Shown here: piece after piece, positions 1-64,000 of the stretch
How positions within the stretch are numbered: the first letter of the stretch is position 1
Layout of the letters: each line of letters opens with the position of its first letter
Origin: Caldilineaceae bacterium
GTDB taxonomy: Bacteria; Chloroflexota; Anaerolineae; Caldilineales; Caldilineaceae
DNA: 64,000 nt
Assembly: GCA_026645575.1 (NCBI GenBank)
Contig: JAPKMW010000060.1
Location: 1-64,000, forward strand
Reading direction: 5' to 3'
Translations under genes and position numbers: made by a program
The notes under the pieces: model-generated
Database searches by the model: none
The model's input: the letters and a program-made list of their open reading frames with translations, nothing else
Told to the model about the DNA's origin: nothing

Positions 1-354
1 ATCTTGGCGACAAACCAGAGATTATCCAAGCTTGTTTTCAACAATGCGGTTATTACTAACCTTTGCGTTTATCAGTATTATCACTTTTTGACTGAAGGTG
101 ACACTCACCCGCGCCGTATGATGATTGAAGATTGGGAAATAGGTGCATTGTATTGGAATTGTCTTGCACAAACCGAAGGAGATGAAATTGCTGCCAACGA
201 GCTAGTTCGCCAGAAATTTGTAGACCAATTTTTTGCAAAAGATTTGTATTTCTTTGTTGGTACAACAAAAGCAAATCATATCAAAGCTCCAAATCCTTTT
301 GTGATCATTGGTGTATTTTATCCACCTATCACTCCACAGCTCAGTCTATTCTAG
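1..354 (+). CDS. Hypothetical protein, C-terminal part (cut by window edge)
   Basis: The reading frame is open to the left edge and stops at TAG 352-354, so only about 117 C-terminal residues are visible and the true start lies outside the window. The end contains FFVGTTKANHIKAPNPFVII followed by GVFYPP and a short 'QLSLF' terminus. I have an impression of this from hypothetical proteins of cyanobacteria and Chloroflexota, but I know no function for it. It has no signal peptide or membrane segment in the visible part. It is AT-richer than the genes further in. Real coding sequence is likely; function unknown. Confidence 0.5.
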   Translation: MLATNQRLSKLVFNNAVITNLCVYQYYHFLTEGDTHPRRMMIEDWEIGALYWNCLAQTEGDEIAANELVRQKFVDQFFAKDLYFFVGTTKANHIKAPNPFVIIGVFYPPITPQLSLF

Positions 355-355
355 T

Positions 356-628
356 ATTCAACGGGAAACGATCCTCCACCACCTGACCTCATTTGTCCAG
401 GCCGGACAAAGCCTACCCGTTGCGCGATTACAGGCCGAATCAACACTGACCAACGAACTACAGCGCCAAATCTTCGCTCACTTTGCGGCATTAGGGGTAG
501 AGCGGCTGCGCCCCATCTTTGAGGCAATGGCCGAGCAGGTCAGCTATGATGAACTCCATTTGTTGCGGGCGATCTATAAACTCATGCAGGTCGATGGGGC
601 GTTGCTAAATGCAAGACTTAGGGTATAA
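356..628 (+). pseudogene. Coding fragment, helical, unrecognised
   Basis: From about 359 the +2 frame reads as good protein (QRETILHHLTSFVQAGQ, then ELQRQIFAHFAALGVERLRP and LLRAIYKLMQVDGALL) and ends at TAA 626-628. No convincing start codon lies near the point where protein-like text begins, and the preceding gene ends in a different frame at 354. I read it as an internal or C-terminal scrap of a larger helical protein left by deletion or insertion. Family not recognised. A short genuine gene using an upstream ATG at 308 cannot be excluded. Confidence 0.35.
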
Positions 629-683
629 TCTGCTATGATTATTCCCCGTGCTGGCTCAATGGGAACTCAGGAAGTTAACAGCC

Positions 684-742
684 ATCTTCCGGGAAGGTTC
701 GACCGGACAATGCTGTCGACTGGACCGACCTTCCCGGAAGAT
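684..742. repeat. 15-bp perfect inverted repeat
   Basis: ATCTTCCGGGAAGGT at 684-698 is the exact reverse complement of 728-742, separated by 29 bases. It lies between a coding fragment and the DUF4926-GNAT gene. It lacks a T-run on either side, so it is either a recombination footprint or a structured leader rather than a simple terminator. Confidence 0.75.
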
Positions 743-810
743 TGGGTTGTCAACCGCCTGGCTTCCCGTTGACCCCAATGCTAAACACCCCCTTGTGGAT
801 AGTTGTAAAA

Positions 811-1941
811 ATGATTCAATTGTTAGATGTGGTTGCCTTAACCGAAGATTTACCAGAATACAACCTCTACCGTGGACAGGTAGGCACTGTTGTCGAAATC
901 CTTGCCGATGGCGCCGCCTATGAGGTCGAATTTAGTGACCGGACTGGCCGGACCTATGAGTCGGTGGGGTTGCGTCCCGATCAGGTGATGACGCTCCATT
1001 TGGAGACTACCCAGAAACGACGAGGAAGTATGAAGATCACAGATTATTCATTCACCAATACCGATACAGAATATAATCTGCTCAAGGAATTGTTGCTAGC
1101 CGTTGAACCCTATCCTGCTATTGATAATAATTGGGACCCCGGTCGAATGGACTGGTGGCGGTACAATCTCCATGCCGAAAAGGGGATAGATTTCTTTCAG
1201 GCCAACGCCCACTATTGGAAAACGGCGACGAATCAGGTTGTGGGTTTATTCGTCTCTGAATACGGCAACGATGATTTCTTCATTGTGGTGCATCCACATT
1301 TCTGGACGCTCTTCCCTACTATGTTGAACTGGGGACTCCAATTCTGGGCTAGCGAAAAGAGCAAGATCAGCACCGATGTCTACACCTATGGTCAACAAAA
1401 GATCGAGCAATTGCTAGCTGCCGGCTTTTATGACGAGGGTCATGTGGAAAATGTCAGATTTTACCCCTTGGGGCACTATGACTTCTCCTATGATCTAAAG
1501 CCCGGCTTCAAAGTAATGAGTTTTACCGAGTATGGGAATTATGAGAGCCGGGTCAATCTAGTGCGCAATGCCTTTGACAATCCCAATTTTTCCGAGGCTC
1601 GGTTACACTCGATCCAACGTTCCCCAAGCTATCAGCCGGACCTAGATTTGGTGATTGTGAACGCCCAAGGCGAGAGCGTCGCCTATTGCATGGGATGGGT
1701 ACAAGAAAGTGATCCCAAATTTGGTTACATTGAGCCAATGGGAACGCATTCAGCGTACCGAAGAAATGGTTTTGGGCAAGCGTTAGCCAAAGAGTGTTTC
1801 AAACGACTCGCCAATCTCGGCGTGGAAACGGCGTGGGTTGCCTCTCACGCAGAACCCAATGTCTCCAATTTTCTGTATGACTCATTGAAGCCAGCAAAGG
1901 TAAAACGGTCACATCGATACTCCCTGAACCTTGCACAATGA
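811..1941 (+). CDS. DUF4926 domain fused to GNAT N-acetyltransferase
   Basis: Residues 1 to about 65 resemble the small DUF4926 family (MIQLLDVVALTEDLPEYNLY, GQVGTVVEI, then YEVEFSD). From residue 74 (ATG at 1030) a GNAT-type acetyltransferase follows, with the acetyl-CoA loop seen as YRRNGFGQALAKE near the C-terminus. The two parts share one frame with no stop between them. DUF4926 proteins normally stand alone, next to toxin-like genes. The internal ATG at 1030 has its own GAGGAAGT Shine-Dalgarno, so the GNAT may also be made separately (1030-1941). The acceptor substrate is unknown. Fusion by loss of the DUF4926 stop codon is the simplest reading. Confidence 0.6.
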   Translation: MIQLLDVVALTEDLPEYNLYRGQVGTVVEILADGAAYEVEFSDRTGRTYESVGLRPDQVMTLHLETTQKRRGSMKITDYSFTNTDTEYNLLKELLLAVEPYPAIDNNWDPGRMDWWRYNLHAEKGIDFFQANAHYWKTATNQVVGLFVSEYGNDDFFIVVHPHFWTLFPTMLNWGLQFWASEKSKISTDVYTYGQQKIEQLLAAGFYDEGHVENVRFYPLGHYDFSYDLKPGFKVMSFTEYGNYESRVNLVRNAFDNPNFSEARLHSIQRSPSYQPDLDLVIVNAQGESVAYCMGWVQESDPKFGYIEPMGTHSAYRRNGFGQALAKECFKRLANLGVETAWVASHAEPNVSNFLYDSLKPAKVKRSHRYSLNLAQ

Positions 1942-2129
1942 TTGACGGCGACGATAGTCATAAAGTACTGGCTCGATTCAGTATGACAGAATAACAGGAC
2001 ATCTTGAAACTTGCAGATTAGCACACGTGCATACCACGATATTTTTAGCCTCCACGCTGTACAATTTCTTGTCAAGGAGTTTCATGTTGCGTTGGTTGTT
2101 GTGAATGTCGAGCAGAAGGAGGTCGTCAC

Positions 2130-2285
2130 ATAGATCGAGTAGCTACCTATCGCCTGGTTCTCAAGGACTTGCTCAAGCGCCAAGCTGAAATCATGAATCA
2201 GGGTGTGCAACCAACTATTACCACGGAATTAACCTTCGATGACGAACGGAATCACGATTTGTTATTGCGTCATAGCTGGACACCA
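2130..2285 (+). pseudogene. XisI-like (element excision controlling factor) remnant
   Basis: In frame from about 2130 the translation reads IDRVATYRLVLKDLL..., then TTELTFDDERNHDLLLRHSW. This matches the pattern I remember for XisI-family proteins ('...YR.i...ll', '...fD.erdHyqll..GW'). The expected ATG is ATA, and after 2285 the protein no longer resembles the family and soon stops, so about half the usual length is missing. XisI and its partner XisH are common in cyanobacteria and Chloroflexota; no XisH is visible here. Assignment rests on a short stretch. Confidence 0.4.
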
Positions 2286-2339
2286 ATCAAGTCGAGGTCA
2301 TTACCTTGTCGTCCGGCGAACCAAGCTTCACGGTTACGA

Positions 2340-2939
2340 CTAGGCTGCTTTTGCCATACTTCCCAATAAGGCTTGTACCGTCCGTACGGCAATTCCAACG
2401 AGATCAATGGCGGCGGCATCGAGCATCCAGAGTACCGTCAACCCCTCATAGACGCTGATGATCGCAAGCGCCATTTCGTGGGCATCCGTGGCCTGAAACT
2501 CGCCGCGCTCAATCCCGGTTTGGATCAGGGCTGTGATCGTGGTCTGATATTGGTGATAATACTCCTGCATCACCAGTCGCGTGGCGGTTTGGCGCGCCGC
2601 CAGCGCATGGAACTCAAAGCCGATACTCAGGAAAGCAGCCTCTTCCTGTAACGCCAGCATCCGTTGCTCCGTCCAAGTGATCAGTCGTGTAGCTACGGGG
2701 CCGTCGGCGGCCTGTAAGGCAGTGAGATCGGTGAGACCCTGTTCCAAGAAGCTTTGGAGGCTCGCCATCAGCACCTCCTCTTTGCTGGCAAAGTAGAGAT
2801 AGAGGGCGGCTTTGGAGAGGCCCGCCGCCTGCGCAATGTCCTCCATGCGGGTCTCAGCAAAACCGTTGCGCGCAAAGACTTGCATGGCGGCCTGGATAAT
2901 CTGTGGGATGCGTTCTGCCCGCCGATTGGGTCGCGGCAT
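2340..2939 (-). CDS. TetR/AcrR-family transcriptional repressor
   Basis: A 199-residue one-component regulator. The N-terminal helix-turn-helix is clear (MEDIAQAAGLSKAALYLYF, ASKEEVL), followed by an all-helical ligand-binding domain. The start at MPRPNRR is chosen because AAGGAG sits 7 bases upstream; an in-frame ATG 18 bases earlier lacks one. It lies 31 bases downstream of the membrane-protein gene 2971-3579 on the same strand and very likely represses that operon, including itself, through the palindrome at 3600-3619. The effector is unknown, probably a small hydrophobic compound handled by the membrane protein. Confidence 0.9.
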   Translation of the reverse strand: MPRPNRRAERIPQIIQAAMQVFARNGFAETRMEDIAQAAGLSKAALYLYFASKEEVLMASLQSFLEQGLTDLTALQAADGPVATRLITWTEQRMLALQEEAAFLSIGFEFHALAARQTATRLVMQEYYHQYQTTITALIQTGIERGEFQATDAHEMALAIISVYEGLTVLWMLDAAAIDLVGIAVRTVQALLGSMAKAA

Positions 2940-2970
2940 GGTTATGCTCCTTGTCAACTATTCGGGTCAA

Positions 2971-3579
2971 TCATTCGGGCGAAACCGGCTCCGCTGCCGG
3001 ACGGAAGGGCGCTTCTTTGAGCAAGTGACTGAGCAACAATTTAAGGAACAGGAACGGAATCACCCATTCCAGACCGGCGATTGGCGCAAAGACCCCATTG
3101 AGCAGCAGAACACCGGCATAGCTGATAAAGGCCACCGGGCGTTGCAGATAGAGTGGCGTGGACAGAATCAGCAGCGTGGCGACGACGAGAGAGCCATAGA
3201 AGAGGACGAACCACCACCACGTAAAGCCCGGAAAGAACCAGACCACCAGCGCCAGGTGGAGACCATGCGGCAGGACGAAAACAATGTGTTGCCGCCAGCC
3301 CTGCCCCTCCCGATGATACCAGCGTTTTGCCGTTGAGGTGGCATTGGTGATAATTCCCCCACTCAGGTCAAGAGTTAACAGGGTCAAGATCACCATCTGT
3401 GTGATCGTTGGTTCGTCAGGAAAGCACAAGATGAAGACGAGGAGCGCCAGCGCGCTCAACGCAAGACCGCCCAGCAGTTGCAGCCACTCTTCCGCCGCTG
3501 TCATACCGGGACCGACAAAGCCATCCCAATGCCCGCGCCAGCCTTTGCGCGGGGGTGGGGGTGTCCAACTGATGTTCAT
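2971..3579 (-). CDS. Integral membrane protein, TetR-operon partner
   Basis: 202 residues with about five to six hydrophobic segments (for example ALSALALLVFILCF, HLALVVWFFPGFTWWWFVLF, LLLNGVFAPIAGLEWVIPFL) and a soluble Pro-rich N-terminus. The start has GAGGAG 9 bases upstream. I do not recognise a family with certainty; it looks like a small inner-membrane protein of unknown function. It is the first gene of a two-gene operon with the TetR regulator, and its promoter region carries the TetR-type operator, so it is presumably induced by the regulator's ligand. Confidence 0.7.
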   Translation of the reverse strand: MNISWTPPPPRKGWRGHWDGFVGPGMTAAEEWLQLLGGLALSALALLVFILCFPDEPTITQMVILTLLTLDLSGGIITNATSTAKRWYHREGQGWRQHIVFVLPHGLHLALVVWFFPGFTWWWFVLFYGSLVVATLLILSTPLYLQRPVAFISYAGVLLLNGVFAPIAGLEWVIPFLFLKLLLSHLLKEAPFRPAAEPVSPE

Positions 3580-3599
3580 GTTGATGTACTCCTCTATAA

Positions 3600-3619
3600 A
3601 TAACTGACTGGTCAGTTAT
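3600..3619. promoter_or_regulatory. TetR-type operator palindrome
   Basis: ATAACTGAC-TG-GTCAGTTAT: two perfect 9-bp half-sites around a 2-bp centre. It lies 21-40 bases upstream of the membrane-protein start codon, where the -10 region or transcription start is expected. Length and form fit a TetR/AcrR dimer site. Confidence 0.75.
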
Positions 3620-3771
3620 TATTGTAACAAAGAGCGCCAGCTTGAGCAAGTCCATACGCAGCCCTTTAAAAGGGATTGCTTGTTCCCCAACTTCCTAGTA
3701 CAATACAGCCTATTGACAACCCATTCACATCGTTTCTCGCACCAGTCCTGGTCACTAAAATTCCATTTAAT

Positions 3772-4941
3772 ATGAAAAACTGGCCTTTCGACGTAAACAA
3801 TATTGATCTCAACGCTCATTTCATTTGTTGGCATGCTGTGCGTGAAGAGTACTGCAAGGACCTTAGTCTTCATGGCAGGCAAAACCATGCCAATGGGGTC
3901 AACTTTTGCTTACATCCACTCGTTCCATGCCGATACGCCCAGGGAACCCGTGACTATGGCCGATACGCTTTGTGCGCGATTATCCTTCCGGTTCAAGCCT
4001 GGCAATGGAACCTACAACTGACGCTGGGGGTTCAGGAAGGAATTTTTCGAGCGAGTGTCCCACCGCAGTGGATTAAAGAAGTCATTCCTTTTGACCAATT
4101 GGAACAGCGATTAAGCACGCTCCCGCCAGTAAAAAGCATCACAGAAGGCATTTTCTGCGCCTATTCTCCTCATACACGGATTTCAGGATACGGGCATTGG
4201 CTTGACGAAGGCACCCTGGTAGCTCAGTGTCAAGCGGTGCTGTCGTCGGCACAGTCGCCTGTCATCAGCCGTCTTGCCGCGAGCATCTACTGCTGTTATA
4301 GTTCACCATCCCTACGGGATCAGATATACCCAGCAGTGCATTCAGCCATGAGCCAGCTACTTTTTTCTCAGGAGCGTCTGGACCCGGGAATGGCTTCTCT
4401 GGCCATTGATATCCTGGATCAAGGGGGTGTTCCGGACTGGGACAACTTGACCGCAGAAAGAGGAAGCGAACCGCTTCCGTTTGAACGCAGAGCGCTGCTG
4501 GCCTGGCGGCGATCGGCTACCCCCTGGAGTCAGATCATCGTAAAAAATCTCACCCGGAATTCACCAGAGCAATATTCGGCGGTCAACCGGCTGCTTCAGA
4601 TAGTCAACGGAACCGCGCATGATTTGCATGGTTTGGATCAAGAATGGCTGCCAGCGTTGGTGGATATCCTGACCTGTGGTCAGCTAAATAAGGAGCAGGC
4701 CAACCGCGTCTTTGATATCATCGATCAATGCAGCGCCGCTGCGGTTGCTGCAGCCCTGCCCAATATGATCCGAAGGTCAGATAGCATCCCCAGCCGGGTG
4801 AGGAATCGCGTCATTCCGCTGGCGCAGCAGTACCGCAATTTGATTCGCCAGGAGCTGATCGAAATTAGTCAATGTCCCATTCGGCGACCGGCCCATATCG
4901 CCAAATCAATATTAAATCTTGAAGCATCGGAAGGAGATTAA
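3772..4941 (+). CDS. Unknown protein, partner of DUF4037 gene
   Basis: 389 residues from ATG 3772; a longer version from TTG 3676 is possible. No family recognised. The N-terminal third is mixed and Cys/His-rich (HFICWHAVREEYCKDL, FCLHPLVPCRYAQG); the C-terminal half is helical and repeat-like (AVNRLLQIVNGTAHDL, FDIIDQCSAAAVAAALPNMI). There is no signal peptide or membrane segment. It stops one base before the start of the DUF4037 gene, whose ribosome-binding site lies inside it, so the two are almost certainly co-translated and functionally linked. Confidence 0.65.
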   Translation: MKNWPFDVNNIDLNAHFICWHAVREEYCKDLSLHGRQNHANGVNFCLHPLVPCRYAQGTRDYGRYALCAIILPVQAWQWNLQLTLGVQEGIFRASVPPQWIKEVIPFDQLEQRLSTLPPVKSITEGIFCAYSPHTRISGYGHWLDEGTLVAQCQAVLSSAQSPVISRLAASIYCCYSSPSLRDQIYPAVHSAMSQLLFSQERLDPGMASLAIDILDQGGVPDWDNLTAERGSEPLPFERRALLAWRRSATPWSQIIVKNLTRNSPEQYSAVNRLLQIVNGTAHDLHGLDQEWLPALVDILTCGQLNKEQANRVFDIIDQCSAAAVAAALPNMIRRSDSIPSRVRNRVIPLAQQYRNLIRQELIEISQCPIRRPAHIAKSILNLEASEGD

Positions 4942-4942
4942 A

Positions 4943-5854
4943 ATGCTGACGGGCCTGGAGATGGCAAGGACTTATTTTGAAGAATGGGGATACCCTTTTC
5001 TTCGCAAGAACTTTACTTCGCTTTCTGACCGTGTGGCCGCAGGTATCTGGCGCGGATCCCAAATCTTCGAAGCAGACGATACGTTATCGCGCGATCATGG
5101 CTGGGGCGCGACCTTCACTCTGGTACTGACCGATGTCGATTTCCGAACCACTGCCGAAGCCCTCAAACTGGCATTACAAAATGGCGCACCGCAAGAATGG
5201 AAGGGCGCCCCAATGCCGCCGGACGCCGACGTTTATGTCACATCCATTGACCGCTTCTTTTATAATCATGCTGGTTTCAGCACGCCTCCGCAGGAATCGA
5301 TGAAGTGGTTGGAAGGCTTTCATTATCGCTTCGGAACCAGAGAAACCGAACTCTATCTGGTAAGACACGGGCATTTATTTTATGATCCCTTGGGGGAATT
5401 TACAGCCCGGAGGGAGCTGTTCATCCAATACCCGCAAGATGTTCGACTACGCCGAATTAATCAGGAATTGCTCAACGTGTGGCATTTTGGTCAATATAAT
5501 TTTATCGATCGTCTATCAAAGAGGAATGATCCGGTCACCAATAGGATTGCACTAGGACATTTCACCGAAGCAGTGATGCGACTCTGCATGCTTTTGGATG
5601 ATGATTACAGCCCGTATTGGAAGTGGCTGGCATTTGAATTCCGCAAGCATAGCGTTGCACAATTCTTAGACCCCTTGTTGAAAACCTTGTCGATAAGTAC
5701 TGACATATCGCAACAAGTTGATTTGATAAATGAGATATGTGGATTCCTCCACAAGTTGCTCCAAACGCACAAGTTGGCAGCATCAGATATGGGCTTCCAC
5801 CCTCACCCGCTATTTTGTGATCTACATAAGGGTCCTTTGGCAGAGTATGCTTGA
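4943..5854 (+). CDS. DUF4037 domain protein (nucleotidyltransferase-like)
   Basis: 303 residues. The start is fixed by AAGGAG 8 bases before ATG 4943. The N-terminal region has the phrase SRDHGWGATFTLVLTD, which in DUF4037 proteins holds the acidic residues of a minimal nucleotidyltransferase-like fold; the middle (RELFIQYPQDVRLRRINQEL, NVWHFGQYN) is typical of the DUF4037 domain. Such proteins are predicted to transfer a nucleotide or to be derived from transferases of that type; the substrate is unknown. It is directly downstream of, and translationally linked to, the unknown gene at 3772. Confidence 0.7.
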   Translation: MLTGLEMARTYFEEWGYPFLRKNFTSLSDRVAAGIWRGSQIFEADDTLSRDHGWGATFTLVLTDVDFRTTAEALKLALQNGAPQEWKGAPMPPDADVYVTSIDRFFYNHAGFSTPPQESMKWLEGFHYRFGTRETELYLVRHGHLFYDPLGEFTARRELFIQYPQDVRLRRINQELLNVWHFGQYNFIDRLSKRNDPVTNRIALGHFTEAVMRLCMLLDDDYSPYWKWLAFEFRKHSVAQFLDPLLKTLSISTDISQQVDLINEICGFLHKLLQTHKLAASDMGFHPHPLFCDLHKGPLAEYA

Positions 5855-6127
5855 GAGATCGCATTACCACGTCGCAGCGTTGGCAGCGCTCAAGTTATTC
5901 ACCTATAATGAGGGTGCAAAGCAACGGAAAATAAGGAATAGCAACGTTTATGAGTTATCATCCGGCGTCAAGGGCGGACAGCGCTTGTCGACACGAACGC
6001 CGAACCGCACATTGACGCCACAGCGGGGCTTGCCGTTAGCGCTATCGATACGATCCGCTTTACCCACAGTGAGTCCACGCTTCGCTCGTTTTGCTGCCGC
6101 TTATCGCTGATTTCTTTAGGAGAACGC

Positions 6128-6515
6128 ATGGCAACCACCGACTACGAGTTCGTCCTCGCGATACTCCGCTCCGGTGATCGTGCAGAGATGGAAGAGTTGC
6201 GCGAGCTACTCGACGGATTCCCGGAAGGGGTCGATTCGTTCATCGGTCGCCGGTGGCTTCTCAACGCGCTCGATGTCGGCGCACGGAGTTCCATCGAGTG
6301 GATCCTGGCCCAGCACGTTGATCTCGCGTTCTGCGACGAAGAGGGTTACACCCCGCTCTTGTCCGCAATCGACAGCGTGCGCGCCGACCGCTATGAGTTG
6401 CTGGCGTTGCTCCCGTGCGCAGGAGCGCCCGTCAATCGGATATGCCACGCCTCTCCAAGAGGCCCGGCTATTGGGACGGCTCAAGGCAGTGGCCTATCTT
6501 GAAAGCGTCGCCTAA
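6128..6515 (+). pseudogene. Ankyrin-repeat protein, frameshifted and internally deleted
   Basis: Frame 2 from ATG 6128 (AGGAGAACGC upstream) reads an ankyrin-type protein: SSIEWILAQHVDLAFCDEEG, YTPLLSAIDS, ELLALLPCAGAPVN. At about 6438 the sense passes to another frame, which continues ATPLQEARLLGRLKAVAYLE and stops at 6515. The usual family order has a complete ankyrin unit between 'GAPVN' and 'TPL.EA..LG', so a deletion of roughly one repeat plus a frameshift explains the join. In its own frame the start reads through to 6502 with a nonsense tail. Confidence 0.6.
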
Positions 6516-6570
6516 CCTGAAATGGTTGAGCAGCTTTCATAGTTAGTTCGGCTTGGAAGCAGGAGAGAAG

Positions 6571-6987
6571 ATGCCTATGCCAACACTCTACCCATCGTGG
6601 ATTGAGATTCCCGCGACGGATCTGGAACGTGCGCTGATCTTTTATCGGGCTGTCTTTGCCCTCACCGATACCCCCATCTACGATGACGAACCACCGGCGC
6701 GCATTGCTGTGCTGCTGCCCTCGGATAAAAGCATGCGCACGCCCGGCGTTTCGCTTGTCCAATCGCCGCTTCATACCCCTAGCCAGGGTGGCCCGCAAAT
6801 TAACTTTCATGTTGACACCCATGCCAACCTGGCCCAGGCGCTGACGGCAGCCACTACACATGGCGGCACTCTGGTCGCGCCCATTGTTGATATGGGCGAC
6901 GGTGTGCATTACGTCGTTATACGTGATTGCGAAGGCAACACGCTTGCGCTTTCATCCTATGAACCATTAGCTTCAGACACTCCATAA
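6571..6987 (+). CDS. VOC-superfamily (glyoxalase/bleomycin-resistance-like) protein
   Basis: 138 residues from ATG 6571, chosen because GGAGAG lies just upstream. Two beta-alpha-beta-beta-beta modules are visible: WIEIPATDLERALIFYRAVF opens the first and INFHVDTH the second, ending VVIRDCEGNTLALSSYEPL. VOC proteins are metal-dependent lyases, dioxygenases, or antibiotic-binding proteins. This one belongs to the short 'predicted enzyme related to lactoylglutathione lyase' type, and no specific substrate can be given. Confidence 0.85.
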   Translation: MPMPTLYPSWIEIPATDLERALIFYRAVFALTDTPIYDDEPPARIAVLLPSDKSMRTPGVSLVQSPLHTPSQGGPQINFHVDTHANLAQALTAATTHGGTLVAPIVDMGDGVHYVVIRDCEGNTLALSSYEPLASDTP

Positions 6988-7184
6988 AACGTTATAGTTG
7001 TCGTCATCAGTAACGCATCGCCATATTTTCAACAAAACACAATTGCATTTTTTGCCTTTCTCCCATACAATCGGTGTGCCTTGCCACAGCCCCGCCTCGT
7101 AACAACTGTGGCAACTGTGTACAGTGTTATAATCGGTGTCCAACGCACCCATGCTTCTTGTCAAAAACACGCAAGGGAGAGATG

Positions 7185-9656
7185 ATGCAAAGCGTGCAAC
7201 GCAACTTGTTCGTGAGCGCAACCATTGGCTTACTGCTCTGGCTGCGCTTCTCCTCACTTTACGCCGGTGTGATTCCCCCATTGCCCCCCAACAGTCAAGT
7301 GACCGACGCCGGGTTGATCAGCCTCGCCGACGCCACCCAACCCACCATTGCCGTCCTCGGCAACACCCTCTACGCCACCTGGCTGGACGAGCGGGAAGGC
7401 TACAGTCAACCCGATGTTTACTTTGCCCAGTCCACCGACGGCGGCGTCACCTGGAGCGCCAATGTACGCGTCAGCACCCGCCCCTATGACGACTGGCCGG
7501 ACGATCCCGTCATTGCCGTCCAGCCTAATGGCACGATCTGGATCGCCTGGTATTTGTTCTACACCGCCGACGCGGAAAAGGTCAATGATGTGCGGCTGGC
7601 TCGTTCCCGCGATGGCGGGCAAACGTGGGAACGCTTTACTGTGGTCAATGGCGTGCCGGACAATGACGATTTGTGGCGCCCCGCCATTGCCGCTGATGAA
7701 AGCAATCTCTACCTGTTGTATCACCTGCGCGGCCAGACCGGCGGCGTCGCTGGCTACGACATCAAACTTAAGGTGGTTGATGCCCAAAGCCTCACGGTCG
7801 CAACAACGGCGGTCGCGGATGCACCGGCGGTTGGGCGGATCACCGATGGCTTGCTCGATGACGGCCCGGCCATGACCCTGGTGCAGCGCAATGGCGTTCT
7901 CTGTGCCGCTTGGGAAGATCGGCGCAGCACCTTTGCCATCTATGGCGCCTGTTCCACCAATCGGGGTGCGACCTTTAGCGCCAATACGGCCATCAGCGGC
8001 GCCAATGCCGTCTACCCGGTACTGGCCCTGGCGCCCGATGGCACGCTCTATGGCTCCTACGCCGCCAGCAGTGACGCTCGCAACAATATCAATTTGCGCG
8101 CCTCGGCGGACAAGGGCGCCACTTGGGGTGATCCCCTCATCGTCACCAACGTGGCGTCGCCCTTCAAGGTGGGCAGTTGGGATTTGGCGGTTGATGCCAA
8201 TGGACAACTGCTGCTGGCGTGGATCAACGACGGATCGAGCGCCAATGATGTGATCTTGAGTACATCGGTGGATCGGGGCCAAAACTTCAGCAGCGTGCCC
8301 ATCGAAGACGGGCAAGGGCAATTCCCAACAGTCTCCGATCCCGCCCGCGTCAAGCTTGGCGCCAGTGGCGCCGATGGCAGTACCAAAGCACACCTGATCT
8401 GGCAGGATAACCGCAATGTCCACGACGAGATCTGGTCAGCCACGGCGCCGCTGGATGGTGTACCGCCCACGGCGCCCCCCGCGCTCCAAGCACAAGGTGA
8501 CGACCACTCCATCTTGCTGACCTGGCAACCGGCGACCGATGCCAGCGGCGTCAGCGGCTATCGGGTCTATCGGGCCACAGCAACCGGCGGTCCCTTTAGC
8601 GAGATCACAACGCTGCTCCAACGCACCACCAGTTACCGGGATGTAGAAGTGCCGCCGGGGACAACCTATTTCTATCGTGTCGCTGCCGTGGACAGCGCCG
8701 GCAACACCGGGCCGGTCTCTAGCGTTGCCAACGCCACGGCGCAAGGTGGGAGCAGCTTGGCGGTTACGGGTCTCATCGCCTACCAGAACGGGCAGGAGAT
8801 CAAGGTGCGCAACCTGATGGATAACACTGAACGCACTCTGGCCAATGTCACAGGGCCACAGTTCGCGCCGGACGGTCAGCGGCTCTATGTCACCAGCAAT
8901 GGCGCCATTCTCTGGCAGCCCCCCGGCGGCGGCCCATTGACCACCTTTGCCGGCCCTTTTGACAGCGCGATTGAATTTGATGTGGCGACCGACAACACAG
9001 CCTTTGCCGTCATTACGCTCCGGCAATTTGGCGCGCCTGGCGTCCCCGGTGGTCTCTGCACGGTGACGGAGCCGCGCTATTTTGAGCGGGTCGGCCAGGA
9101 AAAATATGTGGGGTCGAATGACCTGGCCCTCCAGGTGACGGTGTCCGCCGACCGGCGCTGGATCGCCTACCGCTACGTCGGCTTTTGTAATGTGGCGGCT
9201 TATGGGCAGGTCACGCCAGCCAACCTTTGTCTGGTCGACACGACCAACGGTGAAGAGCGCTGTATCGAAGGGTTGGATGCCACCGACCCGGATTTTGCGC
9301 CGGGCAGCAACCGCATTGTCTTGGCGGCCCCCATTAGCGGTCAAGCGGAAATCTGGCAAGCGGTGGTGCAAGAAGATGGGACACTGACCAACTACACGCA
9401 GTTGACCCGCGGCCCCGCCAACCAACCGTCCCGCTACCCGGCCTATTCGAGCGATGGCAACTGGGTGATCTTTGCCCGTGATACCGACCCTGGCCCCGGC
9501 GAAGCGTTTCGGCTGTTCGTTGTCCGCAATGATGGTCAGGGCATTCGTCCCCTGGATCTGCCCGGCATTGATCCGACCTGGCTCGGTGGTGGCAGTGCGC
9601 CGCCGCTGCCCGATCTACCGAATAAGGCGTATTTACCGACGATCCAACGGCGCTAA
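7185..9656 (+). CDS. Secreted BNR/sialidase-like, fibronectin III and TolB-like protein
   Basis: About 823 residues with a signal peptide (positive N-terminus, SATIGLLLWLRFSSLYA). The first half has repeated BNR/Asp-box phrases (STDGGVTWS, SRDGGQTWE, SVDRGQNFS), the signature of sialidase-type beta-propellers but without a recognisable catalytic set. One fibronectin type III domain follows (ALQAQGDDHSILLTWQPATD, YRVYRA), then WD40-like/TolB-type beta repeats (YPAYSSDGNWVIFARDTD). The protein ends LPNKAYLPTIQRR, matching the short 'YLP' tail I associate with exported Chloroflexota proteins. Start may be 7182 or 7185 (adjacent ATGs after GGGAGAG). Probably a cell-surface or extracellular binding protein. 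Confidence 0.8.
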   Translation: MQSVQRNLFVSATIGLLLWLRFSSLYAGVIPPLPPNSQVTDAGLISLADATQPTIAVLGNTLYATWLDEREGYSQPDVYFAQSTDGGVTWSANVRVSTRPYDDWPDDPVIAVQPNGTIWIAWYLFYTADAEKVNDVRLARSRDGGQTWERFTVVNGVPDNDDLWRPAIAADESNLYLLYHLRGQTGGVAGYDIKLKVVDAQSLTVATTAVADAPAVGRITDGLLDDGPAMTLVQRNGVLCAAWEDRRSTFAIYGACSTNRGATFSANTAISGANAVYPVLALAPDGTLYGSYAASSDARNNINLRASADKGATWGDPLIVTNVASPFKVGSWDLAVDANGQLLLAWINDGSSANDVILSTSVDRGQNFSSVPIEDGQGQFPTVSDPARVKLGASGADGSTKAHLIWQDNRNVHDEIWSATAPLDGVPPTAPPALQAQGDDHSILLTWQPATDASGVSGYRVYRATATGGPFSEITTLLQRTTSYRDVEVPPGTTYFYRVAAVDSAGNTGPVSSVANATAQGGSSLAVTGLIAYQNGQEIKVRNLMDNTERTLANVTGPQFAPDGQRLYVTSNGAILWQPPGGGPLTTFAGPFDSAIEFDVATDNTAFAVITLRQFGAPGVPGGLCTVTEPRYFERVGQEKYVGSNDLALQVTVSADRRWIAYRYVGFCNVAAYGQVTPANLCLVDTTNGEERCIEGLDATDPDFAPGSNRIVLAAPISGQAEIWQAVVQEDGTLTNYTQLTRGPANQPSRYPAYSSDGNWVIFARDTDPGPGEAFRLFVVRNDGQGIRPLDLPGIDPTWLGGGSAPPLPDLPNKAYLPTIQRR

Positions 9657-9717
9657 CCCCATAACAGGATCTTTGCATTTTTCGCTTGGGCATTACGCAT
9701 TTGGCGTAGTCACCAGA

Positions 9718-9748
9718 GACCGTTAGGGTTTTTGAAACCCTAACGGTC
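9718..9748 (+). terminator. 14-bp perfect stem, 3-nt loop hairpin
   Basis: GACCGTTAGGGTTT (9718-9731), loop TTG, then the exact reverse complement at 9735-9748. It follows the secreted protein gene by 60 bases. There is no T-run after it on the + strand, so termination is plausible but unproven; it is also one of many unrelated perfect hairpins in this window. The rest of 9657-9962 holds nothing I recognise. Confidence 0.6.
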
Positions 9749-9962
9749 GGGCAAATGTGTAACGTCGGTAGCTGTACCGCTTTACCAATAAGGGTTGTTT
9801 GCCAAGAAGTTGTCGGTTATAATAAGCTTGCAGGCGCAAAACCTTACTGAAGATCAGCAATGCCCAAGGCGTGATATGCCGGAAGTGGCGTTGCGCCTGT
9901 CGCCTCGTGTGCAGAGCAGTCCTGAAAGTTGGGTAGGCCATCGAGCCGTGGACGAAAAACCT

Positions 9963-10661
9963 ATGACAGTCTTTACCTTCCATTTGGCAAAGAGCAAGAT
10001 TGGCACAACGATCGGCGCTCTCTGTTACCCACCGACCGGGCAGCAGATCCCTGGCCTGCGCCACGCCGAATGTATGACCAAAATGACGCTCGGCGCGCCA
10101 ATCCTGTCACCGGCACGAATGCAACTCAATCATCTGGCGATGTTTGCGGCGTGGGAGAGCCATGCCGCCATCGACGAGTTTCTTGGCGGTACGTCGCTTG
10201 GCCGCGTGTTCGCCAGCGGCTGGCATGTGCGGCTGGCGTTTCAGCGCCGTTGGGGTTATATCACTGAATTCGACGGCCTGGCCGAGAGCGTTGGCCAACA
10301 AGATCCAGCCGCCCCGGTGGTCGCGGTGACGCTGGCACGGATGAAACTACCCCAAGTGCCGCGCTTTATTTATTGGGGCAGGCCGGTCGAAGAACTTGTC
10401 CGTGACCACCCAAGCACAACGTTAGCCATAGCGGCCATCAGGCTACCGCGCACCGTCTCGACCTTCTCCGTCTGGACCTCTCAGCAAGAAATGGTTGACA
10501 TGGTGCGTGGCCATAGCGCCGTGCCGCGACCAGAGCGACACGCGGCGGCAATGGTTGAGCGTCAGCGTAAAGATTTTCACTTCGAGTTCACAACGCTTCG
10601 GTTCAGACCGATTGCCGAGTATGGGCAGTGGGAAGGACGCACTACTATCGTTCCCGCTTGA
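9963..10661 (+). CDS. CrtA (spheroidene monooxygenase)-like protein
   Basis: 232 residues from ATG 9963 (MTVFTFHLAKSKIGTTIGAL). The pattern resembles spheroidene monooxygenase-like proteins: an early beta strand, a central AMFAAWESHAAIDEFLGG, FASGWHVRLAFQRRWGY, and a later VSTFSVWTSQQEMVDMVRG with AMVERQRKDFHFEFTTLRF. The family is thought to adopt a dimeric alpha/beta-barrel fold; CrtA itself oxidises carotenoids. No carotenoid gene is nearby, so a different monooxygenase or heme-related role is equally likely. The frame can be extended to 9795, but that part has no protein-like character. Confidence 0.5.
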   Translation: MTVFTFHLAKSKIGTTIGALCYPPTGQQIPGLRHAECMTKMTLGAPILSPARMQLNHLAMFAAWESHAAIDEFLGGTSLGRVFASGWHVRLAFQRRWGYITEFDGLAESVGQQDPAAPVVAVTLARMKLPQVPRFIYWGRPVEELVRDHPSTTLAIAAIRLPRTVSTFSVWTSQQEMVDMVRGHSAVPRPERHAAAMVERQRKDFHFEFTTLRFRPIAEYGQWEGRTTIVPA

Positions 10662-10680
10662 GATCATGGAGTGAAGTAAA

Positions 10681-10740
10681 ATGAGCGCCTTCTCTGAAAT
10701 TCGACAAATTGACTATATTGAAATCTACGCGGAAATTTAG
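10681..10740 (+). pseudogene. Start of a VOC/HPPD-like gene, stopped after 19 codons
   Basis: ATG 10681 follows GGAGTGAAGTAAA and encodes MSAFSEIRQIDYIEIYAEI then TAG. 'IDYIEIY' resembles the N-terminus of 4-hydroxyphenylpyruvate dioxygenase-type VOC enzymes ('..IDYiEiYVGNA..'). No continuation is visible downstream in any frame. I read it as the leftover 5' end of a deleted gene; with only 19 residues this is tentative. Confidence 0.3.
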
Positions 10741-10778
10741 TTCAGCTTGCATACATCGCCTGTGTTTGCATTGGTTGC

Positions 10779-10820
10779 CTACCGAATAAGTCGTATTTAC
10801 CATTGACTTACCGAGAGTAA
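10779..10820 (+). pseudogene. Leftover 3' end encoding a 'YLP' export tail
   Basis: In frame from 10779 the text is LPNKSYLPLTYRE followed by TAA. It parallels the end of the secreted protein at 9656 (LPNKAYLPTIQRR) in both protein and DNA. Nothing upstream in this frame looks like a gene, so it appears to be the surviving tail of a deleted exported-protein gene. The rest of 10741-10940 holds nothing else I recognise. Confidence 0.4.
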
Positions 10821-10940
10821 TCCTGTAATAGCCTTACCATTTTCTAAACCATCGCTTGCGCTTTTGGCCGTTTCCCAATACAATGCTCCCTTTCACCAGC
10901 TTTTTAGTGGCGGGCCTGCGGCCAGCGGAAGGAGCGACGA

Positions 10941-11900
10941 ATGAGTACGCTATGGTTGGAATTTTGGACAGAGGAAGACGATTTTTGTATCTACGCCGAA
11001 GCCGATGACTACGAGAAAGAGATCACCCTGACCGGCCAGACCAAAACCATTGTTACCCACTTCGACACCATCTACGACATCTTACAAGAGCTAAAAACCG
11101 GCAAAGCCGACGAGTTGACCGCATCGCTCCACTTTCTGAGTGAACGGCTGCTGGCCCCCTTCACCAACCAATTGCAAAAGTGCAACCACGTCCGCTTTAT
11201 CGTCTACGAGGATCTGATCCGCTGCGCCTTTGACCTGCTGCTCTTCGAGGGGCGCTATCTCTTTTTACAACGGAGCGTCTGCTATCAGGTGGATGAAGGC
11301 TATGGCGACGAAGAGCCGCAGATCGAGCTGGGCAGTGCGCTCTTGATCGCCGATCTGACCGCCGACCCCGAAGAGGCGTGCCGACAGGTCGCCAAGCTGA
11401 TTCCTGAGGCCGAATACGCCAAAATGGAGGACGCCGATTTTGGCATGATCAAAGCCGCCGCTGATGAAGTTGATGCTCTGGTTATCAGCGCCCACGGCGA
11501 GTTGGAGGAGGGCAACTATGGTGCGCTCTATCTCAATGAAGAGGAACTGAGCGCCAAGTTGGTCGGCAAGCTGGAAGCGTGGGTGGTCTACTTTGATTCC
11601 TGTCAGCAAGGGGTGAACATGACCTATCTCGACGCCTTTCAAGAAGAGAGTGATATTCAGTTTTATCTGGCGCCAATCATCAGTAACGATGCCGGTGATT
11701 CTTCCACCAAGACGATGGTCTGGTTCTTTACCGACCTGCGGCAACATCTGAATCCAGTGCGCGCTTTGTTCGCTACACGCAAGCGCCTCTTTGAATTTTA
11801 CAATCAGGAGCAGAAGTTAAACATCGTAACGACGCTCAACAAAGCGTTTCCCTTTCGGCTTTATGAATTTGTCGATGGCGAAGAGGGAGATGACGAGTAG
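10941..11900 (+). CDS. Stand-alone CHAT-domain (caspase-like) protein
   Basis: 319 residues, soluble, very acidic. A Rossmann-like core begins at LLIADLTADPEEACRQV (about 135); the putative His of the CHAT dyad is His185 in LVISAHGELEEG, and the Cys is Cys221 in VVYFDSCQQG. CHAT domains belong to the caspase-hemoglobinase clan and can act as site-specific proteases in stress, defence or cell-death circuits. The first ~130 residues are not recognised and may be the regulatory or recognition part. Start has GGAAGGAG 7 bases upstream. It stands as a single gene; a GNAT and a HIT gene follow on the same strand. Confidence 0.75.
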   Translation: MSTLWLEFWTEEDDFCIYAEADDYEKEITLTGQTKTIVTHFDTIYDILQELKTGKADELTASLHFLSERLLAPFTNQLQKCNHVRFIVYEDLIRCAFDLLLFEGRYLFLQRSVCYQVDEGYGDEEPQIELGSALLIADLTADPEEACRQVAKLIPEAEYAKMEDADFGMIKAAADEVDALVISAHGELEEGNYGALYLNEEELSAKLVGKLEAWVVYFDSCQQGVNMTYLDAFQEESDIQFYLAPIISNDAGDSSTKTMVWFFTDLRQHLNPVRALFATRKRLFEFYNQEQKLNIVTTLNKAFPFRLYEFVDGEEGDDE

Positions 11901-12007
11901 GTTGGCCGCAACCGAGATAGGTTAAGTTGCTGCTTTGTCGTATCTTTGCTATCCTACCATGACGGTTATCGTTCGGATACGCAGTCAGCAGGAGGGAAAA
12001 ATCATCG

Positions 12008-12508
12008 ATGCAAACACGCTTTGTCCCAGCAGATTTTCCTGTTCCGCAACGGATTGAACAGGCAACCTATCGTCTCCGTCCGCTGACAACGGACGATGTC
12101 GAGAAGGATTATGAAGCCGTGATGTCCAGCAAAGCGAGTCTCCGCCAGATTTTCGCTGAAAATGACGATTGGCCGGCAGAGGGGATGAGCCTGCAAGAGA
12201 ACTACCGCGATCTGGAACGCCATCAAACCGATTTTGCCGAGCGACGGGGATTTACCTATACGGTGGAAACGCTGGCCGGGGATCGCTGCCTCGGCTGCGT
12301 CTATATCTACCCCAGTCGCCGCGGCGACTATGATGCCAGCGTCTATTACTGGGTGCGTGATAGCGCCAAAGCGCAAGGCGTCGAAGCCCAATTAGGTGCT
12401 TTTTTGCGCGACTGGTTGCGCGCGGCCTGGCCCTTTCAGCGACCAATCTTCCCTGGCCGGGATCTATCGTGGCAAGCCTGGGCGGCGTTGCCGAGCAACG
12501 ACCCCTAA
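12008..12508 (+). CDS. GNAT-family N-acetyltransferase-like protein
   Basis: 166 residues; AGGAGGGAAAAATCATCG precedes the ATG. TYRLRPLTTDDVEKDYEAVM is the usual first strand-helix of GNAT proteins and CLGCVYIYPSRRGDYDASVYY matches the central beta strands. The acetyl-CoA loop (Q/RxxGxG/A) is weak here: 'AKAQGVEAQLG'. It may therefore be a divergent or inactive member. Substrate unknown. Confidence 0.65.
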   Translation: MQTRFVPADFPVPQRIEQATYRLRPLTTDDVEKDYEAVMSSKASLRQIFAENDDWPAEGMSLQENYRDLERHQTDFAERRGFTYTVETLAGDRCLGCVYIYPSRRGDYDASVYYWVRDSAKAQGVEAQLGAFLRDWLRAAWPFQRPIFPGRDLSWQAWAALPSNDP

Positions 12509-12564
12509 ACGGACAAAACCAGCAGGCGATGAGACCGCCGAAGGAGTAACAGAAGGAGCAACCG

Positions 12565-13044
12565 ATGGCTGGAAATTGGAAAGCCGACAACTGGGATACC
12601 TTGATCAGTGGCGAAAGTTGTCCACTATGCGACTTCATTCGATCAGGCAGGGCCGAAGACGATCACGGCATCGTCATCGCCAACTTGACCTTTAGCCGTC
12701 TCTTTCTCGCCAAGAATCAGTTTGTCAAGGGGTATTGTGTACTCATCTGTCATCGCCATGTCATCGAGCCGTTTGAACTGAGCGCTGAAGAACGGGCAAG
12801 CTATTTTGACGATTTGGCCCGTGTGGGCGACGCTCTCCAAAAGGCATTCAATGCTGACAAAATGAACTACAACATCCTGGGGAACGTGATACCGCATCTG
12901 CATACCCACCTTTTGCCCCGTTATTTCACTGATAGCGCGCCCAACCGCCCCATCGATCCGGGGTTAAAAGGACATGAAGTCTATTTGTCACCGGAAGGGT
13001 ACGCGGAACGGATCACGTTGATTCGCTTACATCTTCAAGGTTGA
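12565..13044 (+). CDS. HIT-family hydrolase
   Basis: 159 residues with the histidine-triad motif HLHTHL at His111, His113 and His115, followed by LLPRY. HIT proteins hydrolyse or transfer nucleoside monophosphates (ApnA or aminoacyl-/sulfo-AMP type substrates). An N-terminal ESCPLCDF (Cys19, Cys22) is the half zinc-binding pair common in HIT proteins of this type. AAGGAGCAACCG lies directly before the start. Cytoplasmic; exact substrate cannot be told from sequence. Confidence 0.9.
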   Translation: MAGNWKADNWDTLISGESCPLCDFIRSGRAEDDHGIVIANLTFSRLFLAKNQFVKGYCVLICHRHVIEPFELSAEERASYFDDLARVGDALQKAFNADKMNYNILGNVIPHLHTHLLPRYFTDSAPNRPIDPGLKGHEVYLSPEGYAERITLIRLHLQG

Positions 13045-13054
13045 TAGTGTACTG

Positions 13055-13390
13055 ATGTCTCATCACAATACGGCAAATTCATGGCTCCTGCACTCGCCCC
13101 GCCAACTCACCTGGGTGACAGAACAGTTACCCGACCTCGGCCCGCAGGATCTGCTGTTGCGGACATGCGCTGGGGTGATAAGCAGCGGTACGGAATTGCC
13201 GATCTATCTTGGCGAGTCGTGCGGCCTGCACGCGCCAGCCTATCCATTGACAATGTTGTTCCAACAGAGCGTGACGGCAGCCCAATTGACGGCTACCTTT
13301 GCTGCACTCGCCGACAACGCGATGCGTCCGATCAAGGTGTTTGTTAGCGATCAGGAGAATGATCATGAACCCATTTCTTGCCGTAGATGA
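13055..13390 (+). pseudogene. Zinc-type alcohol dehydrogenase remnant (internal deletion)
   Basis: The first ~75 residues read like the N-terminal GroES-like part of a medium-chain dehydrogenase (LGPQDLLLRTCAGVISSGTE, LPIYLGES, then AYP). The text then jumps to a C-terminal-like end (ATFAALADNAMRPIKVFVS). The catalytic zinc ligands and the Rossmann domain, about 200 residues, are missing. The final 26 bases overlap the next gene's start region. Best read as a deletion relic whose 3' end now supplies the ribosome-binding site of the methyltransferase. Confidence 0.5.
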
Positions 13391-14057
13391 ACGAGCCGCT
13401 TGGGGGCCAGCTTCCTTAGAGATGGCGCTGCCATTGGTGGAGGCCGTTGGCATTCGCCGCGGGATGCGCATCTTGGAGGTGGGCGGCGGGAGTGGACAAA
13501 TTGCCACCATCCTCGCTGCCCACTGGAATATTGCCGTCTTCACCCTGGAACCGTGGCATGGCGGCGAAGAGATCCAGGCGCGTGCGGCTGCCGCCGGTGT
13601 TGAGGACAAGGTCATTGCCCTCAAACTAAACGCCCAGGATCTTCCGTTTGCGGCTGCCACCTTTGATGCTATCATCAGCATCGGCTCCTTTGAGATGATC
13701 GGCGACGAGCGGCCACAAGCGTTGACCCAACTGGTGCGTGTCTTGAAACCAGGCGGTCGGCTTGGCATTGCCGAACCGATGTGTCTACCCGTTCCCATGC
13801 CGCCGACGCTGGCGGAGCTTGAGGCGCGTCATCAGCTTGGTTTTCAGGAAGCGTTTCGGACGGTTGCCTGGAATTGTGCGTTGTTTGAGCAACATGGGTT
13901 GACCATTACCCATCAACATTACTTTGCAGAGGCCGATCAGTGGTGGTTGGACTACGCTGCGGAAAGCAACATCGCAGATGCAGAGAAAGAGTTGATCCGC
14001 AACAATCATGGGCAGTGGTTGTCGTTGGGAATGGTTGTCGGGCAGAAATCGCATTGA
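13365..14057 (+). CDS. SAM-dependent methyltransferase (class I, UbiE/type-11-like)
   Basis: 230 residues from ATG 13365 (MNPFLAVDERAAWGPASLEM), with AGGAG upstream. Motif I is RILEVGGGSGQIATIL, the acidic loop of motif II is FTLEPW, and motif post-II/III appear as FDAIISIGSFEMIGDERPQ and VLKPGGRLGIAEP. This is the common small-molecule methyltransferase fold; the C-terminal QWWLDYA probably shapes the substrate pocket. Substrate unknown. It begins inside the 3' end of a dehydrogenase remnant. Confidence 0.85.
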   Translation: MNPFLAVDERAAWGPASLEMALPLVEAVGIRRGMRILEVGGGSGQIATILAAHWNIAVFTLEPWHGGEEIQARAAAAGVEDKVIALKLNAQDLPFAAATFDAIISIGSFEMIGDERPQALTQLVRVLKPGGRLGIAEPMCLPVPMPPTLAELEARHQLGFQEAFRTVAWNCALFEQHGLTITHQHYFAEADQWWLDYAAESNIADAEKELIRNNHGQWLSLGMVVGQKSH

Positions 14058-14079
14058 TGTCGCCATCCTGAGAATTGCC

Positions 14080-14616
14080 ATGTACGAACTCCACGAAAAC
14101 GAACAATACTTTTTTGCCGAGCCAACCTTGGCCCATCTTGCCGGCTTCCTGGCCCGTTTCAACGCGCCCTGCTGTCTTTGCGCGCCGCTGCTTGGCCGGC
14201 GCCTGGCTGAACAGGGCGTGACCGTGACCATCCTCGACATTGACGAGCGCTTTGCAACAGTGCGGGGCTTTCGGCGCTACAATCTGTATAACCCGGAATG
14301 GCTGGATCAGGAGTTCGACCTGATCGTCTGCGACCCGCCCTTTTTCAATGTTTCGTTGTCCCAGTTGTTTACAGCGATCCGCCTCCTCAGTCATCACCGT
14401 TTTGACCAGCCGCTCTTGATCAGCTATCTCCAACGGCGGTCAGCGGCGATTCTGGGGGCCTTTGCACCGTTTGGGTTACAACCAACGGGCTATCTTCCTC
14501 AATACCAAACCGTTCAGCCCGTGGAACGCAACCAGATCGAATTTTTTGGGAATCTTGCTGCTGAGCAGCTTCTTGCGCTCAATGATGCGACCAATCCACA
14601 ACCGATAAAGCAATAA
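14080..14616 (+). CDS. N6-adenine-methyltransferase-like / EEF1A-lysine-MTase-type protein
   Basis: 178 residues starting MYELHENEQYFFAEPTLAHL, the usual opening of the N6_Mlase/EFM5 family ('..yFf.e.T'). The catalytic motif is CDPPFF (DPPF class, as in DNA/RNA adenine and some protein lysine methyltransferases), preceded by VTVTILDIDERFA. Eukaryotic relatives methylate translation elongation factor 1A; bacterial ones are uncharacterised. The GxGxG SAM loop is degenerate here (CLCAPLLGRR). Follows the class I methyltransferase by 22 bases and is probably co-transcribed. Confidence 0.65.
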   Translation: MYELHENEQYFFAEPTLAHLAGFLARFNAPCCLCAPLLGRRLAEQGVTVTILDIDERFATVRGFRRYNLYNPEWLDQEFDLIVCDPPFFNVSLSQLFTAIRLLSHHRFDQPLLISYLQRRSAAILGAFAPFGLQPTGYLPQYQTVQPVERNQIEFFGNLAAEQLLALNDATNPQPIKQ

Positions 14617-14734
14617 TTTGTCGAACTCAACGGTAGCTTTTACGATCATCAGATAAGCTTTGCACAAGCTAGGGCCGGAGAGACTTCCGGCCCTGTATAC
14701 TGCATTTTCGTGCGAAAGGCGTTTAGCCACAGCT

Positions 14735-15280
14735 ATGAACGACTATGCTCTGCTCTTCCAGCCAACCGTTTGGCCCAGCGGGCCAACCATCGTGCAGTTT
14801 GAAAGCGGTGAACCGCCACCAGAGCAGCTCATCAGCAACGTCAACGCCGTGCCGGTGACAACTGACGGTCAGTGGGTGGTAATCCAGCTTGCCAGCGGCG
14901 AATGGGAGATCCCCGGCGGCACGGTTGAGCCGGGCGAACCACCACTGGCCGCGCTGCAACGGGAGTTGTTGGAAGAAGCCGGCGCAAAGATCCAATCGGC
15001 AACCTATATTGGCGCCTTGCGGATGGAGTCGCAGGCCGAGAAACCCTTTCGCCCCCATCTGCCCCACCCGGTTGCTTATCGTGCGGTCTATCTGTGTGAA
15101 GTATTGCTGATTGGCCCGCCGCAAATTCCAGTGGTGGATGGCGAACAGATTACGGCGGTCAAACAGTGTTCACTGGCTGAGGCGATGGCTTGCTTTACTA
15201 GCATGGATCGTGGCGAGCTTGCCGAATTATACCGTTTTGCGGCAGCGCACCATGAAAGCATACATAGCTCTTTTTTGTGA
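14735..15280 (+). CDS. Nudix hydrolase
   Basis: 181 residues with a complete Nudix box: GTVEPGE, seven residues, then RELLEEAGA. It hydrolyses a nucleoside diphosphate linked to another group; the specific substrate cannot be read from the box. A long insertion after the box (EKPFRPHLPHPVAYRAVYLC) is unusual for MutT types. The start at 14735 is chosen because protein-like text begins there; no strong Shine-Dalgarno is visible. Confidence 0.85.
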   Translation: MNDYALLFQPTVWPSGPTIVQFESGEPPPEQLISNVNAVPVTTDGQWVVIQLASGEWEIPGGTVEPGEPPLAALQRELLEEAGAKIQSATYIGALRMESQAEKPFRPHLPHPVAYRAVYLCEVLLIGPPQIPVVDGEQITAVKQCSLAEAMACFTSMDRGELAELYRFAAAHHESIHSSFL

Positions 15281-15409
15281 TTGCACAGGCAGATGGATAG
15301 AGGAAACGAGTTATAGAAACGATCCGACAACGTAAAACAAAATCTTCTCGTCGGCACAAATACATGGTAAAATATTTCTGTTGGTAAAGGCAACCAAGAG
15401 AGACAGGCG

Positions 15410-15790
15410 ATGGTGAAAGTAATGGTAGATGGTATCCTAAACTACGATGAACTAAGCGACACATTGTACATTTCATTTGCACCAGGTGAGAAGGCGACCG
15501 GCATCGAGTTAAACGATAGCATTTTACTGCGCATTAATAAGCCAGAAAGACGCGCCGTTGGCATTACGATTTTCAATTACTCGTATCTTGCGCAAAAGAC
15601 GCCTACTGGTTTCCGCAGCTTACCCTTGACTGGATTAGACGAATTATCACCGGCCTTACGCGAACTAGCGCTCGATCTTCTCACACAACCACCAGTCAGC
15701 GAATTTCTGATGATTTCAACCTATACGCCTTCGTTGACAGAGAATATACCCATTACATCACTGCAACAAGCATTTGCGCTCGCTTCTTGA
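15410..15790 (+). CDS. DUF2283 family protein
   Basis: 126 residues. The opening LNYDELSDTLYISFAPGEKA followed by ELNDSILLRIN is the DUF2283 signature, usually seen in 60-100-residue proteins next to small toxin-like genes. The C-terminal half (LLTQPPVSEFLMISTYTPSL) is shared with the second DUF2283 gene of this window at 37198 (LRRPPLIEFLTLSSYTPAH). No toxin partner is adjacent here; a lipocalin-like gene follows by 6 bases. Confidence 0.75.
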   Translation: MVKVMVDGILNYDELSDTLYISFAPGEKATGIELNDSILLRINKPERRAVGITIFNYSYLAQKTPTGFRSLPLTGLDELSPALRELALDLLTQPPVSEFLMISTYTPSLTENIPITSLQQAFALAS

Positions 15791-15796
15791 TCTGCT

Positions 15797-16336
15797 ATGA
15801 CGCCGTTAGCCTTGCTCGCTTCCTACACGTTGGCCCCAACCAATTTTGACCTCGCCGCCTTCTGTGGCACATGGTACATTGTGCAGACCAACCTCGCACT
15901 CTGGCGACGATACACCAATCCGGCGATTACTTACACCTACTTACCTGGCACAGGCGCCCCGCAGTTATTGGATGTTGTTACCTATACGAAAGCCGGTGGC
16001 AAGCAGGGGCAGATCACCGGCATTGATCACGCCGATGAACAGCACGCCCGCTTGTTCCACTGGCGCGGCGACCAATGGTATACCCGCTGGCTGACCAGCC
16101 ACTGGTGCATTATCGATCACGATCCGCACTGCGCCGAGTGGGCGGTGACCTATTTTTCGGCCACACCCTTTACTAAGGCCGGCATCGATCTCTATGCGCG
16201 CACGCCAACCCTCAGCCACGCACAAAGCGCGCTGATCCTTGCCCGCCTGCAACAACACCCCTTCTTACAGGAGCAAACAGCCGCGCTGTTCACACCGCAC
16301 CACCCGGAATTTAGGGAAGATCAGCGACCTGTGTAA
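15797..16336 (+). CDS. Lipocalin-like protein
   Basis: 179 residues. FDLAAFCGTWYIVQTNLALW contains the first lipocalin conserved motif (G-x-W), and WYTRWLTSHWCIIDHDPHC has the form of the second. Lipocalins bind small hydrophobic molecules in an eight-stranded beta-barrel. Bacterial family members are often lipoproteins, but here there is no lipobox: the N-terminus MTPLALLASYTLAP is only weakly hydrophobic, so a cytoplasmic form is possible. Co-directional, 6 bases after the DUF2283 gene. Confidence 0.65.
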   Translation: MTPLALLASYTLAPTNFDLAAFCGTWYIVQTNLALWRRYTNPAITYTYLPGTGAPQLLDVVTYTKAGGKQGQITGIDHADEQHARLFHWRGDQWYTRWLTSHWCIIDHDPHCAEWAVTYFSATPFTKAGIDLYARTPTLSHAQSALILARLQQHPFLQEQTAALFTPHHPEFREDQRPV

Positions 16337-16504
16337 ACTAATAGACAAAACGGATAAAAGGTGCACATACCGTAGGCGCCTAAAAGGCCACCGCCCCTTG
16401 CGGGTGCCCGGCACTTGATGCGAAGTTTATTTGGTTTATCTATAAGTATCAAGGAGTTTCATGGAGAGGGGATAGGGTTGGATGGAAGGGGAAGCAGGAA
16501 AACA

Positions 16505-16939
16505 ATGCAAAACGACAATGAACAAGCACGACTAGGGGCGCAGGTCACGGTCGAGCTAATCGACGAACGGGGGAACGGCGAAACGATGAGCGTTGATCTT
16601 GTTCGCGAGGAACATGCCGACCTGGATCACGATCGCTTGGGGATGCAGACGCCGTTAGCCAAGGCGATTATCGGCAAGAAAGTGGGTGCGCTGGTGAATT
16701 ATCGCATGGGCGATATTCGCCAGGTGCGGATTGTCAGCGTGCGCCCCTCACAATTGGCGGACCTAGAGAATACCGAGGAACAGCGTCAGGCCCAGTTGCA
16801 GAAAGCGCTGGCCACGGTCGAACGCACCAATGCCGAAGTTTTCGCCGCTTCCTACACCGGGAAGTGGGGCGACTATGAGTTGCGCAATGATGAACAACAA
16901 CCAAATGACGAACAACAGTTAAAGAAGAGGACGCCATGA
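16505..16939 (+). CDS. GreA/GreB C-terminal domain protein
   Basis: 144 residues from ATG 16505. The core LGMQTPLAKAIIGKKVGALV with VRIVSVRP is the FKBP-like C-terminal domain of Gre transcript-cleavage factors. The N-terminal coiled coil that reaches the RNA polymerase active site is absent, so it cannot stimulate cleavage as GreA does; such stand-alone domains (Rnk-like) may bind the polymerase secondary-channel rim or act elsewhere. Its stop overlaps the next start (ATGA), giving translational coupling to the DinB gene. Confidence 0.75.
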   Translation: MQNDNEQARLGAQVTVELIDERGNGETMSVDLVREEHADLDHDRLGMQTPLAKAIIGKKVGALVNYRMGDIRQVRIVSVRPSQLADLENTEEQRQAQLQKALATVERTNAEVFAASYTGKWGDYELRNDEQQPNDEQQLKKRTP

Positions 16940-17412
16940 TTTCCGGGGAAAATTTGATCTGGAATTTTGAACGCAATGCCAGTTATATTCGCACCCACCT
17001 GGACGGATTGACTCATGCCGATTCGTTGGTGCAGCCGCCGGTGAACGGCAATTGCATCAACTGGATTGTGGGTCATCTTGTCTGCTACCGCAATTTTGCC
17101 CTGGCAATTTGCGGGTTGCCATTGGTTGTCAATGCGGCAACAGCAAACCGCTATGAACGTGGCTCCATGCCGGTGACAGGGCCGGCAGCCGATGTAACAG
17201 CGTTTGATACGTTGGTGCAAGCCTATTGGAATTCCCAGGAACAATTACTGGCCTATCTGCGCACAATGACGCCAAAACAAGCCAGTGAAATTGTCAGCGC
17301 GGCTGATTTTACCATGCCACGCAGCGAACTGCTCACCTCCTTTATGCGCCATGAGTCTTACCACGCCGGCCAACTGGAGCTTTTACGTGAAATCGTCCTT
17401 GCAGCGCAGTAA
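16936..17412 (+). CDS. DinB-superfamily protein
   Basis: 158 residues forming a four-helix bundle of the DinB/YfiT type. The metal-binding histidines are visible in CINWIVGHLVCYR and in HESYHAGQLELLRE. Family members are metal-dependent enzymes, including thiol-S-transferases; the substrate here is unknown. It overlaps the upstream Gre-domain gene by four bases. Confidence 0.85.
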   Translation: MISGENLIWNFERNASYIRTHLDGLTHADSLVQPPVNGNCINWIVGHLVCYRNFALAICGLPLVVNAATANRYERGSMPVTGPAADVTAFDTLVQAYWNSQEQLLAYLRTMTPKQASEIVSAADFTMPRSELLTSFMRHESYHAGQLELLREIVLAAQ

Positions 17413-17438
17413 CGGAAGAAAGTGTAGGGGGATTGTCT

Positions 17439-18218
17439 ATGGATCAACAACAAATTCGTCGGCTGTTAGAGGCGGTTGCGCAAGGCGAGCAAGATGTAGA
17501 AGGGGCGCTCCATGCGTTACGGGCGCTGCCGTTTGAAGCAACCGATTTTGTCACGCTCGATCATCATCGAAGTTTGCGCTGGGGCTTTCCAGAGGTCGTT
17601 TTCTCTGAAGGGAAGACGGCGGAACAGGTGGCAGCGATTTTACAACGACTCGCCACGCGTAACCCACGGGTTCTGGCAACACGCGCCAGTGCCGAACAGT
17701 ATGCTGCGGCCCGCGCCCTTACCCCAGAGCTACAGTACCATGAATTGGCGCGCTGTATCTGGCTGGATCGGGAGCCGGAACGGGTGCGTCATAGTGGTGT
17801 GGTGGTGGCCGCTGCCGGCACCAGTGACCTGCCAGTCTTGGAAGAGGCGATCTTAACCCTTGACTTGATGGGCCACCAGCCGCAACGCATTGTCGATGTC
17901 GGCGTGGCGGGGTTGCACCGGCTCCTGCCCCATGTACCGACGCTGCAACAGGCCAATGTGGTGGTGGTCGTCGCCGGCATGGAGGGCGCCCTGGCCAGCG
18001 TCGCCGGCGGCTTGACTTCGGCGCCGGTGGTGGCCGTGCCGACTTCAGTGGGCTATGGCGCCAATTTTGGCGGTTTGGCCGCGCTGTTGGCCATGCTTAA
18101 TAGCTGTGCATCGGGCGTGGCAGTGGTCAATATTGACAATGGGTTTGGCGCGGCTTGTATGGCGGCGGCGATTAACCAGCGGATTGTCAATGCGCGACAA
18201 GCGCAGCCAGAAAGTTAA
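17439..18218 (+). CDS. larB: LarB, nickel-pincer cofactor biosynthesis carboxylase
   Basis: 259 residues from ATG 17439 (AGGGGG upstream). The C-terminal half is the AIR-carboxylase-like domain: VVAAGTSDLPVLEEAILTLD, VVVAGMEGALASVAGGL, then VPTSVGYG. LarB carboxylates and hydrolyses nicotinic acid adenine dinucleotide to make the precursor of the nickel-pincer cofactor used by lactate racemase-type enzymes. LarC and LarE, the later steps, are not next to it here. It closes a + strand run that may be one operon with the Gre-domain and DinB genes. Confidence 0.85.
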   Translation: MDQQQIRRLLEAVAQGEQDVEGALHALRALPFEATDFVTLDHHRSLRWGFPEVVFSEGKTAEQVAAILQRLATRNPRVLATRASAEQYAAARALTPELQYHELARCIWLDREPERVRHSGVVVAAAGTSDLPVLEEAILTLDLMGHQPQRIVDVGVAGLHRLLPHVPTLQQANVVVVVAGMEGALASVAGGLTSAPVVAVPTSVGYGANFGGLAALLAMLNSCASGVAVVNIDNGFGAACMAAAINQRIVNARQAQPES

Positions 18219-18330
18219 TAGATACACCTGTAAGGCCATACCAAGAAAATATTCATCCGTGATACCGTGATACGTGCTGCGTGAACTGTTTAACAGTTGT
18301 GTATGATTTATTCCCTGGACTGGCCTAACT

Positions 18331-18373
18331 GTTATCATCTAAGCTGCTTATTCTAAGCAGCTTAGATGATAAC
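18331..18373. repeat. 20-bp perfect hairpin overlapping a possible start codon
   Basis: GTTATCATCTAAGCTGCTTA (18331-18350), loop TTC, then the exact reverse complement at 18354-18373. The first ATG of the histidine kinase frame (18366) lies in the right arm. It may terminate larB transcription or hide the kinase start. Confidence 0.8.
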
Positions 18374-19277
18374 AAACGATGAACCCTATGTGACGGCTAC
18401 GGCAATTGACGGAAAATTCGCAGTTTTTGCGCGAATTGCGAACATTGTTTGGGAAAACAGGAACTACGAAGGGCTGCCAATAGTTTCTGTAGGTATGATA
18501 CGCACGATAGAGCAAACCTACCCCTTGCAACCCACTGTTCAGCAACACGAAAACTTTGCGCGACTGCTTATACATGATATGCGCAATCCGCTTTCCGGGA
18601 TTGTCCTCTATACGCAGCTACTGCAAACACGCGCTGAATGCACTGCGGAGCAAGAACGCTTCCTAAGCCAAATTCTGGCCGAAGCACAGCGGCTCCGCAC
18701 GCTCCTCGATCAGATGCAGTTGCTCAATAAGCTCCAGCAAGGGCAGCCATGTTTGCACCGCCAACGAACCGATCTACGGGCGCTCCTACGCGAATCCGTC
18801 AGCAAGTGTGAGTCATCAGCACTCTTGCATGGCAAGGAACTGCTAGTCACAGTTCCAACCGCGCCCATCCCACAACTACTTGTCAATCGCCCCCTGTTAC
18901 AGCATCTGCTAGACATTGTACTCAATCATGCCATTCATTTTACACCGGAATGCGCCCTGATCACGGTTGAGATGGCCGTAACCGTTGATGTCCTACACAG
19001 AGGCAGCTTGTACAAAGAGAGCAGGTGCCCTGTAATACAATTGACGATCATCGATCAGGGGCCGCCGCTACCGGCGCAGGTTTTAACCGACCTCTATAAA
19101 TTTGTCGAAGAGTGGGATGTGATTGTCGCTGACCGTGCCGGAATTGGCCTGAGTTTGGCCCTCTGCCAAATGATTGCGGAAGTGCACGAGGGTGCGCTTG
19201 GCATCACCAACCACCAGCCCCAAGGGGTTTGCTATCGGTTGACGCTGCCGATCCCCGACAACGAATGGACGCCTTAG
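18366..19277 (+). CDS. Sensor histidine kinase
   Basis: Up to 303 residues. The dimerisation/phosphorylation box is ARLLIHDMRNPLSGIVLYTQ with the phospho-accepting His in 'IHDMRNP'. The ATPase half has a weak N box (LLDIVLNHAIHF), a G1 box at TIIDQGPP and G2 at GIGLSLALCQMIAEVHEG. No transmembrane or sensor domain is seen, so it is a soluble kinase. The start is uncertain: ATG 18366 sits in a hairpin and the first 43 residues are not protein-like; ATG 18495 may be the true start. No response regulator gene is adjacent. Confidence 0.75.
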   Translation: MITNDEPYVTATAIDGKFAVFARIANIVWENRNYEGLPIVSVGMIRTIEQTYPLQPTVQQHENFARLLIHDMRNPLSGIVLYTQLLQTRAECTAEQERFLSQILAEAQRLRTLLDQMQLLNKLQQGQPCLHRQRTDLRALLRESVSKCESSALLHGKELLVTVPTAPIPQLLVNRPLLQHLLDIVLNHAIHFTPECALITVEMAVTVDVLHRGSLYKESRCPVIQLTIIDQGPPLPAQVLTDLYKFVEEWDVIVADRAGIGLSLALCQMIAEVHEGALGITNHQPQGVCYRLTLPIPDNEWTP

Positions 19278-19295
19278 GCTGTTGCAAGAAAATAA

Positions 19296-19317
19296 ATCCC
19301 GTAGGCGCCTACGGGAT
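19296..19317. repeat. 22-bp perfect palindrome within a larger imperfect inverted repeat
   Basis: The palindrome reads ATCCCGTAGGC and its exact reverse complement. It sits inside an outer pair, GGCTGTT (19277-19283) and AACAGCC (19336-19342), so the whole 19277-19342 can fold. It follows the kinase stop directly and probably serves as its terminator. Confidence 0.65.
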
Positions 19318-19364
19318 GGGGATTCTATTCTTTGGAACAGCCTTACACCAATGGCAGGTAGGAT

Positions 19365-19431
19365 CACCGCGCTTCATCAGTTTGTGACTCGCAACCGATA
19401 AGAGTGAGTCACAAACTGATGAAGCGCGGTG
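19365..19431. repeat. 26-bp perfect inverted repeat between convergent genes
   Basis: CACCGCGCTTCATCAGTTTG plus TGACTC (19365-19390) is the exact reverse complement of 19406-19431, with a 15-base loop. It lies between the kinase (+) and phoU (-) stops and could act as a bidirectional terminator. Confidence 0.75.
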
Positions 19432-19451
19432 CTTAATTCTTTTACGGACCC

Positions 19452-20132
19452 TTAGTTGATGCCGGCCATCTCTTCTTCGTCCAGATCGATCTCTACCAAT
19501 TCTCCCGTCACCGCATAGACAATCCGTTCGCAAATGTTGGTTGAACGGTCAGCGGCGCGTTCCAGATTGTGAGCGGCCCAGGAAAGATAGTTGGCGTTGT
19601 CAATTGTTGTGTTGGCGGTGATGATTTGAATTAACTCGCGGTTGATGATATTGTAAAATTCATCGACTTCATCATCCCGTTTGGGGATTTGGCGGGCGGC
19701 GGTAATGTCCTGGTTGACAAAGGCATCGAGCGAACTGCGCAACATATCAACCACAATGGTACACATCTGGGGCAGATGCACCAACGGTTTCACCAACGGT
19801 TGGTGGCCAATATAAACGGTGATGCGTCCAATGCCTTTAGCATAATCGCCAATCCGCTCCAATTCCGAGGCGATTTCCAGAACGGCAGCCAGTAGGCGCA
19901 TGTCACGCGCCATGGGTTGTTGGGTCGCAATCAAGGTCAGGCACTCATCCTCGATTTTATACCGTTTTCGATTGATCAAGCGATCATTGGCAATGATTTG
20001 ACGCGCGGCGTCGAGGTCTTGCCGTTTAAGAATATCAATTGAATCCAACAAGGCTTTGCAAACCAAGCTACCCAGGACTAAGAGTTCATCCTGGAGGGCC
20101 TGAAGCTGCTTTTCATACCGGGTTCGCGTCAT
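19452..20132 (-). CDS. phoU: PhoU, phosphate-uptake/signalling regulator
   Basis: 226 residues with two PhoU-type three-helix units; metal-binding acidic motifs are seen in ASELERIGDYAKGI and NLERAADRSTNICERIVY. PhoU couples the Pst transporter to the PhoR kinase, keeping the regulon off when phosphate is plentiful. It is the last gene of the pstS-pstC-pstA-pstB-phoU series on this strand, about 110 bases after pstB. Length and order match the family. Confidence 0.95.
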   Translation of the reverse strand: MTRTRYEKQLQALQDELLVLGSLVCKALLDSIDILKRQDLDAARQIIANDRLINRKRYKIEDECLTLIATQQPMARDMRLLAAVLEIASELERIGDYAKGIGRITVYIGHQPLVKPLVHLPQMCTIVVDMLRSSLDAFVNQDITAARQIPKRDDEVDEFYNIINRELIQIITANTTIDNANYLSWAAHNLERAADRSTNICERIVYAVTGELVEIDLDEEEMAGIN

Positions 20133-20245
20133 GGCGCATTCTCCATTCTATCGTAACCGACTGCCGTAATCTTTCCTGTACCTGAACATGATATACTATC
20201 CCAGTCTGTAGAAAAAATTACGAAAATCCGTTAATGAGCAAGCGA

Positions 20246-21067
<822 letters not shown>

Positions 21068-21069
21068 GA

Positions 21070-23172
21070 CTAAATTCTCCTGGTATAACGGTTGCGCAGC
21101 AAAACAGCGCTGGCGTTGAGCGTCAGTAACAAGACAAGCAGCACAACAATGGCCGCCGCCGCAATATTGCGGAACTCATCTTGGGGCCGTGAAGTCCACT
21201 GGTAGATTTGAATTGGCAAGGTGGTAAATTTCGAGAAAGGACCGCTCGGATCCACCACGATAAAGGTCGAGGCGCCAATGACAACCAAGGGCGCGGTTTC
21301 ACCCAGTGCCCGCGAGATCGCCAGAATAGTTCCGGTCAGGATGCCGGGCAGCGCGTTGGGCAGCACATGGTGCCACACCGTCTGCCACTTAGTTGCGCCC
21401 AAGCCGAAGCTGGCCTGACGCAACGAAGCCGGCACTGCCTTAATCGCTTCACGCGCATTGATGATGATCAACGGCAGGATCAGCAAGCCCAAGGTTAGAC
21501 CAGCCGCAAGCACCGTGCGCCCGTTGGCGGTGGTCGGGTCGGCGGCGCCAAAGAGGCTGCCACTGGTCAGCGGCTCCAGAATGCGCACAAAGACGGCCAA
21601 CCCCAACAGACCATAGATGATCGACGGGACGCCGGCCAGGTTGTTAATGTTGGTCTCAATCAGCCGGTTGAGGCGATTATTTTCGGCATACTCTTCCAAA
21701 TAGACAGCGGCGCCCACACCAATCGGCAGCGAGAAGAGAATCGTAATCAAAATCACCCAAAGCGACCCAAGGAGCGCTGTGCGCACGCCGGACTGTTGGG
21801 GTAGCGGCGACTGGGTGTTGGTGAGAAAATCGGGCGAAAGCCAGCTACGGAAGATCAATTGTCCATTGGAAACTTCAGCAGCAGCCACCTCAATCTCTGA
21901 GGGCAAAAAGATCGAATCGCGTAAAGACCAGGAGCGTACAACTACCGGCTCGACGACGCGCTCTAAGACTAGATTATAGACACTCTCTTGCGACCGTTCG
22001 GCAAAGGGTTCATCATTTTCAAAACGGCGGAAGAGACCACTCGAGACGTTGGCTTGCAAGATGCTGACCAGCGCTTCTTTGGGCAATTGTTCAAGCGTTT
22101 GCTCCGAAACGGCTTCGACAAAGAAATCCAAGGTGCCGCTGTCAATGCCCGGCACCACGCGGACAATCGGCTCCGCCGGCCAGGAGGCGTCCACCTCTGA
22201 CCAAGTCTGCGCCGTTGAAAAGAAGATCTGGCGCAATTGCGCCGTCGTCACGTTGGAGAGAAAGCTGTTCTGGGCGCTGACCACGACGGCCAGGGCATCG
22301 GCGCCGACCCGCAATTCAATTGGCGTCAACCGATTCTGGGCGCACAGCTCACTTTCAGCACGCGTGATCGCCCGGCTGGCATTGGCAATATCCACCCCTT
22401 GGTTGTCACAGAAACGGGCCAGGCCGGCTTTGGTGCCGATGTTCTCAATGGTGATCGCGCCGCCAAAACCGCTGCCCTTAAATTGCTCAGCCAAACGCGC
22501 CGTGAGCGGGTAGACCGTTGAACTGCCAGCCACCATGATCTCCCCTGCGGTGGCGTCGCCGGCGGCGGTTGCGGCTTGAAGCGCGCTGAGGTTGCCCTGA
22601 ATCGTCTCTTCGGTGGTCGGGAAATAACCAACCGCGCCAATTTCCTGATTGACATTGGTCATGTAATGGTTTAGGAAAGCGGCAACTTGCGGCTTATCAG
22701 TCAAGATCTTGGCCGTCGTATAAAGATAGAGCGGGCGGGCCAGGCCATATTCATTACTATTGATGCTATCCGCGCTCGGCGCCACGCCATCAATGCTCAA
22801 GGCTTTCAATTGCTCGGTCTCGCCCTGATAATAGGCGTAACCGAAGAAGCCAATCGCATTGGGGTTATCAACAATCCCGGCCACCAGATCATCATCATTT
22901 TCACTGGAGATGGTATTCGGGACAGCCAACAACTGTTCTTCCGCATAGGCCAACACAATGGCTTCCGGGTCGATCTTGTTCTGCACCACTACATAGCCAA
23001 ACGCGCCGTTAATGATGTTATAGAGCAAGGCCAGCAGTGCAACAATGCCAACCATCGTTGCCAAGAGAAAGAGACTTTGCCAGACAAAGCCACGGCGACG
23101 GCGACCGGCGACCTGCTCGCGCATGGCATCGCCAACCGGGAAGGGTGGTTGTAAGGATGAATTGTCGGCCAT
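21070..23172 (-). CDS. pstA: PstA permease with an inserted, circularly permuted PstS-like domain
   Basis: 700 residues, more than twice a usual PstA (~280-300). Residues 30-55 are the first membrane helix. Residues ~88-195 match the C-terminal part of PstS ([41 protein letters not shown]); residues ~208-358 then match its N-terminal part ([13 protein letters not shown] at 212-224, DIANASRAI at 261-269, [11 protein letters not shown] at 341-351). The order is thus swapped relative to the PstS encoded nearby. Phosphate-contacting phrases (GSST, ASR, SGT) are kept. Residues ~460-695 form the normal PstA permease ([41 protein letters not shown]). The start overlaps the pstC stop (TAATG). Confidence 0.93.
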
Positions 23173-24170
23173 TAATCGTACTCCTCACGAAAGCGCGCCA
23201 CAATGATGCGGCTAATGATATTCAAACCCAGGGTGATAAAGAAGAGCAACAGACCAATGGCAAAGAGGCTGGCGTAGTCAATCGAGTCATAGCTCAGATC
23301 GCCGCCGCTAATGCGCACAATGTGGCCGGTCATCGTCTCGGCTGCTTTAAAGGGGTTGATGATGCCAAAGTTGGTAAAGGCTTCGCCCCAACTGTTAAAG
23401 TTGCGCGGGCCGGCGCCGGCAGCGACAGCCACAACCATCGTTTCGCCTACGGCGCGCGACATGGCAACAATTACCGCTGCTGCAATGCCGGATAGAGCCG
23501 CCGGCAACACAATGCGTACCGAGGTTTCCAGTTTGGTGGCGCCGAGACCAAAGGCGGCTTCGCGCAAGGAGCGCGGCACAGCCGTCAGCGCGTCTTCACT
23601 CATGGAAGTGACCAAGGGCAAAATTAGAATGCCGATGACGATGCCAGCCGAGGCGGTATTGTAAATTTCCACGACACCATCGCCAAAGATGTTGCGCAGA
23701 ATCGGCGTCATAAAGGTCAGGGCAAAGTAGCCATAGACAATGGTGGGAATGCCCGCCAGCACTTCCAAAATCGGCTTCAAAATGCCCCGCATACGGGGCG
23801 AGGCATATTCACTCAGATAGATGGCAATCATCAAGCCAAGGGGCAGCGCAATCAGCATAGCGACAAAACTGGTTGTTAAGGTGGCAATCAAGAGCGGCCA
23901 GATGCCAAATTCGCCAATCGCCGGTTGCCATTTTACTTTGGTAATCGTATCTAAAAGCGTCACTTCGGGCAGTTGAAAGAAGAGCAACGCCTCTCGGCCC
24001 AGCACATATAAAATGCCGACCGTAGTCAGTACGGAAATTGCGCCACATAAAAACAGCACAACCTGGATGATTCGCTCACCAATGCGTAAGCGGCGCTGCA
24101 AGCTAAAAGGCGGCGCCGTCACGGCCACATTACGTCCAAGTGTTGCTGACGCCGATAGTTCACTTTGCAT
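23172..24170 (-). CDS. pstC: PstC, phosphate ABC transporter permease
   Basis: 332 residues from MQSELS (GGGAGTGG upstream; a GTG/ATG 18 bases earlier is less likely). Six membrane helices and the ABC-permease coupling loop [20 protein letters not shown] are visible, with [15 protein letters not shown] typical of PstC. Forms the transmembrane channel with PstA. It has a short cytoplasmic N-terminus of about 30 residues. Overlaps pstA by one base. Confidence 0.95.
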
Positions 24171-24208
24171 TATTCCACTCCCATTCAAAAACTAGCGAAT
24201 AAGCCAAA

Positions 24209-24232
24209 AGGGAGGGGGTTGCGCCCCTCCCT
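24209..24232 (-). terminator. Stem-loop between pstS and pstC
   Basis: On the minus strand AGGGAGGGG pairs with CCCCTCCCT (loop between), followed by TTTTGG. A leaky terminator here would give more PstS than permease, the usual arrangement for binding proteins of ABC importers. Confidence 0.55.
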
Positions 24233-24316
24233 GGATTGTTCAAAAAGTTGTTATCTGATGCCCGATAACGTACAGAAAGTTTTTAGAAACCAGCTTTCTT
24301 TACCCAGGCTAACAAC

Positions 24317-25402
24317 TTATTGCATGGCCGCAACCAGATGGCTCTTGGCTTCTTCTAGCGCCGCATCCGGGGCCGGGAAGTAGCCAGCGCCAATCACTTC
24401 TTCGTCAACATAGGTCAGGTAGAAGTTGATGAAAGCGCCAACCTGCGGCTTTTCGTTAATAATGGCCGCATCCGAGTAGATGAAGAGCGGGCGAGCCAAC
24501 GGGTAGGTGCCGTTGTCTACATTCTCAACCGTGCCTTCAACACCATTAACCGTGGACAACTTCAGGGCGCCGGTATTTTCGTTGTAGTAGGCATAGCCGA
24601 AGTAACCGATGGCATTCTTGTCACCTTGCACACCTTGTGACAAAACATTGTCATTTTCGCTCAGTTGCAGGTTGCCAGCATCAAGCAATTTGGCTGAGCC
24701 TTCGTCACCAAAGGTCTCTTCCATGACCGCTTCGACGAAATAGTCGAAGGTGCCGCTGTCGGTGCCGGGGCTGAAGCGCAGCACCGGTTCGGCCGGCCAG
24801 CTCGGATCTACATCCGACCAGTTCACTACATCAGCCGAGAAGAGTTTGGCAACTTGTTCAACCGTCAAATCACTTACCCAGTCATTGGCCGGGTTCAACA
24901 CAATGGCTAACGCATCGGTGCCAACGCGGAATTCAATTGGTTCGCGGTTGATGGCTTTGCAACTTTCGATTTCGGTATCGCGGATCGGGCGGCTGGCATT
25001 GGCAATGTCAGTTTCGCCGGCGACGCAGAAGCGCTCGAAACCGGCGCCAGTGCCAACGCTGTCAATGGTGATGTTGCCAGCATAGCCTTCGTCAACAAAG
25101 CGATTGGCCATCGCTTCGGTCAGCGGGAAGACCGTGGAGCTGCCGGCAGTGATAATGTCACCGGTCACTTCCAACGGGTTGACTTCCGGCAATTCGACCA
25201 TGCCGCCGGCCGCCGCCGTCTCGGTGGTGGCAACGGTTTCCGTCATGGCAACGGTCTCCGTCATGGCTTCACTAGCCGCTGGGGCCGCTTCTTCTTTGGT
25301 AGCTTCAGCCGCGGGGGCCGCCGGAGCGGTGGCAGCCGGGGCGCAAGCAGCCAGGGCTAACACCAGCACAAGCAACAACATGAAAATTCTAGTACGAAAC
25401 AT
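24317..25402 (-). CDS. pstS: PstS, phosphate-binding lipoprotein
   Basis: 361 residues. Lipobox LALAAC with Cys20, then an Ala/Pro/Thr/Glu-rich linker with a repeated MTETVA unit. The mature domain is a type II binding protein in normal order: ITAGSSTVFPLTEAMANRF, DIANASRPI, PGTDSGTFDYFVEA, NAIGYFGYAYY, YPLARPLFIY and GAGYFP at the end. GSST, ASR and SGT are the expected phosphate contacts. AAAGGAG lies 10 bases before ATG. First gene of the pst operon, with a PHO-box-like repeat about 150 bases upstream. Confidence 0.96.
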   Translation of the reverse strand: MFRTRIFMLLLVLVLALAACAPAATAPAAPAAEATKEEAAPAASEAMTETVAMTETVATTETAAAGGMVELPEVNPLEVTGDIITAGSSTVFPLTEAMANRFVDEGYAGNITIDSVGTGAGFERFCVAGETDIANASRPIRDTEIESCKAINREPIEFRVGTDALAIVLNPANDWVSDLTVEQVAKLFSADVVNWSDVDPSWPAEPVLRFSPGTDSGTFDYFVEAVMEETFGDEGSAKLLDAGNLQLSENDNVLSQGVQGDKNAIGYFGYAYYNENTGALKLSTVNGVEGTVENVDNGTYPLARPLFIYSDAAIINEKPQVGAFINFYLTYVDEEVIGAGYFPAPDAALEEAKSHLVAAMQ

Positions 25403-25551
25403 CGGGTTACGACTCCTTTACTCTGTCATAGTTTACAAAATTGATAATTATTCGTTTTTTTGCGCAATTGTCGTAGAGTTAGCTGAGAAGTTCATCAAAT
25501 CACTTCTGACAAAGAGGGTAAAGGAGAGATATTAACAAGTTGCACTAGCCA

Positions 25552-25568
25552 TGTTAATTGTTTGTTAA
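25552..25568 (-). promoter_or_regulatory. PHO-box-like direct repeat upstream of pstS
   Basis: On the minus strand TTAACA occurs twice with an 11-base period (TTAACAAACAATTAACA). Direct TTAACA repeats at 11-base spacing are the form of PhoP-type boxes known in Firmicutes. It lies about 150 bases upstream of the pstS start, and the PhoB-like regulator is encoded nearby. Confidence 0.5.
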
Positions 25569-25608
25569 TAAAAAAATGCGCTTTGTAAATGGTTGTCAAC
25601 AAAAACCA

Positions 25609-25654
25609 GTAGTCGCGTAGTCGTGTAGTCGTGTAGTCGTGTAGTCGCGTAGTT
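25609..25654. repeat. 8-bp tandem repeat, five copies plus partial
   Basis: Units GTAGTCGC, GTAGTCGT, GTAGTCGT, GTAGTCGT, GTAGTCGC run head to tail from 25609 to 25648, followed by GTAGTT. It lies between pstS and phoR. Similar 8-base degenerate units occur elsewhere in the window. Apart from this and the PHO-like box, 25403-25726 holds nothing I recognise. Confidence 0.85.
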
Positions 25655-25726
25655 AAGAGTCGGCCTAGGGCAATTCCGTCTATCTTGCGGGTCTGCTGAA
25701 ACTAGAGGCATAAGCTTAGGGCGAGA

Positions 25727-27640
25727 CTACGGCTCAGGTAGGGCGAGGGGGCGGTTCGTCACTTCGGCCAGCGGCAAGGTGAAGAAGAAGGTGCTGCCCT
25801 TGCCCACCCGGCTTTCGACCCAAATGCGCCCGCCGTGGGCCTGGACAATGTGCTTAGCAATCGCCAACCCCAATCCTGTACCGCCACCGGAGCGAGAGCG
25901 GTCGGCCTTATAGAAGCGCTCAAAGACGCGTGGCAGATCCTCCGGTGCAATCCCCACACCAGTGTCTGCTACCTTGACCAAGAGCGCCTGGTGATCGCTG
26001 GTGGTGGCGGAAACAGAAATTACCCCTTTGGGTGGGGTAAACTTAATCGCATTATGAATGAGATTTGTTAATACTTGTTCAACACGGCTACCATCGACAT
26101 AGACAGTCGGTAGTTCAGGCAGTGCTTCAACCTGTAGTGTCAACTGGGCACGTGTTGCTTGGGCCTGGAGCCGCTCCACAGCCCGGCGTAGGAGAGGAAA
26201 GGAGGCAGTTTTTGTTAATTGTAGGGAGGCTTTCCCCGACTCAATGCGCGCCAGGTCGAGTAACTCCTGCACCATCTGTGACAGGGCATCAACTTCCACC
26301 TCCATGTGACGCAGAAAGCGGTGGGCGGCTTCGCTATCATCCAGGGCGCCATCGCTCAAGGTTTCGACCAGGGCGCGCAACGAGGCGATAGGGGTGCGTA
26401 ATTCGTGAGAGATGTTGCTAATAAAATCCTGACGCACCGTCTGAAGTTGGTGAAGGCGCGTTAGATCCTGGAAGACGACCAGATAGCCGCGATCATCACC
26501 GCGCAGAAAAGGGGTGACAACCATGCGTAAAAAGCGTTCGCGATCCAATTCCAGGAGCGCTGTCTCATTCCCACCTGACTGCTGACAACGGGCAAAGACT
26601 TCAACAATCCGATGATCACGCACAGCTTGAACAAAGGTGTGTTTCAAGGCCCGTTCCGGCGTTGTCTTCAAAATTTGGGCCGCTGCCGGATTAAGCAGGC
26701 GAACACGCCCATGCCGGTTGACAATCAAGACGCCATCGGTCATGACATGGAGAACGGTGTGCAGCCGGTCTTTTTCTCTGGCCCGTTTGGTGATCTGCCG
26801 CTGCAATTTTTCCGCCATTCGATTAAAAGCGCGCACCAACTGCCCAATCTCACCACCGCTGAGGGAAAGGGTGCGCGCCGCCAGATCACCCTGGCTAATC
26901 CGTTCAGCGGCTTGCGTCAGGCGGCGGAGGGTTGCGGCCGTCCGCTCCACTTGCCAGATCAGCAGCGCAAGCATGAGGAACGCCACCAGTAGAATCGGTG
27001 GCATGATCGTCCCCCGTAATTGCGCTAGATTGCTTTGTATGGTAGGCAGAGGATAGGCGACGCGTAATAAGCCTAAGCGTTCCTGACCTTGCTGCACCAA
27101 TGCCACCACCACGAGCGCTTGCCGGCCTAAGACAGCATCGTATTGGGTTACGCTACTCAACCCTGTGGGCAAAGCCGCTTGCACCTCAGGGAGATCGCCA
27201 AGTTGCTCACCCACAGCGGCGCTTGTGTGCGAATCGGCCAGCACGTCACCGTCAAGCGTAAGTAACGCCGCATGAGCATTTGTCAGCAGCGTCCATTCCT
27301 GTAACCGGCGTTGGAGAGAGAGCGCATTTTCTTGCCAGACCGAGGACAGAGCGCCACTGCGAACAAAGCGCAGCGTCTGCTGCTCGGCAGTGGCAACCAA
27401 CCGGGTCAGATACCATTGATTCACCTGGTAGGAAAGATAGAGGCTGACGCCAATCATCAGGAGCAAAATCAGGATGGCATAGCCAAAGGCAGCACGCCAG
27501 CGCAGTTGCGTGAGTGCCGGGAAAGTTCTAAGATTTTCTGCGCGCCACGGCAACGACCAAAGGCGTTCCTTTTGTCGTACAAACCAAGGGGAATCAAACC
27601 ATTTCGCCAGGCGTGGACCAAAATCTAGCTTTTTTTCCAT
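25727..27640 (-). CDS. phoR: PhoR-type sensor histidine kinase
   Basis: 637 residues from ATG 27640 (GAGGAG 6 bases upstream). Order: membrane helix ([20 protein letters not shown]), extracytoplasmic domain of ~150 residues, second helix ([14 protein letters not shown]), HAMP ([20 protein letters not shown]), PAS ([20 protein letters not shown]), HisKA with [15 protein letters not shown], and HATPase_c with N box [14 protein letters not shown] and GGTGLGLAI. This matches PhoR, which senses phosphate through the Pst system and phosphorylates PhoB. It lies between pstS and phoB on the same strand. Confidence 0.88.
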
Positions 27641-27693
27641 GAACTCCTCATGATAAGTACACTGTTCAGTAAGTCTTTTGGGATTTTGGCGTC

Positions 27694-27818
27694 GGGCACG
27701 AAGTGTGGCAAACAAATTGGTCACACCGAAACCCATTGGTCGTGCCACACTTCATGCCCCTACGAGATGCCCCTACGAGATGCCCCTACGAGATGCCCCT
27801 ACGAGATGCCCCTACGAG
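27694..27818. repeat. Inverted repeat plus five 13-bp tandem repeats
   Basis: Arms 27694-27710 (GGGCACGAAGTGTGGCA) and 27743-27759 are inverted with one mismatch. The right arm runs into five perfect copies of ATGCCCCTACGAG (27754-27818). The array sits between phoR and phoB. Spacer-free and 13 bases long, it is not a CRISPR. Confidence 0.85.
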
Positions 27819-28048
27819 AATACCGAAAAACTTAGTGAACAGAGTAATAAGTCGGTCATATTAGGTAACCAGGTGTCGTTGAACGGGCAATGTTTTGGGT
27901 TGGAATGACGAGCTACTGACGACTCGCTGTTCGACCCATTGTATATCGCAATCATATATCGCAAAAACATTTTTTGCCGTAAGTCTACTCTAGTATAAAC
28001 AGATAAATTAACAATGATGGTGTAAATTTTTAACAATATGTTAATAAA

Positions 28049-28076
28049 AAGGCCGACCCATTTATGGGTCGGCCTT
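28049..28076 (-). terminator. Rho-independent terminator of phoB
   Basis: AAGGCCGACCCA, 4-base loop, TGGGTCGGCCTT: a 12-bp perfect stem followed on the minus strand by TTTTTATTAAC. It lies 46 bases after the phoB stop. Just beyond it, TTAACATATTGTTAA is a palindrome of the TTAACA half-site. Confidence 0.85.
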
Positions 28077-28122
28077 ACGACTGCTGTATGTTCATTGTTA
28101 ACGGCGGCAGGTAAAGTGATCT

Positions 28123-28875
28123 TTAGCCATCAAACCGATAGCCAACGCCACGCACCGTCACCAGACGCATAGGGTTGGCCGCATCATCCTCGATTTTCTC
28201 GCGCAGCCAGCGCACATGGACATCAACCGTGCGGCTGCCGCCATCATAATCCCAGCCCCAAACCCGTTCCAAAATCAGATCGCGACTCAAAACAATGCCC
28301 CGGTTGCGCGCCATAAAGACTAGGAGTTCAAACTCTTTTGGCTTTAAGTGAAAAACCACATCGCGGAAAATGACTTCATGGCGACTTAGATCAATGATGA
28401 GATCTGTAAAAACCATGCGTTCCAACGGGAAGTCGGCTGGCCCATTGTTCTCTTGTTGGGTCGCCGTCACTTCGGCGCGCACCAGCCGCACCCGGCGCAA
28501 CAAGGCTTTCACCCGCGCCATCAATTCCCGCATACTAAAGGGCTTGGTGAGATAATCATCCGCCCCTACTTCCAGCCCAACAATTTTGTCGATCTCATCC
28601 GCCTTTGCGGTCAGAAAGAGAATCGGCAGACTCATCTCTTGACGCAAGATACGGCAAACTTCAAAACCGTCCAACCCCGGCAACATTACATCCAGGATCA
28701 TCAGATCGGGATCGACAGCACGGGCAATTTCCAACGCCTTCAAGCCATCTTTGGCTGTGCTGACGCTGTACCCCTGTTTCGTCAAATTATATTCCAACGT
28801 ATCCAGCAGCGCTGGTTCATCCTCGACCACTAGCACCTTGGGGTTGCCCCCATTCGGCAGCACCATTGCAGTCAT
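28123..28875 (-). CDS. phoB: PhoB/PhoP-type response regulator
   Basis: 250 residues, OmpR family. Receiver: [20 protein letters not shown], phospho-Asp in [13 protein letters not shown], then [20 protein letters not shown] and the Lys of [11 protein letters not shown]-binding winged helix: [46 protein letters not shown]. It precedes phoR and pst on the same strand, so it is very likely the phosphate-starvation activator. ATG 28875 is used; ATG 28866 is an alternative. Confidence 0.9.
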
Positions 28876-29192
28876 GTCTTCTTACATCCTTATTGCTCCG
28901 GATCACTTCCCACGCCACCCTTGGCAACCCACTGTTGCGCAGTCAATGGGCCAAATCGAGACGGGAGCGATCACAACCATGCTTTCAGCTATACTCTATC
29001 GACATTCTGCACGCTTTGTTGGTGTACGGCCATTATAGTTGGTGGCGCGGATAGCCGCCAAATCAGCCGGGGTGAATCTGCACAATCTTCACTCGATCTT
29101 GGTAAGCGGCATTGTGGATGGTAAGATAGCAGCCACACGATTCTTTAATGATCGATGCCCCTAAGTCCAGTCTATTGCACGAGGAGCAGCCA
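28876..29192. other. Intergenic region between divergent genes
   Basis: It separates phoB (-) from the amidohydrolase (+) and must carry both promoters. I see no RNA gene, strong inverted repeat or small protein gene in it. Confidence 0.5.
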
Positions 29193-30584
29193 ATGACGAC
29201 ACGCCTGATACAACATGCCGAATTGCTTTTAACCATGGACAGCACTCGACGCGAGTTGCGCGACGGTGCGCTGGTGATCGAAGACAATCAAATTGTCTGG
29301 GTGGGTCAATCAAGCGATCTACCGCCGACGTTCGCTGCCCAGGCCACCGAGCAGATCAATGCACGGGGCAAGTTGGTAATGCCAGGGATGGTCAATACAC
29401 ACCACCACTTCTACCAAACCCTGACGCGCGCCATTCCGGCGGCGCAAGATGCGGTCCTCTTTGACTGGTTGAAGACGCTCTATCCAATCTGGGCGGAATT
29501 GACGCCGGACGATGTACGGATCAGCACACAAACCGCCCTGACCGAACTGCTCCTCAGCGGCTGCACCACCAGCAGCGATCACCACTATCTCTGGCCCAAT
29601 GGTTCCCGCCTGGATGATCAGTTTGCGGCGGCTGAACTGGTGGGTGTACGGTTTCATGGCGCCCGCGGCAGCATGAGTTTGGGCGAAAGCCAGGGCGGTC
29701 TGCCCCCCGATCGGGTGACAGAAGACGAAGCGGCCATCCTGCGTGATTGCCGGCGCGTGGTCGAAACGTATCACAACGCCAATCGCTTTGCCATGCGCCG
29801 GGTTGTCATTGCCCCGTGCAGCCCCTTTAGCGTCACCCCGGAATTGATGCGCGAGAGCGCTGCCCTGGCGCGCAGCTTTGGCCCGGCCATGAATGTGCAT
29901 CTTCATACCCACCTGGCCGAAACCAAAGATGAAGAGGAATTTTGCTTGGAGCGCTTTGGCTATCGCCCTGGCGATTATGCCGAAATTCTCGACTGGACGG
30001 GGGATGATGTCTGGCACGCGCATTGCGTCCATCTCAACCCGGCAGAGATCAATCTCTTTGCCCATACCCACACCGGCGTTGCCCACTGCCCCACCAGCAA
30101 CATGCGCTTGGCCAGCGGCATTGCTCCGGTGCGCGCCATGTTGGATGCCGGCGTCCTCGTCGGTCTAGGGGTCGATGGCAGCGCCAGCAATGACAGCAGC
30201 CATATGTTGGCGGAAGCACGGCAAGCCTTGTTGTTACAACGCGTGATGGGCAACCCAATGGCGATGAAGGCGCGGGAGGCGTTGGCCGTGGCAACCCTGT
30301 GCGGCGCCGATGTGTTGGGACGTGATGACATTGGCGCTTTGGCTCCCGGTATGGCTGCCGACATCATCGCCTTTGACCTGACCACACTGGACTATGCCGG
30401 CGCCGCCGTGCATGATCCCGTGGCGGCGCTGCTCTTCTGTGCGCCGCAAAAGGTCAATTTTGCGATGGTTAATGGACGGATCTTGGTCGAGGATGGACAA
30501 TTGCGCAATGGCGATCTGGCGCAGTTGGCGGAACGCCACAATCAGGCCGCCAAACAGTTGTTGGTACGCGCTGGGGTGGCGTAA
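29193..30584 (+). CDS. 8-oxoguanine deaminase-type amidohydrolase
   Basis: 463 residues from ATG 29193 (GAGGAG upstream). Metal ligands: MVNTHHHFYQTLTRA, VHLHTHLAETKDEEE, HAHCVHL, and the Asp of GLGVDGSASNDSSHMLAE. This combination matches the 8-oxoguanine deaminase/TrzN/Atz group of subgroup-1 amidohydrolases. It would hydrolyse the amino group of 8-oxoguanine, giving urate and ammonia. Alternatives are guanine, cytosine or methylthioadenosine/SAH deaminases. Cytoplasmic, single gene; no other purine gene is nearby. Confidence 0.75.
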   Translation: MTTRLIQHAELLLTMDSTRRELRDGALVIEDNQIVWVGQSSDLPPTFAAQATEQINARGKLVMPGMVNTHHHFYQTLTRAIPAAQDAVLFDWLKTLYPIWAELTPDDVRISTQTALTELLLSGCTTSSDHHYLWPNGSRLDDQFAAAELVGVRFHGARGSMSLGESQGGLPPDRVTEDEAAILRDCRRVVETYHNANRFAMRRVVIAPCSPFSVTPELMRESAALARSFGPAMNVHLHTHLAETKDEEEFCLERFGYRPGDYAEILDWTGDDVWHAHCVHLNPAEINLFAHTHTGVAHCPTSNMRLASGIAPVRAMLDAGVLVGLGVDGSASNDSSHMLAEARQALLLQRVMGNPMAMKAREALAVATLCGADVLGRDDIGALAPGMAADIIAFDLTTLDYAGAAVHDPVAALLFCAPQKVNFAMVNGRILVEDGQLRNGDLAQLAERHNQAAKQLLVRAGVA

Positions 30585-30590
30585 CACGAA

Positions 30591-30668
30591 CCGTCCCGTA
30601 GGGACGCCTGAGTTTAGGTTTTGAACCAAAATGATTATTTCCTAAACTCAGGCGTCCCTACGGGACGG
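30591..30668. repeat. 28-bp perfect inverted repeat (GTCCCGTAGGGACG family, copy 1)
   Basis: CCGTCCCGTAGGGACGCCTG plus AGTTTAGG (30591-30618) is repeated exactly inverted at 30641-30668, with a 22-base loop. It lies between convergent genes. A related but diverged copy is at 58181-58245, so this is a small dispersed repeat family and not only a terminator. Confidence 0.9.
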
Positions 30669-30680
30669 GATGATTCTTTT

Positions 30681-32522
30681 TTAAGGAATGATCAACTGCT
30701 GACCGACATAGATGAAATTAACATTTGCAATGTTATTCACTGTTGCCAATGTGTTGACATCTACGCCATACAGCCCACAGATATAGCTCAACGTTTCACC
30801 GGGGGCGACGGTGTGTGTGCGCTGGGTGGCTGGGACGGTCGTCGGCGCTGGCGCGGGTTGGACGGGTTGCGCGACGGGGGCCGGTTGGGCTGGCTGTACG
30901 GGCTGTGCAACGGGCGCCGCCGCGCAGCCAGGGATCTGTAGCACTTGCCCAACATAGATGAGATTGGCATTTTGGATCCCGTTGGCGGACATCAGATCAT
31001 GGACGGAAACGCCATAGCGCTGGGCGATCCACCCCAAAATGTCGCCGGGCTGCACGGTGTAGCTACAAGCCGAGCCGCCGGGATGGGGCGCCGGATGTGA
31101 CGGCTGGGACGCTCCTGTACAACCCCGTAGACTAATCGCATCCAGATTCAGATCCATCTCGACCTCAGTAACGCCCCATTTCTTCCAGCCACGGATAAAG
31201 AGCATAATCTCGCTGTTTTGCGGTGTGAAGCGCACCGTATAGCTGCGGATACCGCTGGGGCTGGTACGATTCTGAATGTCGCCAAAGTTGACTGTCGTCC
31301 AGTTGCTCACCTGGCTCCAGTCAGGGTTGTGGCCAGCAGTGTAGCCCCATTGCGCCTCAAAACGATGGGGATCATCTTCATTGCCAACGCCACGCAACAG
31401 ACCTTTGATGGTCAGTTCATATTCCTTGCCCGGTTGTAACCACCCAATCCGTTGGTAGATGCCGGCATAGCGATCTGCATCGGCGGGGTAGACACCTTTG
31501 GTGTTGATCTCGATCAACTGGGCATGACCACCCTCGGCAATGACTGGCGGCCATTGGTCGTCATAGAAGCCATAGTTGGCCGCGCCACCATTGGTAAAGT
31601 AGCCCCAGCTTTTGCCCACATGCCCAACCGCTACGGGATTGAAGCCCTGTTCAAAGCCGCCATTGTAGATCAAATCCTTGTCGCTACAACTGCCGCCGGC
31701 AACCGGCGCCGGTTGCGGTTGTCCCACCGGTTGGGCCGGTGCGTTGGGATCAGGTCCGCCTGTACCATAGCCCTTGTGGTGATAGGGTGACGGCCCGGTC
31801 AACGCAATGGTGTCAAAGTTAACATCAATCTCTTCTTCCCCAATGCCCCACTTCTTCCAGACACGGATGTAAATTGTCAGGTAATCGGCCTCCGCCTTGA
31901 TGCGGGTGGCATAGGCGCTAAAGCCGCCGGGCGACTCACGGGGGTAGTAATTATCCCAACCCACATCCTGCCAGTTGCTGACCCGTGTCCAATCGGCATA
32001 GTGACCGTTTGTCCAGCCAACTTGAACCCGATAGCGCCACGGGTCGCCATCCATCAGGGTCGTGCGGATCTGGCCTTTCAGGTTGAGCGTGTATTCCGCC
32101 CAATCGGTCACTGCCACCGTTTGGTAGAGGCCGGCATAACGATCATGTTCCGGGTTGCCGATCCCTTTGGTGTTGATCTCGATTAGTTGGCTATGGCCCC
32201 CATCGGCGACGGTTGGCGTCCATTGGTCATCATAGAAGCCATAGTTAGCGCCGCCGCCGTTGGTGAAGCATTGCCAGCCGACGCCGACCGCCCCACAACC
32301 GGGTTGATTGCCAAAGCCCCGCTCAAAGTCGCCATTAACCAGAACATTGACATTCGAGGCGACCAGGGAATCAGGTGTGCCGGCGACGACAACGCTCATG
32401 ACCACCATGCCAACAATACAAACATGAATCAACCGTCGAATCGCAGGGGTGCGTTGAGTCCACCAGCGGAGGGTGCGACCCCAGCGCAACTGCATGAGGG
32501 TGCGCGCGAATTGACCCTGCAT
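30681..32522 (-). CDS. Secreted protein: two carbohydrate-binding-like repeats and two LysM domains
   Basis: 613 residues from ATG 32522 (AAGGAG 8 bases upstream), with an N-terminal membrane/signal segment ([18 protein letters not shown]). Two ~190-residue beta-rich repeats follow, each holding [21 protein letters not shown]-x-YQ and a (V/G)WKKWG phrase; they resemble CBM4/9-like jelly rolls. A Pro-rich linker leads to two LysM domains ([20 protein letters not shown] and [20 protein letters not shown]). LysM binds N-acetylglucosamine polymers. No catalytic domain is seen; a cell-envelope or polysaccharide-binding protein is likely. Confidence 0.8.
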
Positions 32523-32868
32523 AGATGCTTCTCCTTGATGATTGGGCAGCATAATCGTTTTAGTCATGCCACCGATGATTGCTCTGGCGTCCTATTAAGT
32601 ACACCGAGGGTAGGAAAACAGGTGCTTTTCATAGGACAGAATGCGCTGTGATTGCTACCGTCAAAGTCCACTCATTGTCGCTGTACAGCGAACGTTGACC
32701 GGCGCCAAGACGGGTTAGCGTGATTATAGCACGCCATTTTCTAATGCGCAAGAGGCAATTTTTTGCAATTTAATCTTGCAAATCTACTTCTATGCGAATA
32801 TTTAAGGTTCAATGAAACAAAAGCAATTCTGATATGCGAAGTTGGTTATTTTTGAGAAAGAAAACACC
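32523..32868. other. Intergenic region upstream of the LysM gene
   Basis: AT-rich in its middle. I see only a 12-bp palindrome, CGCTGTACAGCG at 32679-32690, and no gene or RNA. It must hold the LysM gene promoter and the 3' end of the lysine operon. Confidence 0.45.
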
Positions 32869-34080
32869 CTATTGATTGGGTAAAAGCAGCGCTAAATTAC
32901 GTAGTACTTGCGCTAAAACCTGAATTGCCTGCCAATATTCAGTCAAATTAATATGTTCGTTGGGTGTATGATCAAGCGCGCTGTCGCCAGGGCCGTAAGC
33001 TAAGAGGGGACATTGCCAGGCCGGCCCCACTACATTCATGTCGCTTGTACCGCTCTTGACAACAAAGCTGGGCCGGGTTTCGGGAGCGATTTCGCGTATT
33101 GAACTGAGGAAAGCGCGCACCAGTACGCTGTTACGGTCACTACGCCATGCTGGCTCATGGGCATGGAAATAGAGGTTGACAGTCGTTAATGTCCCTTGGA
33201 GTTGAATTGGCGTTGCCACAAGCGGCTGGTGGCTGAACAGCGGCTCAGTGGCAACAATTCGCTGCCCCGCCCACTGGACAAGCTCGGTGACAAAGCCATC
33301 GGCGTCAAAGTCCAACGGCAGGCGGATACCGATTTGCGCTTTGACATGATCGTGCATGGCGGCATCCGTCGAGGTGTTCACTACGCGCAAACTGGGTAAA
33401 AGTTGGTCAAAAGTCTTGTCGCGCCCCTGGTTAAAACGCTCGGCATAGGCGCTGATCCAGTTCCAGAGATCGACGGCAACAGTGGCAACACCGGCATCAG
33501 GGCCGGCACTGTGGGCCATTGGTTGGCTGGCTTCTAGCTCCACCAAAATCCGCCCTTTGTACCCTAACGTTACCCGTTGCCAACTGCTCGGTTCACCAAT
33601 CACACAGGCATGGGGAATCGGCGCTTGATTGCCGTCAAAGCGGTCGCGAATGAAGCGGGCGCCTTTGCTGGTCGCCGCCTCTTCTTCGACAGCGCCAACC
33701 ACAACCACCCGCAAATTATTTTCCACGGCCCAGGCATGACCGGTCATGGCAGCGGCGCTGACAAAGGTCGCCAACGGCCCTTTGGCATCGACCGCACCAC
33801 GGCCATAGAGCAGCGCCGCCTCCCCATCGCCTTCAATGCGCACCGGAATATTGCCTGGCACGGTGTCGATATGACCAAGCAAGACCACCGTATACGGCGC
33901 ATCTTCCACGCCCAATTCTCCCACCGCATTGCCGGCCGCATCGACATAGGCGCGAGCATAGCCTAGCTGTTGCATCTGTTGCACCAACCAGACGCTGGCC
34001 GTTGCTTCCTGGCGGGATAATGAAGGGATGGCAACCAGACCTTGCAGCAGGTCAATGGCTTGAGAACGGGCGAGTGTCAT
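32869..34080 (-). CDS. lysK: LysK, [LysW]-lysine hydrolase (M20 family)
   Basis: 403 residues of the M20 metallopeptidase fold. Metal ligands: [25 protein letters not shown], and the catalytic Glu in [17 protein letters not shown]. LysK releases lysine from the C-terminal Glu of LysW in the last step of the pathway; it is related to ArgE/DapE but grouped with lysJ and lysZ here, which decides the name. Last gene of the cluster on this strand. A 32-bp inverted repeat separates it from lysJ. Confidence 0.88.
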
Positions 34081-34115
34081 AGGTGGTGATCGTTTCTAAT
34101 GCAAAGCATGTGGTG

Positions 34116-34191
34116 CTAGGGGCGCGGATTTAGGCAACGCGGATTTTTATCCACAAACGAAAATCCGCGTTGCCTCAATCCGCGCCCCTAG
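34116..34191. repeat. 32-bp inverted repeat with one mismatch
   Basis: Arm 34116-34147 starts CTAGGGGCGCGGATTTAGGC and matches the inverted arm 34160-34191 except at one base; loop 12 bases. It fills the space between lysJ and lysK and would fold in the mRNA between two co-directional genes. Confidence 0.9.
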
Positions 34192-34194
34192 ACA

Positions 34195-35376
34195 TCAACG
34201 ATTCGGCAACGCCGCCGCAATGGCAGCGACGCCAATTTCGATTTCTTCTTCTGAAAGAGTCAGCGGCGGCAACAGACGTAATACGTTGGTGCCGGCCGGC
34301 AACGCCAGGACGCCATGTTCGTCCATCAACGTCTTGAGATACGGCCCAACCTTTTCGCGCAGTTCAACGGCGATCATCATGCCGAGGCCGCGAATTTCAC
34401 GGACGATCTCGTAGTCACCGATGGTTTCTTGTAGGCGTTTGAGCAACAGCGCGCCCATTTGTGCGCTCCGTTCGATCAACCCCTCTTCATGGTAGATTTG
34501 TAGGGCAGCCAGGCCAGCGGCGCACGCAATCGGGCTGCCGCCAAAGGTGCTGCCGTGCGCGCCAGGAGACAGGACGGCATGAACTTGCTCCGTATAGGCC
34601 AGCGCGCCCATGGGAAAGCCGCCACCAATGCCTTTGGCCATACAGATAATGTCGGGTTGTAGATCAAAGTGTTGGAAGCCAAACCACTTGCCAGTGCGCC
34701 CGAAGCCGGTTTGAATTTCGTCGAGAACCAGCAATGCGCCCCGTTCACGGCAAAGTTCCTGGGCGCCGCGCAGGTAGTCGCCATCGCCCATATTGACGCC
34801 CCCCTCACCCTGCACCACTTCGAGAATGACCATGGCCGTCTGATCGGTCACGGCGTCGGCCAACTTCGCCAGGTTGTTATAGGGAACATGGGTGACATCC
34901 AACAGCGGTTCAAAGGGCTTGCGGTACTTAGGTTCCCAGGTGACAGAGACCGCGCCCACCGTGCGACCATGAAAGCCGCGCATGGTGGCGACCAAACCAG
35001 TGCGGCCTGTGGTCAAGCGAGCAAACTTGATGGCGCCATCCACGGCCTCGGCGCCACTGTTTGCCAGAAAGACATGGTTCAAGTGGGGCGGCAACACCTT
35101 GGCTAATTCGGCGGCAAAACGGGCGCGCGTCTCATTGTACAGAAAATTGGGTAAGGCGATCAGTTGATGGGCCTGCGCCGCTAATGCCGCACTCAACTTG
35201 GGGTGACAGTGCCCTAGCATCGCCACCCCCTGTGCGGCGGTGAGATCGAGATAGCGGCGACCGGCCGTGTCAACCAGCCAACTGCCTTCCCCCCGCACAA
35301 TCACCGTCTCGCCCCGGCGCTGGGTCGTGCCGCCCAGAATCGCTTCCTCAATCTGCGCGTAATTGAACTCGGTCAT
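34195..35376 (-). CDS. lysJ: LysJ, [LysW]-lysine/aminoadipate-semialdehyde aminotransferase
   Basis: 393 residues from [11 protein letters not shown]. Class III PLP aminotransferase of the ArgD/LysJ type: [53 protein letters not shown], and the PLP Lys in [15 protein letters not shown]. It transfers the amino group from glutamate to LysW-bound aminoadipate semialdehyde, giving LysW-lysine. Context with lysZ and lysK supports LysJ over ArgD, though LysJ can serve both pathways. Confidence 0.88.
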
Positions 35377-35412
35377 AGTTGTGGTTTCTTTCGTCGCTGT
35401 CAGAAAAAGAAG

Positions 35413-35463
35413 TATTGGATATTGGGTATTAGGTATTGAACAGCCGATACCCAATATCCAATA
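35413..35463. repeat. 17-bp inverted repeat made of 8-bp-like units
   Basis: TATTGGATATTGGGTAT (35413-35429) is exactly inverted at 35447-35463. The surrounding text repeats the unit 'ATTGG-TATT-GGTATT' imperfectly. It lies between lysZ and lysJ. Confidence 0.75.
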
Positions 35464-35484
35464 TCCAATACCTACTATCTTGTT

Positions 35485-36288
<804 letters not shown>

Positions 36289-36423
36289 GGTTGGTTTAAC
36301 CTTCTAGTGCTGAATTTATAGGCTCAACAGGATTTTAGGATCTGCTCGTTGCGCTGCTCTGCGGCGCAATGCCGTTTGGACACTCTGCGTCCCCGGCATT
36401 TCCTCAAATCCAATTGAACTAAT

Positions 36424-36651
36424 TTATATGACAGGAATTGCCCAACCTAGTTGGAGCGCCAACATCACATTGCCTTCAATCACATCGCGCAAGTTAGTAC
36501 GTGCTTCCTCAAAGGTATTTCCTTGGGCAAAAAAACCAGGAGCGCCAGGGACTTGCGCAATCACAACCCCATCTTCATCGTGTGCATAGTCGGCGTGGGC
36601 AAGGGCAGCCGACACATAGGATAGGAGTGAAAATAATCGAACCTTGCTCAT
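36424..36651 (-). CDS. HicB-family antitoxin, orphan
   Basis: 75 residues. ALAHADYAHDEDGVVIAQVP followed by GFFAQGNTFEEARTNLRDVI and ALQLGWAIPVI is a typical HicB partial RNase H-like fold. The usual partner HicA (a small dsRNA-binding-like toxin) is not present in the 135 bases downstream or upstream. It could neutralise a toxin encoded elsewhere or be a leftover. Confidence 0.75.
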   Translation of the reverse strand: MSKVRLFSLLSYVSAALAHADYAHDEDGVVIAQVPGAPGFFAQGNTFEEARTNLRDVIEGNVMLALQLGWAIPVI

Positions 36652-36710
36652 TCTCTGTCCTTATCTAGCACCTAACTTACGCAACCTATGATGCACACTC
36701 TTTACCCATG

Positions 36711-37157
36711 TTACAGAAATGTAGCTGGTGAAACATGAAATCGTTGAGCCAGTAAGCGAATTTGGGGCATGGTCAGCGCCGCTGTGCCATCAAGAATTTG
36801 GCGCACGGCTCTTTCATTCCCTATCTCTGTCAACGCGCTGGCATCAATACCATGTTCTTCCATGAGAAAGCGCAACGTTGTCAGCGGATCGCCTTCCAGT
36901 TCAGGGATGTGACGGTCTTCGTAATTTTCCACCAATACACCGACAATCTCCATCAAGCCAGAGAGTGGATGGTCTTCCTTTTCGCCAACGGTGTCGATAA
37001 GCTCATCTAACATAGCGACCAACCGTTCATACTCGGCTATCGTATCTACGCGTTCAAAGAGCAGACCCAGAAAAAACTCGCCTGGCATTTCGCCATACGC
37101 TGCTGATGTCCTTGTGATATAGTTATCAATTAGATGTTCAAACTCTTGTTCATTCAT
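36711..37157 (-). CDS. HigA-family antitoxin-like regulator, orphan
   Basis: 148 residues. DHPLSGLMEIVGVLVENYED then GDPLTTLRFLMEEHGI is the HigA-type N-terminal region, and a helix-turn-helix follows (ERAVRQILDGTAALTMPQIR, LLAQRFHVSP). The matching HigB toxin normally precedes it; instead a DUF2283 gene lies 40 bases upstream. DNA-binding antitoxin or regulator. Confidence 0.75.
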   Translation of the reverse strand: MNEQEFEHLIDNYITRTSAAYGEMPGEFFLGLLFERVDTIAEYERLVAMLDELIDTVGEKEDHPLSGLMEIVGVLVENYEDRHIPELEGDPLTTLRFLMEEHGIDASALTEIGNERAVRQILDGTAALTMPQIRLLAQRFHVSPATFL

Positions 37158-37197
37158 GGGAAAGTTTTGTGAACCATCAAGCAGATGTAAAGTTGAT

Positions 37198-37605
37198 TCA
37201 AGCCGCTACCAAAGTAGGAAGTTGTTTGATAGCAGTTGTTGGAATGACATAGTTGGCATGTGCTGGGGTGTAGCTGCTCAATGTTAAAAACTCAATTAGA
37301 GGCGGTCTCCGCAACATCGCCAAAATTTTATCCTGTGCTTCTTCCGGCCATTCTTCCACCAACAATTCAAAGTGCATCTTCCCGTAGCGCGAGGGTTGCA
37401 ATAAGGTGGAAAAGCTAATGATACTCAGGCTGCAAGGCGTACCACTATCCCAGTCAAAGCGGAGAACGATATTGTCGGTTAGCTCAACCGCGGCAGTTGC
37501 TTCGCCCTGAACAAAATAGATTTCGAGTAGATCACCAGTTGGATCATACTCACATTGGGCAGTTTGTCCTGTATTGAGTTTTACTGCATAGTGTTCAATC
37601 TTCAT
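37198..37605 (-). CDS. DUF2283 family protein, probable antitoxin of the next gene
   Basis: 135 residues. YDPTGDLLEIYFVQGEATAA with VELTDNIVLRFD is the DUF2283 core. The C-terminal half resembles the paralogue at 15410 (PPLIEFLTLSSYTPAH versus PPVSEFLMISTYTPSL). It starts 15 bases after the stop of the upstream toxin-like gene at 37621-37935, which suggests a two-gene module. Confidence 0.7.
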   Translation of the reverse strand: MKIEHYAVKLNTGQTAQCEYDPTGDLLEIYFVQGEATAAVELTDNIVLRFDWDSGTPCSLSIISFSTLLQPSRYGKMHFELLVEEWPEEAQDKILAMLRRPPLIEFLTLSSYTPAHANYVIPTTAIKQLPTLVAA

Positions 37606-37620
37606 TGCTTCTCACCTATA

Positions 37621-37935
37621 TCACCGCATGATAATACCCCAAGCCGTGACGACGAAATTATTTGCCATCAACTTGCCTTGCTCATCTGACTCAAAACGAA
37701 AGGCAACGACAACCATAATGCCATTGTAGGGTGGTCGCAGTGAATCACAACGCAATCGATAGACATAGCTGTTGGGATCGGTTGGTTGCTGCCGTCGCCG
37801 CCCCTGACGAATCGTGTTCAACACATCATCCAAGTGATGACGCAATTCGCGATGACCGCTAATGATATGCGCCCACTGTTCCTCAGTCAAATAAATTTCG
37901 CGCCCATCCCGATCATAAAGAACCCACTGTCGCAT
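37621..37935 (-). CDS. Small BECR/PBECR-like putative toxin
   Basis: 104 residues. YLTEEQWAHIISGHRELRHH and LDDVLNTIRQGRRRQQ recall the barnase-EndoU-ColicinE5/RelE-like 'PBECR' nuclease family, with a conserved His and a C-terminal NNFVVTAWG strand. Such proteins are found in phage and toxin-antitoxin settings. It is paired with a DUF2283 gene. The family call is by pattern only. Confidence 0.5.
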   Translation of the reverse strand: MRQWVLYDRDGREIYLTEEQWAHIISGHRELRHHLDDVLNTIRQGRRRQQPTDPNSYVYRLRCDSLRPPYNGIMVVVAFRFESDEQGKLMANNFVVTAWGIIMR

Positions 37936-38038
37936 GAACTGTCATCACTTTGGTTTCATGATGTAATGATTACTTGGGTTGAAGTATAGCACAGCTTTGA
38001 CTACAAAGCACCTTCAATGTAAAGTGAATGTGTATCGA

Positions 38039-39997
38039 TCAACTGCCGGGAGACCATCCCACCCGCACCCCGACGACGAGGTAGCCATCGTCGTAGAAGT
38101 TGCGAGCGGCGCACCGGACGAACCAAGGATCATTGTCAAACGAACCGCCCCGCACGACGCCGCTTTCGTTACCTTCCAAGCTGTTATTGACCTGGTTGAC
38201 ATAATCCTCATAATCGCTCAACCACTTTGTACTTGTCCACTCCCAAACATTGCCGGCCATATCGAGGCAACCGTAGAAGCTGGCGCCTTTGGGGTAGTTC
38301 CCAACGGGTGTTGTATCTTTCTCATTCATGTTGAAGTTACAACGCGTCTTGTCCGGCGCATCGTTGCCCCACGGATAGATACGACCATCGTCACTGCGGG
38401 CCGCTTTTTCCCATTCAGCCTCCGTGGGTAGACGCACATTAGCCCAGCGACAAAAGGCCACGGCATCCGCCCAGGAAATGCAAGTCACGGGATGATTGGC
38501 TTTTTGTTTCACATCGCTTTTGGGGCCACGCGGGTGTGACCAATTGGTGCCTGCTACCCAACGCGAGTAGCTGCCATCATGGATATACGCTGGGCCTTCG
38601 ATCTCGGCTGTTGTTTTATAGTTCGTCGCTTGCACAAACTGGGCAAACTGCGCCACCGTCACCGGCGTTTTCGCAATCCAGTAATCCGGCAGATGCATTC
38701 GGTGTTGTGGACGTTCACTATCAAGGGCGTATTTGTCTTTACTCTTATCACTACCCATGATAAACTCACCCGCCGGAATCTTCACCCAATCAAAGGCAAT
38801 GGGGCTGGTGGGCGGCGCAACCTGCGCGACAGCCGTCACCGGTTTTGGCGGCGCTTGCACTGATGGAATTGGTTCACGCTTCACGTCATCACGAATCACT
38901 GGCAATGCCTCAACGTCAAAGAGTTGCCCCTCCGGCGCGCGCAAATGCAGCACCGGCGTCCCCCATTCCAGCGAGTTGGCAATGTTCACGCTGATCGCCT
39001 TGCGCGCCTCGCTCACGGCGCCATCGACCGGCAGACCGTCGGCCAGGCTTTCGTAGAAAGTTTGGGCGAACTCAATGGCGGCGCGGTCGGTGATGGCATA
39101 TTGCATGGCGACCACAGCGGGCAAGCCGCGGCGCATCAAGGTGGCGGCGGTGCCGGCAAAAATATCATCATTGCTGCCCTGCGCCCCTTCACAACTGTTG
39201 AGCAGCACCAGTCGCAACTCGTGGTGGTCGGCCAGCAGCCGGGCCAGGTCGGTGGCGCCAAAGAGGTGGGCTTTGCCGGCGGCGTCGGCCAGGGCGATCT
39301 GCCCTTCGGCGCGCAGGGCATCATAGCGACCGTGGCCGATAAAGTGGAAGACATGCCAGGGGCCGCGACGCAGATAGCGTTGTAGATCGCGCACAGTCTG
39401 CCCTTCCAGCCAAGTCCACTGGAGCAGGTTGCGCGCTTGCAGGTCGGCAGTCGCCCGGTCAATGCGCTGCTTTTCCAATGCCACATCGAGCGGCGTCAAA
39501 TCGCTGGGGCTGGCGATCATGCCCAACACTTGCAACGGCGGCGTCACCGCCAGCGGTTGGATCGACTGGGGCAATTCAAGATAGCGCACCACCGGCGTAC
39601 TACGTGAGAGGCAGAGATATTCGGCGGCGCGCGCGTCGTAGAGGTATTCCCACGGCAGGGCCGCCAGCGTCGGCGACTGAATGCGCAATTTGACGCGTAA
39701 GCCTTTGCGTTGTTGGCGGGCGCGCTCCTGACTCACATCGTAACGGCTGCGGGTTTCGCCAGTAAAGAGCCAGTCAAAGAGGTCGCGGCCAAAGGTTTGT
39801 ACCGCCTGTTCCACGCCGCCCGAACTGAGCAGGGCGATCTGCAAGTCTTTAAGCCGATTTTCCAGTTGCAATTCGCTAAAGGGCCAGCGCAGTGTCGTGC
39901 GCGTTTCACCGGCGGGTGACTTGATGACCGCAACAGAATAGGCGCCATCGACGCTGGGACCGATTTCCAGTTCAAAATCGAGATAGGTCAATGTCAA
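38039..39997 (-). CDS. CHAT protease-like domain fused to SUMF1/FGE-like domain
   Basis: 652 residues, TTG start with GGAGGAG 8 bases upstream. Residues ~100-360 are a CHAT domain: putative dyad His222 in HVFHFIGHGRYDALR and Cys269 in LVLLNSCEGAQG. A Pro-rich linker (~375-400) joins a formylglycine-generating-enzyme-like domain: WVKIPAGEFIMGSDKSKD, VTCISWADAVAFCRWANVRL, WGNDAPD, DMAGNVWEWT, VVRGGSF. The two catalytic Cys of true FGE after 'RGGS' are not where expected (FDNDPWFVRC), so this domain is probably a ligand-binding or substrate module. RelE/Phd genes lie just upstream. CHAT-SUMF1 fits defence or programmed-death functions. Confidence 0.85.
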   Translation of the reverse strand: MTLTYLDFELEIGPSVDGAYSVAVIKSPAGETRTTLRWPFSELQLENRLKDLQIALLSSGGVEQAVQTFGRDLFDWLFTGETRSRYDVSQERARQQRKGLRVKLRIQSPTLAALPWEYLYDARAAEYLCLSRSTPVVRYLELPQSIQPLAVTPPLQVLGMIASPSDLTPLDVALEKQRIDRATADLQARNLLQWTWLEGQTVRDLQRYLRRGPWHVFHFIGHGRYDALRAEGQIALADAAGKAHLFGATDLARLLADHHELRLVLLNSCEGAQGSNDDIFAGTAATLMRRGLPAVVAMQYAITDRAAIEFAQTFYESLADGLPVDGAVSEARKAISVNIANSLEWGTPVLHLRAPEGQLFDVEALPVIRDDVKREPIPSVQAPPKPVTAVAQVAPPTSPIAFDWVKIPAGEFIMGSDKSKDKYALDSERPQHRMHLPDYWIAKTPVTVAQFAQFVQATNYKTTAEIEGPAYIHDGSYSRWVAGTNWSHPRGPKSDVKQKANHPVTCISWADAVAFCRWANVRLPTEAEWEKAARSDDGRIYPWGNDAPDKTRCNFNMNEKDTTPVGNYPKGASFYGCLDMAGNVWEWTSTKWLSDYEDYVNQVNNSLEGNESGVVRGGSFDNDPWFVRCAARNFYDDGYLVVGVRVGWSPGS

Positions 39998-40033
39998 GGG
40001 GATACTCCTCCGGTATAATTTGCGGAAAGAAGG

Positions 40034-40294
40034 CTACACCTGTCGATAAACGTCCTTGCGATGGGCCGCCCGCACGACCACAACAAGTAGCACGTCATCT
40101 TGAATGTCGTAGACAATCCGATAGTTGCCGCGGCGAATAGAGTAACCGTCGCCACCTTTTAGCTTTTTGCAGCCGGATGGTCGTGGTTCGGTGGCGAGAC
40201 TATCAATGGTGTTGATCGCCCACTGTTGCATCTGGGCGGGTAACGCCGCTAAATCCTTGCGTGCTTGGCGGGTTAGCTCAATTTTGTACGCCAT
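40034..40294 (-). CDS. RelE/ParE-family toxin
   Basis: 86 residues. YKIELTRQARKDLAALPAQM, GCKKLKGGDGYSIRRGNYRI and RAAHRKDVYRQV form a complete RelE fold; RelE toxins cut mRNA in the ribosome A site. It overlaps the antitoxin gene by 17 bases. The pair lies 36 bases upstream of the CHAT-SUMF1 gene on the same strand. Confidence 0.9.
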   Translation of the reverse strand: MAYKIELTRQARKDLAALPAQMQQWAINTIDSLATEPRPSGCKKLKGGDGYSIRRGNYRIVYDIQDDVLLVVVVRAAHRKDVYRQV

Positions 40295-40574
40295 TCTGGC
40301 CGCTCACCTTCAGTTCTTGCTTGACGGTTGCCCAGTCGAGCAATTCTTCTTCGCCCTGCAGCACGGCAATTTTAGCTTGGGCAACGGCCAGGGCATCGGC
40401 CATATCTTCCAACTCTTCCAGGATCTGGTTCCAGTAATTCGGATCCACTAACACAGCGACAGCACGTCCCTGTTTGGTTAACACCACGGGCGATTCCTCA
40501 ACACGCGCTAACAATGCACTTTGTTGAAAGCGCATATCCGAAATGGGAATGGTGTAGGGCACTGGATTCATCAT
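40278..40574 (-). CDS. Phd/YefM-family antitoxin
   Basis: 98 residues (start 40574 or 40571). IPISDMRFQQSALLARVEES followed by VLTKQGRAVAVLVDPNYWNQ is the Phd/YefM DNA-binding domain; the C-terminus would wrap the RelE toxin. Autoregulation is expected. Confidence 0.88.
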   Translation of the reverse strand: MMNPVPYTIPISDMRFQQSALLARVEESPVVLTKQGRAVAVLVDPNYWNQILEELEDMADALAVAQAKIAVLQGEEELLDWATVKQELKVSGQNGVQN

Positions 40575-40660
40575 GGCTTTATCATCTTTCCAAAGTAACT
40601 AGCTCTTGTACAAACTTAGTTACATCATACCATGAAATGGCTGGCTGTCAATCTTAGAAA

Positions 40661-40738
40661 ACAAAGCGTGCGTTGCATGGGTCACAGCAGTTCACCTAAC
40701 CGCATCGTTGTTTGATCCGTGCAACGCACGCGCTTTGT
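40661..40738. repeat. Imperfect ~20-bp inverted repeat
   Basis: ACAAAGCGTGCGTTGCATGG (40661-40680) pairs with CCGTGCAACGCACGCGCTTT-GT (40717-40738), with one mismatch and a two-base length difference. It lies between the antitoxin and methyltransferase genes. Confidence 0.65.
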
Positions 40739-40745
40739 CCCCAAC

Positions 40746-41372
40746 TTACAATGCACCTCGATAGCGGGCGCGGAAACGCAGGTTGGGATGCCGCCCCGGA
40801 TCACGTTGTTCTTCCAGTGATACCTCAGTCAACCCACAAGTGCGAAAGTGGTCCAGTTCAGCGCGAGTAAGCGGCCAAGGTGGACCAGTGCGACCATCCG
40901 ACTCGGCGACGCCGAGGGTGAAAACAAAGAGGTCGCCACCGGGTGCGACAAACTCGGCAATGGCGGCAATGGTGGTCTGGCGCATGGCGATGGGGAGGGC
41001 TTGAATGGTAAAGATTTCGAGGACAAAGTCAAAGGCACGCAACCAGGCCGCCGGCGCAGCAAAGAGATCAGCAACCAGATAGGTGACGGCGCTTTGGGGA
41101 AAGCGTTCTTGACACCAGGCCACCGCCGTGGGCGACAGATCAAAGGCAGTGACCTGAAAGCCCCGGCGCGCCAGTTCTTCAGCATCATCGCCCAGGCCAC
41201 AGCCGATCACCAACGCCCGCCGGCCATGCCCCTGGAGCTTTGTGCGTTGCGCCCAGTGGAGAAAGGCGGGACGTGGTTGTAAAACGGCCCACGGGACAGC
41301 CGCGCTGTTCCCTTGAGCGTTCTGGTAAAGCTGTTCAAACCAATTAGGTGTTTCGTGGTTTTGATCACGCAT
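40746..41372 (-). CDS. SAM-dependent methyltransferase (class I)
   Basis: 208 residues. Motif I is RRALVIGCGLGDDAEELARR, motif II VTAFDLSPTAVAWCQERFPQ, then VADLFAAPAAWLRAFDFVLE. It resembles thiopurine/small-molecule methyltransferases. Substrate unknown. It lies in the lysine cluster just downstream of lysY, but there is no known methylation step in that pathway. Confidence 0.85.
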   Translation of the reverse strand: MRDQNHETPNWFEQLYQNAQGNSAAVPWAVLQPRPAFLHWAQRTKLQGHGRRALVIGCGLGDDAEELARRGFQVTAFDLSPTAVAWCQERFPQSAVTYLVADLFAAPAAWLRAFDFVLEIFTIQALPIAMRQTTIAAIAEFVAPGGDLFVFTLGVAESDGRTGPPWPLTRAELDHFRTCGLTEVSLEEQRDPGRHPNLRFRARYRGAL

Positions 41373-41387
41373 AGGCGTTTTGTATCA

Positions 41388-41440
41388 GTAGTAAAGACTT
41401 CAGTCTTTGGGCGCAGTTGGAAGAGTAAAGTCTTTACTAC
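41388..41440. repeat. 12-bp inverted repeat with alternative pairing
   Basis: GTAGTAAAGACT (41388-41399) is inverted at 41429-41440. A nearer partner, AGTCTTT at 41402-41408, allows a competing short hairpin with AAAGACT. Lies just after the lysY stop. Confidence 0.65.
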
Positions 41441-41447
41441 CGGAACA

Positions 41448-42503
41448 TCAGACTGGATGCAACCCCGGGAAGGTTAACGCTGTCGTTTCCGGCCAGCCTA
41501 GCATCAGGTTCATACACTGGACGGCGGTGCCGGCCGCGCCTTTCATCAAGTTGTCGATGGCGCACATGGCGACCACGCGGCCCGTCGCCTCATCAAACTC
41601 AAAGCCGACATCGACATAGTTGCTGCCGGCCAGGATCTTGGGTTCGGGGTAGCGATAGATGCCGGTCTTCTCTTTGACCAGCCGCACAAAAGGTTCATCG
41701 CGATAGACCTGGCGGTAGGCGCGCCAGAGTTCTTTTTCCCCAATGCCCGGCTTGACAAAGAGATGGGCGGTCGCCAACACGCCACGCACATTGTCAACAG
41801 CGGTGGCGCTCAGATGCACATCCGTTTTGCGCCCAGCCAGCCGGATAGCCTGTAAAATCTCAGCGGTGTGGCGATGGCCGGTGGGCGCAAAGCTGCGCAT
41901 GACGCCGGCGCGCTCTGGGTGGTGGGTGGCGTCGCTCGATTTGTTGCCCCCTTCGCTGCTGCCGACTTTCACTTCACAGACCACGCCCCGGCTTTCATCG
42001 ATCAAATTGTTGGCAAAAAGCGGCCAGATCGCCATGTTGGTGGCGGTGGCATTGCAACCGACGCCGCTGACATAGCGCGCCTGACTCAGTTCAGCGCGAT
42101 GGAGTTCGGGCAAGCCATAGACAAATTTTTCTAGCCAAGCCGGGTTGGCGTGCGCTTTGCCATACCAACGTACATACTCTTCCGGATGGCGTAAGCGAAA
42201 GTCAGCGCTCAGATCGACAATGCGCTCGGCCAGGCCGGCAAAGTTTTCGATTCGTTCCATGGCGCCGCCGTGGGGCAGGCAGAGAAAGAGTAGATCACAG
42301 CTTTCCAGCTCGCCGGCGCTGACAAATTGTAACTTGGTGCGCCCGCGCAAGTTGGGATGGGTAAAATGGACAAAGGAACCGGCGTTCCGTTCGCTGGTGA
42401 TCTGCTTAATCTCGACATGCGGATGGTCGAGCAACAGGCGCAGGAGTTCTCCACCCACATAACCCGACCCGCCGACAATCGATGCACTGATTCTCGCTGT
42501 CAT
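41448..42503 (-). CDS. lysY: LysY, [LysW]-aminoadipyl-phosphate reductase
   Basis: 351 residues, ArgC family. NADPH-binding start ISASIVGGSGYVGGELLRLL; catalytic Cys in RYVSGVGCNATATNMAIWPL; later APTGHRHTAEILQAIRL with the His typical of ArgC/LysY. It reduces LysW-aminoadipyl phosphate to the semialdehyde. Placement near lysX/lysW decides LysY over ArgC. Confidence 0.9.
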   Translation of the reverse strand: MTARISASIVGGSGYVGGELLRLLLDHPHVEIKQITSERNAGSFVHFTHPNLRGRTKLQFVSAGELESCDLLFLCLPHGGAMERIENFAGLAERIVDLSADFRLRHPEEYVRWYGKAHANPAWLEKFVYGLPELHRAELSQARYVSGVGCNATATNMAIWPLFANNLIDESRGVVCEVKVGSSEGGNKSSDATHHPERAGVMRSFAPTGHRHTAEILQAIRLAGRKTDVHLSATAVDNVRGVLATAHLFVKPGIGEKELWRAYRQVYRDEPFVRLVKEKTGIYRYPEPKILAGSNYVDVGFEFDEATGRVVAMCAIDNLMKGAAGTAVQCMNLMLGWPETTALTFPGLHPV

Positions 42504-42614
42504 GCTTTGTTATTTCCTTACCAAATTGTCATTTACAAAAGAATTTGTAAAGTTATCCACATTTTTTTTAGTTATCCACAACCTAACAGGCACTTATCCC
42601 CAGAACGTCCAGTA

Positions 42615-42751
42615 AACACAACAACGGATTCGGGTAGCAACGGATTTGATCCAGGCAAGATAAAAAACTTTGTATACAAAGGCTATTTGCCAACCCGATC
42701 ATTCTAAATGCCCCTAACGAATCCGTTGCTACCCGACTCCGTTGTTGTGTT
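42615..42751. repeat. 32-bp inverted repeat, one mismatch, 73-base spacer
   Basis: Arm 42615-42646 begins AACACAACAACGGATTCGGG and pairs with 42720-42751 with one mismatch. It fills most of the lysX-lysY gap and abuts the lysX stop codon. Arms this long around a 73-base AT-rich spacer look like a small mobile-element footprint. Confidence 0.9.
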
Positions 42752-42755
42752 GCCG

Positions 42756-43703
42756 TCAGTCTGCCGACGCGCCGCTGGTTAACGAGACGGCGCGATAGGG
42801 TTGTGACTCGCCATTGTGCCAGCCATTGGCGGCAGCCCAGCCATCTTTGGCAACGCGTAACGCAAAATCAACCATACGGCCAGGGATGTCAACACCGGTG
42901 GGGGCGATGCTGTTGCGGAATTCCATCGTATAGTTGACTTCGTTGATGAGCAGGCCGCGGTTGGGATCTTCCAGCACATCAATCGCCACGACGCCGCCAC
43001 CAACAGCTTTGGCGGCACGCACGCAGATGTCATTGAGATCAGGCGTCACCGGGCAGGCGCTCGACTTACCGCCGCGCGCCGTGTTGGTGATCCAGTGTTC
43101 TGAATTGCGGTAGATGGCGCAGATGGTTTCATCGCCCACCACAAAGGCGCGGATGTCGCGATCCGGCTTGGCGATATACTCCTGAATATAGAAGATGCTA
43201 TGGTGATAGCTGCCCAACACTTCCTTGTGTTCCAAAATCGCTTCGGCGGCGTCGCGATCATTGATCTTACTCAACAAGCGCCCCCAGGAACCGACCGACG
43301 GCTTCAGCACCACAGGATAGCCCATCGATTCAATCGCTTTCAGGGCGCTTTCCGGCGTATAGGCGACCAGGGCGCGAGGTTGGGGGACGCCAGACGCAGC
43401 CAAAGCGCTGGTAGTCTGCAATTTGTTGCCGCAAACGTCAGCAACTTGCGCCGTGTTGACCGTGGCAATGCCCCGATCATTCAAAATGCGCAAACTATAG
43501 AGCGCCCGCCCATGATTAATGCAGCGCTCCATAATGACATCATACTGACTGTATTGTTCCATGGTGCGCGGGTCAGCCGAAGAGATGTCAAAGATCATCT
43601 CCTGATCATCTAACAGATCAAACGGAACGCCGCGTTGTTCCAGGGCCGTGAACAACAGTTTTTCTTCCGCCCGCACCCGGCTATGAATTACAGCGATTTT
43701 CAT
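42756..43703 (-). CDS. lysX: LysX, LysW-2-aminoadipate ligase
   Basis: 315 residues from [17 protein letters not shown] (GAGGAAG upstream). ATP-grasp enzyme of the RimK/LysX group: [58 protein letters not shown]. It links the amino group of 2-aminoadipate to the C-terminal Glu of LysW. Eight bases downstream of lysW. The glutamate-specific ArgX is the close alternative; cluster context favours LysX. Confidence 0.9.
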
Positions 43704-43711
43704 AAGCTTCC

Positions 43712-43897
43712 TCATTCGCCCCAATCTTCTTCTTCTTCCGGGGCCAGGGCTAATTCAAGCGGGTCAATGCTAATGACTTCCAGGTCAGCACCACAATCAG
43801 GGCACTGGGTGATCTCATTCTCCATCACATTCTTCAGTTCAATTTCAGCAAAACATTCCGGGCATTCAGCCGTGCCGGTGACAGTTTTCAGCGCCAT
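43712..43897 (-). CDS. lysW: LysW, amino-group carrier protein
   Basis: 61 residues, acidic. A zinc-binding N-terminal domain ([12 protein letters not shown] and [12 protein letters not shown]) and a C-terminal tail ending EEEEDWGE, whose final Glu is the attachment point for aminoadipate and later intermediates. The 'EDWGE' end is the accepted LysW signature. AAAGGAG lies upstream. Confidence 0.96.
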
Positions 43898-43935
43898 GAA
43901 ATTCTCCTTTAATTTGATATTCGATAGTAGATATT

Positions 43936-44976
43936 TTACGATAACGATTTGAGTTGATCCAGGACAGCTTGGGTAACGGCAGCCGTCGTTGCGTCGCCGC
44001 CCAGATCACGCGGATGGGGGCCATGATGTAGCACATTATCGACCGCTTGTTGAATCTGTCGAGCGACCTGGCTTTGGTCTAGCGTTTCAAGCAGCAGCGC
44101 CGCAGCCAGGATGGTTGCCACTGGATTGGCAATTCCTTGGCCGGCAATGTCGGGGGCGCTGCCATGCACCGGTTCGGCAACAATAAAAGATTCACCGACA
44201 TTGGCGCTCGGCGCCAAACCTAGCCCACCCACCAGGGCGGCGGCGGCATCACTAAGAATGTCGCCATATAAATTGGGCGCCACGACAACATCATAGCGCT
44301 GCGGCTCACGAATCATGCGGTAGACCATGGAATCGACGAGTTGCTCTTCGACGGCAATGTCAGGGTACGCCTGGGCGACGGTCAGTGCCGTTTCACGGAA
44401 GAGGCCATCGGTTAAACTCAACACATTGGCCTTATGCACAATCGTCACCAATGCCTTACGCTGGGGGTTGCGCGCTTGCCGCAAACGCGCCTGTTGAAAA
44501 GCGGTATGGGCAATGCGGGCCGAAGCGCGCCGGGTGATCACTCGTTCGGCAATAGCGGTGGCGCCCTCATCGGCCCAACGCTCCTGTTTGACGTAGAGAC
44601 ATTCGGTGTTTTCGCGCACAATGAGCATGTCAACATTGGGTTGGCTACCGGTCAGCGGCGCCGAGACGACCGGGCGCAGATTGGCATAGAGATCAAAGTG
44701 TTTACGCAAGCCAAGGATCGGGCTGCTGTAACCGGCGACGCGTTGGCTTGGCGAGCTGACGGCGCCAAAGAGCGCCCCGTCACACACCCGTAACTGTTCA
44801 AGGGTTGTTGCTGGCAGTGCCGTTCCTTGGGCCAAAAAGGTCTCCCAACCGGCGGCAAGCTCGATAAAGGTGAGCGGCAAGCCCGTTGCTTGTAACACCT
44901 GTTGGGCGGCAGGCACCACCTCGAGCCCAATGCCATCACCAGGGATTAACGCAATGTGTATTGAACGTTCTACCAT
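43936..44976 (-). CDS. Homoisocitrate dehydrogenase (LeuB/Icd family)
   Basis: 346 residues from ATG 44976 (AAGG 7 bases upstream). [33 protein letters not shown] [40 protein letters not shown] and [20 protein letters not shown] define the beta-decarboxylating dehydrogenase family. In the alpha-aminoadipate pathway it oxidises homoisocitrate to 2-oxoadipate. LeuB or TtuC are the alternatives; the position between homoaconitase and lysW argues for the lysine enzyme. Confidence 0.85.
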
Positions 44977-45037
44977 CACATTACCTTCATTCCTCTATCG
45001 CCTTGCCTTCTCATCACCTGTCTCCCTGTTTACCTAT

Positions 45038-45499
45038 CTACCATTTCCCAGCAAATGGGCCGGCGCCAATTTGATATTCTTGAAGACGACGGGCGCAGCC
45101 AGGCGAGAAATCCGCCGGCAACGCAGTTAAGGGAAAGAACTGACAGGCGGCAATCTCCCAGCGGTCGGTCGCCTTGCCCCGTTCAAACTGGTCACAGACA
45201 AAGACGGCAATATGATCATTCTTGCCTTCGTACAAATTTAGATAGATGCCTTGCAACCGGGGGGTTGATAGACAGCGTACACCAGTTTCCTCCTGCGCTT
45301 CCCGCATGGCGGCTGCGACCAGCGTTTCTCCCCGCTTGCCGGCGCCGCCAGGGAAAAACCACTGGCTTTGGTACGAATGGCGCACCAGCAAAAGCTGCCC
45401 ATCCTGCACCAAAATAATGCGTACACCCACAGTGGTTGGGCGTGCGATCCACCAGTACAGACGGTAAAGCCGGTAGGCCAGACGAAACAACCATTTCAT
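45038..45499 (-). CDS. Nudix hydrolase coupled to lysU
   Basis: 153 residues. The N-terminus is basic and aromatic ([20 protein letters not shown]), possibly membrane-associating. The Nudix box is GAGKRGE, seven residues, REAQEETGV. The start overlaps the lysU stop (ATGA), so translation is coupled. Substrate unknown. Confidence 0.85.
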
Positions 45500-45999
45500 G
45501 CGCCGGTTACACTCATCTTTTGCTTGACATATTCGACCAGCCCCCCCGCCTCGATGATCCCCATCACACTAGGGCTAAAGGGAGGAAAGGCATAAACCCC
45601 CGTGCCACAGATAATCTGATTCGCTTGTAGATCAACCTTGACGGTATCGCCGGCCTGAATCACTTGCGCCGCTGCTGGACAGACAATGGCGAGCAGACCA
45701 CAGTTGAGGGCATTGCGATAGAAGATCCGGCTAAAGCTTTCGGCAATAATGATCTGGACGCCATTGTAAACCAGACAGGTGGCGGCCTGCTCCCGGCTCG
45801 ACCCACAGCCCCAGTTGCGTCCGGCCACCATGATGTCGCCCGGTTTGACATTGGCGGCAAAGGTGGGATCGAGATCTTCTAAAGCCCGCCGCGCAATTTC
45901 TGCTCGACCGGTCACATTGTAGGTGTATTTACCTGGAAAGATGACATCGGTATTGATATTATCACCATATTTCCAGGCACGCCCAACTAATACCTGCAT
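45496..45999 (-). CDS. lysU: LysU, homoaconitase small subunit (LeuD family)
   Basis: 167 residues: [60 protein letters not shown]. It is the swivel domain that forms the active site with the large subunit, interconverting homocitrate and homoisocitrate. The 'YRN' loop region decides substrate choice in this family. Overlaps the following Nudix gene by four bases. Confidence 0.88.
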
Positions 46000-46043
46000 T
46001 GTTTATTCCTTATGCCCTGTTTTATCCACCAGTAAAATGAAAA

Positions 46044-46118
46044 GGTGACAAGGTGAAGGGGTGACAAGGTGAAATCTAGATGGTGAAAATCACCTTGTCA
46101 CCCCTTCATCCTGTCACC
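46044..46118. repeat. 29-bp inverted repeat of GGTGACAA-type units
   Basis: GGTGACAAGGTGAAGGGGTG plus ACAAGGTGA (46044-46072) pairs with 46090-46118 with two mismatches. The arms themselves consist of repeated GGTGACAA/GGTGAAGG units. The right arm encodes the last residues and stop of lysT (46106). The same units occur at 59457-59517. Confidence 0.85.
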
Positions 46119-47467
46119 TCACGCGGGTCGGCAATGACCCCTTTGATTGCGGAAGCGGCGACGACGGCGGGGCTTGCCAAATAGATTTCGGCGTCCCGCG
46201 TCCCCATGCGCCCCTGGAAATTGCGATTGGCGCTGGAGATGGTGGTTTCCTTGGGAGCGGGAATGCCCATGTGATTCCCCATACAGGGACCGCAGCCAGG
46301 GACGCCGATCATGGCGCCGGCTTCGGTTAGGGTCTGAATGTAGCCCAGGCGCAAGGCGTCATTCAGCACTTCACTGGAAGCGGGGATGACCAGGAAGCGG
46401 GTGCCGGATGCCACTTGGTGGCCGCGCACGATCGCCGCCGCCGCCGCTAAATCTTCCAGCCGGCCATTGGTGCAGGTGCCAAGAAAGGCTTGTTGCACCC
46501 GCGTCCCCGCCACCTGTGATAGCGGCTTGACATTGTCCATCGAATGTGGGCAGGCAATATATGGCTCCAAATCCGCCGCTTGATACCGATGGGTCGCAAC
46601 ATAGATGGCGTCAGGGTCAGAATAGAGTGCATTCTCAGCAATCGCTGATTGCAGATCCCGAATATTTGCCTGCCACCCGCCACCAGCCTCCCGCCGCTCG
46701 CGTCGCGCTTTGCGTTCGGCCAGGTAAGTGAATACTTTTTCATCAGGCGGAATGTAAGCGGTTTTGACGCCAAATTCAGCCATCTGGTTGGGCAGTACCA
46801 TGCGCGATTCAAGGGAGAGCGCATCAATGCCAGAGCCGCTAAATTCAACCGCCATGTAGAGACCACCATCGACGCCCAGATCACCCATGACGCGCAGGGC
46901 AAAATCTTTGACGGTGACACCGGGGGGTAAATCGCCCGTTAAAATAATCTTCATTGATTCCGGCACGCGCAGCCAGAGTTCACCCGTGGCCCAAAGAACA
47001 GCTACTTCGCTGCGGCCAATACCGGCGCCAAAGGCGCCCAGCCAGCCAAAGTGGGTGGTATGTGAATCGGAGCCGAGAATCAACTGGCCGGGTAGCACCA
47101 ACGCTTCCTCACTGAAGACTTGGTGACAGACGCCGCGCCCAGCTTCAAAAAAGTGACGGATGCCCTGTTCCGCCACAAAGGTGCGAATTTCGGCATGGTT
47201 TTGGGCGTGCTTGGTGGTGGGCGCAGGCACGGCGTGGTCGAGGGTAATCGCCATGCGTTCGGGAATGAGGACGCGGGGTTGTCCAAATTCCAGCCAAATC
47301 TCACGGATGGCCGCCGTGTTATCGTGGCTCAACACCACATCGGGGCGGGCATCAACCACCTGACCAACGTCAACAGTGGTCAAACCGGCAGCGCGGGCCA
47401 ACGCTTTTTGGGCAAAAGTTTGCCCCACAGCCGGGAGAAGAGAGGAGGGAAGAGCAGTGGTGTTCAT
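46106..47467 (-). CDS. lysT: LysT, homoaconitase large subunit (LeuC/aconitase family)
   Basis: 453 residues. [4Fe-4S] ligands lie in [20 protein letters not shown] and [17 protein letters not shown], with an upstream Cys in [29 protein letters not shown] is the family signature. With LysU it interconverts homocitrate, homoaconitate and homoisocitrate. IPM isomerase is the alternative, but no other leu gene is present. The C-terminal sequence is encoded within an inverted repeat. Confidence 0.88.
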
Positions 47468-47489
47468 TGATTGAAACTTTCCCTTGGAC

Positions 47490-48074
47490 TTAGATGAGCT
47501 GGTTTAGCAGCAAATAGGCGACCGCTGCCACAACTACGCGATCCTTGATCTCTCCACTGCGCACCGCTTCTTGCAACCAGCCTGGTGAAACCCAATGCAA
47601 GGTGACAAACTCGGCGGGGTCGCGCCGCGGTTGATCGGTTGGCACAAGATTCCAGGCTGCGTAAATGTGACTGCTCATGGTTCCCAGCGCCGGGTTATCC
47701 CAGACGACGCCCAGGTAGCGCACCGTCGAGGGCGTCGCTGGTGCGTAGCCGGTCTCTTCCAGCAGTTCGCGCAAGGCGCCGGCCTGCAAATCTTCACCAT
47801 GGGCAGCTAACCCGCCGGGCAATTGCCAGATTACGGCATGGACGCCGTGGCGATATTCACGCTCTAACAAAATCTCACCGGCAGCGTTAAAGCCGATCAC
47901 ACCGACGCCTACACCGGCGGGTTCTAAACGAGTATAGGTATAGTGCTGGCCGGTCGGCAACTGTACCTGATCCAACGCCACAGCCACCCAACGATTGCGA
48001 TAGGCTTGCTCCGTACTAAGGGTTTGCCAAGGTTGTGGATCGGATTGCTCAACCGCGGTTAATGCCCTACTCAT
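47490..48074 (-). CDS. Nudix hydrolase (ADP-ribose pyrophosphatase-like) coupled to homocitrate synthase
   Basis: 194 residues; Nudix box GLAAHGE, seven residues, RELLEETGY. The N-terminal [20 protein letters not shown] and [17 protein letters not shown] are typical of ADP-ribose pyrophosphatases. Its ATG overlaps the homocitrate synthase stop (ATGA), giving tight co-expression with the first pathway enzyme. Confidence 0.88.
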
Positions 48075-49273
48075 GCCAAAACCTCAAGCAGTTCAGTGGA
48101 TAACACTAAATCTTCACTGGCGTGCAGCAACTCCGGCTGCACACTTTGGCTATGATAATTACGCAACAGCACATCAACATCGTCCAAGTTCAACCGCTTT
48201 TGATCAGCCAGCGTTTTGATTTGGGCGGTGATGACCTTGATCTCATCATCGGTTAGATTCAGTTGCAACTGTTCAGCCCGCTGCTTGATCGCATTCCAAC
48301 CGGTTAGTCGGTGCGCCACATGAATGTAGCGAGTCAAACCAAAGTCAGCCGGATCGAGAATTTCATAGGTGCTAGGGTTATTGAGAATTGCTTTTGCGTG
48401 GATGCCAGCCTTGTGGGTAAAGGCAGTGTAACCAGTGATATAGTTATTGAACGGCACATCGACACTGACCAGGCCAGCCACATAATTTTCCACTTCACGC
48501 AGCAGGGGGAGATTATAGCGGCCACGCACCATACCGGCATCATAGGCATACATACGTGCGATCAGTCCGCCTAGTGGTGTAATGCCATTGCGTTCGCCAA
48601 TGCCCAGCACCGAGGTATCGACATGGGTGGCGCCGGCTTCCAAAGCGCAGTAGGCATTGGCGACGGCGCAACCGGTATCGTTGTGGCCATGGAACTCAAT
48701 ATCGCACGAGACGACGCTACGCAAGGTGCGCACCAGATCATAGACCTGGCGCGGGTTGGCGACGCCGACAGTATCCGCAATGCCGACGCGATTGACGCCA
48801 ATCTTGTCCACCGCACGGTAGATGGTCAGGAGATCAACCAGATCGCTGCGGAAGCTGTCTTCGCTGCTAAAGCGCACCTCCAACCCTTGGCTCTTGACAA
48901 ATTCAATGACGGTGATGGCCGAATCGATAATATAGGGAATATCTTTGCCGTGAGAGAATTCGCGCAGATAGCTGCTGGTGCCAAAGACAACATCAATGCC
49001 ATCGACGCCGGTGTCAACGGCCATTTTTGCATCTTCCATGTGACAGCGCACATGGGTCAAAATCTTCGACCGCAGGCCAAGTGAGGCGATGCGGGTGCAA
49101 TCTTGTTGACTTTGCGGGCTGGCCGCGGGTGACGTCAACTCCAAATATTCGACACCCAAGGCATCAAGCAGGTGTGCAATCTCCACTTTTTGGTCGCTGG
49201 TAAAGAAGGCATTGGCAAATTGCTCGCCTTCACGCAACGTGGACTCAATAATGGCAAAGTTGGTTAAGCTCAT
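48071..49273 (-). CDS. Homocitrate synthase
   Basis: 400 residues from [19 protein letters not shown] (GGAG 6 bases before ATG 49273). The TIM barrel carries the metal ligands in STLREGEQ and [20 protein letters not shown], and [20 protein letters not shown] is characteristic of homocitrate synthases. It condenses acetyl-CoA with 2-oxoglutarate, the committed step to lysine, and is normally inhibited by lysine. 2-Isopropylmalate synthase was considered; the short length (no C-terminal LeuA regulatory domain) and the cluster argue against it. A terminator lies immediately upstream. Confidence 0.9.
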
Positions 49274-49285
49274 GATAAACTCCAT

Positions 49286-49319
49286 AAAAAAACCGGCCTA
49301 TCCATCTGGATGGCCGGTT
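49286..49319 (-). terminator. Leader terminator (attenuator) before homocitrate synthase
   Basis: Minus strand: AACCGGCC-ATCC, loop, GGAT-A-GGCCGGTT, then TTTTT. It ends next to the ribosome-binding site of the homocitrate synthase gene, so transcripts reaching it would stop before the operon unless it is disrupted. No gene ends upstream that would need it. Confidence 0.85.
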
Positions 49320-49360
49320 GCAAACAGTCCGAAGTGGAGCAAGCACGGAGAGCCAGACGC

Positions 49361-49441
49361 TCAGGTCAGGTTTTCACGCTTGCTTTTCTTATTGATAGCC
49401 GGAAAACCGGCGCCAAACAAAATGGCTACCATTGGCATCAT
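49361..49441 (-). CDS. Putative lysine leader peptide
   Basis: A 26-codon ORF, ATG ATG CCA ATG GTA ..., encodes MMPMVAILFGAGFPAINKKS followed by KRENLT and a TGA stop 42 bases before the attenuator stem. Three of its 26 codons are Lys (AAG AAA ... AAG) in a K-K-S-K-R run. No clear Shine-Dalgarno is visible, but TTATAG lies about 14 bases upstream and could be a -10 box of a nearly leaderless message. A similar lysine-codon leader has been reported, as I recall, before homocitrate synthase in Thermus thermophilus. Confidence 0.5.
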   Translation of the reverse strand: MMPMVAILFGAGFPAINKKSKRENLT

Positions 49442-49619
49442 ACGAATTCAATTGCTATAATCAATTAGGTACAATCACGATTGGGTTTGTAGTAAAATAC
49501 TAACGGATGGGAATCATACCAACTTGGTGCGCGACTGTCAAATGATTGCAGGGGTAAATAGCAATTAGTTGCGACCGAAAGTGAATGAGCGTAAAGGGTA
49601 GGAGCAGTCGGATGTTATT

Positions 49620-51089
49620 TTAGAGGGCGATGGGGAGAATAAAGCTAAATTCGCTCCCCTCGCCAAGTTGACTTTCAACACAAACTTCGCCCCCTAGTTT
49701 TTCGACAATACGCCGTACAATTGATAAGCCCAGACCGTGACCCTCGACGCCGGGACTTTTCAAACGGGAAAAGGGTTGGAAGAGCGATGCTTGCTCTTCT
49801 GCCGGAATGCCATCGCCATTATCCCGCACCCAAAAGCGCACTCGATTGTTTGGTAAGATGACACATCCTATCTCCAACTGCGGCGGACGACCACCATACT
49901 TTAGGCCATTAGTAATATAGTTGGTCCAGACCTCTTCAATCCAAGGCGCATACCCAATCACCTGCGGCCAGCTCTCGATAGTAAGAATCGTGATACGGGC
50001 GTTATATTGAGTGATTAAGGACTTCAGGCGTAGTTCCACATCGCGCACCAAGCGTGCCATATTCAGCGGCAAGAGCAGCAACTCCTCACGGGCGCGAACC
50101 TCGGCCAGGAGCAGCAAGTCGTCAATAATTTCCGTCATTTTGCGTCCATAATTGACAATGGTGCCGACATAATTAGCACAATCCATGCTCATGGAATTTT
50201 TATTCAGGTCGAGCAGATCGGCCGCAAGGATGATATGGGTTAACGGCGCTTTCAGATTATGCGCGACGGTATGGGCAAAGGCATCCAAATCTTCGTTATG
50301 CACCTCTAGCTCACGTGCGTACTGTTCCATCGCCAGGGCGGCGCGCTTTTGCTCCGAAATATCACGTAGCAAAATCAGATTGCCATGTTGACGGCGCCAA
50401 TAGATCGACGAAGTGCGCATTTCAACAGTGCTGGCAAGGCCATCAGCCCCATGCACCTGGATCTCGGTTGTTGTATTGCTGGTAAAGGGGTAGCCAAAGG
50501 GCTGATTGAGACACGCTTTCTCATCATCCCGTTGCATGAGCCGGACAAAGGCCGCATTGACAAACTGAATCACCCCGACATTATCAACAATGGCAATGCC
50601 ATCGGCGATATGTTCAACCAGGCTCCGCAACCCCTCTTCGTTGGCCTGTAATTGCCCAACATATTTCGATTCAAGATTGGTTAGTAGATCGCCACGTTTC
50701 ACGGCGTGGCGCATCGCCCGCACCAACAGGCCGATCGTGATCTCATCTTTCACCAGGTAATCCTGAGCGCCCAGTTGGATGGCGGTTAGGGCCAGTTCGT
50801 CATCATCGGTAACCGTTAAGAGTACGACCGGCAGGCCCGGCAAAAGCGCCTTTAGACGCAACAGCCCTTCCATCTCTTTGGCGTCAGGCAATGACATATC
50901 CAATAGGACAAGATCATAATGCGCTGAACCTAAGGTGATTTCGGCATCCGCCAAACTACGAACATGGGTAATATCAAGTTGGGGCGCTTTGGAGCCTTTG
51001 GTTTGTACACGGGTTAGGCGTAGATGGAGGAGGCTGGCATAGTCAATATCATCTTCAACTAATAAAACCTTAAGCACTGATTGTTTCAT
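49620..51089 (-). CDS. Hybrid REC-PAS-histidine kinase
   Basis: 489 residues. N-terminal receiver: VLLVEDDIDYASLLHLRL, phospho-Asp in DLVLLDMSLPDAKE, Lys in QDYLVKDE. A PAS domain follows (LVEHIADGIAIVDNVGVIQF), then the kinase core with FAHTVAHNLKAPLTHIILAA (phospho-His in 'AHNLKAP') and HATPase_c with RFWVRDNGDGIP and GHGLGLSIVRRIVEKLGG. No membrane helix: a cytoplasmic sensor, probably receiving a phosphoryl group from another kinase. No cognate regulator gene is adjacent. Confidence 0.88.
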   Translation of the reverse strand: MKQSVLKVLLVEDDIDYASLLHLRLTRVQTKGSKAPQLDITHVRSLADAEITLGSAHYDLVLLDMSLPDAKEMEGLLRLKALLPGLPVVLLTVTDDDELALTAIQLGAQDYLVKDEITIGLLVRAMRHAVKRGDLLTNLESKYVGQLQANEEGLRSLVEHIADGIAIVDNVGVIQFVNAAFVRLMQRDDEKACLNQPFGYPFTSNTTTEIQVHGADGLASTVEMRTSSIYWRRQHGNLILLRDISEQKRAALAMEQYARELEVHNEDLDAFAHTVAHNLKAPLTHIILAADLLDLNKNSMSMDCANYVGTIVNYGRKMTEIIDDLLLLAEVRAREELLLLPLNMARLVRDVELRLKSLITQYNARITILTIESWPQVIGYAPWIEEVWTNYITNGLKYGGRPPQLEIGCVILPNNRVRFWVRDNGDGIPAEEQASLFQPFSRLKSPGVEGHGLGLSIVRRIVEKLGGEVCVESQLGEGSEFSFILPIAL

Positions 51090-51177
51090 GAAAAGATATT
51101 CCTACTATGTCACGCAGAGTTGACGCCCAGGTTCGTAAACAGGTGCAGGAAACGCAAATTACAGCGGAAACCATAGG

Positions 51178-51205
51178 GCCAGATTGCACCAAGTTGCAAT
51201 CTGGC
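51178..51205. repeat. 11-bp perfect hairpin
   Basis: GCCAGATTGCA, loop CCAAGT, TGCAATCTGGC. It lies in the promoter side of the hybrid kinase, about 90 bases upstream of its start. No T-run follows on either strand. Confidence 0.65.
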
Positions 51206-51365
51206 TCAAGTATACCATAGAGTTTACCGATTTGCCCAACATCTAGTGAATTTGTTTACAGCAAATGTAGGGGGGAATAAGACAAAAGTTGCAAAAATGT
51301 ATAACAAATAGCTTACAGATTTGATACATATGCAAGCTTTGTCAATTTGCTGAGAAGTAAGAGGG

Positions 51366-51794
51366 TTATGCTTTGCCACCGTCACCAGGTAAGGCATCCA
51401 TTTCTTCCGTCTCATCCTCTGCCAAGGAAGACCCCTTGTCATTGAGCAACGGAGGCCGGGTTGTCTGGTTGCCTTGTTGCGATAACGGGAGCAGCGGCGC
51501 TTGCAGAAGCGGCGGCAATGGCGCCGCTTCTTCGGAACGCACAAAGGCGGGATAGTTTAGCTTTGCCAGGGGCCAACGGCGTGTGATGGTATTGGTAATT
51601 GGCAGATCATCCAAAGCGATAATAGCACCAGCCAACAACACCTTTTGCGTTTTAGCCTCATCTTGCTCATAAGTTGCCGTAGGGGACGCGACCATAGCGC
51701 CCGACCGTTTGGGTTGCAAGCGAGCATATAGGTTGGCAATCGCCGTACCGATTTGTTTAAACGAAAATTCTTTACGGGCAGGTGGCTCGAACAT
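51366..51794 (-). CDS. Hypothetical protein, Pro/Glu-rich
   Basis: 142 residues from ATG 51794. The first half reads like a folded domain (FKQIGTAIANLYARLQPKRS, KVLLAGAIIALDDLPI); the second is low-complexity (PLPPLLQAPLLPLSQQ) and ends acidic. No family recognised. Coding character is moderate; it may be lineage-specific. Confidence 0.4.
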   Translation of the reverse strand: MFEPPARKEFSFKQIGTAIANLYARLQPKRSGAMVASPTATYEQDEAKTQKVLLAGAIIALDDLPITNTITRRWPLAKLNYPAFVRSEEAAPLPPLLQAPLLPLSQQGNQTTRPPLLNDKGSSLAEDETEEMDALPGDGGKA

Positions 51795-52070
51795 CTCCCA
51801 TACCTCACATTGTCGCCTAAGCTGTTGTTACTTAGGATATTGTCACTGTAGGCTAAGATCATTACAGCGCCGCGATCAGTTACAATTTTATCATACCAGC
51901 GACTTTATCATACAATCAATTTCAACTTGTTTGAAATTTGACGGATCAAATAAAGTTTTGTATACTATCAAAGTCGATGAGCGATGGCACAGCAGTAGGC
52001 CAATGCAATTGTGCCGGTCTAGTAGAATCACAATCCTCATCGGAACAAAGGTATGGATACAAATGGTATG

Positions 52071-52146
<76 letters not shown>

Positions 52147-52258
52147 GACAGCACAAGTGAACAGAGATAGATGATCATAGTGCGTAAATGACTCCGCCTC
52201 GTGCGGAGTTATTTATTTTTGGTAGCTTTCAGGTATTCTTGTACGCTTTTTATCAGCC

Positions 52259-53083
52259 ATGAGCCAAACCGAACGTCTCTATCGTACACCAGCGGTGATC
52301 CTCAGCCGGCGCGACTACGGCGAGGCGGACCGCATTCTATCTGTTTTTACCCCCGGTCTTGGCAAGCAAGAGTTTCTGGCCAAAGGCATCCGCAAGACCA
52401 CCAGCCGTAAAGCAGGGCATTTGGAGTTGTTTACCCACAGCACTTTGTTGGTGGCGAAAGCGCGCACGTGGGACATTGTCACCGAGGCGGCCAGTGTCGA
52501 AAGCTTTCGCACGCTACGCACCAATCTCGATGCTATCGGCTATGCCAGCTTCCTCTGTGAATTGGTCGATTGCTTCACCGAAAGCAACGATGACAATCAA
52601 CCTTTGTGGGATCTCTTTCTGCTAGCGTTGCGTGTGCTGGATGAGTATGGACAACAGGCGTTGGTGCAACAACCCCAGATCGATCCGCAGTTGTTGTTGC
52701 ACTGGTTTCAATTACAGTTGTTAGCGCTTACTGGTTTTCAGCCGCAATTTTTCCACTGTTTGGCCTGTCAGGAAGCGTTGACGCCTGTCACCAACTATCT
52801 TAGTCTGGAAGATGGCGGCGTCTACTGCTCCCGTTGTGGTGCAACCCATGATGGGGCAGAAGCCATTGAGGCCGATGTCCTCAAGCTGTTACGCCACATT
52901 CAACGCAGCAGTTGGGCTGAGTTGCAAAGTGTCCGTGTCCGCCCGCCCATTCAACAGGCGATTGACACCATTCTCAACCGCTATCTCCTGACCATTGTCG
53001 AACGGCAGTTGAAGGCGGTCAACTTTTTGCGCCGCCTGCGCACAATGACCGCTGCGCCTGTCCACGTTCAGACACCAGTCTAG
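52259..53083 (+). CDS. recO: RecO, DNA repair protein
   Basis: 274 residues. The N-terminal OB fold begins YRTPAVILSRRDYGEADRIL and contains VFTPGLGKQEFLAKGIRK; the middle zinc site is CLACQ ... YCSRCGAT. RecO loads RecA onto SSB-coated DNA with RecR. It lies about 110 bases after tRNA-Glu and before lexA, grouping two repair genes. Length is usual for the family. Confidence 0.93.
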   Translation: MSQTERLYRTPAVILSRRDYGEADRILSVFTPGLGKQEFLAKGIRKTTSRKAGHLELFTHSTLLVAKARTWDIVTEAASVESFRTLRTNLDAIGYASFLCELVDCFTESNDDNQPLWDLFLLALRVLDEYGQQALVQQPQIDPQLLLHWFQLQLLALTGFQPQFFHCLACQEALTPVTNYLSLEDGGVYCSRCGATHDGAEAIEADVLKLLRHIQRSSWAELQSVRVRPPIQQAIDTILNRYLLTIVERQLKAVNFLRRLRTMTAAPVHVQTPV

Positions 53084-53085
53084 TC

Positions 53086-53150
53086 AAAGTCAAGCCTGAA
53101 GAGAAGCCAAGATGTGCTAACTTTCTTGGCTTCTCTTCAGGCTTGACTTT
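53086..53150. repeat. 27-bp perfect inverted repeat after recO
   Basis: AAAGTCAAGCCTGAAGAGAA plus GCCAAGA (53086-53112) is exactly inverted at 53124-53150, with an 11-base loop. It starts 3 bases after the recO stop and could terminate recO transcription, although it is much longer than a typical terminator stem. Confidence 0.88.
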
Positions 53151-53175
53151 TAGTCTTACAAGCGGGGTAAACCTA

Positions 53176-53589
53176 ATGCACATTCGTGAATATCAGCAAT
53201 GGTTAGAAGCATGGGATCGGACACGCACTTGGGATCAGGTATTGGTCAGTCATACGCTTTTGCACGCCGTCGAAGAAATAGGCGAAGTCAGCAGACTTGT
53301 GCAGATCATTGAAGGATATCGTGCCGCCGGCAAGCTTGCGCCCGAACAGGTGCGTGAAGAGTTGGCGCTCGAACTCAGCGATCTGCAGGTCATGCTTTTC
53401 AAAATTGCCTATCTCTGTGGCATTGATATGGAGGAGGCAATGCAACGCGGACAACAAAAGGCGGACGCCCGCTTTCCGGATCCCTCTACCGGGCCGGAGA
53501 GCCGACGCGCCTATTGGCAACGTTTCAACGCCCACCTCGCTGAACGTCAACTTTCCAGTCAAGTCATTCACCAACCAGACAACGAATAA
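53176..53589 (+). CDS. MazG-like nucleotide pyrophosphohydrolase
   Basis: 137 residues from ATG 53176. Helical all-alpha NTP-PPase fold: LLHAVEEIGEVSRLVQIIEG carries the E-x2-E, and VREELALELSDLQVMLFKIA supplies the E-x2-D metal-binding motif. Such enzymes cleave non-canonical or excess (d)NTPs. A Shine-Dalgarno is weak. A frame extension to 53143 enters the inverted repeat and is unlikely. Confidence 0.82.
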   Translation: MHIREYQQWLEAWDRTRTWDQVLVSHTLLHAVEEIGEVSRLVQIIEGYRAAGKLAPEQVREELALELSDLQVMLFKIAYLCGIDMEEAMQRGQQKADARFPDPSTGPESRRAYWQRFNAHLAERQLSSQVIHQPDNE

Positions 53590-53673
53590 TTCCGTCTTTC
53601 GGTTTACCCTACCCTTCCTTACACTTTTGAAATGCGAGAGTTGTGATTTCGCTGAAATTGGGTGTTCAAATCA

Positions 53674-53749
53674 GAACAAACGTGCTTTCTCCCTATTGAC
53701 ACCGCACAGATGTTCGTGTATACTTGGGATACTTGGGAAACAAACGTTC
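53674..53749 (+). promoter_or_regulatory. lexA promoter with two SOS-box-like sites
   Basis: TTGACA (53696-53701), 17 bases, TATACT (53719-53724) is a near-ideal sigma-70 promoter. GAAC-AAAC-GTGC (53674-53685) lies just upstream and AAAC-AAAC-GTTC (53738-53749) just downstream; each differs by one base from the GAAC-N4-GTTC LexA box of Gram-positive bacteria. Repeated GGGATACTTGG units lie between them. Confidence 0.65.
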
Positions 53750-53805
53750 TGTATTTGGGATACTTGGCTTACCTTGGCATATCCTGGTTAAGATAGGGCT
53801 TACTC

Positions 53806-54504
53806 ATGATCACACTTTCCGCACGGCAAAAGCACATCCTACAATTTATTGTCGCCTTCATTCAAGAAAAAGAATATCCGCCCACCATTCGCGAAATTGG
53901 CGAAAAGGTTGGCATCTCCAGCACATCCGTCGTGAATTACAACTTAGCTAAGTTAGAAAATGAGGAACTGATCACACGCGAACGCGACGTAAGTCGCGGG
54001 TTGAGTGTGAACTGGCCTAAATTAACAACACTTGGCTTTGCCCCTGAACCAGTGCGTGAAGCGCCCGCTATCCCCATGAGTAGCGTTCCTGTTCACACCA
54101 TGATCAGAATTCCTGTGTTGGGGCGCATTGCGGCCGGCGAACCCATTCGCGTAGAAGCCATTGATCCGGCGCGCGCAGAAGAATTTGTCGAGTTGGCGCA
54201 AGGGATGTTAGGTGCGCCGGAAAAACTCTTTGCTCTAAAAGTCCGGGGCGATTCGATGATCGATGCCAGTGTGTTAGATGGCGATATTGTCATTTTACGC
54301 CATCAAGAGACCGCCAAAGATGGTGATATGGTGGCGGCTTGGGTCGAAGGTGACGAGGAGACAACGCTCAAGTATCTCTACCGGGAAGGTCGGCAAATCC
54401 GCTTGCAGCCGGCGAACCCGACCTACCAACCGATTATCCGACCGGCGGAAAAGGTGCGGATCAATGGTCGTGTGGTTTCGGTGATCCGCATGTTAAATCA
54501 CTAG
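53806..54504 (+). CDS. lexA: LexA, SOS-response repressor
   Basis: 232 residues. Winged-helix start LSARQKHILQFIVAFIQEKE and YPPTIREIGEKVGISSTSVV; cleavage site Ala110-Gly111 in LGRIAAGEPI; catalytic Ser150 in VRGDSMIDASVLDGDIVI and Lys189 in ETTLKYLYREG. It represses DNA-damage genes and is self-cleaved with RecA. Its own promoter carries LexA-box-like sites, implying autoregulation. Ends next to a repeat shared with convergent acpP. Confidence 0.95.
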   Translation: MITLSARQKHILQFIVAFIQEKEYPPTIREIGEKVGISSTSVVNYNLAKLENEELITRERDVSRGLSVNWPKLTTLGFAPEPVREAPAIPMSSVPVHTMIRIPVLGRIAAGEPIRVEAIDPARAEEFVELAQGMLGAPEKLFALKVRGDSMIDASVLDGDIVILRHQETAKDGDMVAAWVEGDEETTLKYLYREGRQIRLQPANPTYQPIIRPAEKVRINGRVVSVIRMLNH

Positions 54505-54512
54505 CAATGGGT

Positions 54513-54565
54513 GGTAGACAGGTAGACAGGTTGGTGCAGTAAAACTACCTGTCTACCTGTCTACC
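54513..54565. repeat. 18-bp inverted repeat of GGTAGACA units
   Basis: GGTAGACAGGTAGACAGG (54513-54530) is exactly inverted at 54548-54565; each arm is a two-copy 8-base direct repeat. It lies between convergent lexA and acpP and may terminate both. Confidence 0.85.
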
Positions 54566-54573
54566 TTGTTATA

Positions 54574-54801
54574 TCAGCCCTCTAAAAAGCGCACGGCGTC
54601 ACCGACCGTGCGAATTTCTTGCGCTTGCGTATCGCTGATTTCGCCGCCAAATTCCTCTTCAAATTGCATAATCAGTTCAACCAAATCGAGGCTATCCGCT
54701 TCCAAATCTTCGCGGAACCGCGCCTCCATCGTGACATCACCCTCGTCCACGCCGAGTTGCTCCACGATAATTGCACGAACACGTTCCAATGTAGTAGCCA
54801 T
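54574..54801 (-). CDS. acpP: Acyl carrier protein
   Basis: 75 residues. The phosphopantetheine attachment Ser is in [20 protein letters not shown] (DSLD), with helices typical of AcpP ([20 protein letters not shown]). It carries growing fatty acyl chains. AGAGGAGAAG lies upstream. No other fatty-acid synthesis gene is adjacent. Confidence 0.95.
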
Positions 54802-55680
54802 GAATATACTTCTCCTCTAGTCATTACAAAGTAGATGAAAACAAGCAAGTAAAGGGGCAACAAGCCAAAGGGATTAGCGCATTGCGACCACTCGTTTCAT
54901 TGCACTCTCCCAATTCTGCTCCCCCAACTCAGCGTCACGGTTAGATGGCATTCGGCAATTTTAGTCAGCACACAGCAACCTGTCAAACAGGACAGGGTGC
55001 GAAGTGTCTTCCATTCGAGCCGCCTCACCTTCCTTTCCCCTATTTTCTACCAAGTATAGCTCACTGCAAAGTGAGAACACTGGCAACGTGGATTAGTTGC
55101 GCGGGGAATTTTGCTTCGTTGGCGGCGCCGTTGGTTTCGACAAGCTCAACCAACGGCGCCGCCAACGAAGCAACCTGTAACTAACCTGTAACTACCACCC
55201 ATATGATAGAACATAGTTGTGAGGTTTGAGGGGAGCTTACTTCACAACGTCATACTAGCACCTCTAATTGGTTCCTCCTTTGTATGAAGCCCGCCGGTAC
55301 ACCCGTACTTGGCGGGCGCCTCCTTTTATAGGCTATTTTCATCACGCCTGTTCAAGTGACTTTGGCAACTTTGCCACCAAAAAGACAGGCAAATTTGTTG
55401 TTTGCTACAGCGTTTGTCCGAGCGTGGGGTCAACTATCTTATCGACACAGAATCCACCATCCGCCTGATCCCAGCCATGTAAAAGTCATGTATCATAATC
55501 AACGGGTAGAAATGGTGCATCTACTCGTTTCCTTTTGGGTTTCCTTTCTCCTTGTGGAACCGCTGATCTTATGGTCGGCGGTTCTACGCTTTTTAAAGCC
55601 CATTGCGCTTTCGCGCTGCTCATTTTTTGGTATACTATCCCTAACTGAATCCATCACTCAAACAGAAAGTAGTGCTGACC
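54802..55680. other. Long intergenic region between acpP and plsC
   Basis: About 880 bases without a convincing gene. It contains a 26-bp perfect inverted repeat (TTGCTTCGTTGGCGGCGCCG start; arms 55111-55136 and 55148-55173, 11-base loop) and a GC-rich hairpin GCCCGCC...GGCGGGC (55289-55317) flanked on the minus strand by AAAGGAGG. Open frames here lack protein-like character. An unrecognised RNA or a lost gene is possible. Confidence 0.55.
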
Positions 55681-56421
55681 ATGCCTGTTCCTGTTCGTCG
55701 CTTCCTGCGCGCTGGGTTAATTATTTTTGGCCGGCTGCTGGCGCGCCTGTTGTTCCGTGTCACCATCGAGGGCGTGGAAAATGCGCCGCGTTCACCGCAC
55801 AATCTGCTGGTCATCTCCAATCACTTCAGTTGGTTCGACGCACCAATTCTTTCCCTCCTCCTCCCCTTTCCGCCGGCTTATTTGATTGCCACCGAGGCGA
55901 TGGCGAAAGGATGGATTCGCACCTTCACCACCATTTTTGAAAGCATTCCCATCTGGCGCGGTCAGGTTGACCGCAAAGCACTAACGACCGCCGTTACCAA
56001 GTTGCAAGCCGGCGGCGTGGTTGGCATCTTCCCGGAAGGCGGGGTTATGCCAGAGTTGGCAGAGTTAGTCGCCAGTGGGCAACAGATCCCCGAACTGCGC
56101 GGTAACATGTCACGTGCCAGCGCCCAATTGATGCGTGCTAAGGCCGGTGTCGCTCTACTGGCGACGATGAGTGGGGCGCAGATTATGCCGGTCGCCCTGA
56201 TCGGTAGCCACCAGTTAATGGACAACCTCAAACAGCGTCGCCGCACGCCCATCACCATTCGCATTGGCCCCACCTTCGGCCCCCTTACCCTTGATCCTAA
56301 TGCCAAAGGCCAAGCACGCCGTCAACAACTGGATGACCTGTCCGATGAGATGATGCGCAGAATTGCCATCCTGTTTCCACTAGAGAATCGGGGTTACTAC
56401 ACTGACCAGGTGACGGAGTAA
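55681..56421 (+). CDS. PlsC-type 1-acylglycerol-3-phosphate O-acyltransferase
   Basis: 246 residues from ATG 55681. Hydrophobic N-terminal segment (FLRAGLIIFGRLLARLLF), acyltransferase motif H-x4-D in VISNHFSWFDAPILSLLL, and FPEGGVMPELAEL as motif III. It transfers an acyl group to lysophosphatidic acid in phospholipid synthesis, at the membrane. The N-terminal extension to 55672 lacks support. Confidence 0.88.
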   Translation: MPVPVRRFLRAGLIIFGRLLARLLFRVTIEGVENAPRSPHNLLVISNHFSWFDAPILSLLLPFPPAYLIATEAMAKGWIRTFTTIFESIPIWRGQVDRKALTTAVTKLQAGGVVGIFPEGGVMPELAELVASGQQIPELRGNMSRASAQLMRAKAGVALLATMSGAQIMPVALIGSHQLMDNLKQRRRTPITIRIGPTFGPLTLDPNAKGQARRQQLDDLSDEMMRRIAILFPLENRGYYTDQVTE

Positions 56422-56500
56422 AGAGGGCAGAAGACAGAGGGCAGAAGACAGAGGGCAGAGAACAGAAGTCAGACATCATTGCTTGACTTCTGATTTCTGT
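56422..56500. repeat. 14-bp direct repeats with a partial inverted repeat
   Basis: AGAGGGCAGAAGAC occurs twice and partly a third time from 56422 to 56460. AACAGAAGTCAG (from 56461) pairs imperfectly with CTTCTGATTTCTGTCTTCTG beyond a short loop. It lies between convergent genes. Confidence 0.7.
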
Positions 56501-56506
56501 CTTCTG

Positions 56507-57250
56507 TTATGGCGGTAAGGGTGTGAGAATGTGTCCTTCCGCAACAGAGCCATAGACTCTGGTAAACGCGGGGCCGTGATACCACAGATAGGCAGCGGTG
56601 TAGGCGCAAGTGACGGCGTCGAGGGTGTCTTCGTGGGCTTTGAGGGCGTGACCACGCAGTTGGGTCAGATCAGTCGCCAGGAGATCGGTGGCGCCAAGCA
56701 GGGGTGGGATAGCGTGCTGAAGGGTGGCGAGTAGCTGCTGGTAGCGGGCAAATTCAGCCAGCCGTTGGTTGTAGGTGCGACCGGGGCGCGCTTTATATTT
56801 CAAGGTCTTGGGCAGGTTGAAGAAATGGACATGGGCCGGGTGAGGGAAAATTTCACAGATATAGCGGCCCTGCCCTTGCCGCGGGATCGGGGCGCTTTCG
56901 ATAAAGCCGTAAACTTGCGTGAAGTACGCAACGAGGGTCTCCCCGCGCACCTCCCCGTCAAAGGCCAACAAGCGCCGGTTGCCCGGTAGCGCACCGGCTT
57001 CAAAACGGCGCCATTCCGCGCTCAAGGCTTGGTCACAGACACGCCGACCGGTTTCGTTGCGTACGCGTAACGGCGCATCGACCGCAATCACGGCTGGGCT
57101 ATCGCCTTGCAAATAGGGCGCGACAAAGGCAAAGATCGCTTCATTGCTACCCAAGTTACCGGTATAAGTCACCAGGGTGTTGTCATGCAGGATCGCCGCG
57201 CCAGTGCGATTCCGCGGACTCCAGGCCAGATCAAGTCCAATGCAGATCAT
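56507..57250 (-). CDS. DUF429 family protein (predicted RNase H-like)
   Basis: 247 residues. MICIGLDLAWSPRNRTGAAI opens an RNase H-like fold; AVIAVDAPLRVRNETGRRVC and CEIFPHPAHVHFFNLPKTLK follow, and the last acidic region is AHEDTLDAVTCAYTAAYLWY. DUF429 proteins are predicted nucleases of unknown role. Single gene between plsC (convergent) and the carbonic anhydrase (divergent). Confidence 0.8.
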   Translation of the reverse strand: MICIGLDLAWSPRNRTGAAILHDNTLVTYTGNLGSNEAIFAFVAPYLQGDSPAVIAVDAPLRVRNETGRRVCDQALSAEWRRFEAGALPGNRRLLAFDGEVRGETLVAYFTQVYGFIESAPIPRQGQGRYICEIFPHPAHVHFFNLPKTLKYKARPGRTYNQRLAEFARYQQLLATLQHAIPPLLGATDLLATDLTQLRGHALKAHEDTLDAVTCAYTAAYLWYHGPAFTRVYGSVAEGHILTPLPP

Positions 57251-57371
57251 AGTGTAGGATGATTCCTCAATTTCTGGAACAGCCGGTATAATAGCAGCAA
57301 ATCTCCCTCATGTTTTCCCAGTTGATTTCTGATTATCGCCAACCAAGCCACTGACCAAAGGAGCAAAACGC

Positions 57372-57956
57372 ATGAGTGCCATTCTAAACGAAGTTTTGAG
57401 CGCTAACGCCAATTACGCCGCCAATTTTGGCGATAAGGCCAAACTGCCCATGCCGCCAGGCCGTCACTTTGCTATTTTGACCTGTATGGATGCGCGGCTC
57501 GACCCGGCCAAATATGCCGGATTGGCCGAAGGCGACGCCCATGTCATCCGCAACGCTGGCGGTCGCGCCAGTGATGATGCCATTCGGTCGTTGGTCATTT
57601 CCTATAAACTGCTCGGCACGCGCGAATGGTTTGTCATTCACCACACCGACTGCGGCATGGAAACCTTCACCGATGAGATCATGCGCGATCTGTTAGCCAG
57701 CAGCCTGAAGACCGCCAGCATCGACGCCAGCGGCTGGCACGACAGCGGCGATGGCCCCGGCTCCACCGAAGGACAATTTATTGATTGGCTCACCATCAAG
57801 GATCAGGCCACCAGCGTCACCGCCGACGTACAGCGCATTCGTAATCATCCCTTGGTTCCCCAAAACATTCCCATCTATGGCTATATTTACGATGTTCGCA
57901 GCGGTACACTTGTAGAGGTGCCTGCGGCAATGGCGGTGGGGAAAGCACAGGCGTAA
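57372..57956 (+). CDS. Beta-class carbonic anhydrase
   Basis: 194 residues. Zinc ligands: Cys38 in [12 protein letters not shown] (with the Asp40-Arg42 dyad), His91 and Cys94 in [28 protein letters not shown] is the typical beta-CA loop. It interconverts CO2 and bicarbonate in the cytoplasm. ATG 57372 follows GGAGCAAAACGC. Confidence 0.93.
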
Positions 57957-58180
57957 GCTACAGCCAAGCGGTTTCTTTTGACAGACGGCGTAACTTGTAT
58001 TATAGTCCAATGGGCAATAGTTTGGCTACCCAATCGCAAAGCAAGGGCAAAAGATAGGTGGAAAAAACTTTTCCCACGCTGTCACACATCTCCGCAATCC
58101 AGCTAAGAAAACCAAACGCGCCACACTGTTTTGTTCGATAAGCGATGAGTAGTTGGAGCGTCCGGTGATGGTTGCATTTT

Positions 58181-58245
58181 TGTCCCGTAGGGACGGCTGA
58201 GTTTAGCGAATATCCTTTCCTAAATTCAATCGTCCCTACGGGACA
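58181..58245. repeat. 26-bp inverted repeat (GTCCCGTAGGGACG family, copy 2)
   Basis: TGTCCCGTAGGGACGGCTGA plus GTTTAG (58181-58206) pairs with 58220-58245 with three mismatches. It shares the outer sequence and the inner 'CTGAGTTTAG' with the element at 30591-30668, so both descend from one repeat. The rest of 57957-58321 shows nothing else recognisable. Confidence 0.85.
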
Positions 58246-58321
58246 AGTTGTCATTACGATTGATTTAGCAAAATATCCCTGACCATTCAATCATATGCGT
58301 TAACACTGTTTAGGAGGACAA

Positions 58322-59425
58322 ATGCAGAAACATTCATCGAAATTGTCTCTGATCTTGGGGCTGTTGCTCATGGTCACGCTGCTGGCGACGGCTTGTGTGG
58401 CGCCGGCCCCGGCAGGTGGCAGTGAAGCCCCAGCGGCGGACAGCGCAGCGGCAACGGCAGCCCCTGCCGCCGAAGGCGGTTATGTCATCGGCGTGAGCAA
58501 TACGTTGGTCGGCAACGGCTGGCGCGAGCAGATGATCTGTGCCATCAAGGCGCAAGCAACCGCCAGCGGCCTGGTCGATCAGGTCGTCGTGGTCAACCGC
58601 AACGGCGGCCCCACCGAGCAGATCGCTGACCTGGAAGGGTTGATCTCCCAGGGAGTCGATGCCATCATCCTCAACCCGACGGATCGCGAAGGCTTGAACG
58701 CCGTCATTGAAGCGGCCATTGCCCAAGGCATCGTTGTCGTGGCCGTTGATCAGGCGGTCACTGCCGAGGGCGCCTATGTTGTGACCAATGACCAGGTTGC
58801 CTATGCGCGCGTGGGCGCGGAATGGCTCTTTGAAAAGTTGGGTGGCAAAGGGAATGTCGCCGAAATGCGCGGCATCGACGGCGTCCCCGCCGACACCGAC
58901 CGCAATAACGGCTTCCAAGAAGCGTTGGACAAGTACCCGGACATTGAAGTGGTAGCCGAAGTCTTCACCGGCTGGGACCCCTCCACCGCGGCCCAACAGG
59001 CGCTGGATCTGATCACCACCAAAGAGGTGAACGGCATTTGGACTTCCGGCACCGATTACACCACGGTTCAACAGTTCCAGGCGGCCAACAAGCCCTTTGT
59101 GCCGGTTGTCGGCGCGGACAACAACGGTTTTATCGGCCAACTGATCGACCTGGCTGATGATGGTCTGGTCGGCGCGGCTGTCACCAACCCGCCGGCCATC
59201 GGCGCCGTGGGCATGGCAATTGCGCTGGATGCGCTCACCGGCAAGAACCCGGAACAGACCACGCTCCTTACCCCCGTCGTCTATTCCACTGATGATGTTG
59301 AGGCGTTGAAGGCGCTCTACGCCCCGGATCAACAACCCGGCTGGAGCACCTATGTTGACATCGAACCGTACACCAGCTACAACGGCAGCGCCGATGTTTC
59401 TGCCTGTAAGGGACCGGGCGAGTAG
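58322..59425 (+). CDS. Sugar ABC transporter substrate-binding lipoprotein (RbsB-type)
   Basis: 367 residues. Signal and lipobox LLATAC (Cys at about 25), an Ala/Pro-rich linker, then a type I periplasmic binding protein: [40 protein letters not shown], and [20 protein letters not shown]. It delivers a sugar, probably ribose- or autoinducer-like, to the importer encoded downstream. TAGGAGGACAA lies directly before the ATG. Confidence 0.92.
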
Positions 59426-59456
59426 AGGTCTTCGATAACGATCCATAAATTCCTTT

Positions 59457-59517
59457 TGACAAGGTGACAGGGTGACAAGGTGACTTCGACAAGCTCAGTC
59501 ACCCTGTCACCTTGTCA
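59457..59517. repeat. 20-bp inverted repeat of GGTGACA units
   Basis: TGACAAGGTGACAGGGTGAC (59457-59476) is exactly inverted at 59498-59517; the arms are made of repeated 'GGTGACA' units as at 46044-46118. It lies between the binding-protein and ATPase genes, where a leaky terminator would raise the binding-protein level. Confidence 0.88.
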
Positions 59518-59533
59518 TCTTCACAGGGCCAGC

Positions 59534-61024
59534 ATGAACGACTCTCACCCACTTCTCTCTACCACGGCCATTGCGAAATCGTACGGTTCCGTCGTGGCTT
59601 TAAAAGCTGTTGACTTTGTTGTCCGTCCCGGCGAAATTCATGCCCTGCTGGGCGCCAACGGCGCCGGCAAGAGTACGTTGGTCAAAATTCTGGCCGGTGT
59701 TCAGGGAGCTGATGCCGGCACAATGCAGGTTGACGGCAAAGCCATGCGCTTCCGCACGCCGGCCGATGCCATCAACGCCGGCATTGCCACCGTCTTTCAA
59801 GACCCGGCGCTCATTCCCGATCTCACCGTTGAACAGAATCTGCGTCTCAGCAATATCGACCAGGCGACCTTTCAGCGTTGGCTCCAACGCTTTGACCTGG
59901 GTGATCTTGACCTGACGGCCCAAGTGCGTGAACTGCCGTTGGAGGCGCTGCGCATGGTCGATCTGGCGCGGGCGGTCAGTCGCGACCCGCATGTCTTGTT
60001 ACTCGACGAGATCACCGCTGCACTTACTGCGGACCAAGCCGAGCAGGTCTTTGCCCTGTTACGCGAATGGAAAGCGCAAGGGCGGGCCGCCGTGTTGATC
60101 ACCCATCGGCTGGCCGAAGTGCTGCACATTTGCGACCGCGCCACGATTTTGCGTGATGGCCGCAATGTCACTGTGCTGGCGATGGCTGACGCCGACGAAC
60201 ATCGGTTGGTGGAAGCCATGTTGGGCGCGCCGGCGGAACGCCTGGCGCCAAGCAACCGCAGCGACAACCAGCACGCCTATGGGGCGGTTGCGCTGGAAGC
60301 GCGCAACCTCACCTCCCGCCAGATTGTGCGCGACGTTTCGTTTAGCGTGCGCCAGGGCGAGGTGCTGGGGATGGTGGCGCTGGAAGGGCAGGGGCAGGAA
60401 CGGCTCTTTGAACTACTCTCCGGCGACCGACAGCCGACGGCGGGGAAAATTTTGGTTGGCGGTCATACGCAGCGCTTTCATTCACCCTATGATGCCGTGC
60501 AACAGGGTGTTGTGTTGGTGCCGGGGGATCGGTTGCGGGCGCTGTTGCCCAATCAACCGGTGCGGCACAACCTGGCGACGCCCCTCTTTAACCGCTTACA
60601 ACGCTGGTTCGGCATTCCCGCCGATGAACCGCAACGGGTCACGAATGCCATCAATCGGTTGTCGATTGACATTCGTGCCGCGTCGCAAGTGCGCCGGCTC
60701 TCCGGCGGCAACCAGCAAAAAGTAGTGATTGGGCGGTGGTTGGTCGCCGGCTTTCGTACACTGCTCTGCTTTGACCCGACGCGCGGTATCGACATCCAGA
60801 CCAAACGGGAGATTTACATGCTGTTGCGCGAATTGGCTGCCAATGGCGCTGCCATTCTGCTCTACACCAGTGAACTGGCCGAGATTCGGCTAGTCTGTGA
60901 TCGTGTGCTGATTATGCACGGCGGCCGTATAGTTGATGAGCAGGATGCAGCAACCGCCACTGAAGCATCGCTGTTAACGGCGGCACATGGCCTAGAAAAC
61001 AAAATGGAGGCAAGGCCGGCATGA
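59534..61024 (+). CDS. Sugar ABC transporter ATP-binding protein (RbsA-type, two NBDs)
   Basis: 496 residues from MNDSHPLLS. First domain: Walker A GANGAGKSTLVKIL, Walker B VLLLDEITAALT, but the signature position reads RELPLEALRMVDL rather than LS-x-GQ. Second domain: a divergent Walker A (EGQGQERLFELLSG) as is usual in this family, and a full signature LSGGNQQKVVIGRWL with LLCFDPTRGIDI. ATP use drives import. Overlaps the first permease by four bases (ATGA). Confidence 0.9.
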   Translation: MNDSHPLLSTTAIAKSYGSVVALKAVDFVVRPGEIHALLGANGAGKSTLVKILAGVQGADAGTMQVDGKAMRFRTPADAINAGIATVFQDPALIPDLTVEQNLRLSNIDQATFQRWLQRFDLGDLDLTAQVRELPLEALRMVDLARAVSRDPHVLLLDEITAALTADQAEQVFALLREWKAQGRAAVLITHRLAEVLHICDRATILRDGRNVTVLAMADADEHRLVEAMLGAPAERLAPSNRSDNQHAYGAVALEARNLTSRQIVRDVSFSVRQGEVLGMVALEGQGQERLFELLSGDRQPTAGKILVGGHTQRFHSPYDAVQQGVVLVPGDRLRALLPNQPVRHNLATPLFNRLQRWFGIPADEPQRVTNAINRLSIDIRAASQVRRLSGGNQQKVVIGRWLVAGFRTLLCFDPTRGIDIQTKREIYMLLRELAANGAAILLYTSELAEIRLVCDRVLIMHGGRIVDEQDAATATEASLLTAAHGLENKMEARPA

Positions 61025-62040
61025 CAACTGCGGTTTTACGCGAACGCACTGGCTTTAGACGACGGGCGCCCTGGCAACGCGGCTTGGCCTACAATGGCTG
61101 GGCCATCGGCGTCTGGTTGCTCTTGGGTGGGTTGATCCTATGGTATGCCAACTTGATTCCCCGCTTTGGCGCTTTTCAGATGTCCTCCATCGGCAAGAAT
61201 AGCCTGCCGCTCATCTACCTGGCGCTTGGGCAGGCGATCATCGTCATCGGCGGCGGGATCGACCTTTCGTTGGGCGCGCTCTTATTGTTGACAAACACCA
61301 TTGCCGCCCGCTTTATGGACGGGCAGCCGCTGGTCATTGTCATCCTCATCGCTCTGGCGACGATTGCCTTCATTGCGCTGCTGAATGGCCTGGTTGGTTA
61401 TATTATCAATCGCTCCGGGGTGCCGGATATTGTAGTGACGCTGGCAACCAGTTACATCTGGTCGGGGCTGGCGTTGTGGGTGTTGCCGTCGCCGGGGGGT
61501 GGCACGGCGCCGGAGATGCGCTGGCTCTTCACCGGTTCGACGGCGGGGGTGGGTGGTAACTATTTCGTGCCAATCCTGATGGCCTTGATTCCGGCGTTCC
61601 TGGTCTACCACCTTTCCCGACGCACGCGGCTTGGGCTTTCCATCTATGCGTTGGGGAGCAGTAGTGTGGCGGCGCGATTGGCCGGACTGGATGTCAAACG
61701 GGCCAAACTGGCCTCTTATGCCATCGGCGGGGCGATGGCGGCGCTGGCGGGGCTGGCGACAGTGGCAATCACCGGCACCGGCGATCCCCGCTTTACGGTT
61801 GGGGCGAATGCCACCCTCAACAGTGTAGCGGCGGTGGTGCTGGGCGGGGTGGCGCTGACCGGCGGTTCAGGCTCCGTGCTGGGCGTCGTCGCCACGGCAG
61901 TGATCCTGATTATGTTGAACCCGATTTTGACGGCAATGGGCATCCTGGCGAATAACGCCCAAGTAATCCAAGGGGTGCTGATTGCCGGTGTGATGATGGT
62001 CGGCGGCATTGCCACCGTCTTACGGGAGCGAGCATCATGA
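61021..62040 (+). CDS. Sugar ABC transporter permease 1 (RbsC-type)
   Basis: 339 residues with about nine or ten membrane segments. ALGQAIIVIGGGIDLSLGAL and RTRLGLSIYALGSSSVAARL, GLDVKRAKLASYAIGG are typical RbsC phrases; the last is the region that contacts the ATPase. Overlaps both neighbouring genes by four bases. Confidence 0.92.
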   Translation: MTTAVLRERTGFRRRAPWQRGLAYNGWAIGVWLLLGGLILWYANLIPRFGAFQMSSIGKNSLPLIYLALGQAIIVIGGGIDLSLGALLLLTNTIAARFMDGQPLVIVILIALATIAFIALLNGLVGYIINRSGVPDIVVTLATSYIWSGLALWVLPSPGGGTAPEMRWLFTGSTAGVGGNYFVPILMALIPAFLVYHLSRRTRLGLSIYALGSSSVAARLAGLDVKRAKLASYAIGGAMAALAGLATVAITGTGDPRFTVGANATLNSVAAVVLGGVALTGGSGSVLGVVATAVILIMLNPILTAMGILANNAQVIQGVLIAGVMMVGGIATVLRERAS

Positions 62041-63041
62041 GTCACTCAACGTTATCCACCCAATCACGGCAACCCGACGGCGGCAACGCCTTTGCCCGGC
62101 TCCGCGCCGGCATGGCCGACAACCCGACGCTGGTGCTGATCGGTGTACTGGTGCTGCTCTTTTTGCTCACCGGCTGGATTGAACCCAACTATCTATCGGT
62201 GGGCGGGATTCGTAACACCCTGTTGCAAGCCGCGCCGCTGGGGATTCTGGCCGGTGCGCAGACCATTCTGATGCTCTCTGGTGGCATTGATCTGTCAGCC
62301 GCCATGGTTGCGACGGCGGCAGCCAATGTGGCCGCCAACCAGTCCCCCAACGGTGCGGCCATCGCCATTCTGGTCGGGCTGGTCGTGGGCGTGATTGTCG
62401 GGGCGCTCAATGGCATTGGCGTCACTGTGTTTCGGGTCAACCCGTTGATCATGACCTTGGCGATGGCGGCGATTCTCTTGGGTCTTTTTACGGCCTGGAT
62501 GCAAACCATTTTGGTTGGGTCAACGCAGGTGGCGCCCTTTATCCGTTTGCTGGGGGGCGGCTCCTTTTGGGATGGTCGCATTCCCTATAGTGTATTGGTC
62601 TGGGCGCTGGTAGCACTGCTGCTGATCTGGCTGCTGCGGCGCGCGGGCTGGGGACGCCTACTCTACGCCATTGGCGATAACGAAACGGCGGTGCGGCTGG
62701 CCGGGGTGCGGGTTTGGCAAGTACGCATTGCAGCCTATATTGTGGCGGGTCTATTAGCCGCTACAGGGGGGATGTTGCTGGCGGGGCGCAACGGCACGGT
62801 TGATCTCCAAATCGGCAATGCTTTTCTCCTCCCCTCGATTGCGGCGGTCGTCATTGGCGGCACCTCAACGTTTGGCGGCGTGGGCGGCTACACGGGAACA
62901 ATTCTGGGGGCGCTAATTCTCAGTGTGTTGAACTCGATGCTCACCTTTCTCAATGTCGGCCAGGCGATCCAGCAGGTGGTCTATGGCGTGATTGTGTTGG
63001 CGCTGGCGTGGGGGTACACCGGGTTGACGCAACGCCGGTAG
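62037..63041 (+). CDS. Sugar ABC transporter permease 2 (RbsC-type)
   Basis: 334 residues, same family as permease 1: AGAQTILMLSGGIDLSAAMV, WGRLLYAIGDNETAVRLAGV, IGGTSTFGGVGGYTGTILGA. Two distinct permeases suggest a heterodimeric channel. Last gene of the operon, followed by a strong terminator. Confidence 0.92.
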   Translation: MSHSTLSTQSRQPDGGNAFARLRAGMADNPTLVLIGVLVLLFLLTGWIEPNYLSVGGIRNTLLQAAPLGILAGAQTILMLSGGIDLSAAMVATAAANVAANQSPNGAAIAILVGLVVGVIVGALNGIGVTVFRVNPLIMTLAMAAILLGLFTAWMQTILVGSTQVAPFIRLLGGGSFWDGRIPYSVLVWALVALLLIWLLRRAGWGRLLYAIGDNETAVRLAGVRVWQVRIAAYIVAGLLAATGGMLLAGRNGTVDLQIGNAFLLPSIAAVVIGGTSTFGGVGGYTGTILGALILSVLNSMLTFLNVGQAIQQVVYGVIVLALAWGYTGLTQRR

Positions 63042-63065
63042 CGCAAGCAGGTACTATCAATCTAC

Positions 63066-63104
63066 AGATCTGTCCGGTTTTGCAAACCGGACAGATCTTT
63101 TTTA
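63066..63104 (+). terminator. Rho-independent terminator of the sugar ABC operon
   Basis: AGATCTGTCCGGTTT, loop TGC, AAACCGGACAGATCT, then TTTTTT. A perfect 15-bp stem with a U-tract, 25 bases after the permease stop. Confidence 0.93.
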
Positions 63105-63274
63105 TTATTAATATTTCCAGTTTTCAATACAACAAATCCAATCCTTTCCTTGACACCGTTATTCTTGGTAGATGGTCGCAACCAGTCAACCATCGACCGC
63201 CGGCCGGCGCCGCAAACGACTGGTGTTGGTTATCGTTTCGTATTACCACACCTGGAGGAGGAAAGGAATCCACT

Positions 63275-63817
63275 ATGCAACGATCGCGTGCGCTTTCGAT
63301 CACACTTTTGGTGCTGCTGCTGTTAACCTTTGCCGGCACGGTCAGCGCTTCGTCCAGCCGGGACTTTGAAGCTGACCTGGCGGGGGAATTTGAGGTGCCG
63401 ACACCCCGAATCACTGGAGCAGAAGGGGAGGCGGAGTTCAAACTCATTGCCAATGGCACGAAGTTGCGTTTTAAAGTCAAAGTCGAAGATATTACCAATG
63501 TCTGGATGGCCCATATCCACATGGCGCCGGCCGGGTCCAATGGCCCGATTGTCGTCTGGCTCTTTCCGCGTACCCCCCAAGCGCCGACGCAGTCCATTCC
63601 TGGCGAGTTCGACGGGAAATTAGCCGAAGGGTTTATCACGGCGGCCGATCTGGTGGGGCCGCTGGCCGGGAAGTCGTTGAGCGATCTAGTGGCGGCGATG
63701 CAGGCCGGCCAAACGTATGTCAATGTCCACACTAACGATTTTGTTGATCCACCCAATACCGGCCCTGGCGACTTTCCGGGCGGGGAGATTCGTGGGCAAC
63801 TTCATGACCACGATTAA
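63275..63817 (+). CDS. Exported CHRD-domain protein
   Basis: 180 residues from ATG 63275 (GGAGGAGGAAAGG upstream). Signal peptide (SITLLVLLLLTFAGTVSAS), then a CHRD domain: FEADLAGEFEVPTP, VTNVWMAHIHMAP-like phrase 'ITNVWMAHIHMAPAG', TYVNVHTNDFVDPPNTGPGD and PGGEIRGQL. CHRD domains are beta-sandwiches of secreted proteins with unknown role in bacteria. Monocistronic, ended by a palindromic terminator. Confidence 0.88.
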   Translation: MQRSRALSITLLVLLLLTFAGTVSASSSRDFEADLAGEFEVPTPRITGAEGEAEFKLIANGTKLRFKVKVEDITNVWMAHIHMAPAGSNGPIVVWLFPRTPQAPTQSIPGEFDGKLAEGFITAADLVGPLAGKSLSDLVAAMQAGQTYVNVHTNDFVDPPNTGPGDFPGGEIRGQLHDHD

Positions 63818-63846
63818 TTGACCACTACCCGACCACACAATCCAAC

Positions 63847-63882
63847 AAAAAGAGGCTGTCACCATGGTGACAGCCTCTTTTT
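63847..63882. terminator. 36-bp perfect palindromic terminator
   Basis: AAAAAGAGGCTGTCACCA and its exact complement form an 18-bp arm pair ending in TTTTT on both strands. It can terminate from either direction. The remaining 118 bases of the window hold nothing I recognise. Confidence 0.9.
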
Positions 63883-64000
63883 GTTGCCGCCTTGCGCATT
63901 TTGTGCGTTGAGTAGAACCGCTGGCTGTTGCTGTGTATTTTTCTTGATGTGCTTGAGGCAAGGCCGCTTTACAATTAGCAAGAGTTTACCGAATCAGTCA

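What the first reader, a model, noticed from the sequence alone, without database searches (positions are those of the whole stretch)
22099..22911. Circularly permuted PstS domain embedded in the PstA permease
The 700-residue PstA carries, between its first membrane helix and the permease core, a PstS-like phosphate-binding domain whose C-terminal half precedes its N-terminal half. The separate PstS encoded in the same operon shows the normal order, and line-by-line phrases match in both (for example [58 protein letters not shown]). Ligand-contacting residues are kept. A permease-tethered second binding site could raise local phosphate capture or act as the sensor read by PhoU/PhoR. I do not recall this architecture being described.
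Basis: partly seen in the sequence, partly recalled or inferred. Interest (0 to 1): 0.88.

Follow-up and report, generated by a model that had tools for sequence, protein, structure and literature searches.

The report
Rearranged phosphate receptor inside its permease
In a group of Chloroflexota bacteria the membrane channel subunit that imports phosphate carries, inside one of its outer loops, a complete phosphate receptor whose two halves are in swapped order, apparently giving the pump a built-in second receptor beside its normal one.

Summary
Confirmed and extended. PstA (700 aa, window 21070-23172, minus strand) carries a PstS-like receptor after its first membrane helix, C-terminal half before N-terminal half. 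Alone it folds as one compact AlphaFold2 domain (pLDDT 95.5, pTM 0.89). All seven phosphate contacts known from the SAR11 PstS structure are present, as in 77 of 81 such domains. It is no misassembly: 66 of 235 database proteins share the order and none has the normal order fused to PstA; 14 of 80 genome loci carry it in one frame. Embedded domains group apart from PstS, evolve faster, and are missing in close relatives. Eight genomes, apparently two lineages, keep one lobe. A separate PstS lies upstream in 10 of 10 operons that could be read (and window). The permutation has precedents: pneumococcal PstS2 (4H1X) aligns in the same order. Most likely it is an accessory captive receptor; its role in transport or sensing is untested.

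The parts
21070..23172 (-). pstA gene, 700 aa, with embedded permuted receptor domain
   Evidence: ORF; TIGR00974 PstA 255.7 bits, cut-off 193.45
23002..23076 (-). first membrane helix of PstA, about residues 33-57
   Evidence: AF2 helix 15-57 and hydrophobic sequence; limits approximate
22099..22956 (-). embedded circularly permuted PstS-type domain, residues ~73-358
22612..22917 (-). former C-terminal half of the receptor (residues 86-187), now first
   Evidence: blastp to PstS 238-359; pieces
22543..22611 (-). linker joining the former C and N termini (residues 188-210)
22099..22542 (-). former N-terminal half (residues 211-358), now second; carries the phosphate contacts S217 S218 T219 T247 S266 G346 T347
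22294..22740 (-). N-lobe of the receptor (residues ~145-293), contiguous only because of the permutation; missing in one-lobed relatives
   Evidence: boundaries mapped by hand from 9JWY; one-lobed forms
21793..22098 (-). loop of PstA proper (residues 359-460), shared with un-inserted Chloroflexota PstA
21085..21792 (-). permease core (BPD_transp_1 region)
24317..25402 (-). pstS, separate receptor with normal order, 361 aa, probable lipoprotein
   Evidence: TIGR02136 249.7 bits; lipobox-like LAAC read from the sequence, motif recalled
23172..24188 (-). pstC permease, 338 aa
   Evidence: TIGR02138
20246..21067 (-). pstB ATPase
   Evidence: TIGR00972
19452..20132 (-). phoU
   Evidence: PF01895, two stretches
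25727..27748 (-). histidine kinase, HAMP-PAS-HisKA-HATPase (PhoR-like by context)
   Evidence: PhoR name is inference
28123..28875 (-). response regulator (PhoB-like by context)
   Evidence: PhoB name is inference

Best explanation
PstA holds a second, captive phosphate receptor. Shown by sequence and model: a PstS-type two-lobed domain, circularly permuted by joining its old ends through a short linker and opening a C-lobe loop, sits in the loop after the first membrane helix. Both attachments therefore run through the C-lobe, and the N-lobe is the free one. Shown: the phosphate contacts are kept, closely related pairs show purifying selection, and a separate PstS is kept. Inferred: the domain binds phosphate by closing its N-lobe onto the tethered C-lobe, holds it next to the PstC/PstA entrance, and feeds the transporter as an accessory donor, while PstS remains the main donor. 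Inferred origin: a tandem PstS duplication supplied a C-half plus N-half unit that was inserted once into an ancestral Anaerolineae pstA and later lost or trimmed many times.
Against: No binding or transport measurement exists. The domain evolves faster than PstS of the same genomes (mean pairwise identity 0.45 against 0.69 over nine genomes). Positions nearly invariant in PstS near the site are changed (Gly at 248 in 302 of 302 PstS, 4 of 81 embedded; Phe at 348 in 293 of 302 PstS, 0 of 81 embedded), so docking or ligand may differ. It is dispensable: absent in close relatives and reduced to one lobe lacking most phosphate contacts in eight genomes. The PstA trees need 8 changes or 14 changes of the full-domain state, so gene transfer is possible and a single insertion is not proven. 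The clearest scar, P0175, is read by eye; a C-lobe profile gives it only 2.7 bits.
Confidence: 0.5

Rival explanations
1. Built-in phosphate sensor: the domain binds external phosphate but does not deliver it; occupancy changes PstA and is read through PstB/PhoU by the kinase encoded beside it.
For: Phosphate contacts kept in 77 of 81 while PstS-invariant positions next to the site changed; kinase, regulator and PhoU genes sit in the same cluster; PstS not replaced (10 of 10 readable operons, and window).
Against: Absence in close relatives, and one-lobed forms that keep PstS and PhoU in the same locus (L053 and L058), would break the sensor; kinase-PhoU-Pst coupling is general knowledge, not tested here.
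Confidence: 0.2
2. Docking platform or lid: the tethered C-lobe contacts the separate PstS or the permease and positions it; phosphate binding is secondary.
For: Eight genomes keep C-lobe sequence without the N-lobe, and without the SGT motif, with dN/dS below 1 in six pairs (0.17-0.56); the C-lobe is the attached lobe.
Against: In the majority form all phosphate contacts are conserved (77 of 81), which a platform would not need; dN/dS of the one-lobed form is high, so it may be decaying.
Confidence: 0.15
3. Receptor for another ligand (other oxyanion or organic phosphate) feeding the same channel.
For: Position 248, beside the contact T247, is Gly in 302 of 302 PstS but Thr, Lys, Gln, Ser or Arg in 73 of 81 embedded domains; CpPstS, of the same site type, weakly binds some organic phosphates (passages of PMC12421899).
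Against: The direct phosphate contacts are unchanged in 77 of 81.
Confidence: 0.08
4. Decaying insert without function.
For: Fast evolution, absences and truncated forms.
Against: dN/dS 0.08-0.39 in the four closest pairs; six of the seven contact residues rank among the 30 most conserved of 256 columns, T247 (Thr or Ser) ranks 81; full form in 66 of 235 database proteins.
Confidence: 0.06
5. Misassembly of pstS and pstA.
For: Only that the two genes lie in one operon.
Against: Same order in 66 database proteins and 14 of 80 genome loci of different isolates; the domain is only 49% identical to the neighbouring PstS.
Confidence: 0.01

Closest known systems
Canonical PstA (TIGR00974) and PstS (TIGR02136 / PF12849) of PstSCAB
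   Same: Permease core, operon pstS-pstC-pstA-pstB-phoU, receptor fold and phosphate contacts
   Different: Receptor is a second copy, permuted, and inserted in the PstA loop
S. pneumoniae PstS2 (SP_2084, PDB 4H1X)
   Different: Free-standing protein; opened about 35 residues earlier (inferred), so probably an independent permutation; 25% identical
TpMglB-2 (Tp0684), proposed Type Ic binding protein (PMC4990184; passages seen)
   Same: Natural circular permutation of a binding protein; its authors raise the possibility that the topology is an adaptation to membrane anchoring
   Different: Glucose receptor of the Type I fold; not inside a permease
OpuA and GlnPQ importers with covalently linked receptor domains (PMC11065425 passages; PMC8025302 only the abstract's start in the listing)
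   Same: Receptor domain on the permease polypeptide
   Different: [quoted passage not shown] here it is inserted within a loop, permuted, and a separate PstS is kept
MalF P2 loop (recalled, no call)
   Same: Extra periplasmic domain in a type I importer permease
   Different: Not a receptor fold (recalled)

Membership tests
PstA permease | NCBIfam TIGR00974 above its curated cut-off | tested here: met
   255.7 bits, cut-off 193.45, residues 445-696
PstA permease | Place between pstC and pstB in a pst operon | tested here: met
PBP_like_2 (PF12849) | Pfam gathering score | tested here: met
   111.7 bits, cut-off 27, two stretches
PstS family TIGR02136 | Curated cut-off for the whole protein | tested here: not met
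   195.4 bits, cut-off 206.6, two stretches; so it is filed as a PstS-type domain, not as a PstS protein
CpPstS-type phosphate site | Seven contact residues and Pro in place of Arg | tested here: met
   S217 S218 T219 T247 S266 G346 T347, P341
CpPstS-type phosphate site | Measured phosphate binding | not testable with these tools
   needs purified domain
Circularly permuted binding protein | Halves in swapped order, one compact fold | tested here: met
Type Ic binding protein (TpMglB-2) | Type I fold | tested here: inconclusive
   TpMglB-2 was not among the rows; by sequence the domain is kin to PstS, whose CpPstS member is called type 2
Importers with linked receptor domains (OpuA, GlnPQ) | Receptor covalently linked to the permease | tested here: met
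   one ORF
Importers with linked receptor domains (OpuA, GlnPQ) | Receptor linked outside the permease domain | tested here: not met
   domain lies after the first membrane helix and before the core

The most novel reading that the evidence does not exclude
A new regulatory or feeding module for phosphate import: a receptor fixed to the permease by one lobe, so the free N-lobe acts as a lid over the channel entrance. The permutation makes that N-lobe a single continuous stretch that evolution can cut out at the hinge, giving a natural series of full receptor, one-lobed PstA and plain PstA, in which the C-lobe has taken a role of its own (landing pad or gate for PstS).
Probability: 0.22. Interest if true: 0.82.

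Novelty: new variant of a known kind. Interest (0 to 1): 0.66.

Why it matters
Binding-protein importers normally keep receptor and permease apart, or join the receptor beside the permease domain. Here a receptor is inserted into a permease loop and permuted, beside a kept free receptor. It gives a natural test of whether permutation serves tethering (an idea raised for TpMglB-2), of which receptor lobe must stay near PstA, and of how Pst couples occupancy to transport or signalling. The series of full, one-lobed and absent domains lets transport and sensing roles be separated in relatives.

Tried and rejected
Misassembly was rejected. A free-standing permuted PstS as the Chloroflexota ancestor was sought with the domain alone (lengths about 161-513 aa): among the 120 listed of 2372 hits none was a free-standing permuted protein; 101 had the normal order, 13 were pieces of tandem PstS and 6 looked like pieces of PstA with the domain. 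The tandem-PstS hits turned out to be two or three normal copies. An early view that genome loci were either full or plain was corrected: L053 and L058, counted as plain, are one-lobed. A simple gain-then-inheritance history does not fit the PstA trees: 8 changes, 14 for the full state. For one search I dropped 28 plain rows to keep the tree small, and L091 did not enter; both trees and that are quick trees with long branches (L012 above all), and a group on one side of a branch is a clade only if the root lies on the other side. dN/dS is given for the four closest locus pairs only; in many of the other pairs printed dS was infinite or very large. The C-lobe profile recognises mainly the second piece in L053, L114 and L116; its best score among 400 shuffled sequences was E 0.24. 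Which lobe of PstS faces PstA could not be settled: no paper on the E. coli PstSCAB structures was found, and no coordinates are available. An older review on linked receptors was not held. In the structure comparison the list was filled by permease matches, so the domain was folded alone. Literature: ten searches listed no description of a receptor inside PstA. Searches returned nothing; one search listed 8 of 60 papers, none on this topic by title; one search listed 10 of 14, none holding the term 4H1X. The library holds open-licence papers only.

Full report
What is there. The window encodes a phosphate gene cluster on the minus strand: response regulator (28123-28875), histidine kinase (25727-27748), pstS, pstC, pstA, pstB and phoU. 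pstA is 700 codons long. Compared with the PstS of the same operon it contains, after the first membrane helix, a match to the PstS C-terminal half (PstA 80-201 = PstS 238-359, 43%) followed by a match to the N-terminal half (PstA 186-395 = PstS 59-259, 43%; the receptor part ends near 358). In an alignment with seven un-inserted relatives, these have only short stretches in place of PstA 73-358. The permease part passes the PstA model cut-off; the receptor part passes Pfam PBP_like_2.

Is it real and how widespread. Of 235 database proteins listed by two searches, 66 share the order C-half, N-half, permease; none has N-half, C-half, permease; 48 have the permease alone; 5 have N-half plus permease and 1 C-half plus permease; the other 115 are tandem PstS. 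Both lists were capped at 120 rows. The one C-half case, P0163, is a trimmed form; the five others were not examined one by one and may be incomplete sequences. Of 80 loci fetched from named genomes (best 80 of 578), 14 carry the full order in one frame (L011 runs off its contig), one (L078) has it split over two ORFs, two (L053, L058) are one-lobed, one (L055) is cut at the contig end, and the other 62 showed no receptor halves in the PstA frame (not each inspected by eye). Record titles of the 14 name Caldilineaceae, Caldilineales, Promineifilum, Ardenticatenia, Anaerolineales, Anaerolineae or only Chloroflexi/Chloroflexota. In the class of the genome of L001, at least 23 of 396 sampled genomes carry it: 14 as one match over most of the protein, one partial, eight as two matches in one frame; at least eight more are one-lobed. 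The match list was cut, so these are lower bounds, and several of these genomes are the same as named loci.

Binding site. The SAR11 PstS structure 9JWY lists Ser32, Ser33, Thr34, Thr61, Ser83, Gly174 and Thr175 as phosphate contacts, with Pro169 where other PstS have Arg (PMC12421899, passages). Counting by hand along the alignment maps these to S217, S218, T219, T247, S266, G346, T347 and P341 of PstA: all are present. Allowing Ser or Thr at 247, 77 of 81 embedded domains and 301 of 302 PstS domains keep all seven; the exceptions are P0138, L010, L012 and L078. The 81 are 65 database proteins, the window and 15 loci, 80 of them distinct; one further protein with a partial half was left out. 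The 302 PstS domains include tandem copies and are 260 distinct sequences. By contrast, position 248 is Gly in 302 of 302 PstS and in 4 of 81 embedded domains, and position 348 is Phe in 293 of 302 and in none of 81.

Attachment. In 9JWY the N-lobe is 24-111 plus 279-324 and the C-lobe 112-278, with poor density at 224-227. Mapped on PstA, the opened loop lies in the C-lobe next to that poorly ordered stretch, the old ends are joined in the N-lobe, and the N-lobe becomes one continuous stretch (about 145-293). The domain is thus held by its C-lobe; that the N-lobe closes freely is inference.

Evolution. In a quick tree of 98 receptor domains the 26 embedded ones form one side of a branch (SH-aLRT 100), apart from 53 single and 19 tandem PstS domains. 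Linkers between the halves in a minority of embedded domains keep a motif like the start of mature PstS (loose pattern in 16 of 80 linkers found in 87 sequences, at least two of the 16 doubtful; 93 of 119 tandem linkers), best seen in P0230, which favours a tandem-duplication origin. The domain is missing in close relatives: P0122 is 96.7% identical in the permease part to domain-bearing P0038, and P0175 seems to keep receptor-derived residues at the junction, read by eye as a deletion scar, although a C-lobe profile scores that stretch at only 2.7 bits. Eight genomes carry a one-lobed form with loop lengths 228-235, against 380-439 for the full form (91 rows) and 100-159 for plain ones (118 rows; rows include duplicates). 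A C-lobe profile matches four of these contiguously (E 5e-22 to 3e-28) and the other four more weakly (E 2e-8 to 1e-6, in three mainly the second piece); the best of 400 shuffles scored E 0.24. The tree needs two changes for the one-lobed state; one group lies within a clade of full forms, the other on a long branch elsewhere. In the first four the SGT motif is changed to SPV or SPA, in the others it is also absent. dN/dS is 0.08-0.39 for full domains in the four closest pairs and 0.03-0.11 for the permease core, and 0.17-0.56 for one-lobed forms in six pairs. Over nine genomes PstS domains average 69% identity and embedded domains 45%.

How it most likely works. A separate PstS is present in all 10 operons where enough upstream sequence is available (window, L001, L002, L005, L006, L008, L010, L011, L012, L014; the contigs of L003, L004, L007, L009, L013 and L078 end at or just before pstA or pstC). 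So the embedded domain adds to PstS and does not replace it. Kept contacts plus purifying selection favour real ligand binding; absence in close relatives makes it an accessory. I therefore favour a captive auxiliary phosphate receptor, with a sensor or docking role as rivals. Transport, docking and signalling are untested.

Novelty. Receptor domains linked to permeases (OpuA, GlnPQ), permuted binding proteins (TpMglB-2) and, by my reading, a permuted PstS (4H1X) are known separately. Their combination, inserted within a PstA loop beside a kept PstS, with natural one-lobed derivatives, was not seen in the listings of ten searches of an open-licence library. Databases already hold such proteins, named simply PstA, with both Pfam domains marked. 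It is a new variant of a known kind.

Noticed in passing
PDB 4H1X (S. pneumoniae PstS2): The solved chain appears to be a free-standing circularly permuted PstS, opened at another point than the embedded domain; no listed paper says so.
   Followed up: partly
L053, L058, L099, L100, L101, L105, L114, L116: One-lobed PstA: the whole N-lobe of the embedded receptor is missing at the hinge, apparently in two separate lineages.
   Followed up: partly
P0163, residues 75-129: PstA keeping only the first C-lobe piece of the receptor, a further trimmed form.
   Followed up: partly
Tandem PstS proteins such as P0010, P0049, L002, L033: Two PstS copies in one chain that are identical or nearly so within a protein but differ between proteins, suggesting gene conversion or recent duplication; others have three copies.
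   Followed up: no
window 21793-22098: A loop of about 100 residues in PstA, present with or without the receptor in Chloroflexota; stretches of it are recognisable in some Spirochaetota and Acidimicrobiia PstA. Its role is unknown.
   Followed up: no
[not shown]
   Followed up: no
window 18366-19277: Short histidine kinase (HisKA and HATPase only) next to phoU on the other strand.
   Followed up: no
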